A DNA stretch of 45,000 nt from Verrucomicrobiota bacterium (GTDB lineage Bacteria > Verrucomicrobiota > Verrucomicrobiia > JADLBR01), in the NCBI GenBank assembly GCA_029560585.1, contig JAKQKQ010000212.1:1-45000 (forward strand). Direction: 5' to 3'. Below are positions 1-45,000 of this stretch, one piece after another (the first letter of the stretch is position 1; each line of letters begins with the position of its first letter). The notes below the pieces were generated by a model. That model had not been told where the DNA came from. It did no database searches and saw only the letters and a program-made list of their open reading frames with translations. Both the position numbers and the translations under genes were made by a program.

Positions 1-225
1 TCGCGGGCGGCAACAATCCGGGGCTTCGGTCGCCCTCCGGGCTCCCTGCGCCCCGGATTGCAAAACCACAACCAAACGGAGACACTAAGGAACCGGTGGA
101 ACTTCAGTTTTGACCTGTCCCACCGCGGGGGTCAGGTCAGGAATCTGTCAGAAATGTGTGACTTCTCTGACCGCTTTCGCATTCCCAAGGACAGCTATCC
201 GCAGTGGTGTAAAAATAGGGGTCAG
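1..225. other. non-coding flank with GGGGTCAG motifs
   Basis: No gene is supported here. The segment holds scattered short motifs: GGGGTCAG near 127-134 and an A-rich GGGGTCAGTCA at 211-229, which recurs at 2971-3000. Several CAGAAATG/CAGGAAT-like repeats lie between. The motif sits at the point where IS3 homology of the neighbouring transposase stops, so this looks like the scar of a later insertion or recombination. Open frames here look like shadows. Confidence 0.4.
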
Positions 226-1032
226 TCAACCATTCCTGACAGAGGCCATGAAGGAGGCCGGCGTTGGCTGGCAACCGTTGTCGCTGACCAGCTGGAGGTG
301 GGCGCGCTCGCGGATTCCCTCGGGGAATTGGCCGTTGACGGCGGCGCAGAGGGCGCGGAGCCAGTCGGCGGTCTTGCTGGTGGTGGCCAGGTCCCATCCG
401 ACGATCTTCTTGGAGGCCCAGTCCAGCACGACCACCAGGTAGAGCCAGCCCCAGGACTCCACGCAGATCTTGGTCATGTCGATGCCCCAGAGCCGGTTTG
501 GTTCGGTGGCCCGCGGCTTGGAGCGGCCGGGCACGCGGGTCGCGCGCAGCCGGCGCGTGTCCACGGCCAGCAGATTATTCTCCCGCAAGAGCCGATAGAC
601 GCGGTTCCTGCCGACGACGATCCCCTCGCGGTATCGGAGGTAGGCCCAGGTGCGCCGGTAGCCCCAGCACGGGTGCTCCGCCTTGATGGGCCGGATCCGG
701 CCCATCAAGGCCCCGTCGCGTCCGAGCACTGAATCGGAGCGCCTCCGGCGCCTCACAACCACTCGTCCTCGCTTTCTTTTAACTCGATGGTCAGCTCCCC
801 GATGAGCCCCTTGAGCCGGGCGTTCTCCCTGCGTCGGCGCTCCTCCTCCTTCTCCGGGCCGCCGTAGTCGAACACCTTCGCGCCGGTCCTTAAGCAAGCG
901 GTCCCGCCACTGGTAGTACTGGGCCTGGCTGATCTGGTGGCGGGAGCAGATCTCCGCCAGGGGAACCGTCCCCTTGAGGCCCTCCAGGACGATCTGGAGC
1001 TTTTGATGGCTGGTCCATTTCCTGCGTTTCAT
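226..1032 (-). pseudogene. IS3-family transposase (orfA/orfB), frameshifted and truncated
   Basis: The N-terminus (MKRRKWTSHQKLQIVLEG) is the helix-turn-helix OrfA of IS3 transposases. After LLKD, near 881-892, the OrfA frame is lost. An extra base is the simplest reading, because the alternative frame continues as GAKVFDYGGPEKEEE and ends at 753, as intact OrfA proteins do. A slippery TTAAAAG at about 772-783 is where IS3 elements shift -1 into orfB. Because of the first lesion the open frame is already in the orfB phase, so the two halves look like one ORF. OrfB shows the rve-type DDE integrase core with two catalytic Asp (WGIDMTK and VSDNG). The third residue (Glu) and the C-terminus are absent. 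Not expected to be active. Confidence 0.8.
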
Positions 1033-1096
1033 GCGACTCGATCCTTTCGAGCCGCTCAACAACTTTCAAGCCCGCCTTAACCGGGTGCAGTATACC
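226..1096 (-). mobile_element. IS3-family insertion sequence remnant
   Basis: Fragment of an IS3-family element read on the minus strand. It keeps the orfA start, the orfA/orfB overlap and about two thirds of orfB. The outer boundary near 1096 is inferred from a CTGCACCC-type terminal sequence just upstream of orfA, which resembles IS3 inverted-repeat ends. The other end is missing: homology stops near position 245 and is replaced by DNA containing the GGGGTCAG motif. No target duplication can be defined. The element is probably dead. Confidence 0.75.
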
Positions 1097-1174
1097 CACC
1101 CTACCGAGAATAACTAATAATTGGTTTGGGCAACAAGCTCTACAGTGGCTGTTGAAAACCAAATCAAACCCAGA

Positions 1175-2503
1175 TCACCGGCGTTTGAATTCGCGGTCGG
1201 CGAAGTCCATCAGCCACGTCCAGTCGTATGGGGAGATGCCGTGCTGTTCGCTGCGGCGTACGTAGCCAAAGGATTCGCCGATGCCGGCGATGGAGTAGTT
1301 GTCGGGATATGGCACGTCGGGCATTGTGCCGCGGCCGAGGAACTTCCACACGGGTGCGGCGGCGCGACAGGCGAGGTATTCGCCCTTCGTGTGCATCCAC
1401 TTGCTGGTGTCGAAGCCCTCGATGAGCAGCGCACGAGGTGCGATGGACGCCAGAAGCAGGTGCTGGTCGAATGTCAGCGTCTCCCAGGGCTTCTCGGCGT
1501 ATTTCCGGTATGCCTTGCAGTACCAATGTGTGAACATCGTATTCTCGGTGGACGTGTTCTCGCCGTAGTCGCGTTTGGCGAGCGGCGCGCCCCCACCCCC
1601 GGTCTGGTTCGGTACGCACACCGCGAAGCGCTCGTCGCGCGCGGCGGCGATGAGCGCCGCCTTGCCAAGGCGCGAACAGCCGGTGACCACGGAACGCTTC
1701 GCATCGAGCAGAGGGTCCTTCTCGGCGTAGTCGAGGCCGCGCGAAAGCGCCCAGGCCCACGCGCCAAGCGCGGTGGTGTTGTCAGCGCGCGATTCGTCGC
1801 GCTTAGGCCAGAGATCGAAGACGCCCGTGTAGGGGAACGTTTTCTGGTTGAAGGCGGGATCCTTGTCATTCCAGTCAGGATCGGGGGAGACCTCGCAGTA
1901 GCACGCGCTCATGACGGCATAGCCGCGCGCGAGCAGCATGCCCACCGGGCAGATATCGTCGCGATTGGGGTCGCACATGCGGCCGCGCGTCTTCGCGGAG
2001 GCGCGGTGTCCGTCGGTGAGCTTGCCGGCGCGCGACCAGCCCTGCTGCACCGGAATGTCCTCGTCGGGCACGATTTCATGATTGCCGCGATAGTTGAGGA
2101 AGAGGATGATGGGTGAAGGCCCCTTCGCGTGACGCGGCGCGAAGATGACCCAGTTGACACAGGGGCCGGTCTTGTCCTTCTTGAACCACATCTTCACCTG
2201 TTTGCGCACGCAGTAGCCGGCGAGTACGTTCTCCTTGACGTCCCAGACCTCAGTGACGACGGCTTCGGGCGCCGGCGGCGGCTGACCGTACATTTCCTTC
2301 GCGAAAATCTCCAGTATTTCGGCGCGGCGCTTCGGCCAGTCAGCCGGCGAGGCAAGCTTCGTGCCGTCCGCGAACGCCAGCGGATCTTCGAGCGTGTAGG
2401 GATGGATTTTGGACTCGTCGTAGTTGGGTTTGCGGTAGTCCTCGTCTCCGGCGGCCGGCGTGCCGGCGATTGCCAGCGCAGCGAAAAGAATCTTGGTTTG
2501 CAT
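1175..2503 (-). CDS. secreted CE15-type glucuronoyl esterase
   Basis: Predicted 442-aa carbohydrate esterase of family CE15. These enzymes cleave the ester between 4-O-methyl-glucuronic acid on xylan and lignin alcohols. A signal peptide (about residues 1-19) directs it out of the cytoplasm. The family nucleophile motif GCSRLGKAAL lies at 275-284 (Ser277), and a C-terminal His421 in a QHGISPYDW context matches the catalytic His position. The acidic partner is not certain. An upstream in-frame extension to 2647 exists, but the start at 2503 gives the clean signal peptide. There is no Shine-Dalgarno; a TATAAC -10 box ends 6 nt before the ATG. No polysaccharide-utilisation genes flank it. Confidence 0.85.
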   Translation of the reverse strand: MQTKILFAALAIAGTPAAGDEDYRKPNYDESKIHPYTLEDPLAFADGTKLASPADWPKRRAEILEIFAKEMYGQPPPAPEAVVTEVWDVKENVLAGYCVRKQVKMWFKKDKTGPCVNWVIFAPRHAKGPSPIILFLNYRGNHEIVPDEDIPVQQGWSRAGKLTDGHRASAKTRGRMCDPNRDDICPVGMLLARGYAVMSACYCEVSPDPDWNDKDPAFNQKTFPYTGVFDLWPKRDESRADNTTALGAWAWALSRGLDYAEKDPLLDAKRSVVTGCSRLGKAALIAAARDERFAVCVPNQTGGGGAPLAKRDYGENTSTENTMFTHWYCKAYRKYAEKPWETLTFDQHLLLASIAPRALLIEGFDTSKWMHTKGEYLACRAAAPVWKFLGRGTMPDVPYPDNYSIAGIGESFGYVRRSEQHGISPYDWTWLMDFADREFKRR

Positions 2504-2509
2504 GTCCGG

Positions 2510-2539
2510 GTTATACCACACCCGGGCGAGACGCGGCAA
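2510..2539 (-). promoter_or_regulatory. putative promoter, CE15 esterase (leaderless)
   Basis: On the minus strand TTGCCG (2534-2539), an 18-nt spacer and TATAAC (2510-2515) form a sigma-70-like promoter. The ATG begins 7 nt after the -10 box, so transcription would start at or next to the start codon. Pattern match only. Confidence 0.4.
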
Positions 2540-2669
2540 CGCGTCTCCGAGTCTACAGGCAGACTCTTGCCGACGCGCCGAGATAATAATGGCTAACAGA
2601 ACTCTTTGTTGAGTTCCCAGCGGCTTGCCGCGTGGGAGTCTCACCACTCATTTGATTTGGAATAATTCA

Positions 2670-2807
2670 GTGTCTCTAACTACATCACAATATGAAGAGT
2701 TTTCGTCGATTGTGCTTGAAGATGGACATATCGATGTAGAACAAAATCTCTTATTAGGTCGGTTACGGGATATGATTGAGGATGAGAAAATAAAAAGAAT
2801 TCTGTGA
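2670..2807 (+). CDS. small hypothetical protein in an AT-rich patch
   Basis: Possible 45-aa protein from a GTG start (a TTG at 2625 is in frame too). The peptide is acidic and helical-looking, with a VLEDGHIDVEQ stretch faintly like the DG-ID-E pattern of TerB-type helical repeats; that resemblance is weak. Base composition is clearly lower in GC than the surroundings, suggesting acquired DNA or the tail of a lost gene. No good ribosome binding site is visible. It could be a gene fragment or a chance ORF. Confidence 0.3.
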   Translation: MSLTTSQYEEFSSIVLEDGHIDVEQNLLLGRLRDMIEDEKIKRIL

Positions 2808-2970
2808 TCCGCGGCGGCACGCGACAAGACCCCGGCGCCAGCGACCGCTTCCGGCGGCCGCGCAGTCCCGAAAATTCCCCTCGCCCCCGTAGTCCGTGAG
2901 GTCGGCGTCCTCGGGGAAGGGCACCAGTCGGGTAGTGTCCAGAATCTTTCGCACATTCTCGGTTGCGTGC

Positions 2971-3080
2971 AAAAAAGGGGTCAGAAAAAAGGGGTCAGTC
3001 ATGGTTTATTGACATGTTGCCAAAATTCGGGGATGAGGGCGATGGCTCGCAAAAGACAAGAAACCATGACCGACCCCTTT
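2971..3080. repeat. tandem 14-mer and inverted repeat (GGGGTCAG family)
   Basis: AAAAAAGGGGTCAG occurs twice in direct tandem at 2971-2984 and 2985-2998. The second copy runs into the left arm of an inverted repeat: 2988-3007 and 3061-3080 match at 19 of 20 positions around a 53-nt spacer. The same motif occurs at 211-229. The right arm ends exactly where the cyclophilin reading frame begins. It looks like a small palindromic mobile unit, or the ends of a deleted element. Confidence 0.65.
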
Positions 3081-3513
3081 GGCGGCGGTCTTCATCGAAC
3101 TCTATTCCGAGATTGCCCCGAAGCAGGTCGAGCGCATGAAGCAGTTGGCCAGGGATAAGTTCTACGTGGGGATCCTATTCCACCGGATCGTGCCCGACTT
3201 CGTGGCGCGGGTGGGTGATCCGCTGACCAAGAAGGGCCTCAACACCCCGGGCGTCGGCAGCGCGGGCTCGCAATATTCGAACCTCCCGCTGGAGGTCAGC
3301 CCGAAACAGCGCAACACCCGCGGCGCGCTCGCCATGGCCCGCAAGCGCGATCCGAACTCGGCCAACAGCCAGTTCTATTTCGTCCTGAAGGACGCACCGC
3401 ACCTCGACGGCCGGGACACCGTCTTCGGGCGCGTCCTCGGCGATGGCATGTCGGTGATCGACAAGATCCAGGCGGGCGACGCGATCCAGGCGTTTGACGT
3501 GATCAAAGAGTAG
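3079..3513 (+). pseudogene. cyclophilin-type peptidyl-prolyl isomerase, 5'-truncated
   Basis: The 144 residues are a cyclophilin domain: ELYSEIAPKQVERMKQLA, the FHRIVPDFVARVGDP active-site region, and NSANSQFYFVL all match the family. What is missing is the first beta strand and any signal peptide or leader. The only in-frame start is a TTG at 3079. An in-frame TGA lies at 3067-3069, no ribosome binding site is visible, and the frame opens exactly at the edge of the GGGGTCAG inverted repeat. The simplest reading is that a repeat element replaced the 5' end; expression from the TTG cannot be excluded. It converges on sucD with a 6-nt gap. Confidence 0.7.
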
Positions 3514-3519
3514 GGTCTT

Positions 3520-4395
3520 CTATCGGCCCATCGCTTTGATGATGGTCTCGCCCATCTGCGCGGGCGTTGGGGCGACGGCGATGCCGGCCGCCTCGAGCGC
3601 CTTGATCTTGGCCTGCGCGGTGCCCTTGCCGCCGGTGATGATGGCGCCGGCGTGGCCCATGCGGCGACCCGGGGGCGCGGTTGCGCCAGCGATGAAGGCG
3701 GCGACCGGCTTGCGCACGTGGGCCTTGATGTAGTCGGCGGCCTCCTCCTCGTCGGTGCCGCCGATCTCGCCGATCATGATGATGGCCTCGGTGCCGGGAT
3801 CCTCATTGAACATCCGGATGCAATCGATGTGACTGAGCCCGTGGATCGGGTCGCCGCCGATGCCGATGCAGGTGGACTGGCCGTAGCCGCGCTCGCTGAG
3901 TTGCCAGACGGCCTCGTAGGTGAGGGTGCCGCTCCGCGAGACCACGCCGACGCCGCCGGGCTTGTGGATGTAGCCGGGCATGATGCCGATCTTGCAGACG
4001 CCCGGGGTGATGATGCCGGGGCAATTCGGGCCGATGAGGGTGCTGCCGCATCCCTGCATGGCGACCCTCACGCGCATCATGTCGAGGACGGGTATGCCCT
4101 CGGTGATGCAGACAACCAGTTCGACGCCCGCGTCGACCGCCTCAAGGATCGCGTCGGCCGCGAATGCGGGCGGCACGAAGATCATCGAGACGTTGCACCC
4201 GGTCGCCTTGCGCGCCTCGGCAACGGTGTCGAAGACCGGGACCTTGTCATCGAACATCTCGCCGCCGCGGGCCGGCGTGACACCGGCGACGACTTTTGTG
4301 CCGTAGGCCATGCAGGCCCTCGTGTGGAATGCCCCCGACTTTCCGGTGATGCCCTGCACCACCAGTTTCGTGTTGCTGCCTACCAGGATTGCCAT
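3520..4395 (-). CDS. sucD: succinyl-CoA synthetase alpha subunit
   Basis: Alpha subunit (291 aa) of succinate-CoA ligase, the TCA-cycle step that couples succinyl-CoA cleavage to NTP synthesis; it forms the active enzyme with SucC. It has the N-terminal CoA-binding Rossmann domain ([14 protein letters not shown]) and the ligase domain, with the phosphohistidine at His248 in [14 protein letters not shown]. Length is normal. It follows sucC by 3 nt, so the two are surely co-transcribed. Confidence 0.97.
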
Positions 4396-4398
4396 GAC

Positions 4399-5586
<1,188 letters not shown>

Positions 5587-5673
5587 TTCAAAGTGGCGCA
5601 GACCCTTGCAAAAAAAGGTTCGGACGTCAATGGCCGTTCGCCTGGACGAGGCCAACGGCGGCCTGGGATCCGG

Positions 5674-6573
5674 TCAGCGGTCCCTTTGCTTCACGACGAG
5701 GCGCGCAGCGAGGCGGATTGCGGCGACCATGCTGCCGGGATCGGCTTTCCCCGTGCCGGCGATATCAAAGGCGGTGCCATGGTCGGGGGAGGTCCTGGGG
5801 AAGGGGAGGCCGAGGGTGACATTCACGCCGCGGTCGAATTCCAAGAGTTTGAATGGGATGAGGCCCTGGTCGTGGTAGAGGCAAATGACTCCGTCGAACG
5901 CACCCTGGGAGGCGCGCATGAACACGGTGTCGGCGGGCAGAATGGGGATCCTTTGGACCCAGGGGCCAAGGCGACCGGCGATGGCCCGGAGGGCCGGTGC
6001 CAGGACGCGGCCCTCTTCGTTTCCGAAGAGCCCGCCCTCGCCGGCATGAGGGTTGAGTGCCGCGATTGCCAGTCGAGGCGCGGCGATGCCAAGGCGCCCC
6101 AGGAAGTCCTTGGCGTGGGACAGGGTGCGGCCGAGCCGCGCGGGCGTGATTTGGCGGATCGCCCGGGCCAGCGAGAGGTGGGTGGTGAGCAAGAACACGC
6201 GCAGTCGCTCTCCCGCCATTGCCATGGTCACCGCATCGGTGCCCAGGCCGGAGCGCGAGGCGAGAAACTCCGTCTGGCCAGGGAAATCGAAGCCCACGCG
6301 CGCGAGGCCTGCCTTGCTGACCGGCCCGGTGACCAACGCGGCATACCTGCCGATCTGGCATCCGGCCACGGCCGCCTCCAGCGCCCGGAATGCTGCGCGG
6401 GCGGATTGCACCGTGGGCCTGCCGGGTCGGGCGGCGACATCCCCGCCCTCCACGATTTCGAAAGTGACGCCGCGGGGAAAGCGCACCGTGGACAGTGCCG
6501 CGCCAACGACCTCTGGGCCGACGCCGGCCGGGTCTCCCGGCGTGATCGCGATGACCTGCTTGGCGCCCGCCAC
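5674..6573 (-). CDS. pdxA: 4-hydroxythreonine-4-phosphate dehydrogenase
   Basis: Oxidises 4-phosphohydroxy-threonine in the DXP-dependent route to pyridoxal 5'-phosphate. The 299-aa form carries TPGDPAGVGPE near the N-terminus, FPGQTEFLA, and three metal-binding histidines: His132 (TTHLSL), His176 (LNPHAGEGG) and His265 (SPDHGTAFD). The GTG at 6573 is preferred because family members begin just before the TPGDPAG motif and a GAGAGGAA stretch lies upstream. A longer GTG start at 6612 is also open, adding 13 residues. It sits between surA and sucC on the same strand. Confidence 0.93.
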   Translation of the reverse strand: MAGAKQVIAITPGDPAGVGPEVVGAALSTVRFPRGVTFEIVEGGDVAARPGRPTVQSARAAFRALEAAVAGCQIGRYAALVTGPVSKAGLARVGFDFPGQTEFLASRSGLGTDAVTMAMAGERLRVFLLTTHLSLARAIRQITPARLGRTLSHAKDFLGRLGIAAPRLAIAALNPHAGEGGLFGNEEGRVLAPALRAIAGRLGPWVQRIPILPADTVFMRASQGAFDGVICLYHDQGLIPFKLLEFDRGVNVTLGLPFPRTSPDHGTAFDIAGTGKADPGSMVAAIRLAARLVVKQRDR

Positions 6574-6630
6574 TTCGTTCCGTTCCTCTCGGGTTGTGCC
6601 CCGCCCCGCCACGGGCGCGCCGGCGGGTGC

Positions 6631-7617
6631 TCAGAACATTTTGATATAGGCCTTTTGGCGGAGCGTGTTCACCCACTCGTCCCGGCGCGCCTTGCGCTCG
6701 TCGACGAGGATCATCTTTTCGATCTCCGGGCGGATCTCCTCCAGCGGCGGCACGCGCCCCTTGCGGGAATCCTCAACCTTGATGATGTAGTAACCGTTGT
6801 CGGTCTCGATGACCTTGCTGTGCTGGCCGGGGAACATGCCAAAGGCGACCTCGGCCAACTCCTTGCGCAGCGTCTTGCGGCTGACCCAGCCCCAGTCGCC
6901 GCCGTCGGACTTGTGCGTCCCCTCCGTGAACGATCTGGCCAGATCGGCGAAGTCTGCCCCCGCGTCCAGTTTGGCCCGCAATTCTTCGGCCAGCACTTTC
7001 TGGGGGTCGACCTCGACGGTGGTGCCGTCGGCCTGGGTGCGCTTCTCCTTGAACCGGGGGTTGAGGAAGATCATCCGCAGCTTCACCTCGTCATCGGTGC
7101 GCAGCTCCGAGGCCTTTTTCTGATAATACTGCTCGATCTTGTAGGGCGAGATGACCACCTCTTCCTGCACAAATTTCTGCGTCATCGCCTGGACGATGAT
7201 GTTCTCCTTCTGCTCGCGCCGGAATCCCTCGTACGTCTTGCCGGCTGCCTGCAGCGTGCGGATGAACGCCGCGCGATCGCCGCCGAAGTTGGTGCGCACG
7301 ATCTCGTCCACCCGATCGTCGGTGATTTTCTCTGGCAGCGTCAGGCCCTTGGAATCCCACTCTTGGATGATTAGGGCCCGGTCGATGAGGGCGCGCAGCG
7401 CGTCGAGCCGTAGTTCCTTGACGCGGTTGACCAGTTCCTCGCCGCGGAGGCCGAGGTCCACCAGCTGTTGCTCGGATTCCCCGACATACCGCTTCACGTC
7501 GGAAAAGGTGATCACCTTGCCGTTGACCACCGCCGCCACGCCATCGGTGATCGCTGCGGCGGGCCGCGGAAACATCGCGACCAGCCACAGTGCGAAAACA
7601 AAATACAGCCTGCGCAT
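6631..7617 (-). CDS. SurA-like periplasmic peptidyl-prolyl isomerase/chaperone
   Basis: Periplasmic folding factor of the SurA/parvulin type (328 aa). The signal peptide MRRLYFVFALWLVAMFPRPAAA is followed by a SurA_N-like helical region and one parvulin (rotamase) domain at about residues 175-290, including DFADLARSFTEG, GGDWGWVSRKTL and NGYYIIKVEDSRKG. E. coli SurA has two parvulin domains; this one has one, so the exact name is uncertain. It likely helps outer-membrane proteins such as the barrel protein encoded divergently at 8070. The start is placed at the signal-peptide Met (7617); a 25-codon upstream extension is open but unconvincing. Confidence 0.88.
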   Translation of the reverse strand: MRRLYFVFALWLVAMFPRPAAAITDGVAAVVNGKVITFSDVKRYVGESEQQLVDLGLRGEELVNRVKELRLDALRALIDRALIIQEWDSKGLTLPEKITDDRVDEIVRTNFGGDRAAFIRTLQAAGKTYEGFRREQKENIIVQAMTQKFVQEEVVISPYKIEQYYQKKASELRTDDEVKLRMIFLNPRFKEKRTQADGTTVEVDPQKVLAEELRAKLDAGADFADLARSFTEGTHKSDGGDWGWVSRKTLRKELAEVAFGMFPGQHSKVIETDNGYYIIKVEDSRKGRVPPLEEIRPEIEKMILVDERKARRDEWVNTLRQKAYIKMF

Positions 7618-7627
7618 GAAGCAGAGA

Positions 7628-7656
7628 ATACTAGCGGATCTGGTGCCCGGGCTCAA
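7628..7656 (-). promoter_or_regulatory. putative promoter of the surA-pdxA-sucCD operon
   Basis: TTGAGC (7651-7656), a 17-nt spacer and TAGTAT (7628-7633) on the minus strand. The ATG lies 10 nt past the -10 box and no Shine-Dalgarno is visible, so the leader would be only a few bases long. Confidence 0.4.
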
Positions 7657-7729
7657 GTCAGTACCGGATCGGCCGCACAGCATTCCGCCCAACCGCAGAC
7701 CTGCCGATCCCTCGGGGTCTGCCTAGAAC

Positions 7730-7946
7730 GTTTCAATCGCAGGTGTATCGTTTTAATCACCCGACAATTGTTTCGGAAATCCGATAATGCGTCACACTGT
7801 GAATTACCGCATAGTATAGATAACAAATTTATAATGAGCGTGATACGCCTCGATGGCAGAGTGAAGGATATGCGAATGCCCCTGACGTTGCCTTGTATAA
7901 AGAATTCCACATCTGCCCACAACGAGTCATTTTCTAAGAAAACTAG
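7730..7946. other. AT-rich non-coding region upstream of porin
   Basis: About 220 bases that are much richer in A+T than the genes around them. No coding potential was found. It precedes the porin promoter and could carry upstream activator sites. It also separates the divergent surA-like operon from the porin gene. Confidence 0.45.
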
Positions 7947-7975
7947 TTGACAGGCGATCATCTGGGCATTAGCTG
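7947..7975 (+). promoter_or_regulatory. putative porin promoter
   Basis: A consensus TTGACA at 7947-7952, 17-nt spacer and TAGCTG at 7970-7975. A closely similar arrangement (TTGACG, 16 nt, TAGCGT) precedes the second porin at 44749. This supports a shared -10 consensus of TAGnnT. The 5' leader would be about 90 nt. Confidence 0.5.
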
Positions 7976-8069
7976 GTGCGCGCAGGTTTGGGTGCTTTCG
8001 TCCCGGAGGGGATTGAAGCAGACGGCCCTGCAGTGGGAAAAAGGAACACAACCGTAGGAGGAGAACGTA

Positions 8070-9578
8070 ATGAAGAAGATGATCAGCGGGCTCTTGGCGC
8101 TTGTTCTTGGCTGCGGCATCGCCTTCGGTGGCGAGGTCGTGAGCGAGAAGAAGGTCAAGGAGCTGGAGAAGATGATCGAGGACGCGGGCATCTACGTGGA
8201 GACCGCCAAGAAGGGCGTGGTGCTCAGCGGCTACGTGGACGCGAGCTACTCGTACAACATGAACGGCGGCGGCACCGATACCGGTGCGAACGGCACGCCC
8301 GGGCCGATCCGGACCCACCAGTTCGACGTGGACAGCAACGACTTCAACGTGAACCAGGTCAAGCTGGCGCTGGAGAAGGCGCTGCCGGCCGAGAACACCT
8401 GGGCGGCGGGCTTCCGGGTCGACCTGATGTTCGGCGAGGACGTCAAGTACCTCGCGGACAACGACTGGAGCATGGGCGATGGCCAGCTGGCCGTCGAGCA
8501 GGCTTACGTGCAGTTCCGGGTGCCGGTGGGCAACGGGCTGGACTTCAAGTTCGGCAAGTTCGTGAGCCTGATGGGCTACGAGGTGATCGAGACCCCGGCG
8601 AACCTCAACGTGAGCCGGAGCTACTGGTACACCTACGGGGTCCCGCTCTTCCACACCGGCTTCCTGATGAGCTACAAATTCAACGACATGGTCGATGTGA
8701 AGCTGGGCCTGGTCAACGGCTGGAACAACTCCGACAGCAATTATTTGGACGGGGATATCAACGGAGAGAACGGCGACCAGGGGCCGGCGGACTTCGCCAA
8801 GGCGATCACCGCGCAGATCGCGCTGCACTCGGCGAGCGGCAACGCGGATCTCGTCAACAGCTTCATCTACTCCTTCGAGGGCGAGCAGGCGATCGGCCAG
8901 ACGCAGACGCTCGAGCGGTGGGATGGCGATTGGGACGGCGACAACATCGCCGAGAATGCCGGGGTCTTTCTGTGGGACATCTGGGGCCAGTGGCGGCCGC
9001 TGGCGTTCAAGGACAAGCTGCTGCTCGCCTTCGACGCCGGCATCGGGCACGTGTACGACAACCACCAGGGCGACAAGTGGACCGACCACAGCTACAACAT
9101 CGGCATCGACGAGAATACCGACACGTGGTGGGGCTTTTCGGTCTACGCGAAGTATCAACTGACGGACGTGGTGAGCCTGGCGCTGCGCGGCGAATACTTC
9201 CACGACGGAGACGGGACGGCCCGCGTCCAGGATCTCGCCACCAACTACTGGGACAACGAGAACTGGAGCGACAACGGGCGGGGCGGCTACAACGGCGACG
9301 CGTACTTCGTCAACAGCACCGACCTGTGGAGCGTGACCGCGACGGTCGGGTTCGACCTGTGGGAGAACATGCTGATGCGGCTGGAGTACCGGCTCGACAT
9401 CGCGAGCTCCGACGGTGGTAATGCCATCGAGAACGGTGGAATCCTCGCCTTCGCGGACGACGACGACGATCTTCAGCCGATCAATTTTGGTGGCGAGGAT
9501 GGGGTGGAGCAGAACGTGTTCACCAACAACAGGAGCACGCAGCACACCTTCATTTTGGATTTCAGCTACTCGTTCTGA
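8070..9578 (+). CDS. outer-membrane beta-barrel porin, BBP2-like
   Basis: A 502-aa secreted barrel protein. The signal peptide (MKKMISGLLALVLGCGIAFG) is followed by a short charged helical segment (EKKVKELEKMIEDAG), then alternating beta strands beginning with GVVLSGYVDASYSY. It ends in FILDFSYSF, a C-terminal aromatic typical of barrels recognised by the BAM complex. The layout fits the putative beta-barrel porin-2 (BBP2) group. Asp/Asn/Gly-rich loops (for example WDGDWDGDN and a DDDDD run) suggest cation-binding or selective loops. A strong GGAGG site precedes the ATG. A hairpin terminator follows, so it is probably monocistronic and highly expressed. The substrate is unknown. Confidence 0.85.
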   Translation: MKKMISGLLALVLGCGIAFGGEVVSEKKVKELEKMIEDAGIYVETAKKGVVLSGYVDASYSYNMNGGGTDTGANGTPGPIRTHQFDVDSNDFNVNQVKLALEKALPAENTWAAGFRVDLMFGEDVKYLADNDWSMGDGQLAVEQAYVQFRVPVGNGLDFKFGKFVSLMGYEVIETPANLNVSRSYWYTYGVPLFHTGFLMSYKFNDMVDVKLGLVNGWNNSDSNYLDGDINGENGDQGPADFAKAITAQIALHSASGNADLVNSFIYSFEGEQAIGQTQTLERWDGDWDGDNIAENAGVFLWDIWGQWRPLAFKDKLLLAFDAGIGHVYDNHQGDKWTDHSYNIGIDENTDTWWGFSVYAKYQLTDVVSLALRGEYFHDGDGTARVQDLATNYWDNENWSDNGRGGYNGDAYFVNSTDLWSVTATVGFDLWENMLMRLEYRLDIASSDGGNAIENGGILAFADDDDDLQPINFGGEDGVEQNVFTNNRSTQHTFILDFSYSF

Positions 9579-9620
9579 CGCGAGTCGGCCCCGGCCCCCG
9601 GCCGGGCATGAGAGATTGGG

Positions 9621-9662
9621 ACCCCCGGTCCCGCCCGAACGGCGGACCGGGGGTTCTTTTTT
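9621..9662 (+). terminator. rho-independent terminator after porin
   Basis: ACCCCCGGTCC pairs with GGACCGGGGGT, followed by TCTTTTTT. A strong intrinsic terminator 40 nt after the porin stop. Confidence 0.9.
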
Positions 9663-9733
9663 GCGGCATTGCATGGGACGGATGCGTATGATGCCGCGAT
9701 ACGCGGAAACCGTTGGGGAACGTGCGAACACAT

Positions 9734-11653
9734 ATGACCAGTCGGCGTTGCGGATGGCTCTGGGCGCTTGTGCGCGTGGCGCTGGCAATCGGCCTCGCGT
9801 CAGGAGCATCGCTCGCTGCGACTGGAAGGGAGCGGGACGACGTGCTGGCGCCGCCCGTCGAGGTGTCGGTGGAGGCTGGCGGCGGCGTTCAGATTGAGTT
9901 GCGCGTCCTCTTTACCGGTCGCCCTGGGCTTTTCGGGGGGAATGTCGGTCGGGATGTCGTATTCGTTCCCGTGGTTCCACCGCAGTTCGGCGTGATCGAG
10001 GAGGTGAGGCAATTGCCGCTGATGGGCGACCGTGATATGGCAACGGCGGTCTACAGGCACAAACCGGAGGCGGGCGGCCTTATTGATGCGGTGCGTTTCG
10101 AGGTGCGAGACGCGAAAGATGGCACGGTGCTAAAAAACGTGCCCGTGACGATTCGGATCCTGCGGCCAGTTCTCAATGTCGAGCCCAGGGGCCGTCTCTG
10201 GCTGGGCAATTGCGTCACGGGCGACCGCGTCGAAGGCGTGGTGACGATCGAGAACATCGGGGGGGCGCCCCTGTCTTTTCAGGTCGCCGCATGGCGGCCG
10301 TTCTACGTGCAGGAGGCGGGCCGGCAGATCTACCTGGCACCTGGGGCGCGGATCCCCCTCCGGTTTCAGTTTCAACCCGAGGCACCCGGTTTCTTTGAGA
10401 CACCCCTGATATTGAAACCTGATCTGGTGCGCGGTTACTCCATCGAGGCGAAGGCCATCGAGGCCGTGACCCTGTCGACGAACCACCTGGATTTTGGGAC
10501 CGTCCGCATTGGGTCCGACCTGCGGTTGCCGCTGCGCATCCAGAATAGCGCGCGGACCGCGCGGGATGTGGAGGTGAGGCTTTCTGGTCCCTTTGCGGCA
10601 GAACCTGCCAGCGTCCGTATCCCGGCGCTTGCCGAGACAGAGATTGGCGTGGTTTTCCGGCCTGCCGTGCCGGGAGAGGCGGCGGGGTGGCTGGTGGTTC
10701 GAAATGGGAATCTCGTGGGGCGATGCCAGCTCGCGGGATCTGCGCGCATCGGTCCAGACGTCTCGGTCACATCGGACCGATTTCCCGATCTTGGCACGGT
10801 CACCGGGCTTGTCTCGCGTGTGGACTGTCGCGTCCTGCTGACAAACCGGGGCGACATGGCCTGGGAAGGGAAGGTCACCGGGGATCCGTCCTTCAATACA
10901 GACTTGCTCTCGGTGCGCGTTGAGCCGGGGCGAACGCAGGCCGTGGCTGTCCATTATCGACCCGCCGCCTTTGGCGTCCACACCGGGGCCATCGTGTTCG
11001 CTGGACCGACCACCGCCAGCGTCACAGTGGTCGCCCGGAGCGTTGTCCCCTCTGCAGCCGGGCCGGTGACCCAACCGGTTGCGGCACCGCCTGCGACACC
11101 CCTCGCGCCGCAGTCCGTCACCAGCACGCGGGAGTCTGCGCTCGCCGTCAGTGGCAGTGCCCCTGCCGCCGATCGCCCCAGATTCAGGGAAGCGGCGAAA
11201 TTCGATTTGGACCCATTGCCCGTTTTCGAGCCGGCGAATTTTCGGGCGTCGGTTTTCGGGGAGGGTTCGGTGGCCGTGGAATGGGATCCCTCCGTTGACC
11301 TGTCCTTGGAGCATCTGGATCTGTACGAGAGGCGTTTTCAGCCGCTGCCGGGGGGCGGATCGGGGTCGGTCTGGTCAAGGCGCCCAGAGGTGCCCCGGCT
11401 TTCGGCGGACGGTAAAACGGCGTCTGTGATCCTCAAGGAGTTGAAGGAGGGCAGGCGTTTCGAGTTTGCCTTGGCCGATGTGGCTGACGACGACAAGCCC
11501 CTAAGGCGAACGCCCATCGTTGAAGTTGAGATCGCCGCGCCGCGCCGGGGTTGGCGCGTGCCTTGGAAATGGATCATGGCCGCGGCCTGCGTGCTGTTCG
11601 CCGTGCTCCATTTCCATGGCCCCAGAGTTGCCCCCTGGGCTCCCAAGAAATAG
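9734..11653 (+). CDS. exported tail-anchored protein with Ig/ASH-like repeats
   Basis: A 639-aa protein of unknown function. It has an N-terminal signal peptide (MTSRRCGWLWALVRVALAIG...) and three or four beta-sandwich domains of the ASH/DUF1573 kind, marked by LNVEPRGRLWLGNC..., LSTNHLDFGTVRIGSDL and SDRFPDLGTVTGL. These are joined by a Pro/Ala-rich linker to a fibronectin-like C-terminal domain (VAVEWDPSVDLSLEHLDLYE). A single membrane helix (WIMAAACVLFAVLHF) lies close to the C-terminus with a short basic tail. The bulk is probably periplasmic, held by the C-terminal helix. ATG at 9734 is chosen because it gives the signal peptide; upstream starts at 9713 and 9722 are in frame. It converges on the gene at 11673 with a 19-nt gap. 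Confidence 0.6.
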   Translation: MTSRRCGWLWALVRVALAIGLASGASLAATGRERDDVLAPPVEVSVEAGGGVQIELRVLFTGRPGLFGGNVGRDVVFVPVVPPQFGVIEEVRQLPLMGDRDMATAVYRHKPEAGGLIDAVRFEVRDAKDGTVLKNVPVTIRILRPVLNVEPRGRLWLGNCVTGDRVEGVVTIENIGGAPLSFQVAAWRPFYVQEAGRQIYLAPGARIPLRFQFQPEAPGFFETPLILKPDLVRGYSIEAKAIEAVTLSTNHLDFGTVRIGSDLRLPLRIQNSARTARDVEVRLSGPFAAEPASVRIPALAETEIGVVFRPAVPGEAAGWLVVRNGNLVGRCQLAGSARIGPDVSVTSDRFPDLGTVTGLVSRVDCRVLLTNRGDMAWEGKVTGDPSFNTDLLSVRVEPGRTQAVAVHYRPAAFGVHTGAIVFAGPTTASVTVVARSVVPSAAGPVTQPVAAPPATPLAPQSVTSTRESALAVSGSAPAADRPRFREAAKFDLDPLPVFEPANFRASVFGEGSVAVEWDPSVDLSLEHLDLYERRFQPLPGGGSGSVWSRRPEVPRLSADGKTASVILKELKEGRRFEFALADVADDDKPLRRTPIVEVEIAAPRRGWRVPWKWIMAAACVLFAVLHFHGPRVAPWAPKK

Positions 11654-11672
11654 GCGGTTGGCGCCGAGGCAT

Positions 11673-12179
11673 TCAACCGGGGCCAAATTGGAGGGCCGGA
11701 TCCTGCTGGAGCATCGAGTCCAGTTCCGGCCATCGCGTGTCTGGCATTCCGTTGAAGGCGTGGAGGTACACGATCGCGCTGTCCTTCGGATGGCGCTGGA
11801 GGAGCTCGGCGACCGCGCGGCGGATCGTCGCCGCCGCGGGGGGGGTGGCCGGGAAGGTCTCGGCACAGCCATGGCCGTCATGCGGAATGCCCGTCGCATT
11901 CAGGAAATCGATCAGCATGGGCGATTGTGTTTCCAGCAGCCACCCGGAGATGCACTGGTAGGCGGGCTCGATGGAGGCGGGACGGGAGAGCATTTCCATC
12001 ATCCACGGATGCCTTTCGGAACGCGGGACGCGCTGGAGAACGGGAGGGTGCACGCGACGGGCCTTGGCGAGTCGGCCCATGAGTTCCCGGTAAAGAGATT
12101 TGTTGGCATCGTAAGCGTGCTCCAGGATGCGCATCGCGAGGGGCGCGGGCATTCGGGCGAACAATTCTGTGGCTATCAT
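11673..12179 (-). CDS. conserved-looking hypothetical protein
   Basis: A 168-aa, probably cytoplasmic and helix-rich protein that I do not recognise. It has no signal peptide or membrane segment. It is the last gene of the minus-strand FHA/activator/der operon, 57 nt after der. The frame is open back to the der stop codon, but no standard start codon is present there, so the ATG at 12179 is the best start. It lacks a clear ribosome binding site, so translational coupling to der is possible. Confidence 0.55.
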   Translation of the reverse strand: MIATELFARMPAPLAMRILEHAYDANKSLYRELMGRLAKARRVHPPVLQRVPRSERHPWMMEMLSRPASIEPAYQCISGWLLETQSPMLIDFLNATGIPHDGHGCAETFPATPPAAATIRRAVAELLQRHPKDSAIVYLHAFNGMPDTRWPELDSMLQQDPALQFGPG

Positions 12180-12236
12180 GTGTGGGTTGAAGCCTAGGCG
12201 GATCTGGCCGCAAACCGAAGGGAAAACCGCGGCGTC

Positions 12237-13637
12237 TCAATCGCCCCGGGGACCCGGCCGCTCGCGCCCGCGCCATTTCCAGAGGATCGGGATGCCCGCG
12301 AGGTGAAGCTCGTCGCGGACCATGGTGTCCAAGAAGGCGAGCCAGGAATCCGCCAAGAGCCGTTCGTCGTTGCAGAATCCTATGATGCGCGGCGGGCGCC
12401 AGGATCCGGGTTCCTGCTGGGCGGTGGCGTAGTAGATCCGAAAACTGCGGCCGTGGCGGGTGGGCGGTGGCTGGCGGCGCTGCGCATCCTGGATGACTTT
12501 ATTGAGGGCGGGCGTCCCGATTGGGGTCGCCAGGGTCTGGGCCGTGCGTCCGACGCTCGCCAACAGCGCGGGCATGCCGTCGCCCGCCAGCGCGCTGACG
12601 AACACGATTGGCGCATGGCTAAAGAAGAACAGGTCGCCCCGGACAGTCTGCTCGAAGCGGCGCTTGAAGGGCACCTCGCGAACCGCCTTGGCATGGACGG
12701 GGGGCTGCCATCTGGCGGCCTGCGGGAGATCCCATTTATTAACCGCGATGACCAGCGGCTTTTGCGCGGCCTGGATAATGCCCGCGATCTTCCTGTCCTG
12801 CTCGAGGACGCCATCGGTCGCGTCGATGACCAGCACGCAGAGATCGGCCCGGTTAATGGCGTGGACCGAGCGGGCGGTCATGCGGGCCTCGAGCGAATCT
12901 TTGATCCGCGTGCGCTTGCGCATTCCGGCGGTGTCGGTCAGGAGGATGCTGGTGCCGCCCGGTCCTCGGGCGATTGGCATGGGCACCTCCACGGCATCGC
13001 GCGTGGTGCCGGGCACCTCCGAGACCAGGGTGCGGCGCGAGCCGACGAGGCAGTTGATGAGGGAGGATTTGCCGACGTTGGGGCGACCGACCACGGCCCA
13101 TCGGATGGCCCGGGCCTCACCCGGCCCCGGGCCCTGATCCCCGGGATCGGCCATGGAGCCGAGCAGGGCATCGACGAGGGCGCGGACACCGAGGCCATGC
13201 GCCGCGGAGACGCGGATCGCCTCGCCGTATCCGAGGGTGCCAAACTCGTGATCCAGATACAGGCAGCGCTCTTCGTCCGCCTTGTTGGCGGCGATCACGA
13301 CCGGCTTATTCGTGCGCCGCAGAGTCTTGGCGAGGGCGGCGTCCAGCGGATGCATGCCCTCGCGCGCGTCGACGACCCACAGGAGAACGTCGGCGGCGCC
13401 CATCGCGAATTCCGCCTCGCGCCTCACCATCGCGTCAAGGCTGCCCCCTTCGGGCGCGCCGATGCCCCCGGTGTCCACGAGCGTCACGGGCCGCCCGTGC
13501 CACCTGCATTGCGTGGTCACCGTGTCGCGGGTGACGCCGGGCTGGTCATGCACCAGGGATATATCTCGTCGCGCCAGTCGATTGAAGAGCAGCGACTTGC
13601 CCACATTGGGGCGACCCACGACGGCGATGGTTATCAT
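12237..13637 (-). CDS. der: ribosome-assembly GTPase Der (EngA)
   Basis: An essential tandem-GTPase protein (466 aa) acting in 50S subunit maturation. Two G domains are seen. The first has GRPNVGKS at 8-15, DTGG at 55-58 and NKAD at 118-121. The second has GRPNVGKS at 184-191, DTAG at 235-238 and NKWD at 300-303. A KH-like domain follows (about 375-466). Length and order are normal. It starts 5 nt after the sigma-54 activator stop, an unusual neighbourhood for der that puts ribosome assembly under the same transcript as a signalling gene pair. Confidence 0.97.
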   Translation of the reverse strand: MITIAVVGRPNVGKSLLFNRLARRDISLVHDQPGVTRDTVTTQCRWHGRPVTLVDTGGIGAPEGGSLDAMVRREAEFAMGAADVLLWVVDAREGMHPLDAALAKTLRRTNKPVVIAANKADEERCLYLDHEFGTLGYGEAIRVSAAHGLGVRALVDALLGSMADPGDQGPGPGEARAIRWAVVGRPNVGKSSLINCLVGSRRTLVSEVPGTTRDAVEVPMPIARGPGGTSILLTDTAGMRKRTRIKDSLEARMTARSVHAINRADLCVLVIDATDGVLEQDRKIAGIIQAAQKPLVIAVNKWDLPQAARWQPPVHAKAVREVPFKRRFEQTVRGDLFFFSHAPIVFVSALAGDGMPALLASVGRTAQTLATPIGTPALNKVIQDAQRRQPPPTRHGRSFRIYYATAQQEPGSWRPPRIIGFCNDERLLADSWLAFLDTMVRDELHLAGIPILWKWRGRERPGPRGD

Positions 13638-13642
13638 GGGCC

Positions 13643-14809
13643 CTACCGCCGGATGGATCCGACATCGATGGAGTACCGCTGCATCTTCTTGTACATGGTC
13701 GTGCGGCTCACGCCGAGATACGCCGCCGCCCGCAGTACATTACCCCGAAACTCGCGCAGCGTCCTGCCGATCAGCTTTTGCTCATGGCGCGCCAGTGCCT
13801 CGAACAGTCGCCCGCCCGCCGGGTTTGCGCGCGATCGGAGCGCCGCGTCCACATCATCCCACTCGTCCTCGGCGGATGCGGCATCCGCGCCGCCCTCCGC
13901 GGGGCGGAGCCCCGGGGCGCGCTGCGGCGGGGGGGCGACTGGCGCGAGCTGCGAGGGACGGGCGCCGCCTGTTTCTGCGATGTGTGGCGGGAGGATCGTC
14001 TCGTCGATCGTGCGTTCGCCACAGAGGATCACCGAGCGCTCCACGACATTGCGAAGCTCCCGGACGTTCCCGGGCCATTTGTAGCGGGTCAGCGCCACCA
14101 GGGCTTCCGGGGTGAATGCGTCGATGTCCTTCAGGTACTGGGCGCGGAATTGCTGGAGAAATTCCGCGGCCAGCAGTGGGATGTCCGAGGCGCGCTCGTG
14201 CAGGGGCGGCACCTCAATGACGCCGGTGTTCAGGCGGTGGTAAAGGTCTTCCCGGAATTTGCCCTCCGCCACGCAGTCCCGCAGCGGGCGGTTGCTTGCG
14301 GCGATGATCCTGACATCCACCCGGATCTCCCGGTTGCCCCCGATCCGTTCGAAGGTGCGGTTCTGCAGCACGCGCAACAGCTTCGACTGGACCTCGGGGG
14401 ACATGTTGGCGATCTCGTCGATGAAGAGCGTGCCCCCGTTGGCGCGCTCGAACCGGCCCAGGTGCAGGCTCACCGCGCCGGTGAATGCCCCCTTCTCGTG
14501 GCCGAAGAGCTCGCTCTCCAGCAATTCCCTGGAGAGCGTCGAGCAATCCAGGACGATGAAGGGCTTTGCGGCGCGCGCGGAGACGCTGTGAAGCGCGTGC
14601 GCGACCAGTTCCTTGCCGACGCCCGTCTCACCGGCGATGACGATATTGGCAGAGGTCGGCGCCCAGAGCCGGATCTGCTCGAAGACCTTGAGCATCGACG
14701 GGTGCGCGCCCACGATGTCGCCGAGTCGGCTCTTGGTCGGAGCCGTCGGGACGCCCGATGAGCGGATGACTGCGTTCCGATGAAGGATCGGGTCCTGCTG
14801 ATGTTTCAT
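13643..14809 (-). CDS. sigma-54-dependent transcriptional activator without receiver domain
   Basis: An NtrC/PspF-type bacterial enhancer-binding protein (388 aa). The AAA+ domain has Walker A GETGVGKE (60-67), the sigma-54-contacting GAFTGA loop (107-112), Walker B GGTLFIDE (125-132), and a KWPGNVRELRNVVERS segment. A Pro/Ala/Glu-rich linker leads to a Fis-type helix-turn-helix (RAAAYLGVSRTTMYKKM). The N-terminus is only about 30 residues, so there is no receiver, GAF or PAS input domain. Control must come from partners, and the FHA protein encoded 7 nt upstream is the obvious candidate. Targets are unknown; no convincing -24/-12 promoter was found in the window. Confidence 0.93.
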   Translation of the reverse strand: MKHQQDPILHRNAVIRSSGVPTAPTKSRLGDIVGAHPSMLKVFEQIRLWAPTSANIVIAGETGVGKELVAHALHSVSARAAKPFIVLDCSTLSRELLESELFGHEKGAFTGAVSLHLGRFERANGGTLFIDEIANMSPEVQSKLLRVLQNRTFERIGGNREIRVDVRIIAASNRPLRDCVAEGKFREDLYHRLNTGVIEVPPLHERASDIPLLAAEFLQQFRAQYLKDIDAFTPEALVALTRYKWPGNVRELRNVVERSVILCGERTIDETILPPHIAETGGARPSQLAPVAPPPQRAPGLRPAEGGADAASAEDEWDDVDAALRSRANPAGGRLFEALARHEQKLIGRTLREFRGNVLRAAAYLGVSRTTMYKKMQRYSIDVGSIRR

Positions 14810-14886
14810 TGTGTGCTCACCAGAGGCGCAGCCATGGGGGCGCCCAGGTTTGGCTTCCGATGATGAGGTACGCCACTATCAGGACG

Positions 14887-15867
14887 CTAGCCGCGACGAG
14901 GATGATCAGCCACGGGGGGGGCCTTGGGGGCGATCCTGGAAGTCCTTTGGGATCGGGTGATCCGCGCGTACGAGATGGGTCCGCTCATGGAAGGCGCCTG
15001 GTGGCCGCTGTCATCATCGGCGCGGGACGGAGGAGGCGGCATGGGCAGCTGTCGGGTCACGGCCACCGGCCCCATCTGATGCGGCACCTGTGGCAGTGGC
15101 CTGGAGGGGAGCTGGAGGGTTTCGGTTCTCAGCCGGGGGCGCTTCAATGCGATCTCGAACCGGATCAAGGCGGTTCCCGCCCGGATGATATCGTTGACCT
15201 CGAGCTGGGCCTCGGTCACGGGCTGGCCGTTGACGAATGTCCCGTTGGAGGAATTCAGGTCGCGCACCGTGACCCGTCCGTTCGATAGCAGGAAGACACA
15301 GTGTCGGCCGGACAGGCTGGGATCGGGCAGGATGATTTCGTTGGTGGGTGCTCGACCGAGATGGACGACCGGCAGATTGATGTCGTAGGTGCGACCCTCG
15401 ATGTTCTCTCCGTAAATCAGGAGCCTGCCGGTTTGGGTCGCCGGATCGATGCGGGCACCGACGGCGGCAGCCGCGTCCGTCGCGCCAACGCTCTCAAATC
15501 CGGGCGGCGGCGGCGCCTCCGCCGCCAGGGTGGCCCGTTGCTGGTGGTGACTGGCATCGAGCATCTGGTCCCACGTGGCTTTCAGGGTGCGCTGGGGTGG
15601 AGTGACCCCGTCTCGGAAGGTGAATTCGCCCGGCGGCCAAGAAAGGATTTCCGCTGCGGCGACCTCGGCGGTCGAGTGCCCAAGTTCCGCGTGAACAACC
15701 TCGCCCTTTTCAAGATGGATCAGCCCGCATTGTCCCTCGTACTCGAACCGCAACTCTCCCGACCGACGGCTCAAACAGCACATCTGGAGAATATCGCAGG
15801 GAGGGAAATTTCGAATCTTTTCGAAAAAACCCTTCTGGATTGCAGAACTGGACTCGGTCGGGAACAC
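14887..15867 (-). CDS. DUF4388-FHA domain protein, membrane tail lost by frameshift
   Basis: 326 aa as read. Residues 10-105 resemble the DUF4388 (PATAN-like) domain (GFFEKIRNFPPCDILQM...GELRFEYEGQCG). Residues 148-238 are an FHA phosphothreonine-binding domain with its signature residues: HLGR (169-172), SGRH (186-189) and NSSNGT (205-210). The tail is Pro-rich. The frame stops at 14887 after a run of 8 C on the coding strand (14914-14921). With one C fewer it would continue to a TGA at 14817-14819, adding a clear membrane helix (LIILVAASVLIVAYLII) and the end WLRLW. The intact gene would therefore be 14817-15867, 7 nt ahead of the activator. Sequencing error, true mutation or tract slippage are all possible. 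Start is GTG at 15867. Confidence 0.85.
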   Translation of the reverse strand: MFPTESSSAIQKGFFEKIRNFPPCDILQMCCLSRRSGELRFEYEGQCGLIHLEKGEVVHAELGHSTAEVAAAEILSWPPGEFTFRDGVTPPQRTLKATWDQMLDASHHQQRATLAAEAPPPPGFESVGATDAAAAVGARIDPATQTGRLLIYGENIEGRTYDINLPVVHLGRAPTNEIILPDPSLSGRHCVFLLSNGRVTVRDLNSSNGTFVNGQPVTEAQLEVNDIIRAGTALIRFEIALKRPRLRTETLQLPSRPLPQVPHQMGPVAVTRQLPMPPPPSRADDDSGHQAPSMSGPISYARITRSQRTSRIAPKAPPVADHPRRG

Positions 15868-15988
15868 GGTAGTAAATCGTATGTTACGCAGCGGACAGAT
15901 GTCGTGCTTTCTTGTTGCGCTTTATGGGCAGAGCACCTAATGTATGTTCGAGTCGGTTTACATCGCAGCCACTCAAGTCGTTCCTAGC

Positions 15989-18900
15989 ATGGGCCTTCTA
16001 GACCGTTTGTTCAAGTCCAAGCGTCCGGGGGATCGCGATGCGGAATCCGGTGTGCCGGAAGCCGTATCGGAGGCCCCCGGCGCACCGCCGCGTCCAGCCG
16101 AGCCGGATGTCCCGGCGCAGTCGGGGCCATCGAGGCCCGCGCCCACCATGGTCATACGTCCGCGGGGTCCCGGGATGATCACCGGAGGCGCCCAGGCCCC
16201 GGTGGGCGTCGGCGCAGCTGGCATACCGAGGCCAGCATCGCCGCAGGGGACGGGCGCTGCCACACATGGTGCCACAGGGCTTCCGGTTCAGTTGACGCAG
16301 CGTATTTCACTTAGGCCGGGCGGGGCTCCTCAGGCAGGGATGACGCCACCCAGGCCGAAGAAGGAAACGCAACGATTTGCCCTTGCGCCGGCCGCGAGTG
16401 GGACCCCGCTGCCGCCGCCGGATGCGGGTGTCGTGCCTGGGGCCCCTGCGGAAGGCGGCGATTCCCAGAGGCTTATCTTCCCCCTTGGCATGGTGCTGAG
16501 GAGTTTGCCACCTGAGGTGCTGAGTACCGATTTGGGGCAGTTGCTGGCTCGGCCGACGGTAGCGGGGGGCACCGTGTCGGTGCCGATGGATCAGGTTTTG
16601 CGGCAGTTGCCGACGGGGGTGGTACAATTCACCTTTGATGTTTTTCAGGCACAGATCCCACGTGATCTCTTGCTGCCGCCCGATCAGTTGGCCACGCATT
16701 GGGATCGCCCGATTCGGCTGCCGCTCGGCGAGGTGGTGAGCAGGATACCGCCGGAGGCAATGGGCCGACGGAGCGCGACTCCCGTCAAGGAACAGCAGGA
16801 GTATGAGTCAATCGATGCGCCCTTCCGCGTGCAGCCTCAGGGCGCCAGGGGCCGACGCACGTCGAGGCTCACCCCGCCTCCAGAGGAACCGGTGGCTCCT
16901 GCCCCTGTTCCTGAGCCTGTTGCCGAGCCCGCAGTTCAGGCGGGGATCCCATCACCCGAATTTCCCCAAGTCCCCGCCGATGTGCCCGCGTTTAGCGAGG
17001 CGATGCCCTTCGAGGCCGAAGGTTTCCAACCGTTCCGCAAGGCGGTGGCTCCGGTCGGGCAAACACCGGAAGCGCCGGGTTCGGGTGTGGCGGCCCCCAT
17101 GGGGCAGCCGTTGGGCACGGTGCCCTTTCAGGGTGTCACGCCATCCCAGAGTGCGCCGACCATGGGGATGACGGGGCAGATATCGCTCATGGATTTGGAG
17201 AGCGAGGCCGATATTCAACGGGAACCTACTCAACGCTTGTCGAAACCACCGCCAGGATTAATTGCGATCAGACCGCCAGCGACCAGCGCGCTGCCTTTCC
17301 CGGCGGAAGAAGGCGATCTCCCTGCGGGGATCCCACTGATGGCCCCAGAACCGGCGAGGGCCGCCTTCCCCGAACCACCTGCGGCGGAAAAAGCGGAAGG
17401 ATTTGGCGGCGGTTTGTCCGCCCTGGCCTCTCTGGCTGCGATGGCGGACAGCGAACCGCCCGAAGCCGAAGAAGAGCCCTCTCCAGAGCCACCTCAGGCA
17501 AAACCGGCGCCTGTCGAACCGCAACTCATGGGGGCGCCTCCGGCCGGACCGGTGGCCCAAGGCGGAGCGTGGTGGGATTCTGGGGCGGGCAAGGCAGATG
17601 CCGCAGGGCCCGCGAGTGTCGCGGCGCCCGCACCACCCGATAAGAGTCCGCTTTCTGGCCTAGCGGCCCAATGGCTGGCGATGCAGGGGAGCGCGGAAGA
17701 AGAATCGCAGGCGAAGGCCCCGCCAAGCGTGCCGGCACCGGCAGTCGAACCCCCGGCGGCTTTCGAACCGCCCACCGTCGCGCCCGCTCGTCCCGTGCAA
17801 GAAAAGACCGCCGCCCCGACCGCCAGGAATTGGTGGGAGACGCCCTTAGAGGAATCCGAGCTTGTCGAGGCCAGTCCGGCTGTGTCCGACGTGGGACTTC
17901 CCGACGAACTGGAGGCGAAGCCCGAAGTGGAATCCAGACCAGCGATCCCAGCAGAATTTCCGCCCATTTTTGTCGCCAAGGCAGCACCCAAACCCGAAGA
18001 GCCTCAGATGCCGGCGGTTGCGGCTGAACCGCCACCCATTTTCGCTGCGAAGGCTGTCATCAAGCCTGGGGCGGCTCCGGGGTTCGTCCCGCCTCTGAGC
18101 GCGGTCGTTCCAGACCTGAGGCACAGACCGGGCGCTCAGCCGAGGCCACCGTCAGTCCCTGTCAGCGCCCCAGTGGTCCAGAGACCGGAGGCCGCGCCAG
18201 TTGCAGCGCTGCGGCCGGAGACACCACCTCGAGTCATGCCCGTGAGCCCCAAGGTGCCCTCTAGGCCACCTCAGCCGTCGCGACCGCCCTTGGTGCGCGC
18301 GCCCGAGGCGGAGCCCCAGTTCGCGGCATTCGCCTTCCCGGCGGAAGCCGCCCCTTCTTCCGCTGTCGCTCCGGCACCATTGCCGCAGAAGCCCGTCCCG
18401 GCCCCGCGCAAACCCGTCACGCTTGCGTCGGCCGGGCGCATCGGGGCCCAGGGCCGACCGAAGGGCACGACCCCTCCCATTCAGCCGATACGCGAGACCG
18501 AGGTCCTCAGCGCGCCTCGGCAGCGATCGCCAATCCCGGTTCCCAAAATGCGTGCCGATCGGCTCTCGGGGCTCTTGCGGGCAGCGGCGAGTTGGACCCC
18601 CCGGAGCGCCATCGCGGTTGCGGCGCGCCCCATCAATCCCCGGCGGATACTGTCCAGATGGCTTGGCCTTGAAGTCGAAAGGGAAGTGCCCATCCAGCAA
18701 GTGCCCCATCTGCTCGTCAACAGTCCGCACGTCAAAGGGGCGGCCATTGTGGACGAAGAGGGACTCACCCTCACGAGTCACCTGCCGGAGGGCGTTTCGG
18801 AGCAGGCCGTGGGCGCTCTATCGTCGAGACTCTTCAATCAGCTCAGGACCGCAGCCAGTGAGGTGGGCTCGCAGTTCGCCAATCAGGCGATCATGACCCT

Positions 18901-19042
18901 CGGCCGATGGACCGTGCAGATCACGTTCGAAAAGCCCTTCTACTTGGTCACGCTCCACGACAGCCCCCATTTCCCGCCCGCCGTTGCGAGGCGGATGCGC
19001 AAGATCGCGGGTGCATTAGTCCGCCAAGAATTCGGGGGCTGA
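15989..19042 (+). CDS. long Pro-rich protein with LP-repeat module and C-terminal roadblock domain
   Basis: A 1017-aa protein; it starts MGLLDRLFKSK, a basic amphipathic opening that may touch the membrane. Residues about 164-260 hold a repeated module (FPLGMVLRSLPPE, VPMDQVLRQLPTG, FTFDVFQAQIPRD, LPLGEVVSRIPPE). Some 600 residues of low-complexity Pro/Ala/Glu linker follow, with internal repeats such as PPIF-AKA--KP and two WW-centred motifs (WWDSG, WWETP). The last 110 residues look like a roadblock/LC7 domain (VKGAAIVDEEGLTLTSHLPEG...). Roadblock proteins bind and regulate Ras-like GTPases, and the next gene is one. An upstream ATG at 15944 is in frame but gives an unconvincing extension. 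I infer a scaffold for the MglA-type GTPase. Confidence 0.8.
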   Translation: MGLLDRLFKSKRPGDRDAESGVPEAVSEAPGAPPRPAEPDVPAQSGPSRPAPTMVIRPRGPGMITGGAQAPVGVGAAGIPRPASPQGTGAATHGATGLPVQLTQRISLRPGGAPQAGMTPPRPKKETQRFALAPAASGTPLPPPDAGVVPGAPAEGGDSQRLIFPLGMVLRSLPPEVLSTDLGQLLARPTVAGGTVSVPMDQVLRQLPTGVVQFTFDVFQAQIPRDLLLPPDQLATHWDRPIRLPLGEVVSRIPPEAMGRRSATPVKEQQEYESIDAPFRVQPQGARGRRTSRLTPPPEEPVAPAPVPEPVAEPAVQAGIPSPEFPQVPADVPAFSEAMPFEAEGFQPFRKAVAPVGQTPEAPGSGVAAPMGQPLGTVPFQGVTPSQSAPTMGMTGQISLMDLESEADIQREPTQRLSKPPPGLIAIRPPATSALPFPAEEGDLPAGIPLMAPEPARAAFPEPPAAEKAEGFGGGLSALASLAAMADSEPPEAEEEPSPEPPQAKPAPVEPQLMGAPPAGPVAQGGAWWDSGAGKADAAGPASVAAPAPPDKSPLSGLAAQWLAMQGSAEEESQAKAPPSVPAPAVEPPAAFEPPTVAPARPVQEKTAAPTARNWWETPLEESELVEASPAVSDVGLPDELEAKPEVESRPAIPAEFPPIFVAKAAPKPEEPQMPAVAAEPPPIFAAKAVIKPGAAPGFVPPLSAVVPDLRHRPGAQPRPPSVPVSAPVVQRPEAAPVAALRPETPPRVMPVSPKVPSRPPQPSRPPLVRAPEAEPQFAAFAFPAEAAPSSAVAPAPLPQKPVPAPRKPVTLASAGRIGAQGRPKGTTPPIQPIRETEVLSAPRQRSPIPVPKMRADRLSGLLRAAASWTPRSAIAVAARPINPRRILSRWLGLEVEREVPIQQVPHLLVNSPHVKGAAIVDEEGLTLTSHLPEGVSEQAVGALSSRLFNQLRTAASEVGSQFANQAIMTLGRWTVQITFEKPFYLVTLHDSPHFPPAVARRMRKIAGALVRQEFGG

Positions 19043-19129
19043 CCCTGCGGGAAACTGCTGGAGTCTGTGGTGTTTTCGTGCAGGCTTAAAAAGGAGTTGG
19101 CACGCGTGAGCTGTCGGTAAACGGCGGAT

Positions 19130-19753
19130 ATGGCCTATATAAACTACGCGCAGCGCGAGATACAGTTGAAGGTCGTCTATTACGGCTGCGGATTCTGCGG
19201 CAAAACGACGAACCTTCAGGCCATCCATCACACCCTCGATCCGCAGCAGAAGAGCGATCTGGTGTCGCTCGCCACGAGCGGGGATCGCACGCTGTTCTTC
19301 GATTTCATGTCGCTGAAGACCCCGACGCTGAACAACTTCACCGTCAGGTTCCAACTGTACACCGTGCCGGGGCAACAGATTTACATGAGCACTCGCCAGC
19401 TGGTCCTGCGCGGTGCCGATGGGATCGTCTTCGTTGTGGATTCCGGTTGGGACCGGATGCCCGAGAACGTGGAATCGTTCCAGGATCTTCAGGAGAACCT
19501 GTTGGCCAACAACCTCTCGCTGGCCCAGATCCCGTGCGTCATCCAGTACAACAAGCGGGATTTGCCGGAATCGGCCAACATAGAGTATCTGGAGTACGCG
19601 TTTAACAACCGCGCCATCCGGGCGCCGTCGTTCGAGGCGGTGGCGCCGCGCGGGGAAGGCGTCATCGAGACGCTCAATGCGATCGCGAGGCTCCTCATGG
19701 TCAAGTATTCGAAAACATCCCAGGCGGGCATGGCGCCCGCCCGGGCACAATGA
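19130..19753 (+). CDS. MglA-type small Ras-like GTPase
   Basis: A 207-aa GTPase of the bacterial MglA group, which sets cell polarity and motility in Myxococcus and has broader roles elsewhere. The P-loop is GCGFCGKT (19-26), the G3 region reads TVPGQQ (78-83, the usual DxxG being replaced as in MglA proteins), and NKRD is at 141-144. Flanked by roadblock-domain genes on both sides; the stop overlaps the next gene by 4 nt. The sequence next to the ATG is a poor ribosome binding site, but a good AAGGAG at 19091 serves a 4-codon GTG mini-ORF ending 9 nt before it. Confidence 0.92.
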   Translation: MAYINYAQREIQLKVVYYGCGFCGKTTNLQAIHHTLDPQQKSDLVSLATSGDRTLFFDFMSLKTPTLNNFTVRFQLYTVPGQQIYMSTRQLVLRGADGIVFVVDSGWDRMPENVESFQDLQENLLANNLSLAQIPCVIQYNKRDLPESANIEYLEYAFNNRAIRAPSFEAVAPRGEGVIETLNAIARLLMVKYSKTSQAGMAPARAQ

Positions 19754-20244
19754 GGCAAGCCATGGACCCATTTGCAAACGTCCCGTCATCCGTTGGTGCG
19801 GCGGAGGTCAGGGCGCTGCAGGGCGCGCTGCAGGGTTTTCTCGAGGCCACGAGCGCGCACTGGGTGGCCCTTTGCGACCGTGCGGGCAACCTGCTCTTCC
19901 ACGAGGGAAAGGACCCCGGAAGCGACGTGGCGATCCTGTGCGCGCTGGCGGCGGGTTCCTTCGCCGCGTCCCGAGAATTGGCGCGGCGCCTGGGGACCAA
20001 TGAGTTTGCGGAACAGGTTCACGAGGGCGAGGGTCTGCGGATCCTGCTCCACTCTTTGGACACTGAGACGCTTCTCGTCGTGGTCTTCCAACATTCGACC
20101 TCCATCGGGCTGGTGCGCTACTATGCGGCCAAGCTGGCCAATGAGGTGACCGGCATGGTCGAGGAGATCGCGCGGGCCGGGGCGATCGCATTCGGGCAAT
20201 TGCCCCCCATCGAACTGGATCCGGCGCGTCCACTGCTCTCGTAG
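19750..20244 (+). CDS. roadblock/LC7 domain protein (MglB-like)
   Basis: A 164-aa protein with a single roadblock/LC7 fold: an alternating strand-helix pattern from HWVALCDRAGNLLFHEG through LLVVVFQHSTSIGLVRYYA. MglB-type roadblock dimers act as GTPase-activating proteins for MglA, and this gene overlaps the MglA-type gene by ATGA, so that role is likely. A second in-frame Met (MDPFANVP) four codons on is an alternative start. It is the last intact gene of this operon. Confidence 0.82.
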   Translation: MRQAMDPFANVPSSVGAAEVRALQGALQGFLEATSAHWVALCDRAGNLLFHEGKDPGSDVAILCALAAGSFAASRELARRLGTNEFAEQVHEGEGLRILLHSLDTETLLVVVFQHSTSIGLVRYYAAKLANEVTGMVEEIARAGAIAFGQLPPIELDPARPLLS

Positions 20245-20274
20245 GGTGGCGGCCACTGACCCTTTGGCGTGGCG

Positions 20275-20805
20275 CCGGTGTTTGCGGCGTGGGCGGATCT
20301 GCGCGGTGGTTTTGCCGCGGGCCTCGTCCTTTGAGGCTCATTTCTTGCGACCGCTGCCCTCAAATTGTTGCGATGGCGCAGTCGCTCCCGTCTGCGGCGG
20401 GCGGGCCGGTGGCTTGCCTTCTTGGGTTGTCTGGCGCTGGCCACACTAGTCAATCCGATCGGATGGCGACCGCGGGCGCGGCGAAATTCATCGAGGGGGA
20501 TCTTTCGGCGTTCCAGCGAGCCTTCAAATCGGACACGTTGGGGGCGCACTCATCCGCTCATTTTGGCCGCGGAAGAGGGTGTTCGTCGACGGCAGATTGG
20601 ATCTCTATGGGGACGACTTCGTGTTGGACGAATATTTCGAGGCGGTCTTTGGGCGATCCGCCTGGAAGGACGTCCTCGACAGATGCGGAGTGACGTCCGC
20701 AATATTGCCAAGGGGAGTAACGTTGGCCAGTTTATTGAGGGAGTCGCCGGAATGGAAGGAAGTGTACTCGGACGAATTGAATGCGCTGTTCCGTCGACGC
20801 GAGGG
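20275..20805 (+). pseudogene. decayed copy of the polytopic membrane protein at 25557
   Basis: Three frames together match the C-terminal half of the 512-aa protein encoded at 25557-27095. First, WADLRGGFAAGLVL, an in-frame TGA at 20332, then LAFLGCLALATLVNPIGW (compare NCHRGFAVGLLL and INPWGW in the intact gene). Second, after a deletion of about 150 codons near 20465, AAKFIEGDLSAFQRAFKSDTLG. Third, after a one-base loss in a G run near 20548, GALIRSFWPRKRVFVDGRLD and YGDDFVLDEYF to about 20805. Three lesions in 530 bp make this a clear pseudogene of a related but not identical gene. Confidence 0.8.
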
Positions 20806-20879
20806 ATGGGGGTGCTCCTGGTGTGCCGTGTTTACGGTGCGGCCCCTGGGGCGCGGGGCGGGTGGGAGTGCCCGTGGTG

Positions 20880-21644
20880 ATGGCCCATTCGCCCGATTTC
20901 TTAGTCGTTATCCCCGCCTATAACGAGGGCTCGCGCCTCGGGCGGTTCCTCGAGGAACTGTTGCCCGCGCTGGGGGCGGCCGGATTCGGGGTCGATGTCG
21001 TGGTGGTCGACGATGGGAGCATCGAGGGGGAATCCGCGGCGATGCGGAGGGTGGTTGACGAGTTGCGGGGTCGTTTCGGTTTTCTCCGGCCGATGCTGCG
21101 GCTTGACGCCAATCGGGGGAAGGGGGGTGCGGTGTATGCGGCGTGGCGGGGGGAGGGGGCCGCGGCGTGGCTGGCGTTTGTCGATGCGGATGGCGCCGTC
21201 CCGCCGCGGGAGGTCGTGCGGCTCATGCGCATGGCCCGGGATTCGGGCGACAGGAGCCTTTGCGTGATGGCCGCCCGGATCAAGATGCTTGGGCACGAGG
21301 TGAGCCGGCACCTGCACAGGCACCTGATCGGCCGTGTCTTTGCGACGATGGTGCATCTGCTGACGGGCACCGGCGCCTACGACACCCAGTGCGGATTCAA
21401 GATCGTGCCGCGCGAGGTGTTTGGGAGAATCAGCCCTCTTTTGGCGGAGGCCCGCTATTGTTTCGACGTGGAGTTGATCTGCAGGCTGGAACGCATCGGT
21501 GCGAGGATCATCGAAGTGCCGATCGATTGGAGCGATCGTCCGGGGAGCAAGGTGCGCCTCGGGCGCGATTCGATCGATATGGCGCTGGCCCTGCTGAGGA
21601 TCCGGAAACGACTCATGGGGGCGGGTCCACGACGTGCGGGCTAG
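20880..21644 (+). CDS. GT2 glycosyltransferase (dolichyl-phosphate sugar synthase-like)
   Basis: A 254-aa family-2 glycosyltransferase. It has the GT-A opening FLVVIPAYNEGSRL, VVVDDGS, an FVDADGA metal-binding motif and CGFKIVPREVF. This pattern fits enzymes that load a sugar onto a polyprenyl phosphate, as Alg5/DPM1 do, supplying GT-C enzymes such as those encoded nearby. There is no membrane helix. ATG at 20880 is chosen just before the GT-A strand; longer open frames upstream belong to the pseudogene. The 3' end overlaps the convergent GT87-like gene by 32 nt. Confidence 0.85.
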   Translation: MAHSPDFLVVIPAYNEGSRLGRFLEELLPALGAAGFGVDVVVVDDGSIEGESAAMRRVVDELRGRFGFLRPMLRLDANRGKGGAVYAAWRGEGAAAWLAFVDADGAVPPREVVRLMRMARDSGDRSLCVMAARIKMLGHEVSRHLHRHLIGRVFATMVHLLTGTGAYDTQCGFKIVPREVFGRISPLLAEARYCFDVELICRLERIGARIIEVPIDWSDRPGSKVRLGRDSIDMALALLRIRKRLMGAGPRRAG

Positions 21645-22872
21645 ACTCCGGCGAGTTCCGCAGGAATCGGTGCCCCGTCCACGCGAGGGCGGCCAACGCG
21701 AACGTCGGCATATGCCTGGCCACGATCCAGGGCCAACCCCACGAGTGAAAGGTTGCCGAACCCGGCAGCCATCGACCCAACAGCGGCGGCCAAAAGAACA
21801 GGGTTACGATGCCGAGGCCGAATGCGATGCGCCACGGGGTTTTCGAAAGATCGAGTCGGGCAGAAACAAGTGCTGCCACGGGTACGACAAGCACGAAATA
21901 GTAGGACCATGAAAGTGGCGACAAAAGCAGGGACCCGCACAGGCCTAGACACCACAGGCGGTCCACAGATCGGTCCCCCGAGAAAATCGCCCATAGCAGG
22001 ATGACGGCCGTCGCCAGGGTCAGTGCGATGCCGCCCATTGGGCCAAAGATATCGTTGCCGAAGGATCGCACCGACATGTTAGCGGGATCAGACTCCCATA
22101 ACTTGGCCTGCGGAAGCACGTCCCGAACGAAAACGGTGGTTGCCTCCCATCCGACAACAGCGGCGCCAATGGCAGACAATGCAGCGGCGGTGCCAAATCC
22201 CGCAACGGCGGTGCTCCGATCCCGCCGACCGAGCAGCGCGACAAGCCAGAAGGCTGGAAACAACTTCAACGCTGCCGCGATGCCCCACATGCTGGCACCC
22301 AGCATTGTGCGACCCCTGCGGAGGGCGAGCCAACCACCGACCCCAAGCAGTAGGATGGGTGCCTCGATGTGGTTTAGGATTATAAACGTCAAACTCGGCA
22401 CCGAACCGACCGCCACCGCAGCCCAGGTAGAGGACTCGGCCCGGTCCCAGCCGGAGTGGCGTGCGGCGAACCACGAGCCAATGCCTAAGGCGATGATCGA
22501 CCCAGAGGCGAGCGCCCACCAAGCGAGCGGATAAGGAACGAGAGCCATGGGCCACGTCAGGCAGACCATGGCAGGGGGATTCGCCATCCGTAAACCGATG
22601 GCATTTTGCCAGCCGACGGCGCGGGCTAGTTCGCCTTTTATCTCCACCGGCTCGTAGACCGCCAGGCCGTGGGCCAGTCTCCAACCCGTGAAGTAATACT
22701 GCACGAAGTCCATTGGCTCCGTGCCCGAGGCACGTTGAGGGCCTTCACGTGCAAGCGCGAGCAAAAGCAATGCCACCCCCATCCACGCAAGAAGTCGAAA
22801 CTCGTTTAAGACCCTGCGGGTGCCTTGGTGTGTCCGATGGACCTTCCGCGTTTCTTCCAAAGAAACCACCAT
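21613..22872 (-). CDS. GT87-like (DUF2029) polyprenol-dependent mannosyltransferase family protein
   Basis: A 419-aa polytopic membrane protein with about nine or ten hydrophobic helices. DFVQYYFTGWRLAHG near residue 55, NPPAMVCLTWPMALVP and ALKLFPAFWLVALL are characteristic of the GT87/DUF2029 group, which uses polyprenyl-phosphate sugars on the periplasmic side. The sugar is unknown. It is the last of three minus-strand genes (24694, 22893, 21613) forming an apparent operon, 20 nt after its upstream neighbour. Confidence 0.8.
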   Translation of the reverse strand: MVVSLEETRKVHRTHQGTRRVLNEFRLLAWMGVALLLLALAREGPQRASGTEPMDFVQYYFTGWRLAHGLAVYEPVEIKGELARAVGWQNAIGLRMANPPAMVCLTWPMALVPYPLAWWALASGSIIALGIGSWFAARHSGWDRAESSTWAAVAVGSVPSLTFIILNHIEAPILLLGVGGWLALRRGRTMLGASMWGIAAALKLFPAFWLVALLGRRDRSTAVAGFGTAAALSAIGAAVVGWEATTVFVRDVLPQAKLWESDPANMSVRSFGNDIFGPMGGIALTLATAVILLWAIFSGDRSVDRLWCLGLCGSLLLSPLSWSYYFVLVVPVAALVSARLDLSKTPWRIAFGLGIVTLFFWPPLLGRWLPGSATFHSWGWPWIVARHMPTFALAALAWTGHRFLRNSPESSPHVVDPPP

Positions 22873-22892
22873 AGCTCAGTTAAAGACACCCA

Positions 22893-24584
22893 TCAACGAA
22901 CATCAATATCGTGTTTCAATTCTGAGGAGAGTCTGTCGGGGCGATGGCGAAGGGTCGCGGCCGAAATTGGGACTGGGCGGGGCCCTACGATGGGATCGTC
23001 GGGCGTGACCATCCAGACTTGCCTGTCTCCGAAATAAGTCGCGAGCTGTTCGTTATCCTTTGATCCCAAATCCCGCGCCCAGACGACGGAAGCCCGATCG
23101 ATGTCCGCGCGATTGTAGACCCATTCATCAAGGGGGCAATGATCGGAAGCGTAGTGCACCATGACGAGATGCTTGCCTCCCTGCCGATTCAATTTCTGAT
23201 TGATCGCCGATCGCTGGATCGCCCAGTCCTTTCGATGCAAGGCAGTGAGCTGTAAGGTCCCGGCGATGTTCAAGATCGCTCCAGTCGGTATAAGGACGAG
23301 CAAAAAGATGGATGGGGTGCCTCGGCCACGCATCGCACGCTGGGCCGCCCGGAGCCACACGGTAAGAACAAGGCAGGCCGATGGAATCGCGCAGGCGGCG
23401 TATGCTGAAGCGAACCACGGCACCGCCAGCAGACTGCCGAAAAGGACACCGATTGTGACCAGCGGCGTCCGGGCGGCCGGGACTTTCCAGACGCGGAGGA
23501 ATATCGGGAGCAACGGAAGCCAGCATCCGAAGACCGAGAAGGAGAAATCCCGCAACTTCGACGGCAGAAATTCGGCGAATCCTTTCAAGGTTTTCAGCCT
23601 TCGATATGAGTAGACTTCCAAATTGGTGTAGAAGTTCTGCATGACCTGGTGCCGATAGGGCTTTGGCGGGCCGAGGGGTTGCCAGAGAAACAGGGGCGAG
23701 TAACCATACGTCTCTTGATATTCGATGTATGGCAGGCGGAGAGGGTGGCCGGTCACCTGTCCGTTGTTCCAAGCCATTAGGGCGGCGCATGGCACCGCGA
23801 CGGCCGTTGCGGCGATCCAGGTGCGGGGCAGGCGGATCGCCGCCCAGGAGCGTCCGTTTCGCGCGGCGTTTGTGGCGATGCCCGCTGCGGTGAACAAGAC
23901 GAGCACGAGCCCCTCGAATGGGCGACTGATAGCCATCAGCGCGGTGCCAAGCACCATGATCACCGCGTTACGAGCCGGGCGACACGCCGAGAAACGACGG
24001 GAGGCGCCGATGAGGAGCGCGGCCCCGATGACGGCCACATGTGCCCCGTCATACCTGTGGCCCCACGCCAAGAGTTCGCTGTGGCTGGCTGCGATGACCC
24101 CGCCGACAAGCGCCCAGCGAACCGGGACCCATCCCCGGAGCATCCAGCAGATCGCCGATGCCGCCATTCCCACCCCCAGCCAGGCCCCCACAACCGGGTG
24201 CCCTCCCAGGCGCCATCCGAACGCTAATAACAGACCTTGCCCGGGAGGGAACTTCGAAAAGTAGGTGGGCTGTTGTAAGACATGAAAAGTCTCAAAATGC
24301 TTCCAGAATGGATGGATGGGATTCGTGGCGCGACCCGCCACGTACGTATCGGCCGCCAGGAGGTAGCTGAACTCGTCATGGATCTTGGGTGCCGGTGCAC
24401 CGAGACGAACGGATATTGTTGCCGCAAGAACAACCGCCAGGGCGAAAACCCCGAGTTCTGCTACGCCCGGGAGCGCGATAATGTGAAGGAACCCGCGCGG
24501 GGACAGGACGCCGTCATCGCGAAATGACCTACACCGCGTTGCCGGATACATGCCCCTGATAGGGTGAGGAAAACTCGCGCGCAT
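22893..24584 (-). CDS. GT-C-like polytopic membrane protein
   Basis: A 563-aa membrane protein with roughly ten helices. The first loop reads KIHDEFSYLLAADTYVAG followed by FSKFPPGQGLLLAFG. An acidic pair in the first periplasmic loop is the hallmark of GT-C enzymes such as the PMT/ArnT (GT39/83) group. The C-terminal 120 residues are soluble, ending in VWMVTPDDPIVGPRP. The acceptor is unknown. The start is uncertain: ATG 24584 is used, and an ATG at 24551 is also in frame. It lies between a GT2 and the GT87-like gene on the same strand. Confidence 0.72.
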   Translation of the reverse strand: MRASFPHPIRGMYPATRCRSFRDDGVLSPRGFLHIIALPGVAELGVFALAVVLAATISVRLGAPAPKIHDEFSYLLAADTYVAGRATNPIHPFWKHFETFHVLQQPTYFSKFPPGQGLLLAFGWRLGGHPVVGAWLGVGMAASAICWMLRGWVPVRWALVGGVIAASHSELLAWGHRYDGAHVAVIGAALLIGASRRFSACRPARNAVIMVLGTALMAISRPFEGLVLVLFTAAGIATNAARNGRSWAAIRLPRTWIAATAVAVPCAALMAWNNGQVTGHPLRLPYIEYQETYGYSPLFLWQPLGPPKPYRHQVMQNFYTNLEVYSYRRLKTLKGFAEFLPSKLRDFSFSVFGCWLPLLPIFLRVWKVPAARTPLVTIGVLFGSLLAVPWFASAYAACAIPSACLVLTVWLRAAQRAMRGRGTPSIFLLVLIPTGAILNIAGTLQLTALHRKDWAIQRSAINQKLNRQGGKHLVMVHYASDHCPLDEWVYNRADIDRASVVWARDLGSKDNEQLATYFGDRQVWMVTPDDPIVGPRPVPISAATLRHRPDRLSSELKHDIDVR

Positions 24585-24693
24585 TCAAGTTCTTGGTGAT
24601 CGAGTTTCCCAAATGCGGATTGTCCCGCAAGGGGCACCGACATGATGGGGTCTCATCGGAGACTCGTGCGGACCCTCACTCACGCGCCCGACA

Positions 24694-25428
24694 TCAACGG
24701 CGGAGCAGACCGTATTCCGCGAGGCATCGGAGCGCGTGGATGCCGTCCACCCAAGTGATTTTCTTGCCTTCGGCGAACGTCCTGCCGTGGTACGAGACCG
24801 GGACCTCATATATGCGGGGTTTGAGTCGTGTGACCTTGCAGACAAGTTCGGGCTCGAAACCAAACCCATTCTCGCGCAGTTCAATTTGTCTGAGAAGGTC
24901 TGTTCGGAAAACCTTGAAACCGCACTCCATGTCGGTGATGTTGATGTCCGTGATCATACCCGTCAGGAACGATAGGATCCTGTTGCCGAGGCTGTGCCAA
25001 AAGTAGAGGACCCGGTGTGAACTGGAGCCAAGAAAACGGGTGCCGAACACCACGTCCGCCTTGTCCGAGGCGATCGGTTCGATGAGATTGGGGTACTCCG
25101 CGGGGTCGTACTCAAGGTCGGCGTCTTGGATCAGGACGATGTCTCCGCGGACCTCCGCAAAGCCAGTGCGGAGCGCAGCGCCCTTACCGCGGTTACGCTC
25201 GTGTCGGAGTACCCTGACCCGTTTGTCGGTTGCCGCCGACGCCTCAAGCTGTTCCAGCGTATCGTCCGTCGAACCGTCGTCCACCGCGATCAGTTCATGG
25301 ACCATGGGCGAGGTGAGGACTCGCGCCATCACCCCGCGAACTGTCGGCGCCTCATTAAAAATGGGCATGACGATGGTCAGCAGATGGCCGCCGGCGCCCG
25401 GCGCGTCTGGTCCGTCTTGATTTGTCAT
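24694..25428 (-). CDS. GT2 glycosyltransferase (DPM1-like)
   Basis: A 244-aa family-2 glycosyltransferase with LTIVMPIFNEAPTV, AVDDGSTDDTLEQL, the RNRGKGAALRTGF motif, QDADLEYDPAEYP (metal-binding DAD) and MECGFKVFRTDLL. This is the classic dolichyl/undecaprenyl-phosphate glycosyltransferase pattern, without C-terminal membrane helices. ATG 25428 follows a GAGG site; a longer frame to 25545 is less likely. It is first of the minus-strand operon with the two GT-C-type membrane genes, which fits a lipid-linked sugar donor supplying them. Confidence 0.9.
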   Translation of the reverse strand: MTNQDGPDAPGAGGHLLTIVMPIFNEAPTVRGVMARVLTSPMVHELIAVDDGSTDDTLEQLEASAATDKRVRVLRHERNRGKGAALRTGFAEVRGDIVLIQDADLEYDPAEYPNLIEPIASDKADVVFGTRFLGSSSHRVLYFWHSLGNRILSFLTGMITDINITDMECGFKVFRTDLLRQIELRENGFGFEPELVCKVTRLKPRIYEVPVSYHGRTFAEGKKITWVDGIHALRCLAEYGLLRR

Positions 25429-25556
25429 GGATCCTCGTGATGGCCCCCGGATCATGGCGAGGGGGTCCCCGGAGCCGTCAAATGCAAAATGGTGTACGGT
25501 TGTCCCGGTAGAATGGGCTTGAACGTCGATAAGTTGCCGGAGCATCCTGCAACGCG

Positions 25557-27095
25557 ATGCCCGAAACCTCAGGACAGTCTCTTTGTTGCTGGGTTAACCG
25601 CTGGCTGGCGCCGTCGTTCATGGCTTTGGTCTTCTGCCTGAATCCGGCGGCGGTGCTGCTGAATCCAGAGATGCCACTGAAAGATCCCGGCACCGGCTGG
25701 CATCTTGTGACGGGCAGGCTCGTCCTTGAGACGGGGAGACCGATGACGGAGGACGTCTTTTCGTTCACGCAGGCGGGCAAGGGATTCGTGGGCGGCGCGT
25801 GGTTGTTTCAGGCGGCCGCGGCGTGGTGCGAGCGGCTCGGGGGATTGCCGCTGGTCACCGCGGTTTGCGCACTGCTGTACGCATGGGTGCCCGTGCTGCT
25901 GTATCGGAGGATGTTGGCCGAGCGGGTGCCTGCGCCGGTCGCGCTGGTATTCTGTGGCTTGGCGTTTGGCGTGCTGATGGTTCATTCATTGGACAGGCCC
26001 CACATCGTAACGTACCTCCTGTTTGCTTGGTTGCTGTCCACGCTCTGGGCATTCCGGCGGGGCGACATTGGGGCGCGGGCAGTGTTCATCCACGTGCCGC
26101 TCATGATTGTCTGGTGCAACTGCCACAGGGGCTTTGCGGTCGGCTTGCTGCTGGTCGCCATTTTTGCCGCCGCCTCCTTCGCTGACCGCGTGGTGGGCCG
26201 CCGGACAACGGGTTGGGGGCCAACCCGAACGCTGGTGGGCCTCTTCGTCGCGATGGCCGGGGCGAGCGTGATCAATCCTTGGGGATGGGGGCTTCATGCA
26301 TCCACTGCCGAGTACCTCGGGATGGAATCGATACGGTATTGGAATGAGTACCGGAGTCCCGATTTCCTGAGTGGCGGGTCCGCGGTGGTGGCGTTTGAGG
26401 TGATGATCCTGACCCTGGTGGTGGCACTCGCCTTCGCGCGCGCGCGCCTTGACTGGCTGGAGGTGTTGCTGGTGGTGCTGTTCCTGCACTGGGGGTTGCA
26501 GTCGCTCCGCCACACGAACCTATTTGCGATCATTGCCGCGCCCCCAATCGCCCGGGGCATCTGGAGCCTGTGTGGGGAGTTCCCGGCATTGGCGCGAAGA
26601 CTTGCCGACATGGGCCGACAGCAGGCGGCGCTGGCGGGGGGATGGTTGCAGATCGGGTGCGCCTCGGCCACGCTTCTCGTTCTGGCCCTTCGCTGCGACG
26701 GTCTCTTTCGGAGGGATTTCGACGGGATCTGGTTGAGCCGGGGGGCGGTTGATTATATCGAGGCGCACATGGGAAACTTCGCGCGGCCGTTCAACACCGA
26801 TGATCTCGGCGGCTCGTTGATCTATCGGTTTTGGCCGCGCCTCCGCGTGTTCGTGGACGACCGGAACGAAGTCTATGGCGACCGGTTTATCCTCGATGAG
26901 TATTTCGCCGTCCGCGAAATCCGCCCGAACTGGCGTGAGGTGCTGGATCGCCATGGGGTGGACTCGGCAATCGTGGATTCGGGATCGGTCCAGGACACGC
27001 TGCTGGGATCGGCGGCCGGTTGGCGCGAGTGCTACAGGGACGGCAGGAACGTGATATTCGCGCATGGGCCAAACGCGCCGATCCAGCCGCGCTGA
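25557..27095 (+). CDS. polytopic membrane protein of unknown function (GT-C-like topology)
   Basis: A 512-aa protein with about ten hydrophobic helices and a soluble C-terminal domain of about 120 residues (VDYIEAHMG...RVFVDDRNEVYGDRFILDEY). The first loop has DPGTGWHLVTGRLVLETG. The general plan, helices then a periplasmic tail, resembles GT-C transferases, but I cannot assign a family or reaction. A related but broken gene lies at 20275-20805, so this family occurs at least twice in the region. It converges on the LtaS-like gene with a 6-nt gap. Confidence 0.65.
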   Translation: MPETSGQSLCCWVNRWLAPSFMALVFCLNPAAVLLNPEMPLKDPGTGWHLVTGRLVLETGRPMTEDVFSFTQAGKGFVGGAWLFQAAAAWCERLGGLPLVTAVCALLYAWVPVLLYRRMLAERVPAPVALVFCGLAFGVLMVHSLDRPHIVTYLLFAWLLSTLWAFRRGDIGARAVFIHVPLMIVWCNCHRGFAVGLLLVAIFAAASFADRVVGRRTTGWGPTRTLVGLFVAMAGASVINPWGWGLHASTAEYLGMESIRYWNEYRSPDFLSGGSAVVAFEVMILTLVVALAFARARLDWLEVLLVVLFLHWGLQSLRHTNLFAIIAAPPIARGIWSLCGEFPALARRLADMGRQQAALAGGWLQIGCASATLLVLALRCDGLFRRDFDGIWLSRGAVDYIEAHMGNFARPFNTDDLGGSLIYRFWPRLRVFVDDRNEVYGDRFILDEYFAVREIRPNWREVLDRHGVDSAIVDSGSVQDTLLGSAAGWRECYRDGRNVIFAHGPNAPIQPR

Positions 27096-27101
27096 TCCCA
27101 G

Positions 27102-29000
27102 TCAGTCGCGCGCGCTGGCGGCGCTCGGCGAACTGATCCAGCGGGCGTGCACCAGCGGGGCGAGCGTGTCTGGCATCGCCCGATTTCTGCCTTCGCGCTG
27201 GATGCGTTCCCACGTTAGCCATAGCAGGGCATCCTCCAGTCCCGCCGTGGCCGAGGACCTGTCACCATTCCAGCGGATTGTTCCTGCGGCACCCGTCCGA
27301 GTATCCCACACGGCAGTGGAGCTGCGATCGGTGGCCACGCGCGCCCCGATGAAGCTAGATTCGAGGGGCTTGGGATTGAGCAGAATCCCCCTTCGCCCGG
27401 CGGCCGGGGTCGAACCGGTCACGAGCCACTCCAGCGTGGGGGCGATGTCGGTCTGATTGACAAATCGACCGTCGCTTCCGCGCCGGGGCAGCCAGTCGGC
27501 AAGCAGGAAGAGTGGCACGCGCCAAGGGGCGGTGGCCCCGAAGTCAGGCAGTTCATCCCGGTTCAGCGGCAACATGGCCCTGTGGTCGGAGACGGTCACC
27601 AGCAGTCCGCCCGACTTAAAGAAACCATCCTCTTCCAACGAGCGGATGAATTCCCCAGCGGCGCGGTCCACATAGCGCATCACGCGCTCTTCGGTGTGGG
27701 GTGGGCCCGTGGGGCAAACCAGCGGCAGGTGGCTGGAGGTGGTCTCCAGGAAGGCCAGGACGGGTTCCCGCTCGCGCCCGGACTCCCTTAGGGCACGGAC
27801 TTCTTTGAGCCTCAAGCGAACGCGCGCATAGAGTGCCTCATCCGACGTGCCGAAACAGCCCTGCTGCCATGGTGTTCCGTCGGGACGATGTCGATAGAAG
27901 GGATCTCTAGTATCATTGAGGTAATCGAACGCAATGGAATCCAAGAATCGATCCTTGCCGGAGAACTCTAGCGGACCGTTGGTGAAAAAATAACACTTGT
28001 AACCCGCGGGCGCCAGCAGGCGGGGCAGTCCCCTTTCTGCCCCGATGAAGCCAGCGAAGCAGTCCAAAAGGACTCCCTGCGTCGCGGTGGCCGGCATGAT
28101 GGGTTCCTCGCCGGTGAGGATTGCGATGAGCCCGTCCTCGGTTGTGAAGCCATTGGCGATGCAATTCGTGAATGCAAGGCCGCGGCTGGCCGCGCCGTCC
28201 AATTCGGGAGTCCAGTCCCTTCGGCCCCCAAAGAAACGCGACTGGTAATTGGACCAGCTCTCGATGACGAGCAGCACGATGTCGGGTCGCCTGGGTTCCG
28301 CCGGTGGCGACTTGATGAAGACGCTTGCCCTCCGCGCGGCCGCACGGTTCGCCACCTCTGCCTTGAATGCATCGGAGTAACGCCTGCCGATCGTATCCCG
28401 GATCATGAGTTCCCAGATCGAACCGACGGCAAAACGCCGAACGGGGTCGCGACTGGCGGGCGCCATGCCGAGGCCAACACCCAGGATGGCGGCCGCGATG
28501 CTTGGCGCGAACATCCGATTGGACACGGCCCGTGGCTGGATCCAGACAAAACCGGGCAGGGAGGCCAGGGTCCAGGTCGATAACACCAGTGCCAGCGCGA
28601 AGTCAGGCGTCATATGGCTGACGCCCGTGCTTAGGAAGGATCGCCATTCTCGGGCGCTGCCCCCGAAAGCGACCGCATCGCGAAAGCAGAAGCGAAGATC
28701 GAACACCATGATCACCACGGCGTCCGCGGCGATGATGAGGATGCCCCAGGCCACGATGACCCGCAGCAATTTCCCCGCCCACGGGCGAACCCGAGTGGAA
28801 CACAACCAAAGCGCGCCCATGCAACCCCATGCCGTCAAGGAACTCAGCAGGGCGGCGCCGACGACTCCCGTGAGATTCGCCCCGAACCACAGCAGTTCGC
28901 CACCGTAATGGGAGAGGGGACAAATCAGGCCCATCAGGAGGGTGAAAAACACGCCCCCATACGACCACATGAGCAGCCTAGGACGGATGTTGCCCATCAT
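27102..29000 (-). CDS. LtaS-like membrane phosphotransferase/sulfatase-family protein
   Basis: 632 aa: about five N-terminal membrane helices (to residue 180), then an extracytoplasmic alkaline-phosphatase/sulfatase fold from about 238. It has VLLVIESWSNYQS (metal ligand Glu247), a Thr pair at 286-287 in ANGFTTEDG at the catalytic-Thr position of LtaS-type enzymes, and VSDHRAM as the later metal site. LtaS-like enzymes move phosphoglycerol, and relatives move phosphoethanolamine, onto surface glycans or lipids; in a diderm a role in decorating LPS or periplasmic glycan is more plausible than teichoic acid. Its start overlaps the stop of a small upstream ORF by 4 nt. Confidence 0.82.
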   Translation of the reverse strand: MMGNIRPRLLMWSYGGVFFTLLMGLICPLSHYGGELLWFGANLTGVVGAALLSSLTAWGCMGALWLCSTRVRPWAGKLLRVIVAWGILIIAADAVVIMVFDLRFCFRDAVAFGGSAREWRSFLSTGVSHMTPDFALALVLSTWTLASLPGFVWIQPRAVSNRMFAPSIAAAILGVGLGMAPASRDPVRRFAVGSIWELMIRDTIGRRYSDAFKAEVANRAAARRASVFIKSPPAEPRRPDIVLLVIESWSNYQSRFFGGRRDWTPELDGAASRGLAFTNCIANGFTTEDGLIAILTGEEPIMPATATQGVLLDCFAGFIGAERGLPRLLAPAGYKCYFFTNGPLEFSGKDRFLDSIAFDYLNDTRDPFYRHRPDGTPWQQGCFGTSDEALYARVRLRLKEVRALRESGREREPVLAFLETTSSHLPLVCPTGPPHTEERVMRYVDRAAGEFIRSLEEDGFFKSGGLLVTVSDHRAMLPLNRDELPDFGATAPWRVPLFLLADWLPRRGSDGRFVNQTDIAPTLEWLVTGSTPAAGRRGILLNPKPLESSFIGARVATDRSSTAVWDTRTGAAGTIRWNGDRSSATAGLEDALLWLTWERIQREGRNRAMPDTLAPLVHARWISSPSAASARD

Positions 29001-29194
29001 CGCGCGTCGCGCTGTCGTCGAATCTTGTTGAGGAATTCGAGATCGTCAATGTCGTCGAACCGACCGATCGTGCGCAGGGGCTCGTGCGCCACGAGCAGGC
29101 GTCTCCGCCAGAACGATCCGGCGCCTTGATGAAGCGGTTGATTTTGCCCCGTTTGCCGGGGGCGGGCGCCAGATCTGGTTTTGAATCTGACCAA
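28997..29194 (-). CDS. small hypothetical ORF coupled to the LtaS-like gene
   Basis: A 65-aa basic peptide ending LRTIGRFDDIDDLEFLNKIRR, whose stop codon overlaps the LtaS-like ATG. The last 35 residues look protein-like, while the first part looks less so, and a better continuation may run through another frame (GKRGKINRFIKA). It may therefore be a frameshifted or truncated remnant. Function unknown; the frame is also open upstream to 29236. Confidence 0.3.
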   Translation of the reverse strand: MVRFKTRSGARPRQTGQNQPLHQGAGSFWRRRLLVAHEPLRTIGRFDDIDDLEFLNKIRRQRDAR

Positions 29195-29234
29195 CATGCC
29201 GTAGAATAGGTGTGGCGATGCTCGCGATCGCGCC

Positions 29235-30173
29235 ATGGGTCATACCGGAGAACTGGAAGTGGTGAAGTTATCTGCAGAGGCGGAGGTGGTGTTAACGCGA
29301 TGCCTGAAGACGATCGAGGGCCGCGCCGTGATCGGTGGAGGGTCCTCGGGTGGCGAGGGCGGAGGTTTTCGCCCCGACGCCACCGCGTGGGCGGTGATAG
29401 CGCAGCGCGCGTCGGGGACCGCCGCCGATTCCCTGTATCCCGCGCGGGAGAAGCTCGCGAAAGTGCAGGCATCGGACGGATCCGTGCGTATTTCGCCCGA
29501 CTTTGCGGGGACGATCTGGCCGACACCCTTGGCGGTTCTGGCATGGCAGGGAGAGGCACCATTCGCCGAAGCGGGATCGCGGGCGACGAATTATCTTCTT
29601 GCGTCCGGTGGTCTCCATCGGGACAGGAGGCGAGATGATGCCGCGGTGGCGGTGAACCCGAGGCTCCGGGGCTGGTCGTGGGTGACGGGGACGTTTTCGT
29701 GGGTGGAGCCCACGGCGATGGCGATGATGGCGCTCTCCGCCGCGGGCCATTTCGGACATCCTCGGGTAAGAGAAGGGGTGGCGATGCTGCTGGACAGGCA
29801 GGTGAGGGAGGGTGGCTGGAATTTTGGCGAGACCCGCGTGTATCAGAGCGAGCGCACCGCCCTGCCCGAGACGACGGGCCTTGTGATGGTGGCACTGCGT
29901 GACCACGTGCCGCGCGAGACCATGGACAGGGCCATTGTATACGTCCGACGGATCGTGGGAAGACACAGGACCCCGTTGGCGTTGGGGTGGTGTTTGCTTG
30001 GTTTGGCAGCCTGGGGCGAGGAGCCGGAGCAAGCGTACGGGTGGATCGCTGAGTGTCTCGACCGGCAGTCGAGCTATGGCCCGTATGACACGACTCATCT
30101 CGCGCTACTGGCCCTTGCTTGCATGGCGCATAATAGCGAGGTGGGACCTCTGTTCAGTGGGGTGCGGCAATGA
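29235..30173 (+). CDS. prenyltransferase/squalene-oxidase repeat (alpha/alpha toroid) protein
   Basis: A 312-aa protein built of repeated helical hairpins: FRPDATAWAVIAQ, TPLAVLAWQ, WVEPTAMAMMALSAAG, REGGWNFGE, PETTGLVMVAL and YDTTHLALLALA. These are QW-type repeats of the terpenoid cyclase toroid fold. It is half the length of squalene-hopene cyclase and lacks the DxDD acid motif (EPTA stands at a comparable place), so it should not be called a cyclase. No signal peptide is seen. It overlaps the DUF362 gene by ATGA, so the two products probably act together. Confidence 0.72.
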   Translation: MGHTGELEVVKLSAEAEVVLTRCLKTIEGRAVIGGGSSGGEGGGFRPDATAWAVIAQRASGTAADSLYPAREKLAKVQASDGSVRISPDFAGTIWPTPLAVLAWQGEAPFAEAGSRATNYLLASGGLHRDRRRDDAAVAVNPRLRGWSWVTGTFSWVEPTAMAMMALSAAGHFGHPRVREGVAMLLDRQVREGGWNFGETRVYQSERTALPETTGLVMVALRDHVPRETMDRAIVYVRRIVGRHRTPLALGWCLLGLAAWGEEPEQAYGWIAECLDRQSSYGPYDTTHLALLALACMAHNSEVGPLFSGVRQ

Positions 30174-31207
30174 GTGAGGGCGGCGGTGGTGTTTTGGATT
30201 CTGGGCGCGTCGGGCGCAGGCGTTTTCTGCGTGGTGCTGCGGGGGTTGCGGTCGGGGGGGCGGGCGCGCTGTTGTGGAGGCGATTTTCGATTCCGGGATG
30301 GCAGGAATCCGTTTTTGTCGCCAAGGGCGTGGGATATGGGGGTGACCTCGCGGGTCCGATTCTGGCCGGGATGCGCGAGCTGGGGATCAGCGAGGGAGAG
30401 GTGAGGGGGAAGAGGATTCTGCTCAAGCCCAATCTGGTGGATCTGAGCGAGGGGGTCGTTCACATCAACGCTCACCCGCTCGTCGTGGGGGCCGCGGCGG
30501 AGGCCTTCCTGCGGTTGGGTGCCGGAGAGGTATTCGTGGCGGAGGGTACGGGCCTAATCCGCGACACACCAATGGTTCTTGAGGCGTGCGGTCTCTCCGT
30601 TGTTTTGGCGGAGGACAAGATCCGGTTCGTCGATCTGAACTACGATGATGTCTTTTCCGTTCCCAACGCGGGGGGGTGGACGGCGCTCAAGACCCTGGCA
30701 TTTCCGGCGACGCTCCGGCGCGCCGACTGGATCGTCTCGCTGGCGAAACTGAAAACGCACCACTGGGCGGGCGTGACGCTCGCCATGAAGAACCTGTTTG
30801 GCGTGATGCCGGGCATCGTCTACGGGTGGCCCAAGAATGTGTTGCACTACGCCGGCATCGGCCCGGTGATACTGGATATCAACGCGACGCTGAAACCGCA
30901 TTTCGCGATCGTTGATGGGATCGTGGGCATGGAAGGTGATGGCCCCATCAACGGCAGCCCGAAGACCGTCGGCGCGCTGGTCATGGGCCGAAATCTTCCT
31001 GCGGTGGATGCGACCTGTGCGCGGATCATGGGGGTTGATCCGCGGAAGGTGCCCTACCTCGCCGAGGCCGAGCGGCGCCTCGGGCCAATCCGCGAATCCC
31101 AGATCGAGCAGCGCGGCGAGAGCATAGAGCCGCTGAGGACGGATTTCTTGCTTCACGATTTCATCCCTGCCCAGCGCGGCCTGAGGCTCTCGCCCGCCCG
31201 CGGCTGA
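30170..31207 (+). CDS. Tat-exported DUF362 domain protein
   Basis: A 345-aa protein with a twin-arginine signal (GRRRFLRGAAGVAVGG, residues 15-30), which implies export after folding, often with a cofactor. The body is DUF362: GKRILLKPNLVD, the acidic VAEGTG segment, LAKLKTHHWAGVTLAMKNLFG and FAIVDGIVGMEGDGP. No ferredoxin-type Cys cluster is present, unlike DUF362 fusions. Biochemical function is unknown. It overlaps the toroid-repeat gene upstream. The toroid partner lacks a signal, so if the two interact it would be before Tat transport; that is inference. Confidence 0.8.
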   Translation: MSEGGGGVLDSGRVGRRRFLRGAAGVAVGGAGALLWRRFSIPGWQESVFVAKGVGYGGDLAGPILAGMRELGISEGEVRGKRILLKPNLVDLSEGVVHINAHPLVVGAAAEAFLRLGAGEVFVAEGTGLIRDTPMVLEACGLSVVLAEDKIRFVDLNYDDVFSVPNAGGWTALKTLAFPATLRRADWIVSLAKLKTHHWAGVTLAMKNLFGVMPGIVYGWPKNVLHYAGIGPVILDINATLKPHFAIVDGIVGMEGDGPINGSPKTVGALVMGRNLPAVDATCARIMGVDPRKVPYLAEAERRLGPIRESQIEQRGESIEPLRTDFLLHDFIPAQRGLRLSPARG

Positions 31208-31449
31208 CCATCGGGCGATCCCCGCATCGGATGTTGGCAGGCGGATGAGCCTCAGACTGACGGCGTTGGTCCAGAGCGGCCTTTGCCCACTTCTGCGGCA
31301 CGCCGTCTTGGGCCGAGAAAGGTTTTCTCGAAACTGGCCGACACGAGGAGTTTGTCGGCCGGAATCCGACCTTCTTTGGCGAATGGGCGTCACAGAAATA
31401 CTGGGTGCTTCGAACCAGGTCCCATCCGGCGGCTGCCGGACCACCTGGG
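31208..31449. other. non-coding region between convergent genes
   Basis: No supported gene. It contains local inverted stretches (for example around GGCCGACA/TGTCGGCC near 31335-31362) that could fold in RNA. A 73-codon open frame on the plus strand (31245-31466) has no recognisable content. Confidence 0.4.
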
Positions 31450-31546
31450 GTGAGAATGAGACGTAGGAGCGCGCTTGCGCACGATTCGCGCATGGAATCG
31501 CCTGCAAGCAGGCTCCCACTGCCCGGCATCTGACTTCTCGAGTCAG
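31450..31546. repeat. 97-bp palindromic repeat, copy A
   Basis: Matches 40594-40690 with about 8 differences over 97 bases. The core is an imperfect palindrome: GTAGGAGCGCGCTTGCG... pairs with ...GCAAGCAGGCTCCCAC. It ends with CTCGAGTCAG. It lies between the convergent DUF362 and SDR genes and overlaps the SDR stop codon. Similar to REP-type elements (GGGAGC-GGCTTGCC) described in Pseudomonas; the relationship here is by resemblance only. It could serve as a bidirectional transcription stop. Confidence 0.8.
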
Positions 31547-32535
31547 AGGGATTCGTCGAGAATCTCGTTGAATGGCCTTGGCTCGAAATTGAAAAGACGC
31601 ATCGCGGGGGCGGGGTCGGCGACGTTGTCCTCCTCGAGCATGATTGCTTGATCGAGCGTGAAAGGGGCATTGGGCAGGCGGCCCAGAGCCCAACCGAGGG
31701 CCCGGGCGATGGGGAAAGGTATTGCGACAATCAGGGGTTTGGGTCGCGTGGCAAGGGCCCACGGGATGAGGAAGGGGTAAAATTCCGGTGACTCTTCGAT
31801 CCACGTGGGATTCCGACCGAGACTCCGGCCGATGGCAAAGAGCAGTTCCTTCAGTGAGACGCGCTCGCGCCCGCATAGCGCGACCGTCTGCCCCACGGAC
31901 TCGGCGTTGGGGATGGAACGCGTCACGCAATGGGCCACATCACCGATGCCGATCGGCTGAAACAGCGTGTTCCCATCCCCGAAGCAGGGCACAACGCCCA
32001 TCTGCATGAGGGTGCGCCGACCCCGCATCATCGAGGCAAACTCTTCCACGAAACCGCAACCTCGGCCGAGGATCAGGGAGGGCCGGATTATCGTCCAGTC
32101 CATGCCGCTGGCGCGCACGATTTCCTCCGCCTGCCATTTTGTTCGGTGGTACGCCGAGGCCGCGTGGGGCCGCGTGCCGAGCGCGGTGAGGTGGATGAAG
32201 CGTCCCACGGTTGCCCGCCGGGCGGCCTCCACGGCATTGGCGGTGGCGCGCACGTGCGCCCGCTCAAAGGTGTTGCCGCCCCGTTCGGCGATGATGCCCA
32301 CGAGATGGACTACGGCGGAGATCCCCTCCATGCAATTTGGCGGGATCCCGTCGGCCGCATCGCCAGCCACTAATTCCACGTCCTCGAAACTGGCGTCGTG
32401 TGCGACCCGCGCGGGGTGGCGCACGAGCACCCGGACCGAGAAGCCGACGGTGCGCAGGCGTGCCACGACGTTGCGCCCCACGAATCCGGTCCCGCCAGTA
32501 ACCAGAACGCGAGCTGTGGGTTTGGCCAATTCCAT
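31543..32535 (-). CDS. NAD(P)-binding atypical SDR (NDUFA9-like epimerase/dehydratase family)
   Basis: A 330-aa Rossmann protein with GGTGFVGRNV at 14-23, VHLVGII, HLTALGT and the catalytic-type YHRTKW. The C-terminal domain (FNFEPRPFNEIL) resembles the complex-I NDUFA9-like/atypical SDR-a5 group that binds NAD(P) without a well-defined reaction. Substrate unknown. It may be a stand-alone gene; the next upstream gene, mnmA, ends in a terminator. Confidence 0.82.
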   Translation of the reverse strand: MELAKPTARVLVTGGTGFVGRNVVARLRTVGFSVRVLVRHPARVAHDASFEDVELVAGDAADGIPPNCMEGISAVVHLVGIIAERGGNTFERAHVRATANAVEAARRATVGRFIHLTALGTRPHAASAYHRTKWQAEEIVRASGMDWTIIRPSLILGRGCGFVEEFASMMRGRRTLMQMGVVPCFGDGNTLFQPIGIGDVAHCVTRSIPNAESVGQTVALCGRERVSLKELLFAIGRSLGRNPTWIEESPEFYPFLIPWALATRPKPLIVAIPFPIARALGWALGRLPNAPFTLDQAIMLEEDNVADPAPAMRLFNFEPRPFNEILDESL

Positions 32536-32651
32536 AAGGGGTGGTCGAACTATTAACGCGGTCGGGGGGTGGGTGCAACCGGTTTGGGATTATGGCATCG
32601 CCGAAAATGTGGCGATGTCCGCCCAGTGCCCGGCTCTGGCCGGCGGGCGAC

Positions 32652-32677
32652 AAAAAAAGCGGAGTTTTGCTCCGCTT
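32652..32677 (-). terminator. rho-independent terminator after mnmA
   Basis: On the minus strand AAGCGGAG-CAAAA-CTCCGCTT is followed by a T run. It lies about 100 nt past the mnmA stop and separates mnmA from the SDR gene. Confidence 0.85.
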
Positions 32678-32778
32678 GGAGGTGACCGGCTTTCGCACGC
32701 CCTCTCGGGTCGGGAAGCGGGTCGACGTCTCAGTTTTGGCTTGACGCAGTTAGAACATCGATCCGAATGCGCCGTGTG

Positions 32779-33894
32779 TCAAACGACTTCTTGCGTGGCC
32801 GTCGTTTTATTCCGGGCGGAGATTTCGGCGAAGATCGCGCCGCCAACGAGCCGTGGGCCATCGTAGAGGGCACAGACTTGTCCGGGCGTGAGGGCGCGCT
32901 GCGGGGCGTCGAATTCGATCTCGGCGCGGTTGTCCGGCAGGGGCGTGAGGAGCGCGGGCGTCGCGGGCGCGCGATACCGGGGCCGGGCGCGGATGCGCGC
33001 CGGTGACGCGATCGGGGCGTTGGTGAAAGACAGGTTTTCTAGGGTGGCGCGACGCGCATGGAGGCCGGGTGCGTCGGGCCGCTCGAGCGCCACGACCAAG
33101 GCATTGTCCGATGCGCGCTTGGCGACGACGACGTAGGCTTGGCCAAATGTGTTGGACGGGATGCGGATGCCGCGGCGTTGCCCGAGCGTGAAGTGATGCA
33201 GGCCGGGATGTTCGCCGAGGACATGGCCGTCGGTGTCCAGGATCGGCCCGGCGCGATCCGGGATGAACTCGCGCAAGAAGTCGGACATTCGGATCTTGCC
33301 GATGAAACAGATGCCCTGGCTATCCTTCCTGTCGGCATTGGGCAGGTTGAAGCGCCGGGCCATTTCCCGCACCTGGGGTTTCGTCATCTCTCCCAGCGGG
33401 AATCGCGCAGCCGCGATCTGCGGTTGGCGCAGCAGCGCCAGAAAATACGTTTGGTCTTTATTGGTGTCCGCCGCGTCGAGGATGTCCCAAGTGCCGCCGA
33501 TTCCGGGCGCGCGGCGCGCGTAGTGGCCAGTGGCGACCGCATCGAAACCCTCCCCGCGGGCGAAGTCGCAGAAGGCGCCGAATTTTATCTCGCGGTTGCA
33601 GAGCGCATCGGGGTTAGGGGTGATGCCCGAGGCGTATCCGTCGATGAGCTTTCTGACCACGCGCTCGCGGTAGGCGTCCATCAGGTTGACGACGCGGAAG
33701 GGGATGCCGATTGATGTGGCTGCGGCACGGGCGCTGTCGATGTCATCCTGCCACGGGCAGTTGCCGAGCACGTTGGGTTCGTGCGCCCAGTTCCTCATAT
33801 AGGCGGCTTCGACGTCGAAGCCTTGGGCTTTCAGCAGCGCGGCAGCCACGCTGCTATCCACCCCGCCCGACATGGCGGCGAGGATGTGTGGCAT
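32779..33894 (-). CDS. mnmA: tRNA-specific 2-thiouridylase
   Basis: Makes 2-thiouridine at the wobble position (U34) of certain tRNAs, using sulfur passed from a relay and ATP. 371 aa. The PP-loop is AAMSGGVDSSVAA near the N-terminus. The catalytic Cys pair lies in NPDALCNREIKFG and DSQGICFIG; ATGHYARR and KDQTYFLALL also fit. ATG 33894 is used; an open frame reaches 33948. A TATATT -10 box (33902-33907) lies 7 nt before the ATG with no Shine-Dalgarno, suggesting a leaderless mRNA. Confidence 0.95.
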   Translation of the reverse strand: MPHILAAMSGGVDSSVAAALLKAQGFDVEAAYMRNWAHEPNVLGNCPWQDDIDSARAAATSIGIPFRVVNLMDAYRERVVRKLIDGYASGITPNPDALCNREIKFGAFCDFARGEGFDAVATGHYARRAPGIGGTWDILDAADTNKDQTYFLALLRQPQIAAARFPLGEMTKPQVREMARRFNLPNADRKDSQGICFIGKIRMSDFLREFIPDRAGPILDTDGHVLGEHPGLHHFTLGQRRGIRIPSNTFGQAYVVVAKRASDNALVVALERPDAPGLHARRATLENLSFTNAPIASPARIRARPRYRAPATPALLTPLPDNRAEIEFDAPQRALTPGQVCALYDGPRLVGGAIFAEISARNKTTATQEVV

Positions 33895-33944
33895 GGGATT
33901 AAATATAGCGCGGCCCGCCTTGGGCGCCGCCCGCCTTCCGGCGA

Positions 33945-34172
33945 TCAATAGTAGGGGTCCGCGCCGCGCGGGTACCAGGTCCGGTAGGGCCCGGTGTGAA
34001 GGGGCATCAACTGGTTATGACCCGCATAGCCCTCGGTTGGCTTCGGCACGATCCGAGGCTGCCCGGGCTGTTCCATCGTTTGTTCGGGCGGGGGCCACGT
34101 CGTTTGATTGGAAGCGCAACCCCCGAGCAGCAGGGCCGCGGCAGCCGTGAGGGCGAGAATGGCGCATTTCAT
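33945..34172 (-). CDS. small lipoprotein
   Basis: A 75-aa protein with a signal peptide and lipobox LLGGC (Cys19 lipidated). The mature part is short, Pro-rich and ends GPYRTWYPRGADPYY. Start at 34172 because it gives a clean signal; the open frame extends much further but runs through the palindrome region. TATGGT lies 10 nt upstream. Function unknown. Confidence 0.75.
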   Translation of the reverse strand: MKCAILALTAAAALLLGGCASNQTTWPPPEQTMEQPGQPRIVPKPTEGYAGHNQLMPLHTGPYRTWYPRGADPYY

Positions 34173-34351
34173 AACGAACAAAACCATACACGGAACAGAG
34201 GAACTGCGCCACAGAAATCGGGCGGTGGTCAAGGGACCGCCTGCGGGCGGGGCATCGAGGGGCACCACGGGCGAATGAGAATCCGCAACCGAGGCCGTAA
34301 GGCCTTGGCCGTCAAGGCGCTCGGGCGGCCGACCACGGGAGTATCTGGCTA

Positions 34352-34391
34352 AGCCTGCATGTTTCACGCTTCCGCGTGAAACATGCAGGCT
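34352..34391. repeat. perfect 18-bp hairpin with split parS-like halves
   Basis: An 18-bp arm (34352-34369) pairs perfectly with 34374-34391 around a TTCC loop. The stem contains TGTTTCAC and GTGAAACA, the two halves of the ParB-binding parS consensus, but 8 bases lie between them. A related hairpin is at 34836-34879. Confidence 0.8.
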
Positions 34392-34489
34392 CAAAGGAAA
34401 ACCGCGCTCCGAAAGAGGCGGTTTTGCAGGGGCTGGGGCCACCGATCCGCGAAACACGTTCTGCAACCGCGGAAGATCCCAGTCTTTGC

Positions 34490-34763
34490 CTAGCCAGAAA
34501 CTTCGGGCGCTGTTCGCGGCCGCGGCTCGTGCCCCGACCCGGGATCCGGGCCGGGAGGGCTTTGGACTGCGGTGGCAAAGTCCGGCAACCGCCGGACGGC
34601 GCCACCGCTTTGGCAGCGCGCGAAGCGCGAGCCGGGGCCATCGGCTTCGGCTCCGCCGGGGGCAAAAGCGGTGTCGCCGCTCCGCTTTTCCACCGCAGTC
34701 CAAAACGGCTCCGCCCCCAGAAGTTTCCCCCTGAATAATCCGGCGCGTGGACGTTTCTGGCTA
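34490..34763. repeat. nested palindrome, about 270 bp
   Basis: Several paired arms are stacked around one centre. TAGCCAGAAAC near 34491 pairs with GTTTCTGGCTA at 34753-34763. A TTTGGACTGCGGTGG arm (34561-34580) pairs with 34685-34705. GGCGCCACCGCTTTGGC (34598-34614) pairs with 34662-34678. As RNA it would be a long branched hairpin; as DNA it could extrude a cruciform. No gene lies inside; the long open frames are by-products of high GC. Confidence 0.75.
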
Positions 34764-34764
34764 T

Positions 34765-34791
34765 CGCCGCCCCCGCGCGCCGGGGGCGGCG
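34765..34791. repeat. GC-rich hairpin
   Basis: CGCCGCCCC pairs with GGGGCGGCG around a short GC loop, just outside the nested palindrome. Confidence 0.6.
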
Positions 34792-34835
34792 CTGACCTCT
34801 CCCAATAGGTGGCTTTCATGGCGCGGTTTTCCCAG

Positions 34836-34879
34836 AGCCCGGATATTTCACAGCCGGCAGGCTGTGAAACATCCGGGCT
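34836..34879. repeat. 20-bp hairpin across the M48 gene stop codon
   Basis: The left arm 34836-34855 and right arm 34860-34879 match at 19 of 20, loop GGCA. The inner part (TTTCAC/GTGAAACAT) is shared with the hairpin at 34352. The TAG stop of the upstream M48 gene (minus strand, 34878-34880) lies in the right arm. It lacks a T tract but may mark the mRNA 3' end. Confidence 0.75.
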
Positions 34880-36887
34880 AGCGAACCATCTCGTCCCGCG
34901 CGAACGGGGGCACGGGGCAACCGAGGCTGTCGGCTATCGCCCGCAGCAATTCGCCCTCCTCGAGCGACATCTCGCGGTCCTCCATCACGGCGGTGGCGGC
35001 CGCGAGCAGGAAATTCTTTTTGAGCCATGGGCTCCCTTCGCAGAGTCGGCCGAGTGCGGCGTCGATGCGCGCAAGGTCGCAGCACTCCTCCTGCGCGGCC
35101 ATCGGCCAATCGCGGCGTTCGCCGGCTTCCAGCTGGGAGACACCGACCCGGAAAGCCGCAGTGGAGCGCCCGCTATCGCCGCCGGCACCGGCCCACGCTA
35201 GCGCCGAAAGCAAGAGCAGCGCCTCCGGCAGCACCGGTTCCCATGTCTCATAGCGGACGGCCGGGCGCTCCGCCGGTCGGAAATGCGGCTCGAGATGCCG
35301 GCGCAGCAATCGGAGCAATGTGAACTCGAAAAGGTCCAGTCTCTGATCGCCCCACACCAGCGCATCGACCGCCGGCATCAACACATCGAACTGGTCGGGC
35401 GAGAGCTGCCGCAGGCCCTGCACCGCAACGTCCGCAAGAGGCAGCCGGAGGCCGACATCGATGGCCCGGACGTCGGGCAGCAGCCGTTCGGTCTCCGCGA
35501 ATTGCGCGACGTCCACGCGCGCGCGCAGGTCCTGGAGCTGGCGTGCGCAGGCGGCGCCATCCTCCGCGAGCAGCAGACCGAAGACCAGGGCGCAGGCGCC
35601 CACGGGCTCATGGGCCGCCTCGAGGAGCGGCTTGGGTATCGAACGCCGCATCGCCTCCGCGTAGTAGATCTGGGCGTTGGTGAGAACGCCGATTCCCGCC
35701 ACGAAGTCTGACGCGTTGAGCGGCGTTGGAAGTCGCGGGGGGGTCCGGGCTGGCGCGAGCCGACTCTCGGGGACGTCCTCTGGCGTCACCTCCGGAAACA
35801 CGCCATCGAAATCGGGATCGATCCTGAGGATCCGTTCCCCCAGTGGGGGATGTGTCGCAAAGGCGTTGAACCAGGATTCCCGCAGGCCATTGCCAAAGTA
35901 AAAATGGCTGGCCTCCGCGGCCCGTGCCGCCATCAGCCGAGAGCCCTGGGCCAGGCCGCCGATTTTTTTGAGCGCGCCGGCGATCCCGCCGGGATTTCGG
36001 GTGAACTGAACGGATGCGGCATCCGCCAGAAACTCTCGCTGCCGGGAGATGGCCGCGCGGATCAGGCTGCCAAACAGCACGCCGATGCAGCCCACGATAT
36101 AGAGGAGCGCGCCCAAGATCAGGAGCGCGGCGCCCACGCCCCCTTCCCGGTTATTCGAATCGCGGCGCCGCGGCGCGTAGAACCCCAGTCGGAGCACGGC
36201 GCCCCCGATGCTCGAGATCATCGTGATCCCAAAGACCGCCGCCATCAGCCTCATGTTGAGCCGCATGTCGCCATTCAGGATGTGGCTGAACTCGTGTGCC
36301 ACCACGCCCTGCAACTCATCGCGCGAGAGGAACCGCACGCACCCGCGCGTCACCCCGATCACCGCGTCCGCCGGAGAGAAACCCGCAGCGAATGCGTTGA
36401 TCCCGGGCTCCTCAGCTAGGAGGTAGACCGCCGGCACCGGCACGCCCGATGCGAGCGCCATCTCCTCGACCACGTTCAGCAATCGCCGTTCCTCCAAGCC
36501 CCCGGAATTCGGCGCGAGCAGACGTCCGCCCAGCAACGATGCCACGGCCCGCCCCCCCGACGAGATCTGCGCCGCCTTCGACGCGCCGCCGAGACCGATG
36601 ACCAGCGCCGTCCCGACCGCCACCGACAGGAACAGCGAGGGATCCCACCAGGGCCGATCAAAAAGAAAGTCCACGGCGCCGAGCGCGCGCTGCCGCTCGG
36701 AATCGGGGTTTGTCATCAATTCCAGTGCGTAGGTCGCACCGTCCCCCTGATACCGAGTCGGCGCGATCAGGACGATCGCGAATGCCGCATAGACCGCCAG
36801 CACCACGCCGACCACGGCCAGCGCGAAAAGGAAGACCAGTTTCCGGGTCGCCCGCCGCGCAGCCTCCTGGTGCTCGAAAAAATCCAT
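34878..36887 (-). CDS. M48 family membrane metalloprotease (HtpX-like)
   Basis: A 669-aa zinc protease. It has two N-terminal membrane helices, the zinc motif HEFSH (198-202) and a third ligand Glu285 in SRQREFLADAAS, with further helices between. HtpX-type enzymes cleave misfolded membrane proteins. The C-terminal 300 residues are a long extra domain; its end (AVMEDREMSLEEGELLRAIADSLG) looks like a TerB-type helical module. It is encoded directly after lemA on the same strand, a common pairing of M48 proteases with LemA. The gene ends inside a hairpin. Confidence 0.9.
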   Translation of the reverse strand: MDFFEHQEAARRATRKLVFLFALAVVGVVLAVYAAFAIVLIAPTRYQGDGATYALELMTNPDSERQRALGAVDFLFDRPWWDPSLFLSVAVGTALVIGLGGASKAAQISSGGRAVASLLGGRLLAPNSGGLEERRLLNVVEEMALASGVPVPAVYLLAEEPGINAFAAGFSPADAVIGVTRGCVRFLSRDELQGVVAHEFSHILNGDMRLNMRLMAAVFGITMISSIGGAVLRLGFYAPRRRDSNNREGGVGAALLILGALLYIVGCIGVLFGSLIRAAISRQREFLADAASVQFTRNPGGIAGALKKIGGLAQGSRLMAARAAEASHFYFGNGLRESWFNAFATHPPLGERILRIDPDFDGVFPEVTPEDVPESRLAPARTPPRLPTPLNASDFVAGIGVLTNAQIYYAEAMRRSIPKPLLEAAHEPVGACALVFGLLLAEDGAACARQLQDLRARVDVAQFAETERLLPDVRAIDVGLRLPLADVAVQGLRQLSPDQFDVLMPAVDALVWGDQRLDLFEFTLLRLLRRHLEPHFRPAERPAVRYETWEPVLPEALLLLSALAWAGAGGDSGRSTAAFRVGVSQLEAGERRDWPMAAQEECCDLARIDAALGRLCEGSPWLKKNFLLAAATAVMEDREMSLEEGELLRAIADSLGCPVPPFARDEMVR

Positions 36888-36921
36888 GCGCCCGTCCGGT
36901 TGCCGCGGTGGCGCACGTCGC

Positions 36922-37548
36922 CTAGCTGAACGAGACCTTCGGCGCCTGTCGCTCGGCTTCGCCCGACACCTCGAAGAGTTCCGCGGCCGTAAACCCGAAC
37001 ATGCCCGCGATGATGTTCGCGGGGAATTTCTCGCGGTCGGTGTTGTAGAGCATCACCGCGTCGTTGTACGCCTGGCGTGCGAACGCGATCTTGTTCTCGG
37101 TGGACGTCAGCTCCTCGGTGAGTTGCATCATGTTCTGGTTGGCCTTCAGGTCGGGATACTGCTCGACCACTGCGAGCAACCGCCCCAGCGCCCCGCCCAA
37201 GGTCGCTTCCGCGCCGACGAGATCCTTCACCGCGCCGGTCGCGGCGGGATTGCTGGCCGCCCGCTGGCTCGCCGCCAGCGCCTCGCCGCGCGCCTTGACC
37301 ACGGCCTCGAGCGTCTCGCGCTCATGTTTGAGGTACCCCTTCGCGGTCTCGACCAGATTCGGGATGAGGTCGTAGCGCCGCTTCAGCTGGACGTCGATTT
37401 GCGAGAACGCGTTCTTGAACCGGTTGCGCAACGTGACCAGCCCGTTGTAGGTGCCCACCACCCAACCGGCGATCCCGAGAAGGAAGAGGACAATGATACC
37501 CAACACCACCAGGACCGAAAATCCTAAGGCCATTGAAATATAATGCAC
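36922..37548 (-). CDS. lemA: LemA family protein
   Basis: A 208-aa protein: one N-terminal membrane helix, then the long helical LemA domain (YNGLVTLRNRFKNAFSQIDVQ, KRRYDLIPNLVETAKGY, YNDAVMLYNT). Its role is poorly defined; it is found with M48 proteases and envelope stress genes. The GTG at 37548 has a strong GGGAGG site at good spacing; an ATG at 37533 is an alternative. It lies 34 nt upstream of the M48 gene. Confidence 0.93.
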   Translation of the reverse strand: MHYISMALGFSVLVVLGIIVLFLLGIAGWVVGTYNGLVTLRNRFKNAFSQIDVQLKRRYDLIPNLVETAKGYLKHERETLEAVVKARGEALAASQRAASNPAATGAVKDLVGAEATLGGALGRLLAVVEQYPDLKANQNMMQLTEELTSTENKIAFARQAYNDAVMLYNTDREKFPANIIAGMFGFTAAELFEVSGEAERQAPKVSFS

Positions 37549-37675
37549 GACTCCCTCCCGCCGCGCAAGTCCGTCCCGATGTTTGGGGCATGCGGCATGT
37601 CCTGCGCCGGGCGTTGGTTGTTGGGCAACGCTTTCCGCTCGTATGCCACCGTTGCGCCGGTATCCTCATTCCGCC

Positions 37676-39799
37676 ATGCCGTTCTCCGCCTTCGCCCCGA
37701 TTCTCCGCGTTCACCTCTTCGTCCTCGCGGCACCGGCGCTCGCAGCGATGGCGGAATCTCCGGTCCCGCTGTTTGACGTTGGCAACCGGGCGCTCGCGGC
37801 GAAATACCAACTCTCCGATTGCGTGGCTTCGATTGTCACCTCCGACGGAGCGCCCGCCCTCAGCGTCACGTTCGGTGCGCGCGCAAGCTATCCGAACATA
37901 CGCTTCGAGCCGGGCCGCGTCGGATTTCCGAGCGACTGGACGGGGCGTGGCACGCTGGCCATCGCCCTGTTCAACCCTGGCGAGAAACCCGTCGAGGTTG
38001 GCCTGCGCATCGATTCGCGGGCGGCAACCGATCGCGGGCGGCAGGCCAAGGCGGAGATTCCTCCTCGCAAGGGCGCGCGCCTCTTGATGCCACTCGATGG
38101 AGGGGGCGCCATCGTCGGTATGATCGGCCAGCCGCCCAAGGCCACCGCGCGGCCTGGTGATATCGCGCTGGAGGCTGGCACCACCCCGTTTGATCCCAAG
38201 GGGATCAAGAGTCTCCAGCTCTTCGTCGGAAAACCCAAGGCGCGACAGGCCCTGATTCTGCAGCGCATCGAGCTTGGTGAGGCGGCGGCAGGCCCCAGGG
38301 TTCCCTTCGTCGATCGGTTTGGCCAGTTCAATGGCGCGGATTGGCCCGGAAAACTGAAGAGCGAGGCTGACCTCGTGGCCCGCCGGGATGTGGAGCGCGA
38401 GGCGCTCGCGAAGATGTCCCCGCTTGCCGATCGCGACGAGTTCGGTGGCTGGGCCGCCGGCCCCAAGCTAGAGGCATCGGGACACTTCCGGGTGCAGCGG
38501 CATGGTGGCAAGTGGTGGTTCGTCGATCCCGAGGGAAGGCTCTTCTGGTCCAGCGGCATCACCGGTGTCCGCTTCAACAACGCCACGCGCGTGGCGGGGC
38601 GGGAGAAGTTCTTCGAGTGGCTCCCGCCGGAGGGCGACCCTCTCGCGCGGTTCTTCGGTGGCCGCGGGGCGGGCCGCGCATTCGATTTCTATGCCGCCAA
38701 TCTCGTTAGAAGATACGGCGCTGATTTCGAAAGCGCGTTCTTCGATGTCGCCACGCGGCGGCTGGTCGCGTGGGGTGTCAACACGATCGCCAATTGGTCC
38801 GACGAGCGGTCATGGGCACTCCGGCGCGTGCCCTACACCGTGCCCGTCAACGCCGGCGGGCCAACCTTCGTCGTCACCGAGAGGCTGAAGGCGGGCAAAC
38901 CCTGGGTCCGCACCTTTCCCGACCCGTTTGACCCGAGATTTGCCGCCGGGCTCGACGCTAAGCTCTCCGCGCTCGCCCACATCAAGGACGATCCGTGGCT
39001 CCTGGGGGTTTTCATCGACAACGAACTTCCATGGACCGAGGGCGCTCCCCCGCGCGGGGTGGGAGCCGCCGCCCTCGATCTCCCGCCGACGGCGGCGGTC
39101 AAGGTCGCGCTGCTGAAAGCGCTGCGGTCTTCCCACTCGTCGCCCGATGCCATCAACGCCGCCTTCGGCACCCGGTTCGCGTCTTGGGATGATGCGGCGG
39201 GTCCTTGGAAGCTCGACGCCCCCCAGCTGAAATCTGCCGAATCCGCGCTCGCCGCCCTCGACGCCATGATCGCGGAACAGTATTTCCGCACCTGCCGCGG
39301 TGCCGTTCGCCGCCATCTTCCCGGCGCCCTCTACCTAGGGTGCCGTTTTCACGTCTATAACCGGGAGGCGATCCGCGCCGCCAAGAAATACTGTGATGTC
39401 GTCTCCTTCAACATCTATGCCTATTCCCCCTCCGAAAAATTGGCCGATGAGTTTGCCGCCGAAATGGATTTTCCCGTGGTGATCGGCGAATTCCATTTTG
39501 GCGCCACCGACCGCGGGATGTTTCACCCCGGGCTGCGGAAGACCGAGGATCAAGTTGATCGCGCGTCGAAATATGTCGCCTATCTGACCGAGGCCGCCTC
39601 GGCGCCCTGGTGCGTCGGCGCCCACTGGTTCCAGTACCTCGACCAGCCGCTCACCGGGCGGGGCGATGGCGAGAATTACAACATCGGATTTGTCAACGCG
39701 ACGGACGACGCCTATCCCGAACTTTCCGGCGCCGCGCGAAAGCTTCACGCGGCGCTCTACACCACGCGCGCGAAAGCGGGCCAGAGCGCGCAGCCTTGA
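37676..39799 (+). CDS. secreted GH50-like beta-agarase family protein
   Basis: A 707-aa glycoside hydrolase with a signal peptide (about 1-27). An N-terminal beta-sandwich-like region (to about 260) precedes a TIM-barrel. GKWWFVDPEGRLFWSSG and GVFIDNELPW, with a likely acid/base Glu near residue 449, match the GH50 agarase group, as does IGEFHFGATDRGMFHPG, with a likely nucleophile Glu near 605. GH50 enzymes cut beta-1,4 bonds in agarose or related galactans. The real substrate here is unknown and no other agar-degrading genes are nearby. Earlier in-frame starts exist at 37583 and 37643; 37676 gives the best signal peptide. Confidence 0.75.
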   Translation: MPFSAFAPILRVHLFVLAAPALAAMAESPVPLFDVGNRALAAKYQLSDCVASIVTSDGAPALSVTFGARASYPNIRFEPGRVGFPSDWTGRGTLAIALFNPGEKPVEVGLRIDSRAATDRGRQAKAEIPPRKGARLLMPLDGGGAIVGMIGQPPKATARPGDIALEAGTTPFDPKGIKSLQLFVGKPKARQALILQRIELGEAAAGPRVPFVDRFGQFNGADWPGKLKSEADLVARRDVEREALAKMSPLADRDEFGGWAAGPKLEASGHFRVQRHGGKWWFVDPEGRLFWSSGITGVRFNNATRVAGREKFFEWLPPEGDPLARFFGGRGAGRAFDFYAANLVRRYGADFESAFFDVATRRLVAWGVNTIANWSDERSWALRRVPYTVPVNAGGPTFVVTERLKAGKPWVRTFPDPFDPRFAAGLDAKLSALAHIKDDPWLLGVFIDNELPWTEGAPPRGVGAAALDLPPTAAVKVALLKALRSSHSSPDAINAAFGTRFASWDDAAGPWKLDAPQLKSAESALAALDAMIAEQYFRTCRGAVRRHLPGALYLGCRFHVYNREAIRAAKKYCDVVSFNIYAYSPSEKLADEFAAEMDFPVVIGEFHFGATDRGMFHPGLRKTEDQVDRASKYVAYLTEAASAPWCVGAHWFQYLDQPLTGRGDGENYNIGFVNATDDAYPELSGAARKLHAALYTTRAKAGQSAQP

Positions 39800-39830
39800 G
39801 TGCCGCCCAACTTGTGATAATGAACCTGCC

Positions 39831-40520
39831 GTGAAAGTCGGATTCTCCACACTGGTCGCCCTCGCCGCCGCCGTGGCCATGTCCTTTGTCCCGGCGCCTT
39901 CCGTGGCCGCGCGCAAGGATGGCAGGACGGAGTCGAGGCCTTCCAACAAGCGCATGTTCATCCTCAATCCCGACGGCACCAAGACGCCGCTCGACAACCA
40001 GACCAAGCGGGCCGACGTGATCGCGTGGCCCTACGAATGGCATCCGGAGGCCGCGCCGACGGGTCCCGTTGAGTTGGACCTCGTGCTCAACGAGCAGCGC
40101 ATCTACGTGTATCGCTCCGGCATCCTGATCGGTTACTCGATCGTCAGCACCGGTCGCGAGGGTCACGATACGCCCCCCGGCGAGTACAAGATCCTCCAGA
40201 AGAAGAAGGAATACTACTCGAACCAATTTGGTTCATTCGTCGATACCGCGAGCGGTCGCACGGTCGATTACAACGCGAGCGCCAACCAGGCCGCGCCGCC
40301 GGGGACCGTCTACAAGCCGGCGCCCATGCCCTACTTCCAGCGGCTGACGTGGGGTGGCATCGGGCTCCACGAGGGCTTCCTCCCCGGATATCCCGCCTCC
40401 CACGGATGCATCCGCGTCCATTCGGACATGGCCCATCGCCTCTTCGAGGTCACTTCGGTTGGTACCCGCGTGCGCATCAGCTACGACCGTCCGCCGCCCC
40501 GGGCCTTGCCGGTGTACTGA
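39831..40520 (+). CDS. L,D-transpeptidase (YkuD/ErfK family)
   Basis: A 229-aa exported enzyme that forms or exchanges 3-3 crosslinks or attaches proteins to peptidoglycan. It has a signal peptide (1-27) and a YkuD domain with a conserved His180, and the catalytic pair His191/Cys193 in SHGCIRVHSDM. GTG 39831 is the start giving the signal peptide; an ATG at 39821 is out of frame. A Thr/Pro substrate loop (HDTPPGEYKIL) is typical. It is followed by the 97-bp palindromic repeat. Confidence 0.92.
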   Translation: MKVGFSTLVALAAAVAMSFVPAPSVAARKDGRTESRPSNKRMFILNPDGTKTPLDNQTKRADVIAWPYEWHPEAAPTGPVELDLVLNEQRIYVYRSGILIGYSIVSTGREGHDTPPGEYKILQKKKEYYSNQFGSFVDTASGRTVDYNASANQAAPPGTVYKPAPMPYFQRLTWGGIGLHEGFLPGYPASHGCIRVHSDMAHRLFEVTSVGTRVRISYDRPPPRALPVY

Positions 40521-40593
40521 CTGGATTCCGCATCCGCGAGTCACCAGATGCCATGCCCCGCGGGTCGTCGGGCGTCCGGGGCACCACCCGGGG

Positions 40594-40690
40594 GGTGAAA
40601 ATGAGACGTAGGAGCGCGCTTGCGCGCGATTTGCACATGGAATCGCCTGCAAGCAGGCTCCTACTGCCCTGCATCTGAATTTTCGAGTCA
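40594..40690. repeat. 97-bp palindromic repeat, copy B
   Basis: The better-preserved copy of the repeat at 31450. Left arm GTAGGAGCGCGCTTGCGCGC and right arm GCCTGCAAGCAGGCTCCTAC fold back on each other with few mismatches. It again lies between convergent genes (L,D-transpeptidase and PAP2) and touches the end of the minus-strand gene. Confidence 0.85.
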
Positions 40691-41356
40691 GCGTGCCCCA
40701 GTTTCCGGTTTTTGGGATCTTGTCCGACCCGAAAGGCCCAGGGCGATGCCGGCGGCGATGCCGAGGGTGAAGCCGGCGATCACATCGCTGGGGTGATGTT
40801 GCCTGAGATAGATGCGCGACCAGCCGACGGCGAGGGCCGCGCCGACTGCCGGTGCGGCGGTGGGCGGCAGCGCGATAGCCATGGCCGTGGCCGATCCCAT
40901 GGCGGTGGCGCTGTGGCCCGACGGGAAGGCATGGTAGCGGTGGTCGTTGCGAGGGCCGTAGAGTCCGTCGGGGAGCTCGGCGTTCGGCCGGGGGCGACCG
41001 AGGGTGAGCCGGAGGCAGTTGGCGGTGACGCCCGCGATGGCCGATGCGAGAAGGGCCGCCAGCGCGGCGGCACGCCAGCGGGGGCGGCGGGCCAATGTGC
41101 CGAGCGACCAGAGGGCAGCGGAGAGGATCAGGGAACCCGTTGGGAAATCGCCCCAGAGGCTGATCGCGCGGGCGATGTCGCGCAGGGCGCGGGTATCGTT
41201 GTCGGTCAATACATGCAGGAGGCCCGCATCGAAGGGAAGCAGCGCCAGCGCGGCGAGAAAACCGATGGCGACCAACAGGGCAAAGGGCAGGGCGCGCGCG
41301 CGGACGAGCCTCGTGGCCCCGGCCAGCATCGCGGCGGCCTCGCGGAGCGGCCTCAC
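40688..41356 (-). CDS. PAP2-type lipid phosphatase
   Basis: A 222-aa membrane phosphatase with about five or six helices and the three PAP2 motifs: RLTLGRPRP, PSGHSA (His148) and SRIYLRQHHPSD (Arg181, His187, Asp191). It may dephosphorylate undecaprenyl diphosphate or phosphatidylglycerol phosphate. It starts with GTG overlapping the aminotransferase stop by 4 nt, so the two are translationally coupled. Confidence 0.9.
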   Translation of the reverse strand: MRPLREAAAMLAGATRLVRARALPFALLVAIGFLAALALLPFDAGLLHVLTDNDTRALRDIARAISLWGDFPTGSLILSAALWSLGTLARRPRWRAAALAALLASAIAGVTANCLRLTLGRPRPNAELPDGLYGPRNDHRYHAFPSGHSATAMGSATAMAIALPPTAAPAVGAALAVGWSRIYLRQHHPSDVIAGFTLGIAAGIALGLSGRTRSQKPETGAR

Positions 41357-42774
41357 CCGCGCAGCAACTCCGGCTTTATGGGCGAGCCCTTTCCCGCGGC
41401 GCGGAAGAAATTAGCGGCGACGTCGGCGAGGGGGCCGGGGATGCGCCAGAGACCGCGGAGGACGTCGTCCAGCGCGAGGCAGAAGCGGTTGATCTCGGCC
41501 TCGCCTATGATCAGCGGCGGCAGGAATTTCACGACGTCGGCGCGGTGGGCGGCCACCTGAGTGAGGATGCGGTGTTTCTGGAGCAGCGGGGTGACGACCA
41601 GCTGCGGGAAGAGCCCGGGATCCATCGCGTGGTAGAGCTTCCATCCGAGCCTGGCGAAGAACGCCCGGGGCTCGGTCATCTCGAAGGCGCACATGAGGCC
41701 CTTGACGCGGATGTCGTCCACGATCTCGTGCCGGTCCTGAATCTGCCGCAGGCGCTTCTCCATCAGTTCTCCCATCCGCGCGGCGTTTTCGACGAGGCCC
41801 TCTTCCTCGATGACGTTAAGGGAGGCGATGCCGGCGGCCGCGGCCAGGTTATTGCGGCCGAATGTCGAGGAGTGGACGATGCAGCGGTCGAGCCGCGGAA
41901 AGACGCACTGGTAGATGCGGCGACGCGCCACGATGGCGCCGCAGGGCACGTAGCCGCCGCTCAGGGCCTTGGCCAGCGTGATGATATCCGGCTCCAGGTT
42001 CCAGTGCTCGAAGGCGAACCAGCGCCCGGTTCGCCCCAGGCCCGTCTGGACCTCGTCGCAGATCAGCAGCGCCCCGTGTTTGCGGCAGAGCGCCTGCGCC
42101 TGATTGTAATAGTCATCTTTCGGGAACTTGACGCCCTTGCCCTGGACGGGCTCGACGATGAAGGCCGCGACATCGCCCTCGGCGAGTTCGCGCTCGAGTG
42201 CCTCGATATCGCCCATGGGCACGTGCGCCACGCCGGGCAGGAAAGGCCCGAAGCCCTCGTGGAAAAAGGGGTTGCCCGTCACGGAGAGCGAGCCGTAGGA
42301 GAGCCCGTGATAGGAATTCTCCAGCGCGATGATCCTGGGGCGGCCGGTGGCGGCGCGGGCGAACTTCAGCGCTCCCTCGACCGCCTCGGTGCCGCTGTTG
42401 CAGAGGAAGACCGCGTCGAGATGCGGGGCCCCCTGCAGGGCCAGGCGCGTGACGAGTTTCTCGGCGAGCACGCCGGCGAGGAAGGCGCAGTCCATCTGCA
42501 CCATGTTGGGCAGGTCGAGATCCAGCACGTCCTGGATCGCGGCGCGGATCGCGGGGTGGTTGCGGCCCATGGCGTAGACCCCGAAGCCCGAGAGGAAATC
42601 GAGATAGTCGTGGCCTTCCTTGTCGTAGAGATAGGCGCCCTTCGCGCGCGCGTAGACCTTGTCGAAGCCGATGGTCCGCTGGACCTTCACGAGCGTGCGA
42701 TTCACGTACCTGTCGTGCAGCTCGTAATTCTCGCCGAGGCGATTGGCGACCAGCGCTTTGATGTCGGTGGGCAT
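41353..42774 (-). CDS. class-III PLP aminotransferase (ornithine/HpnO-like)
   Basis: A 473-aa aminotransferase: a Gly-rich PLP loop (NSGTEAVEGALKF), CDEVQTGLGRTG (239-250) and the PLP Lys269 in TLAKALSGGY. The N-terminal FDKVYARAKGAYLYDKEG resembles the acetylornithine/ornithine group and also HpnO, the hopanoid aminotransferase; sequence alone does not decide. Start at 42774, as an upstream open frame to 42810 is low complexity. Coupled to PAP2. Confidence 0.85.
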   Translation of the reverse strand: MPTDIKALVANRLGENYELHDRYVNRTLVKVQRTIGFDKVYARAKGAYLYDKEGHDYLDFLSGFGVYAMGRNHPAIRAAIQDVLDLDLPNMVQMDCAFLAGVLAEKLVTRLALQGAPHLDAVFLCNSGTEAVEGALKFARAATGRPRIIALENSYHGLSYGSLSVTGNPFFHEGFGPFLPGVAHVPMGDIEALERELAEGDVAAFIVEPVQGKGVKFPKDDYYNQAQALCRKHGALLICDEVQTGLGRTGRWFAFEHWNLEPDIITLAKALSGGYVPCGAIVARRRIYQCVFPRLDRCIVHSSTFGRNNLAAAAGIASLNVIEEEGLVENAARMGELMEKRLRQIQDRHEIVDDIRVKGLMCAFEMTEPRAFFARLGWKLYHAMDPGLFPQLVVTPLLQKHRILTQVAAHRADVVKFLPPLIIGEAEINRFCLALDDVLRGLWRIPGPLADVAANFFRAAGKGSPIKPELLRG

Positions 42775-42816
42775 GGGGGGTGAGGGTAGCCGCCGCGGGC
42801 GTTTCGGCAATCGCGA

Positions 42817-43809
42817 TCAGGGGCGGGGATGCCCCGGGGGGACCATTTGGAACGTGGCGAGGCCCGCGCCCGGGTCGCGCTTGCGCTCGCGGTAGAGCAG
42901 TTCCTCCAGGAGGGTGCGGTTGCGCGAGATGAGGTCGGCGATCACGCCGAGGGCGAGCAGTTGCACGCCGATGAGGATCAGCACGCTGGCGAGGATGAGC
43001 GACGGGATCTTCTGGATGTGCGGGTTGACGTACAGATAGTAGTAGAGCCAGCGGGCCATGAGTCCCGCGCCCACCAGAAACAGGGGGGTGCCGAGGGTCA
43101 GGAAGAACTGGAGTGGGGAGTACAGGAGGTAGATGCGGAGCATGGTGGCGACCGAGCGCCGGATATAGGTTCCCATGCCCGAAAACAGGCGGGACTCCCG
43201 CAGCTTCGCGTTCACACGGATCGGCACGCTCGCCACGCGAAGACCTTGCCGGCCCGCCTGGATCAGCGTCTCCATCGTGTAGGTGAACTTGGAGAAGACG
43301 TTCACCCGCAGGGCCGCCTCGCGCGAGTAGGCCCGGAACCCGCTCGGGGCGTCGGCGACCCGCGTCTGGGAGACGTGGCGCAGCAGCGCGCTGCCTACGA
43401 ATTGGAGGAGTTTCTTCAATGGCGAGAAGTGCTCGATGTCGGCGATCGGGCGCGCGCCCACCACCAGGTCGGCCTCGCCGCGCAGGATCGGCTCGACGAG
43501 CTTCGCGATATCCGCGCCGCAGTACTGGTTGTCGGCATCCGTGTTCACGATCACGTCGGCCCCGAGGCTCAGGCCCTTGGCCATTCCCGCGGAGAACGCG
43601 CGCGCCAGGCCGCAGCGTTTGCCCAATGAAACGATCTGGGTGACACCGAGGCCTCTCGCGACCTCGACAGTCCGATCGGTCGAACCATCGTCGATGACCA
43701 CCACGGTGACCTCGTCAAATCCCGGCACGGACCGGGGCAGGTCCGCCAACGTGATTGGCAGCGACGCCTCCTCGTTCAGGCAGGGGATCTGGATGACCAG
43801 CTTGGCCAT
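42817..43809 (-). CDS. GT2 glycosyltransferase with C-terminal membrane helices (GtrB/ArnC-like)
   Basis: 330 aa: GT-A domain (MAKLVIQIPCLNEEASL, VVIDDGSTDRTVEVA, NTDADNQYCGADI) followed by two membrane helices near residues 230-300. This is the layout of undecaprenyl-phosphate glycosyltransferases such as ArnC and GtrB. The C-terminal coiled tail (SRNRTLLEELLYRERKRD) is short. An ATG at 43830 is also possible. It lies 42 nt upstream of the aminotransferase on the same strand. Confidence 0.88.
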   Translation of the reverse strand: MAKLVIQIPCLNEEASLPITLADLPRSVPGFDEVTVVVIDDGSTDRTVEVARGLGVTQIVSLGKRCGLARAFSAGMAKGLSLGADVIVNTDADNQYCGADIAKLVEPILRGEADLVVGARPIADIEHFSPLKKLLQFVGSALLRHVSQTRVADAPSGFRAYSREAALRVNVFSKFTYTMETLIQAGRQGLRVASVPIRVNAKLRESRLFSGMGTYIRRSVATMLRIYLLYSPLQFFLTLGTPLFLVGAGLMARWLYYYLYVNPHIQKIPSLILASVLILIGVQLLALGVIADLISRNRTLLEELLYRERKRDPGAGLATFQMVPPGHPRP

Positions 43810-43968
43810 AAGGGAAAACAAATACCCCATCGGGAGGCTATCCTCCAGTGAAAAGCGCCAGCGCTGGCATGTTGGCCAACCCGTCGGCGGACAAAGTTCC
43901 TGAGAAAGTCCGCGAGACGTGGCCGATCGCCTGCAGCGCCATTGCTTCGCCAGAGGCATGCCGCCATC

Positions 43969-44694
43969 ATGTGGCCCATGGCCCTGTCGATCGTCTTGGA
44001 GCGGGACGAATTGCTCTTGGCGTTCAAGCCCGCCGGACAGCTGGTCCACCCCACCAAACCTGAGGGACCGCGCACGCTGCTGGACGAATTGCGCGATGCC
44101 TATCCCGGAGAACGGCTCTCGCTCGTCAATCGACTCGACCGGGAGACCAGCGGCCTCGTTCTCGTCGCGAGGCATCCCGATGCCGCCGCGGAACTCGGGC
44201 GCATGATGCGCCGCGGCGAGATCGAAAAGAGCTACCTTGCCATCGTCTGGGGCGAGATCCGCGACGACCGGGGCGAGATCCATGCGCCTCTGGATCGACT
44301 CGGCGGACACGCCCCGTCCCAGATCTACTTGAAACAGGCGATCATTCCCGGTGGCCACGTTTCCAAAACCGAGTATCGGGTGGAGCACCGCTTGCGGGGC
44401 CACACGCTGCTCCGACTCTGGCCGCGCTCCGGGCGCCTCCATCAGATCCGCGCGCACCTCGCTGGCATCGGATTCCCCATCATCGGGGACAAACTCTATG
44501 GCCCAGACGAGCGGCTGTACCTTCGGTTCATCAAGGAAGGTTGGACAGACGACCTGAAAAAGGCATTGCTGTGCCCACGTCACGCGCTCCACGCCGATTA
44601 CGTCGCTTTCTCATGGCGCGGAGCCCCTCTCCGAGCCCAAGCCAAATGGCCAGACGATCTGGATGACATATGGAATACGTTGGTGCACAAATAG
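43969..44694 (+). CDS. RluA-family RNA pseudouridine synthase
   Basis: 241 aa with the NRLDRETSGLVLVAR motif (catalytic Asp57), the SGRLHQIRAHL motif and GDKLYGP. No S4 domain is present, like the shorter RluA-type enzymes. Substrate RNA site unknown. Start at 43969; an ATG at 43978 and an upstream one at 43942 are also in frame, with no strong ribosome site for any. Confidence 0.88.
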   Translation: MWPMALSIVLERDELLLAFKPAGQLVHPTKPEGPRTLLDELRDAYPGERLSLVNRLDRETSGLVLVARHPDAAAELGRMMRRGEIEKSYLAIVWGEIRDDRGEIHAPLDRLGGHAPSQIYLKQAIIPGGHVSKTEYRVEHRLRGHTLLRLWPRSGRLHQIRAHLAGIGFPIIGDKLYGPDERLYLRFIKEGWTDDLKKALLCPRHALHADYVAFSWRGAPLRAQAKWPDDLDDIWNTLVHK

Positions 44695-44748
44695 TTAGAG
44701 ATCATACAGGATTTTTCTTCCACGGTTCAAAAAATCTGCAAAAAGTCG

Positions 44749-44776
44749 TTGACGCGGCAGGGCTGATGCATAGCGT
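44749..44776 (+). promoter_or_regulatory. putative promoter of the second porin
   Basis: TTGACG (44749-44754), 16-nt spacer, TAGCGT (44771-44776), closely parallel to the promoter at 7947. An AT-rich stretch precedes it, as at the first porin. Confidence 0.45.
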
Positions 44777-44871
44777 TTAGAAAAATGAGTTTCGGAGGAT
44801 TCTGTCCTGCGAGGGGCGGGTCGTCCGGACACCAAGGAAAAGATACGAATAAACAGCAAAGGAGAATGACG

Positions 44872-45000
44872 ATGAAAAAGACGATCAGCGGACTCCTGGC
44901 GCTTGTTCTCGGCTGCGGCGTCGCCTTCGGTGGCGAGGTCGTGAGCGAGAAGAAGGTCAAGGAACTGGAGAAGATGATCGAGGACGCCGGCATCTACGTC
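44872..45000 (+). CDS. outer-membrane porin paralogue (partial at window edge)
   Basis: The first 43 codons of a second BBP2-like porin. Residues 1-43 differ from the porin at 8070 only at positions 4 (T for M) and 17 (V for I). GGAG lies 5-8 nt ahead. The rest is outside the window. Confidence 0.85.
   Translation, partial: MKKTISGLLALVLGCGVAFGGEVVSEKKVKELEKMIEDAGIYV

Follow-up and report, generated by a model that had tools for sequence, protein, structure and literature searches.

In Myxococcus, the Ras-like GTPase MglA drives type IV pilus assembly via an effector (PMC7519303, PMC7668184). Docking on Ras-like GTPases is a property of roadblock proteins such as MglB and the subunits of Ragulator (PMC9481161, PMC7949163, PMC5680233). 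MglC is a paralogue of MglB in the same polarity system (PMC7949163), and RomY is a protein of 188 residues with a conserved N-terminal region that has no domain-model match (PMC9481161). In a survey of prokaryotic small GTPases, Group 5 MglA proteins were found in Verrucomicrobia, and the gene neighbourhoods of this group varied widely (PMC4316618).

The DNA analysed here, a stretch of 45,000 nucleotides that we call the window, contains a gene for a long roadblock protein followed by genes for an MglA-type GTPase and an MglB-like protein. The features are as follows:

14887-15867 (-): DUF4388 and FHA protein, divergent (PF14332, 6.6e-16; PF00498, 1.6e-19); relatives lie near many loci that contain the domain
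15944-19042 (+): ORF of the long roadblock protein, with all four repeat units inside
15989-16030 (+): N-terminal hydrophobic/aromatic and basic peptide, seen in relatives
16463-16831 (approx., +): new domain of ~115 residues, four strand-helix-like units and a tail (profile matches, column conservation)
16472-16519 (+): unit 1, LIFPLGMVLRSLPPEV (best-16-mer search)
16574-16621 (+): unit 2, VSVPMDQVLRQLPTGV (best-16-mer search)
16622-16669 (+): unit 3, VQFTFDVFQAQIPRDL (best-16-mer search)
16712-16759 (+): unit 4, IRLPLGEVVSRIPPEA (best-16-mer search)
16811-16825 (+): tail motif I-x-x-P-F (IDAPF; profile columns)
16832-18694 (+): Pro/Ala-rich linker, presumably disordered (from its sequence)
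18695-19033 (+): C-terminal roadblock/LC7 domain (PF03259, E 2.7e-6; family profile)
19130-19753 (+): MglA-type Ras-like GTPase (Pfam Arf and Ras; co-occurrence)
19750-20244 (+): MglB-like roadblock protein (PF03259, 1.4e-8; NCBIfam MglB model, 7e-16, below its cut-off)

Repeat units and the domain that contains them

The four units are in register over 16 residues each and follow approximately the pattern V-x-L-P-L-x-x-[IV]-x-x-x-[LI]-P. Residues 171-300 were searched without bias for the best four ungapped 16-mers, and the same search was carried out on 300 shuffles. The real sequence reached a score of 126, compared with 33±12 (maximum 83) for the shuffles, none of which attained it. The search recovered exactly the four units quoted in the sequence-only reading, whose claim that they recur is thus borne out. 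Its narrower formula, V-x-x-x-[LI]-P, describes three of them, but unit 3 has F in place of V; there is also one chance match to the formula at residue 332. The spacing of the units from start to start is uneven (34, 16 and 30 residues).

In the family profile, the units share the register V-x-L-P-L-x-x-[IV]-[LV]-x-x-L-P-x-x-L, starting at columns 2, 31, 47 and 74, and their unit-to-unit profile scores sum to 58.5, as opposed to -28±8 when the columns are permuted. When the profile is aligned to itself, columns 1-63 match columns 46-106 off the diagonal (P 1.9e-6). Judged by this self-match, the domain consists of two duplicated halves, each of the form unit-loop-unit, plus the I-x-x-P-F tail, in which column 105 is hydrophobic and column 109 is F in ~100% of the 188 sequences. 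At the level of sequence, the four repeats are thus one previously unnamed domain. The units had been described as separate short elements within residues ~164-260; they do recur, but they are parts of one two-fold duplicated domain, which runs further, up to the tail.

It is very improbable that the units are nothing but chance repetition in unfolded, low-complexity segments of the linker. The low confidence of the AlphaFold models would fit such an explanation: two runs on an alignment of two sequences gave pLDDT values of 54 and 61, with a strand-helix pattern in units 1 and 2 and no confident fold, and the better model (pLDDT 61, pTM 0.46, likewise of low confidence) had a best Foldseek hit with an E of 2.4. 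The shuffle test contradicts it, however, as do the near-invariant P, G and F columns of the 188-sequence profile and the phylum-wide detection of the domain by profile. In a coevolution analysis of the 188 sequences, the pairs between units were scattered and mixed with signal from subfamilies, and the result was kept out of the evidence.

The sequence-only reading had matched the units to no named domain, and the analysis supports a distinct, conserved module without one. None of the 18 members scanned against Pfam showed a match of the domain above the gathering score (best E 0.12, in single members), neither the window protein nor the domain hit an NCBIfam family at E up to 1, and an hmmsearch of the PDB sequences with the domain profile returned nothing at E up to 10. 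Orthologues keep the domain, and the profile finds it across the phylum. In profile comparisons with hhalign, kinship to the roadblock family (probability 0.1%) and to DUF4388 (0.6%) was rejected, and none was seen to MglA, MglB, T2SSE, TPR-MshEN or ExbB. An AbrB-like reading of unit 2 was also discarded: the spacing after the proline differs, and Pfam gives no support. Our literature searches turned up no paper describing either the domain or the long roadblock protein.

Architecture of the long roadblock protein

Most relatives begin with an N-terminal peptide of the kind that follows the internal ATG at 15989 (MGLLDRLFKSKRPG), so this ATG is likely the true start of the ORF. Of 117 relatives, 80 have such a peptide in front of the domain, compared with 12% of shuffled sequences and 27% of other ORFs, and it is possibly a membrane-targeting sequence. 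The stretch before this start (15920-15990) is well conserved in the close relative L031 (5480-5552) and has no obvious Shine-Dalgarno sequence.

Between the domain and the roadblock end of the window protein lie 626 residues, which agrees with the ~600 residues of linker in the sequence-only reading; this distance is not a conserved property, however, as it ranges from 40 to 782 residues (median 155) among relatives. The roadblock match of the window protein, at residues 906-967 of the query translation, passes the PF03259 cut-off (27.5 bits vs 23). Fusion of the domain to a C-terminal roadblock is the rule, being found in 113 of 119 domain proteins (in two of them as a weak match). Among the six exceptions, L031 and L090 are truncated or lie at the end of a contig, and L178 and L197 look frameshifted. 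The other two are a PhzF-like protein and a coiled-coil protein of 2494 residues. The former is encoded in genome G458 (L142, 4043-6283, -), where a copy of the domain lies within a PhzF-like ORF (PF02567, 3.4e-49) without a roadblock. The latter, in genome G556 (L134, 6500-13981, +), is headed by two domain copies and looks like coiled coil in its remainder, with neither a roadblock in the ORF nor MglA nearby. A helix-hairpin-helix (HHH_3), unusual for a GTPase scaffold, lies between linker and roadblock in 30 of the 119 proteins (e.g. L074, L095); the window protein does not have it.

Distribution and gene neighbourhood

Two samples of Verrucomicrobiota genomes, many of them draft assemblies, were searched by profile. 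The domain is present in 94 of the 385 Verrucomicrobiia genomes (62 of 174 genera) and, in the phylum-level sample, in 32 of 388 (32 genera out of 199). The 122 loci examined contained 119 domain proteins, 48 of which have one copy of the domain, 68 two and 3 three. The search of genome contigs gave L031, a member of Verrucomicrobiia that its contig places in the same genus as the window, as its sole match, and scans of viral contigs revealed no relatives. A second copy of the arrangement (C15), comprising a domain protein, an FHA-type gene and MglA (61% identical), is present in the window's own genome.

An MglA-type GTPase gene clustered with an MglB-like gene, the mark of an MglA/MglB system, is present in the window (19130-20244) and in most loci. 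MglA-type GTPases occur in 96 of the 385 class genomes, 88 of which also have the domain, while 6 genomes have only the domain and 8 only MglA (Fisher p 2.5e-69, with shared ancestry ignored). In 86 of the 88 genomes, MglA lies downstream of the domain gene on the same strand, at a distance of at most 2.4 kb, and in the two exceptions the domain gene reaches the contig end. The MglA-only loci inspected were five of family f24 and that of G594, with G233 and G537 left out. All five f24 loci carry a diverged domain in a long ORF adjoining MglA; the MglA locus of G594 lacks the domain. In other families of the phylum, the domain gene is divergent from mglA-mglB, and an FHA gene often comes after it. 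The f30, f108 and G556 loci contain the domain with no MglA detected nearby. Among them are L139 and L140 of family f108, whose domain proteins have no MglA in the fetched flank; in L139, an ORF of 916 residues follows.

In part of the class, the domain gene is linked to a pilus ATPase. In 26 loci, which belong to ten families, a gene for a PilB-type ATPase is situated directly upstream in the same orientation (-112 to +129 bp), with TIGR02538 as the best model (down to 1.3e-202 and up to 674 bits, against a cut-off of 675.65). In many of these loci it is preceded by a TPR-MshEN gene, and part of the class shows the order TPR-MshEN, PilB-type ATPase, domain protein, MglA, MglB. The T2SSE ATPase is absent from the fetched flanks, many of them short, in 89 of 119 loci; since many flanks extend over only 1-2 kb, the counts of PilB and FHA adjacency are lower bounds. 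The flank analysed in the window locus contains no pilus gene; in L065, which belongs to the same taxonomic order as the window, two PilT-family genes are situated 1.4-2.5 kb upstream. Presence of PilT as such was rejected as a test of function, because nearly every genome of the class has it (359 of 385), which makes it uninformative.

In eight loci, genes of the ExbB/TolQ and ExbD/TolR types (ExbB/ExbD-type for short) come after the domain gene in the same orientation: L083, L130, L198, L206 and L135-L138, the last four being without detectable MglA. Such neighbours recall AglRQS, the motor that is served by MglA in Myxococcus.

Proposed role and relation to known systems

We favour, with a probability of about one half, a role of the long roadblock protein as an adaptor or scaffold of an MglA/MglB-type switch, in which the new domain binds a partner, for which the pilus motor is a plausible candidate. 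For physical contacts, membrane location and output, we infer the following course. The roadblock end probably joins the MglA/MglB complex, which is the usual role of roadblock proteins, and the long flexible linker would allow the N-terminal domain, in its one to three copies, to engage another partner at the inner membrane, where the basic-hydrophobic N-terminal peptide may help to keep the protein. This partner would most likely be the motor of type IV pili or some protein at the pilus base, because of the gene order with TPR-MshEN and the PilB-type ATPase in front of the domain protein, MglA and MglB, and the switch would control where or when pili work. Against this stand the analysed flank of the window, which is free of pilus genes, the 89 loci that show no T2SSE ATPase and the low confidence of the predicted fold. 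The domain could serve other partners as well, since the four MglA-less loci keep the domain protein followed by ExbB/ExbD. The binding platform proposed in the sequence-only reading is thus made plausible by the gene neighbourhood, with a partner that is putative.

Two other explanations seem unlikely to us, and to a similar degree. The new domain might itself bind MglA or MglB and tune GTP hydrolysis or exchange, as RomY does on MglB, in which case the roadblock end would be part of the same regulatory complex. The near-perfect co-occurrence and adjacency with MglA would agree with this, and RomY shows that extra subunits of the GAP complex exist (PMC9481161). However, the domain persists in the f30, f108 and G556 loci, where no MglA is detectable nearby, it occurs without a roadblock in the coiled-coil and PhzF-like proteins, and it has no profile relation to the MglA or MglB families. 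Alternatively, the domain might serve to anchor the GTPase system at the pole or the membrane, with no machine-specific partner. The basic-hydrophobic peptide of most relatives points in this direction, as does the fact that the domain stays while its neighbours change (PilB, ExbB/ExbD, FHA), but a more specific role is suggested by the direct operon linkage with a single class of motor ATPase, seen in ten families.

Beyond the adaptor role itself, we tentatively propose a wider reading, which we rate somewhat lower: the proteins may constitute a phylum-wide adaptor family whose undescribed two-fold repeat domain makes a physical link from a Ras-like switch to the motor of type IV pili and, in certain lineages, to motors of the ExbB/ExbD type. 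If so, Verrucomicrobiota would have their own polarity module of distinct design. With the long roadblock protein, a missing component of MglA/MglB systems is identified in a phylum where, according to the literature found, such systems are uncharacterised. One domain and one neighbouring ATPase provide a testable handle on the wiring between Ras-like switches and surface machinery in bacteria other than Myxococcus.

The closest described system is the M. xanthus MglA/MglB module (with MglC, RomR/RomX and RomY), in which the gene for a Ras-like GTPase likewise accompanies one for an MglB-like roadblock protein, another roadblock protein belongs to the system and there is a link to type IV pili. 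In contrast to that module, the Verrucomicrobiota protein is a fusion of 400-1270 residues with a new N-terminal domain. It differs from RomY in size and architecture, a distinction drawn from the published description (PMC9481161). Ragulator, as a membrane-anchored scaffold, and the roadblock/LC7 superfamily in general share with it the use of roadblock as a GTPase docking unit (PMC5680233), but the new domain is unrelated to roadblock/LC7 by profile. An effector between MglA and pili, as proposed here, resembles SgmX, the TPR effector that leads from MglA to type IV pilus formation, and in some Verrucomicrobiota loci a TPR-MshEN gene adjoins PilB; unlike SgmX, the new domain is not TPR, a separation made by Pfam only. 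The neighbour of the long protein in the window carries DUF4388, which we take to be the PATAN (PatA N-terminal) family. PATAN proteins are described near MglA/MglB genes (PMC4316618), but DUF4388 and the new domain are distinct (probability of 0.6% in the HH comparison). The survey reported variable neighbourhoods for Group 5 (PMC4316618); when the domain is used to recognise the long protein, a highly conserved neighbourhood emerges here.
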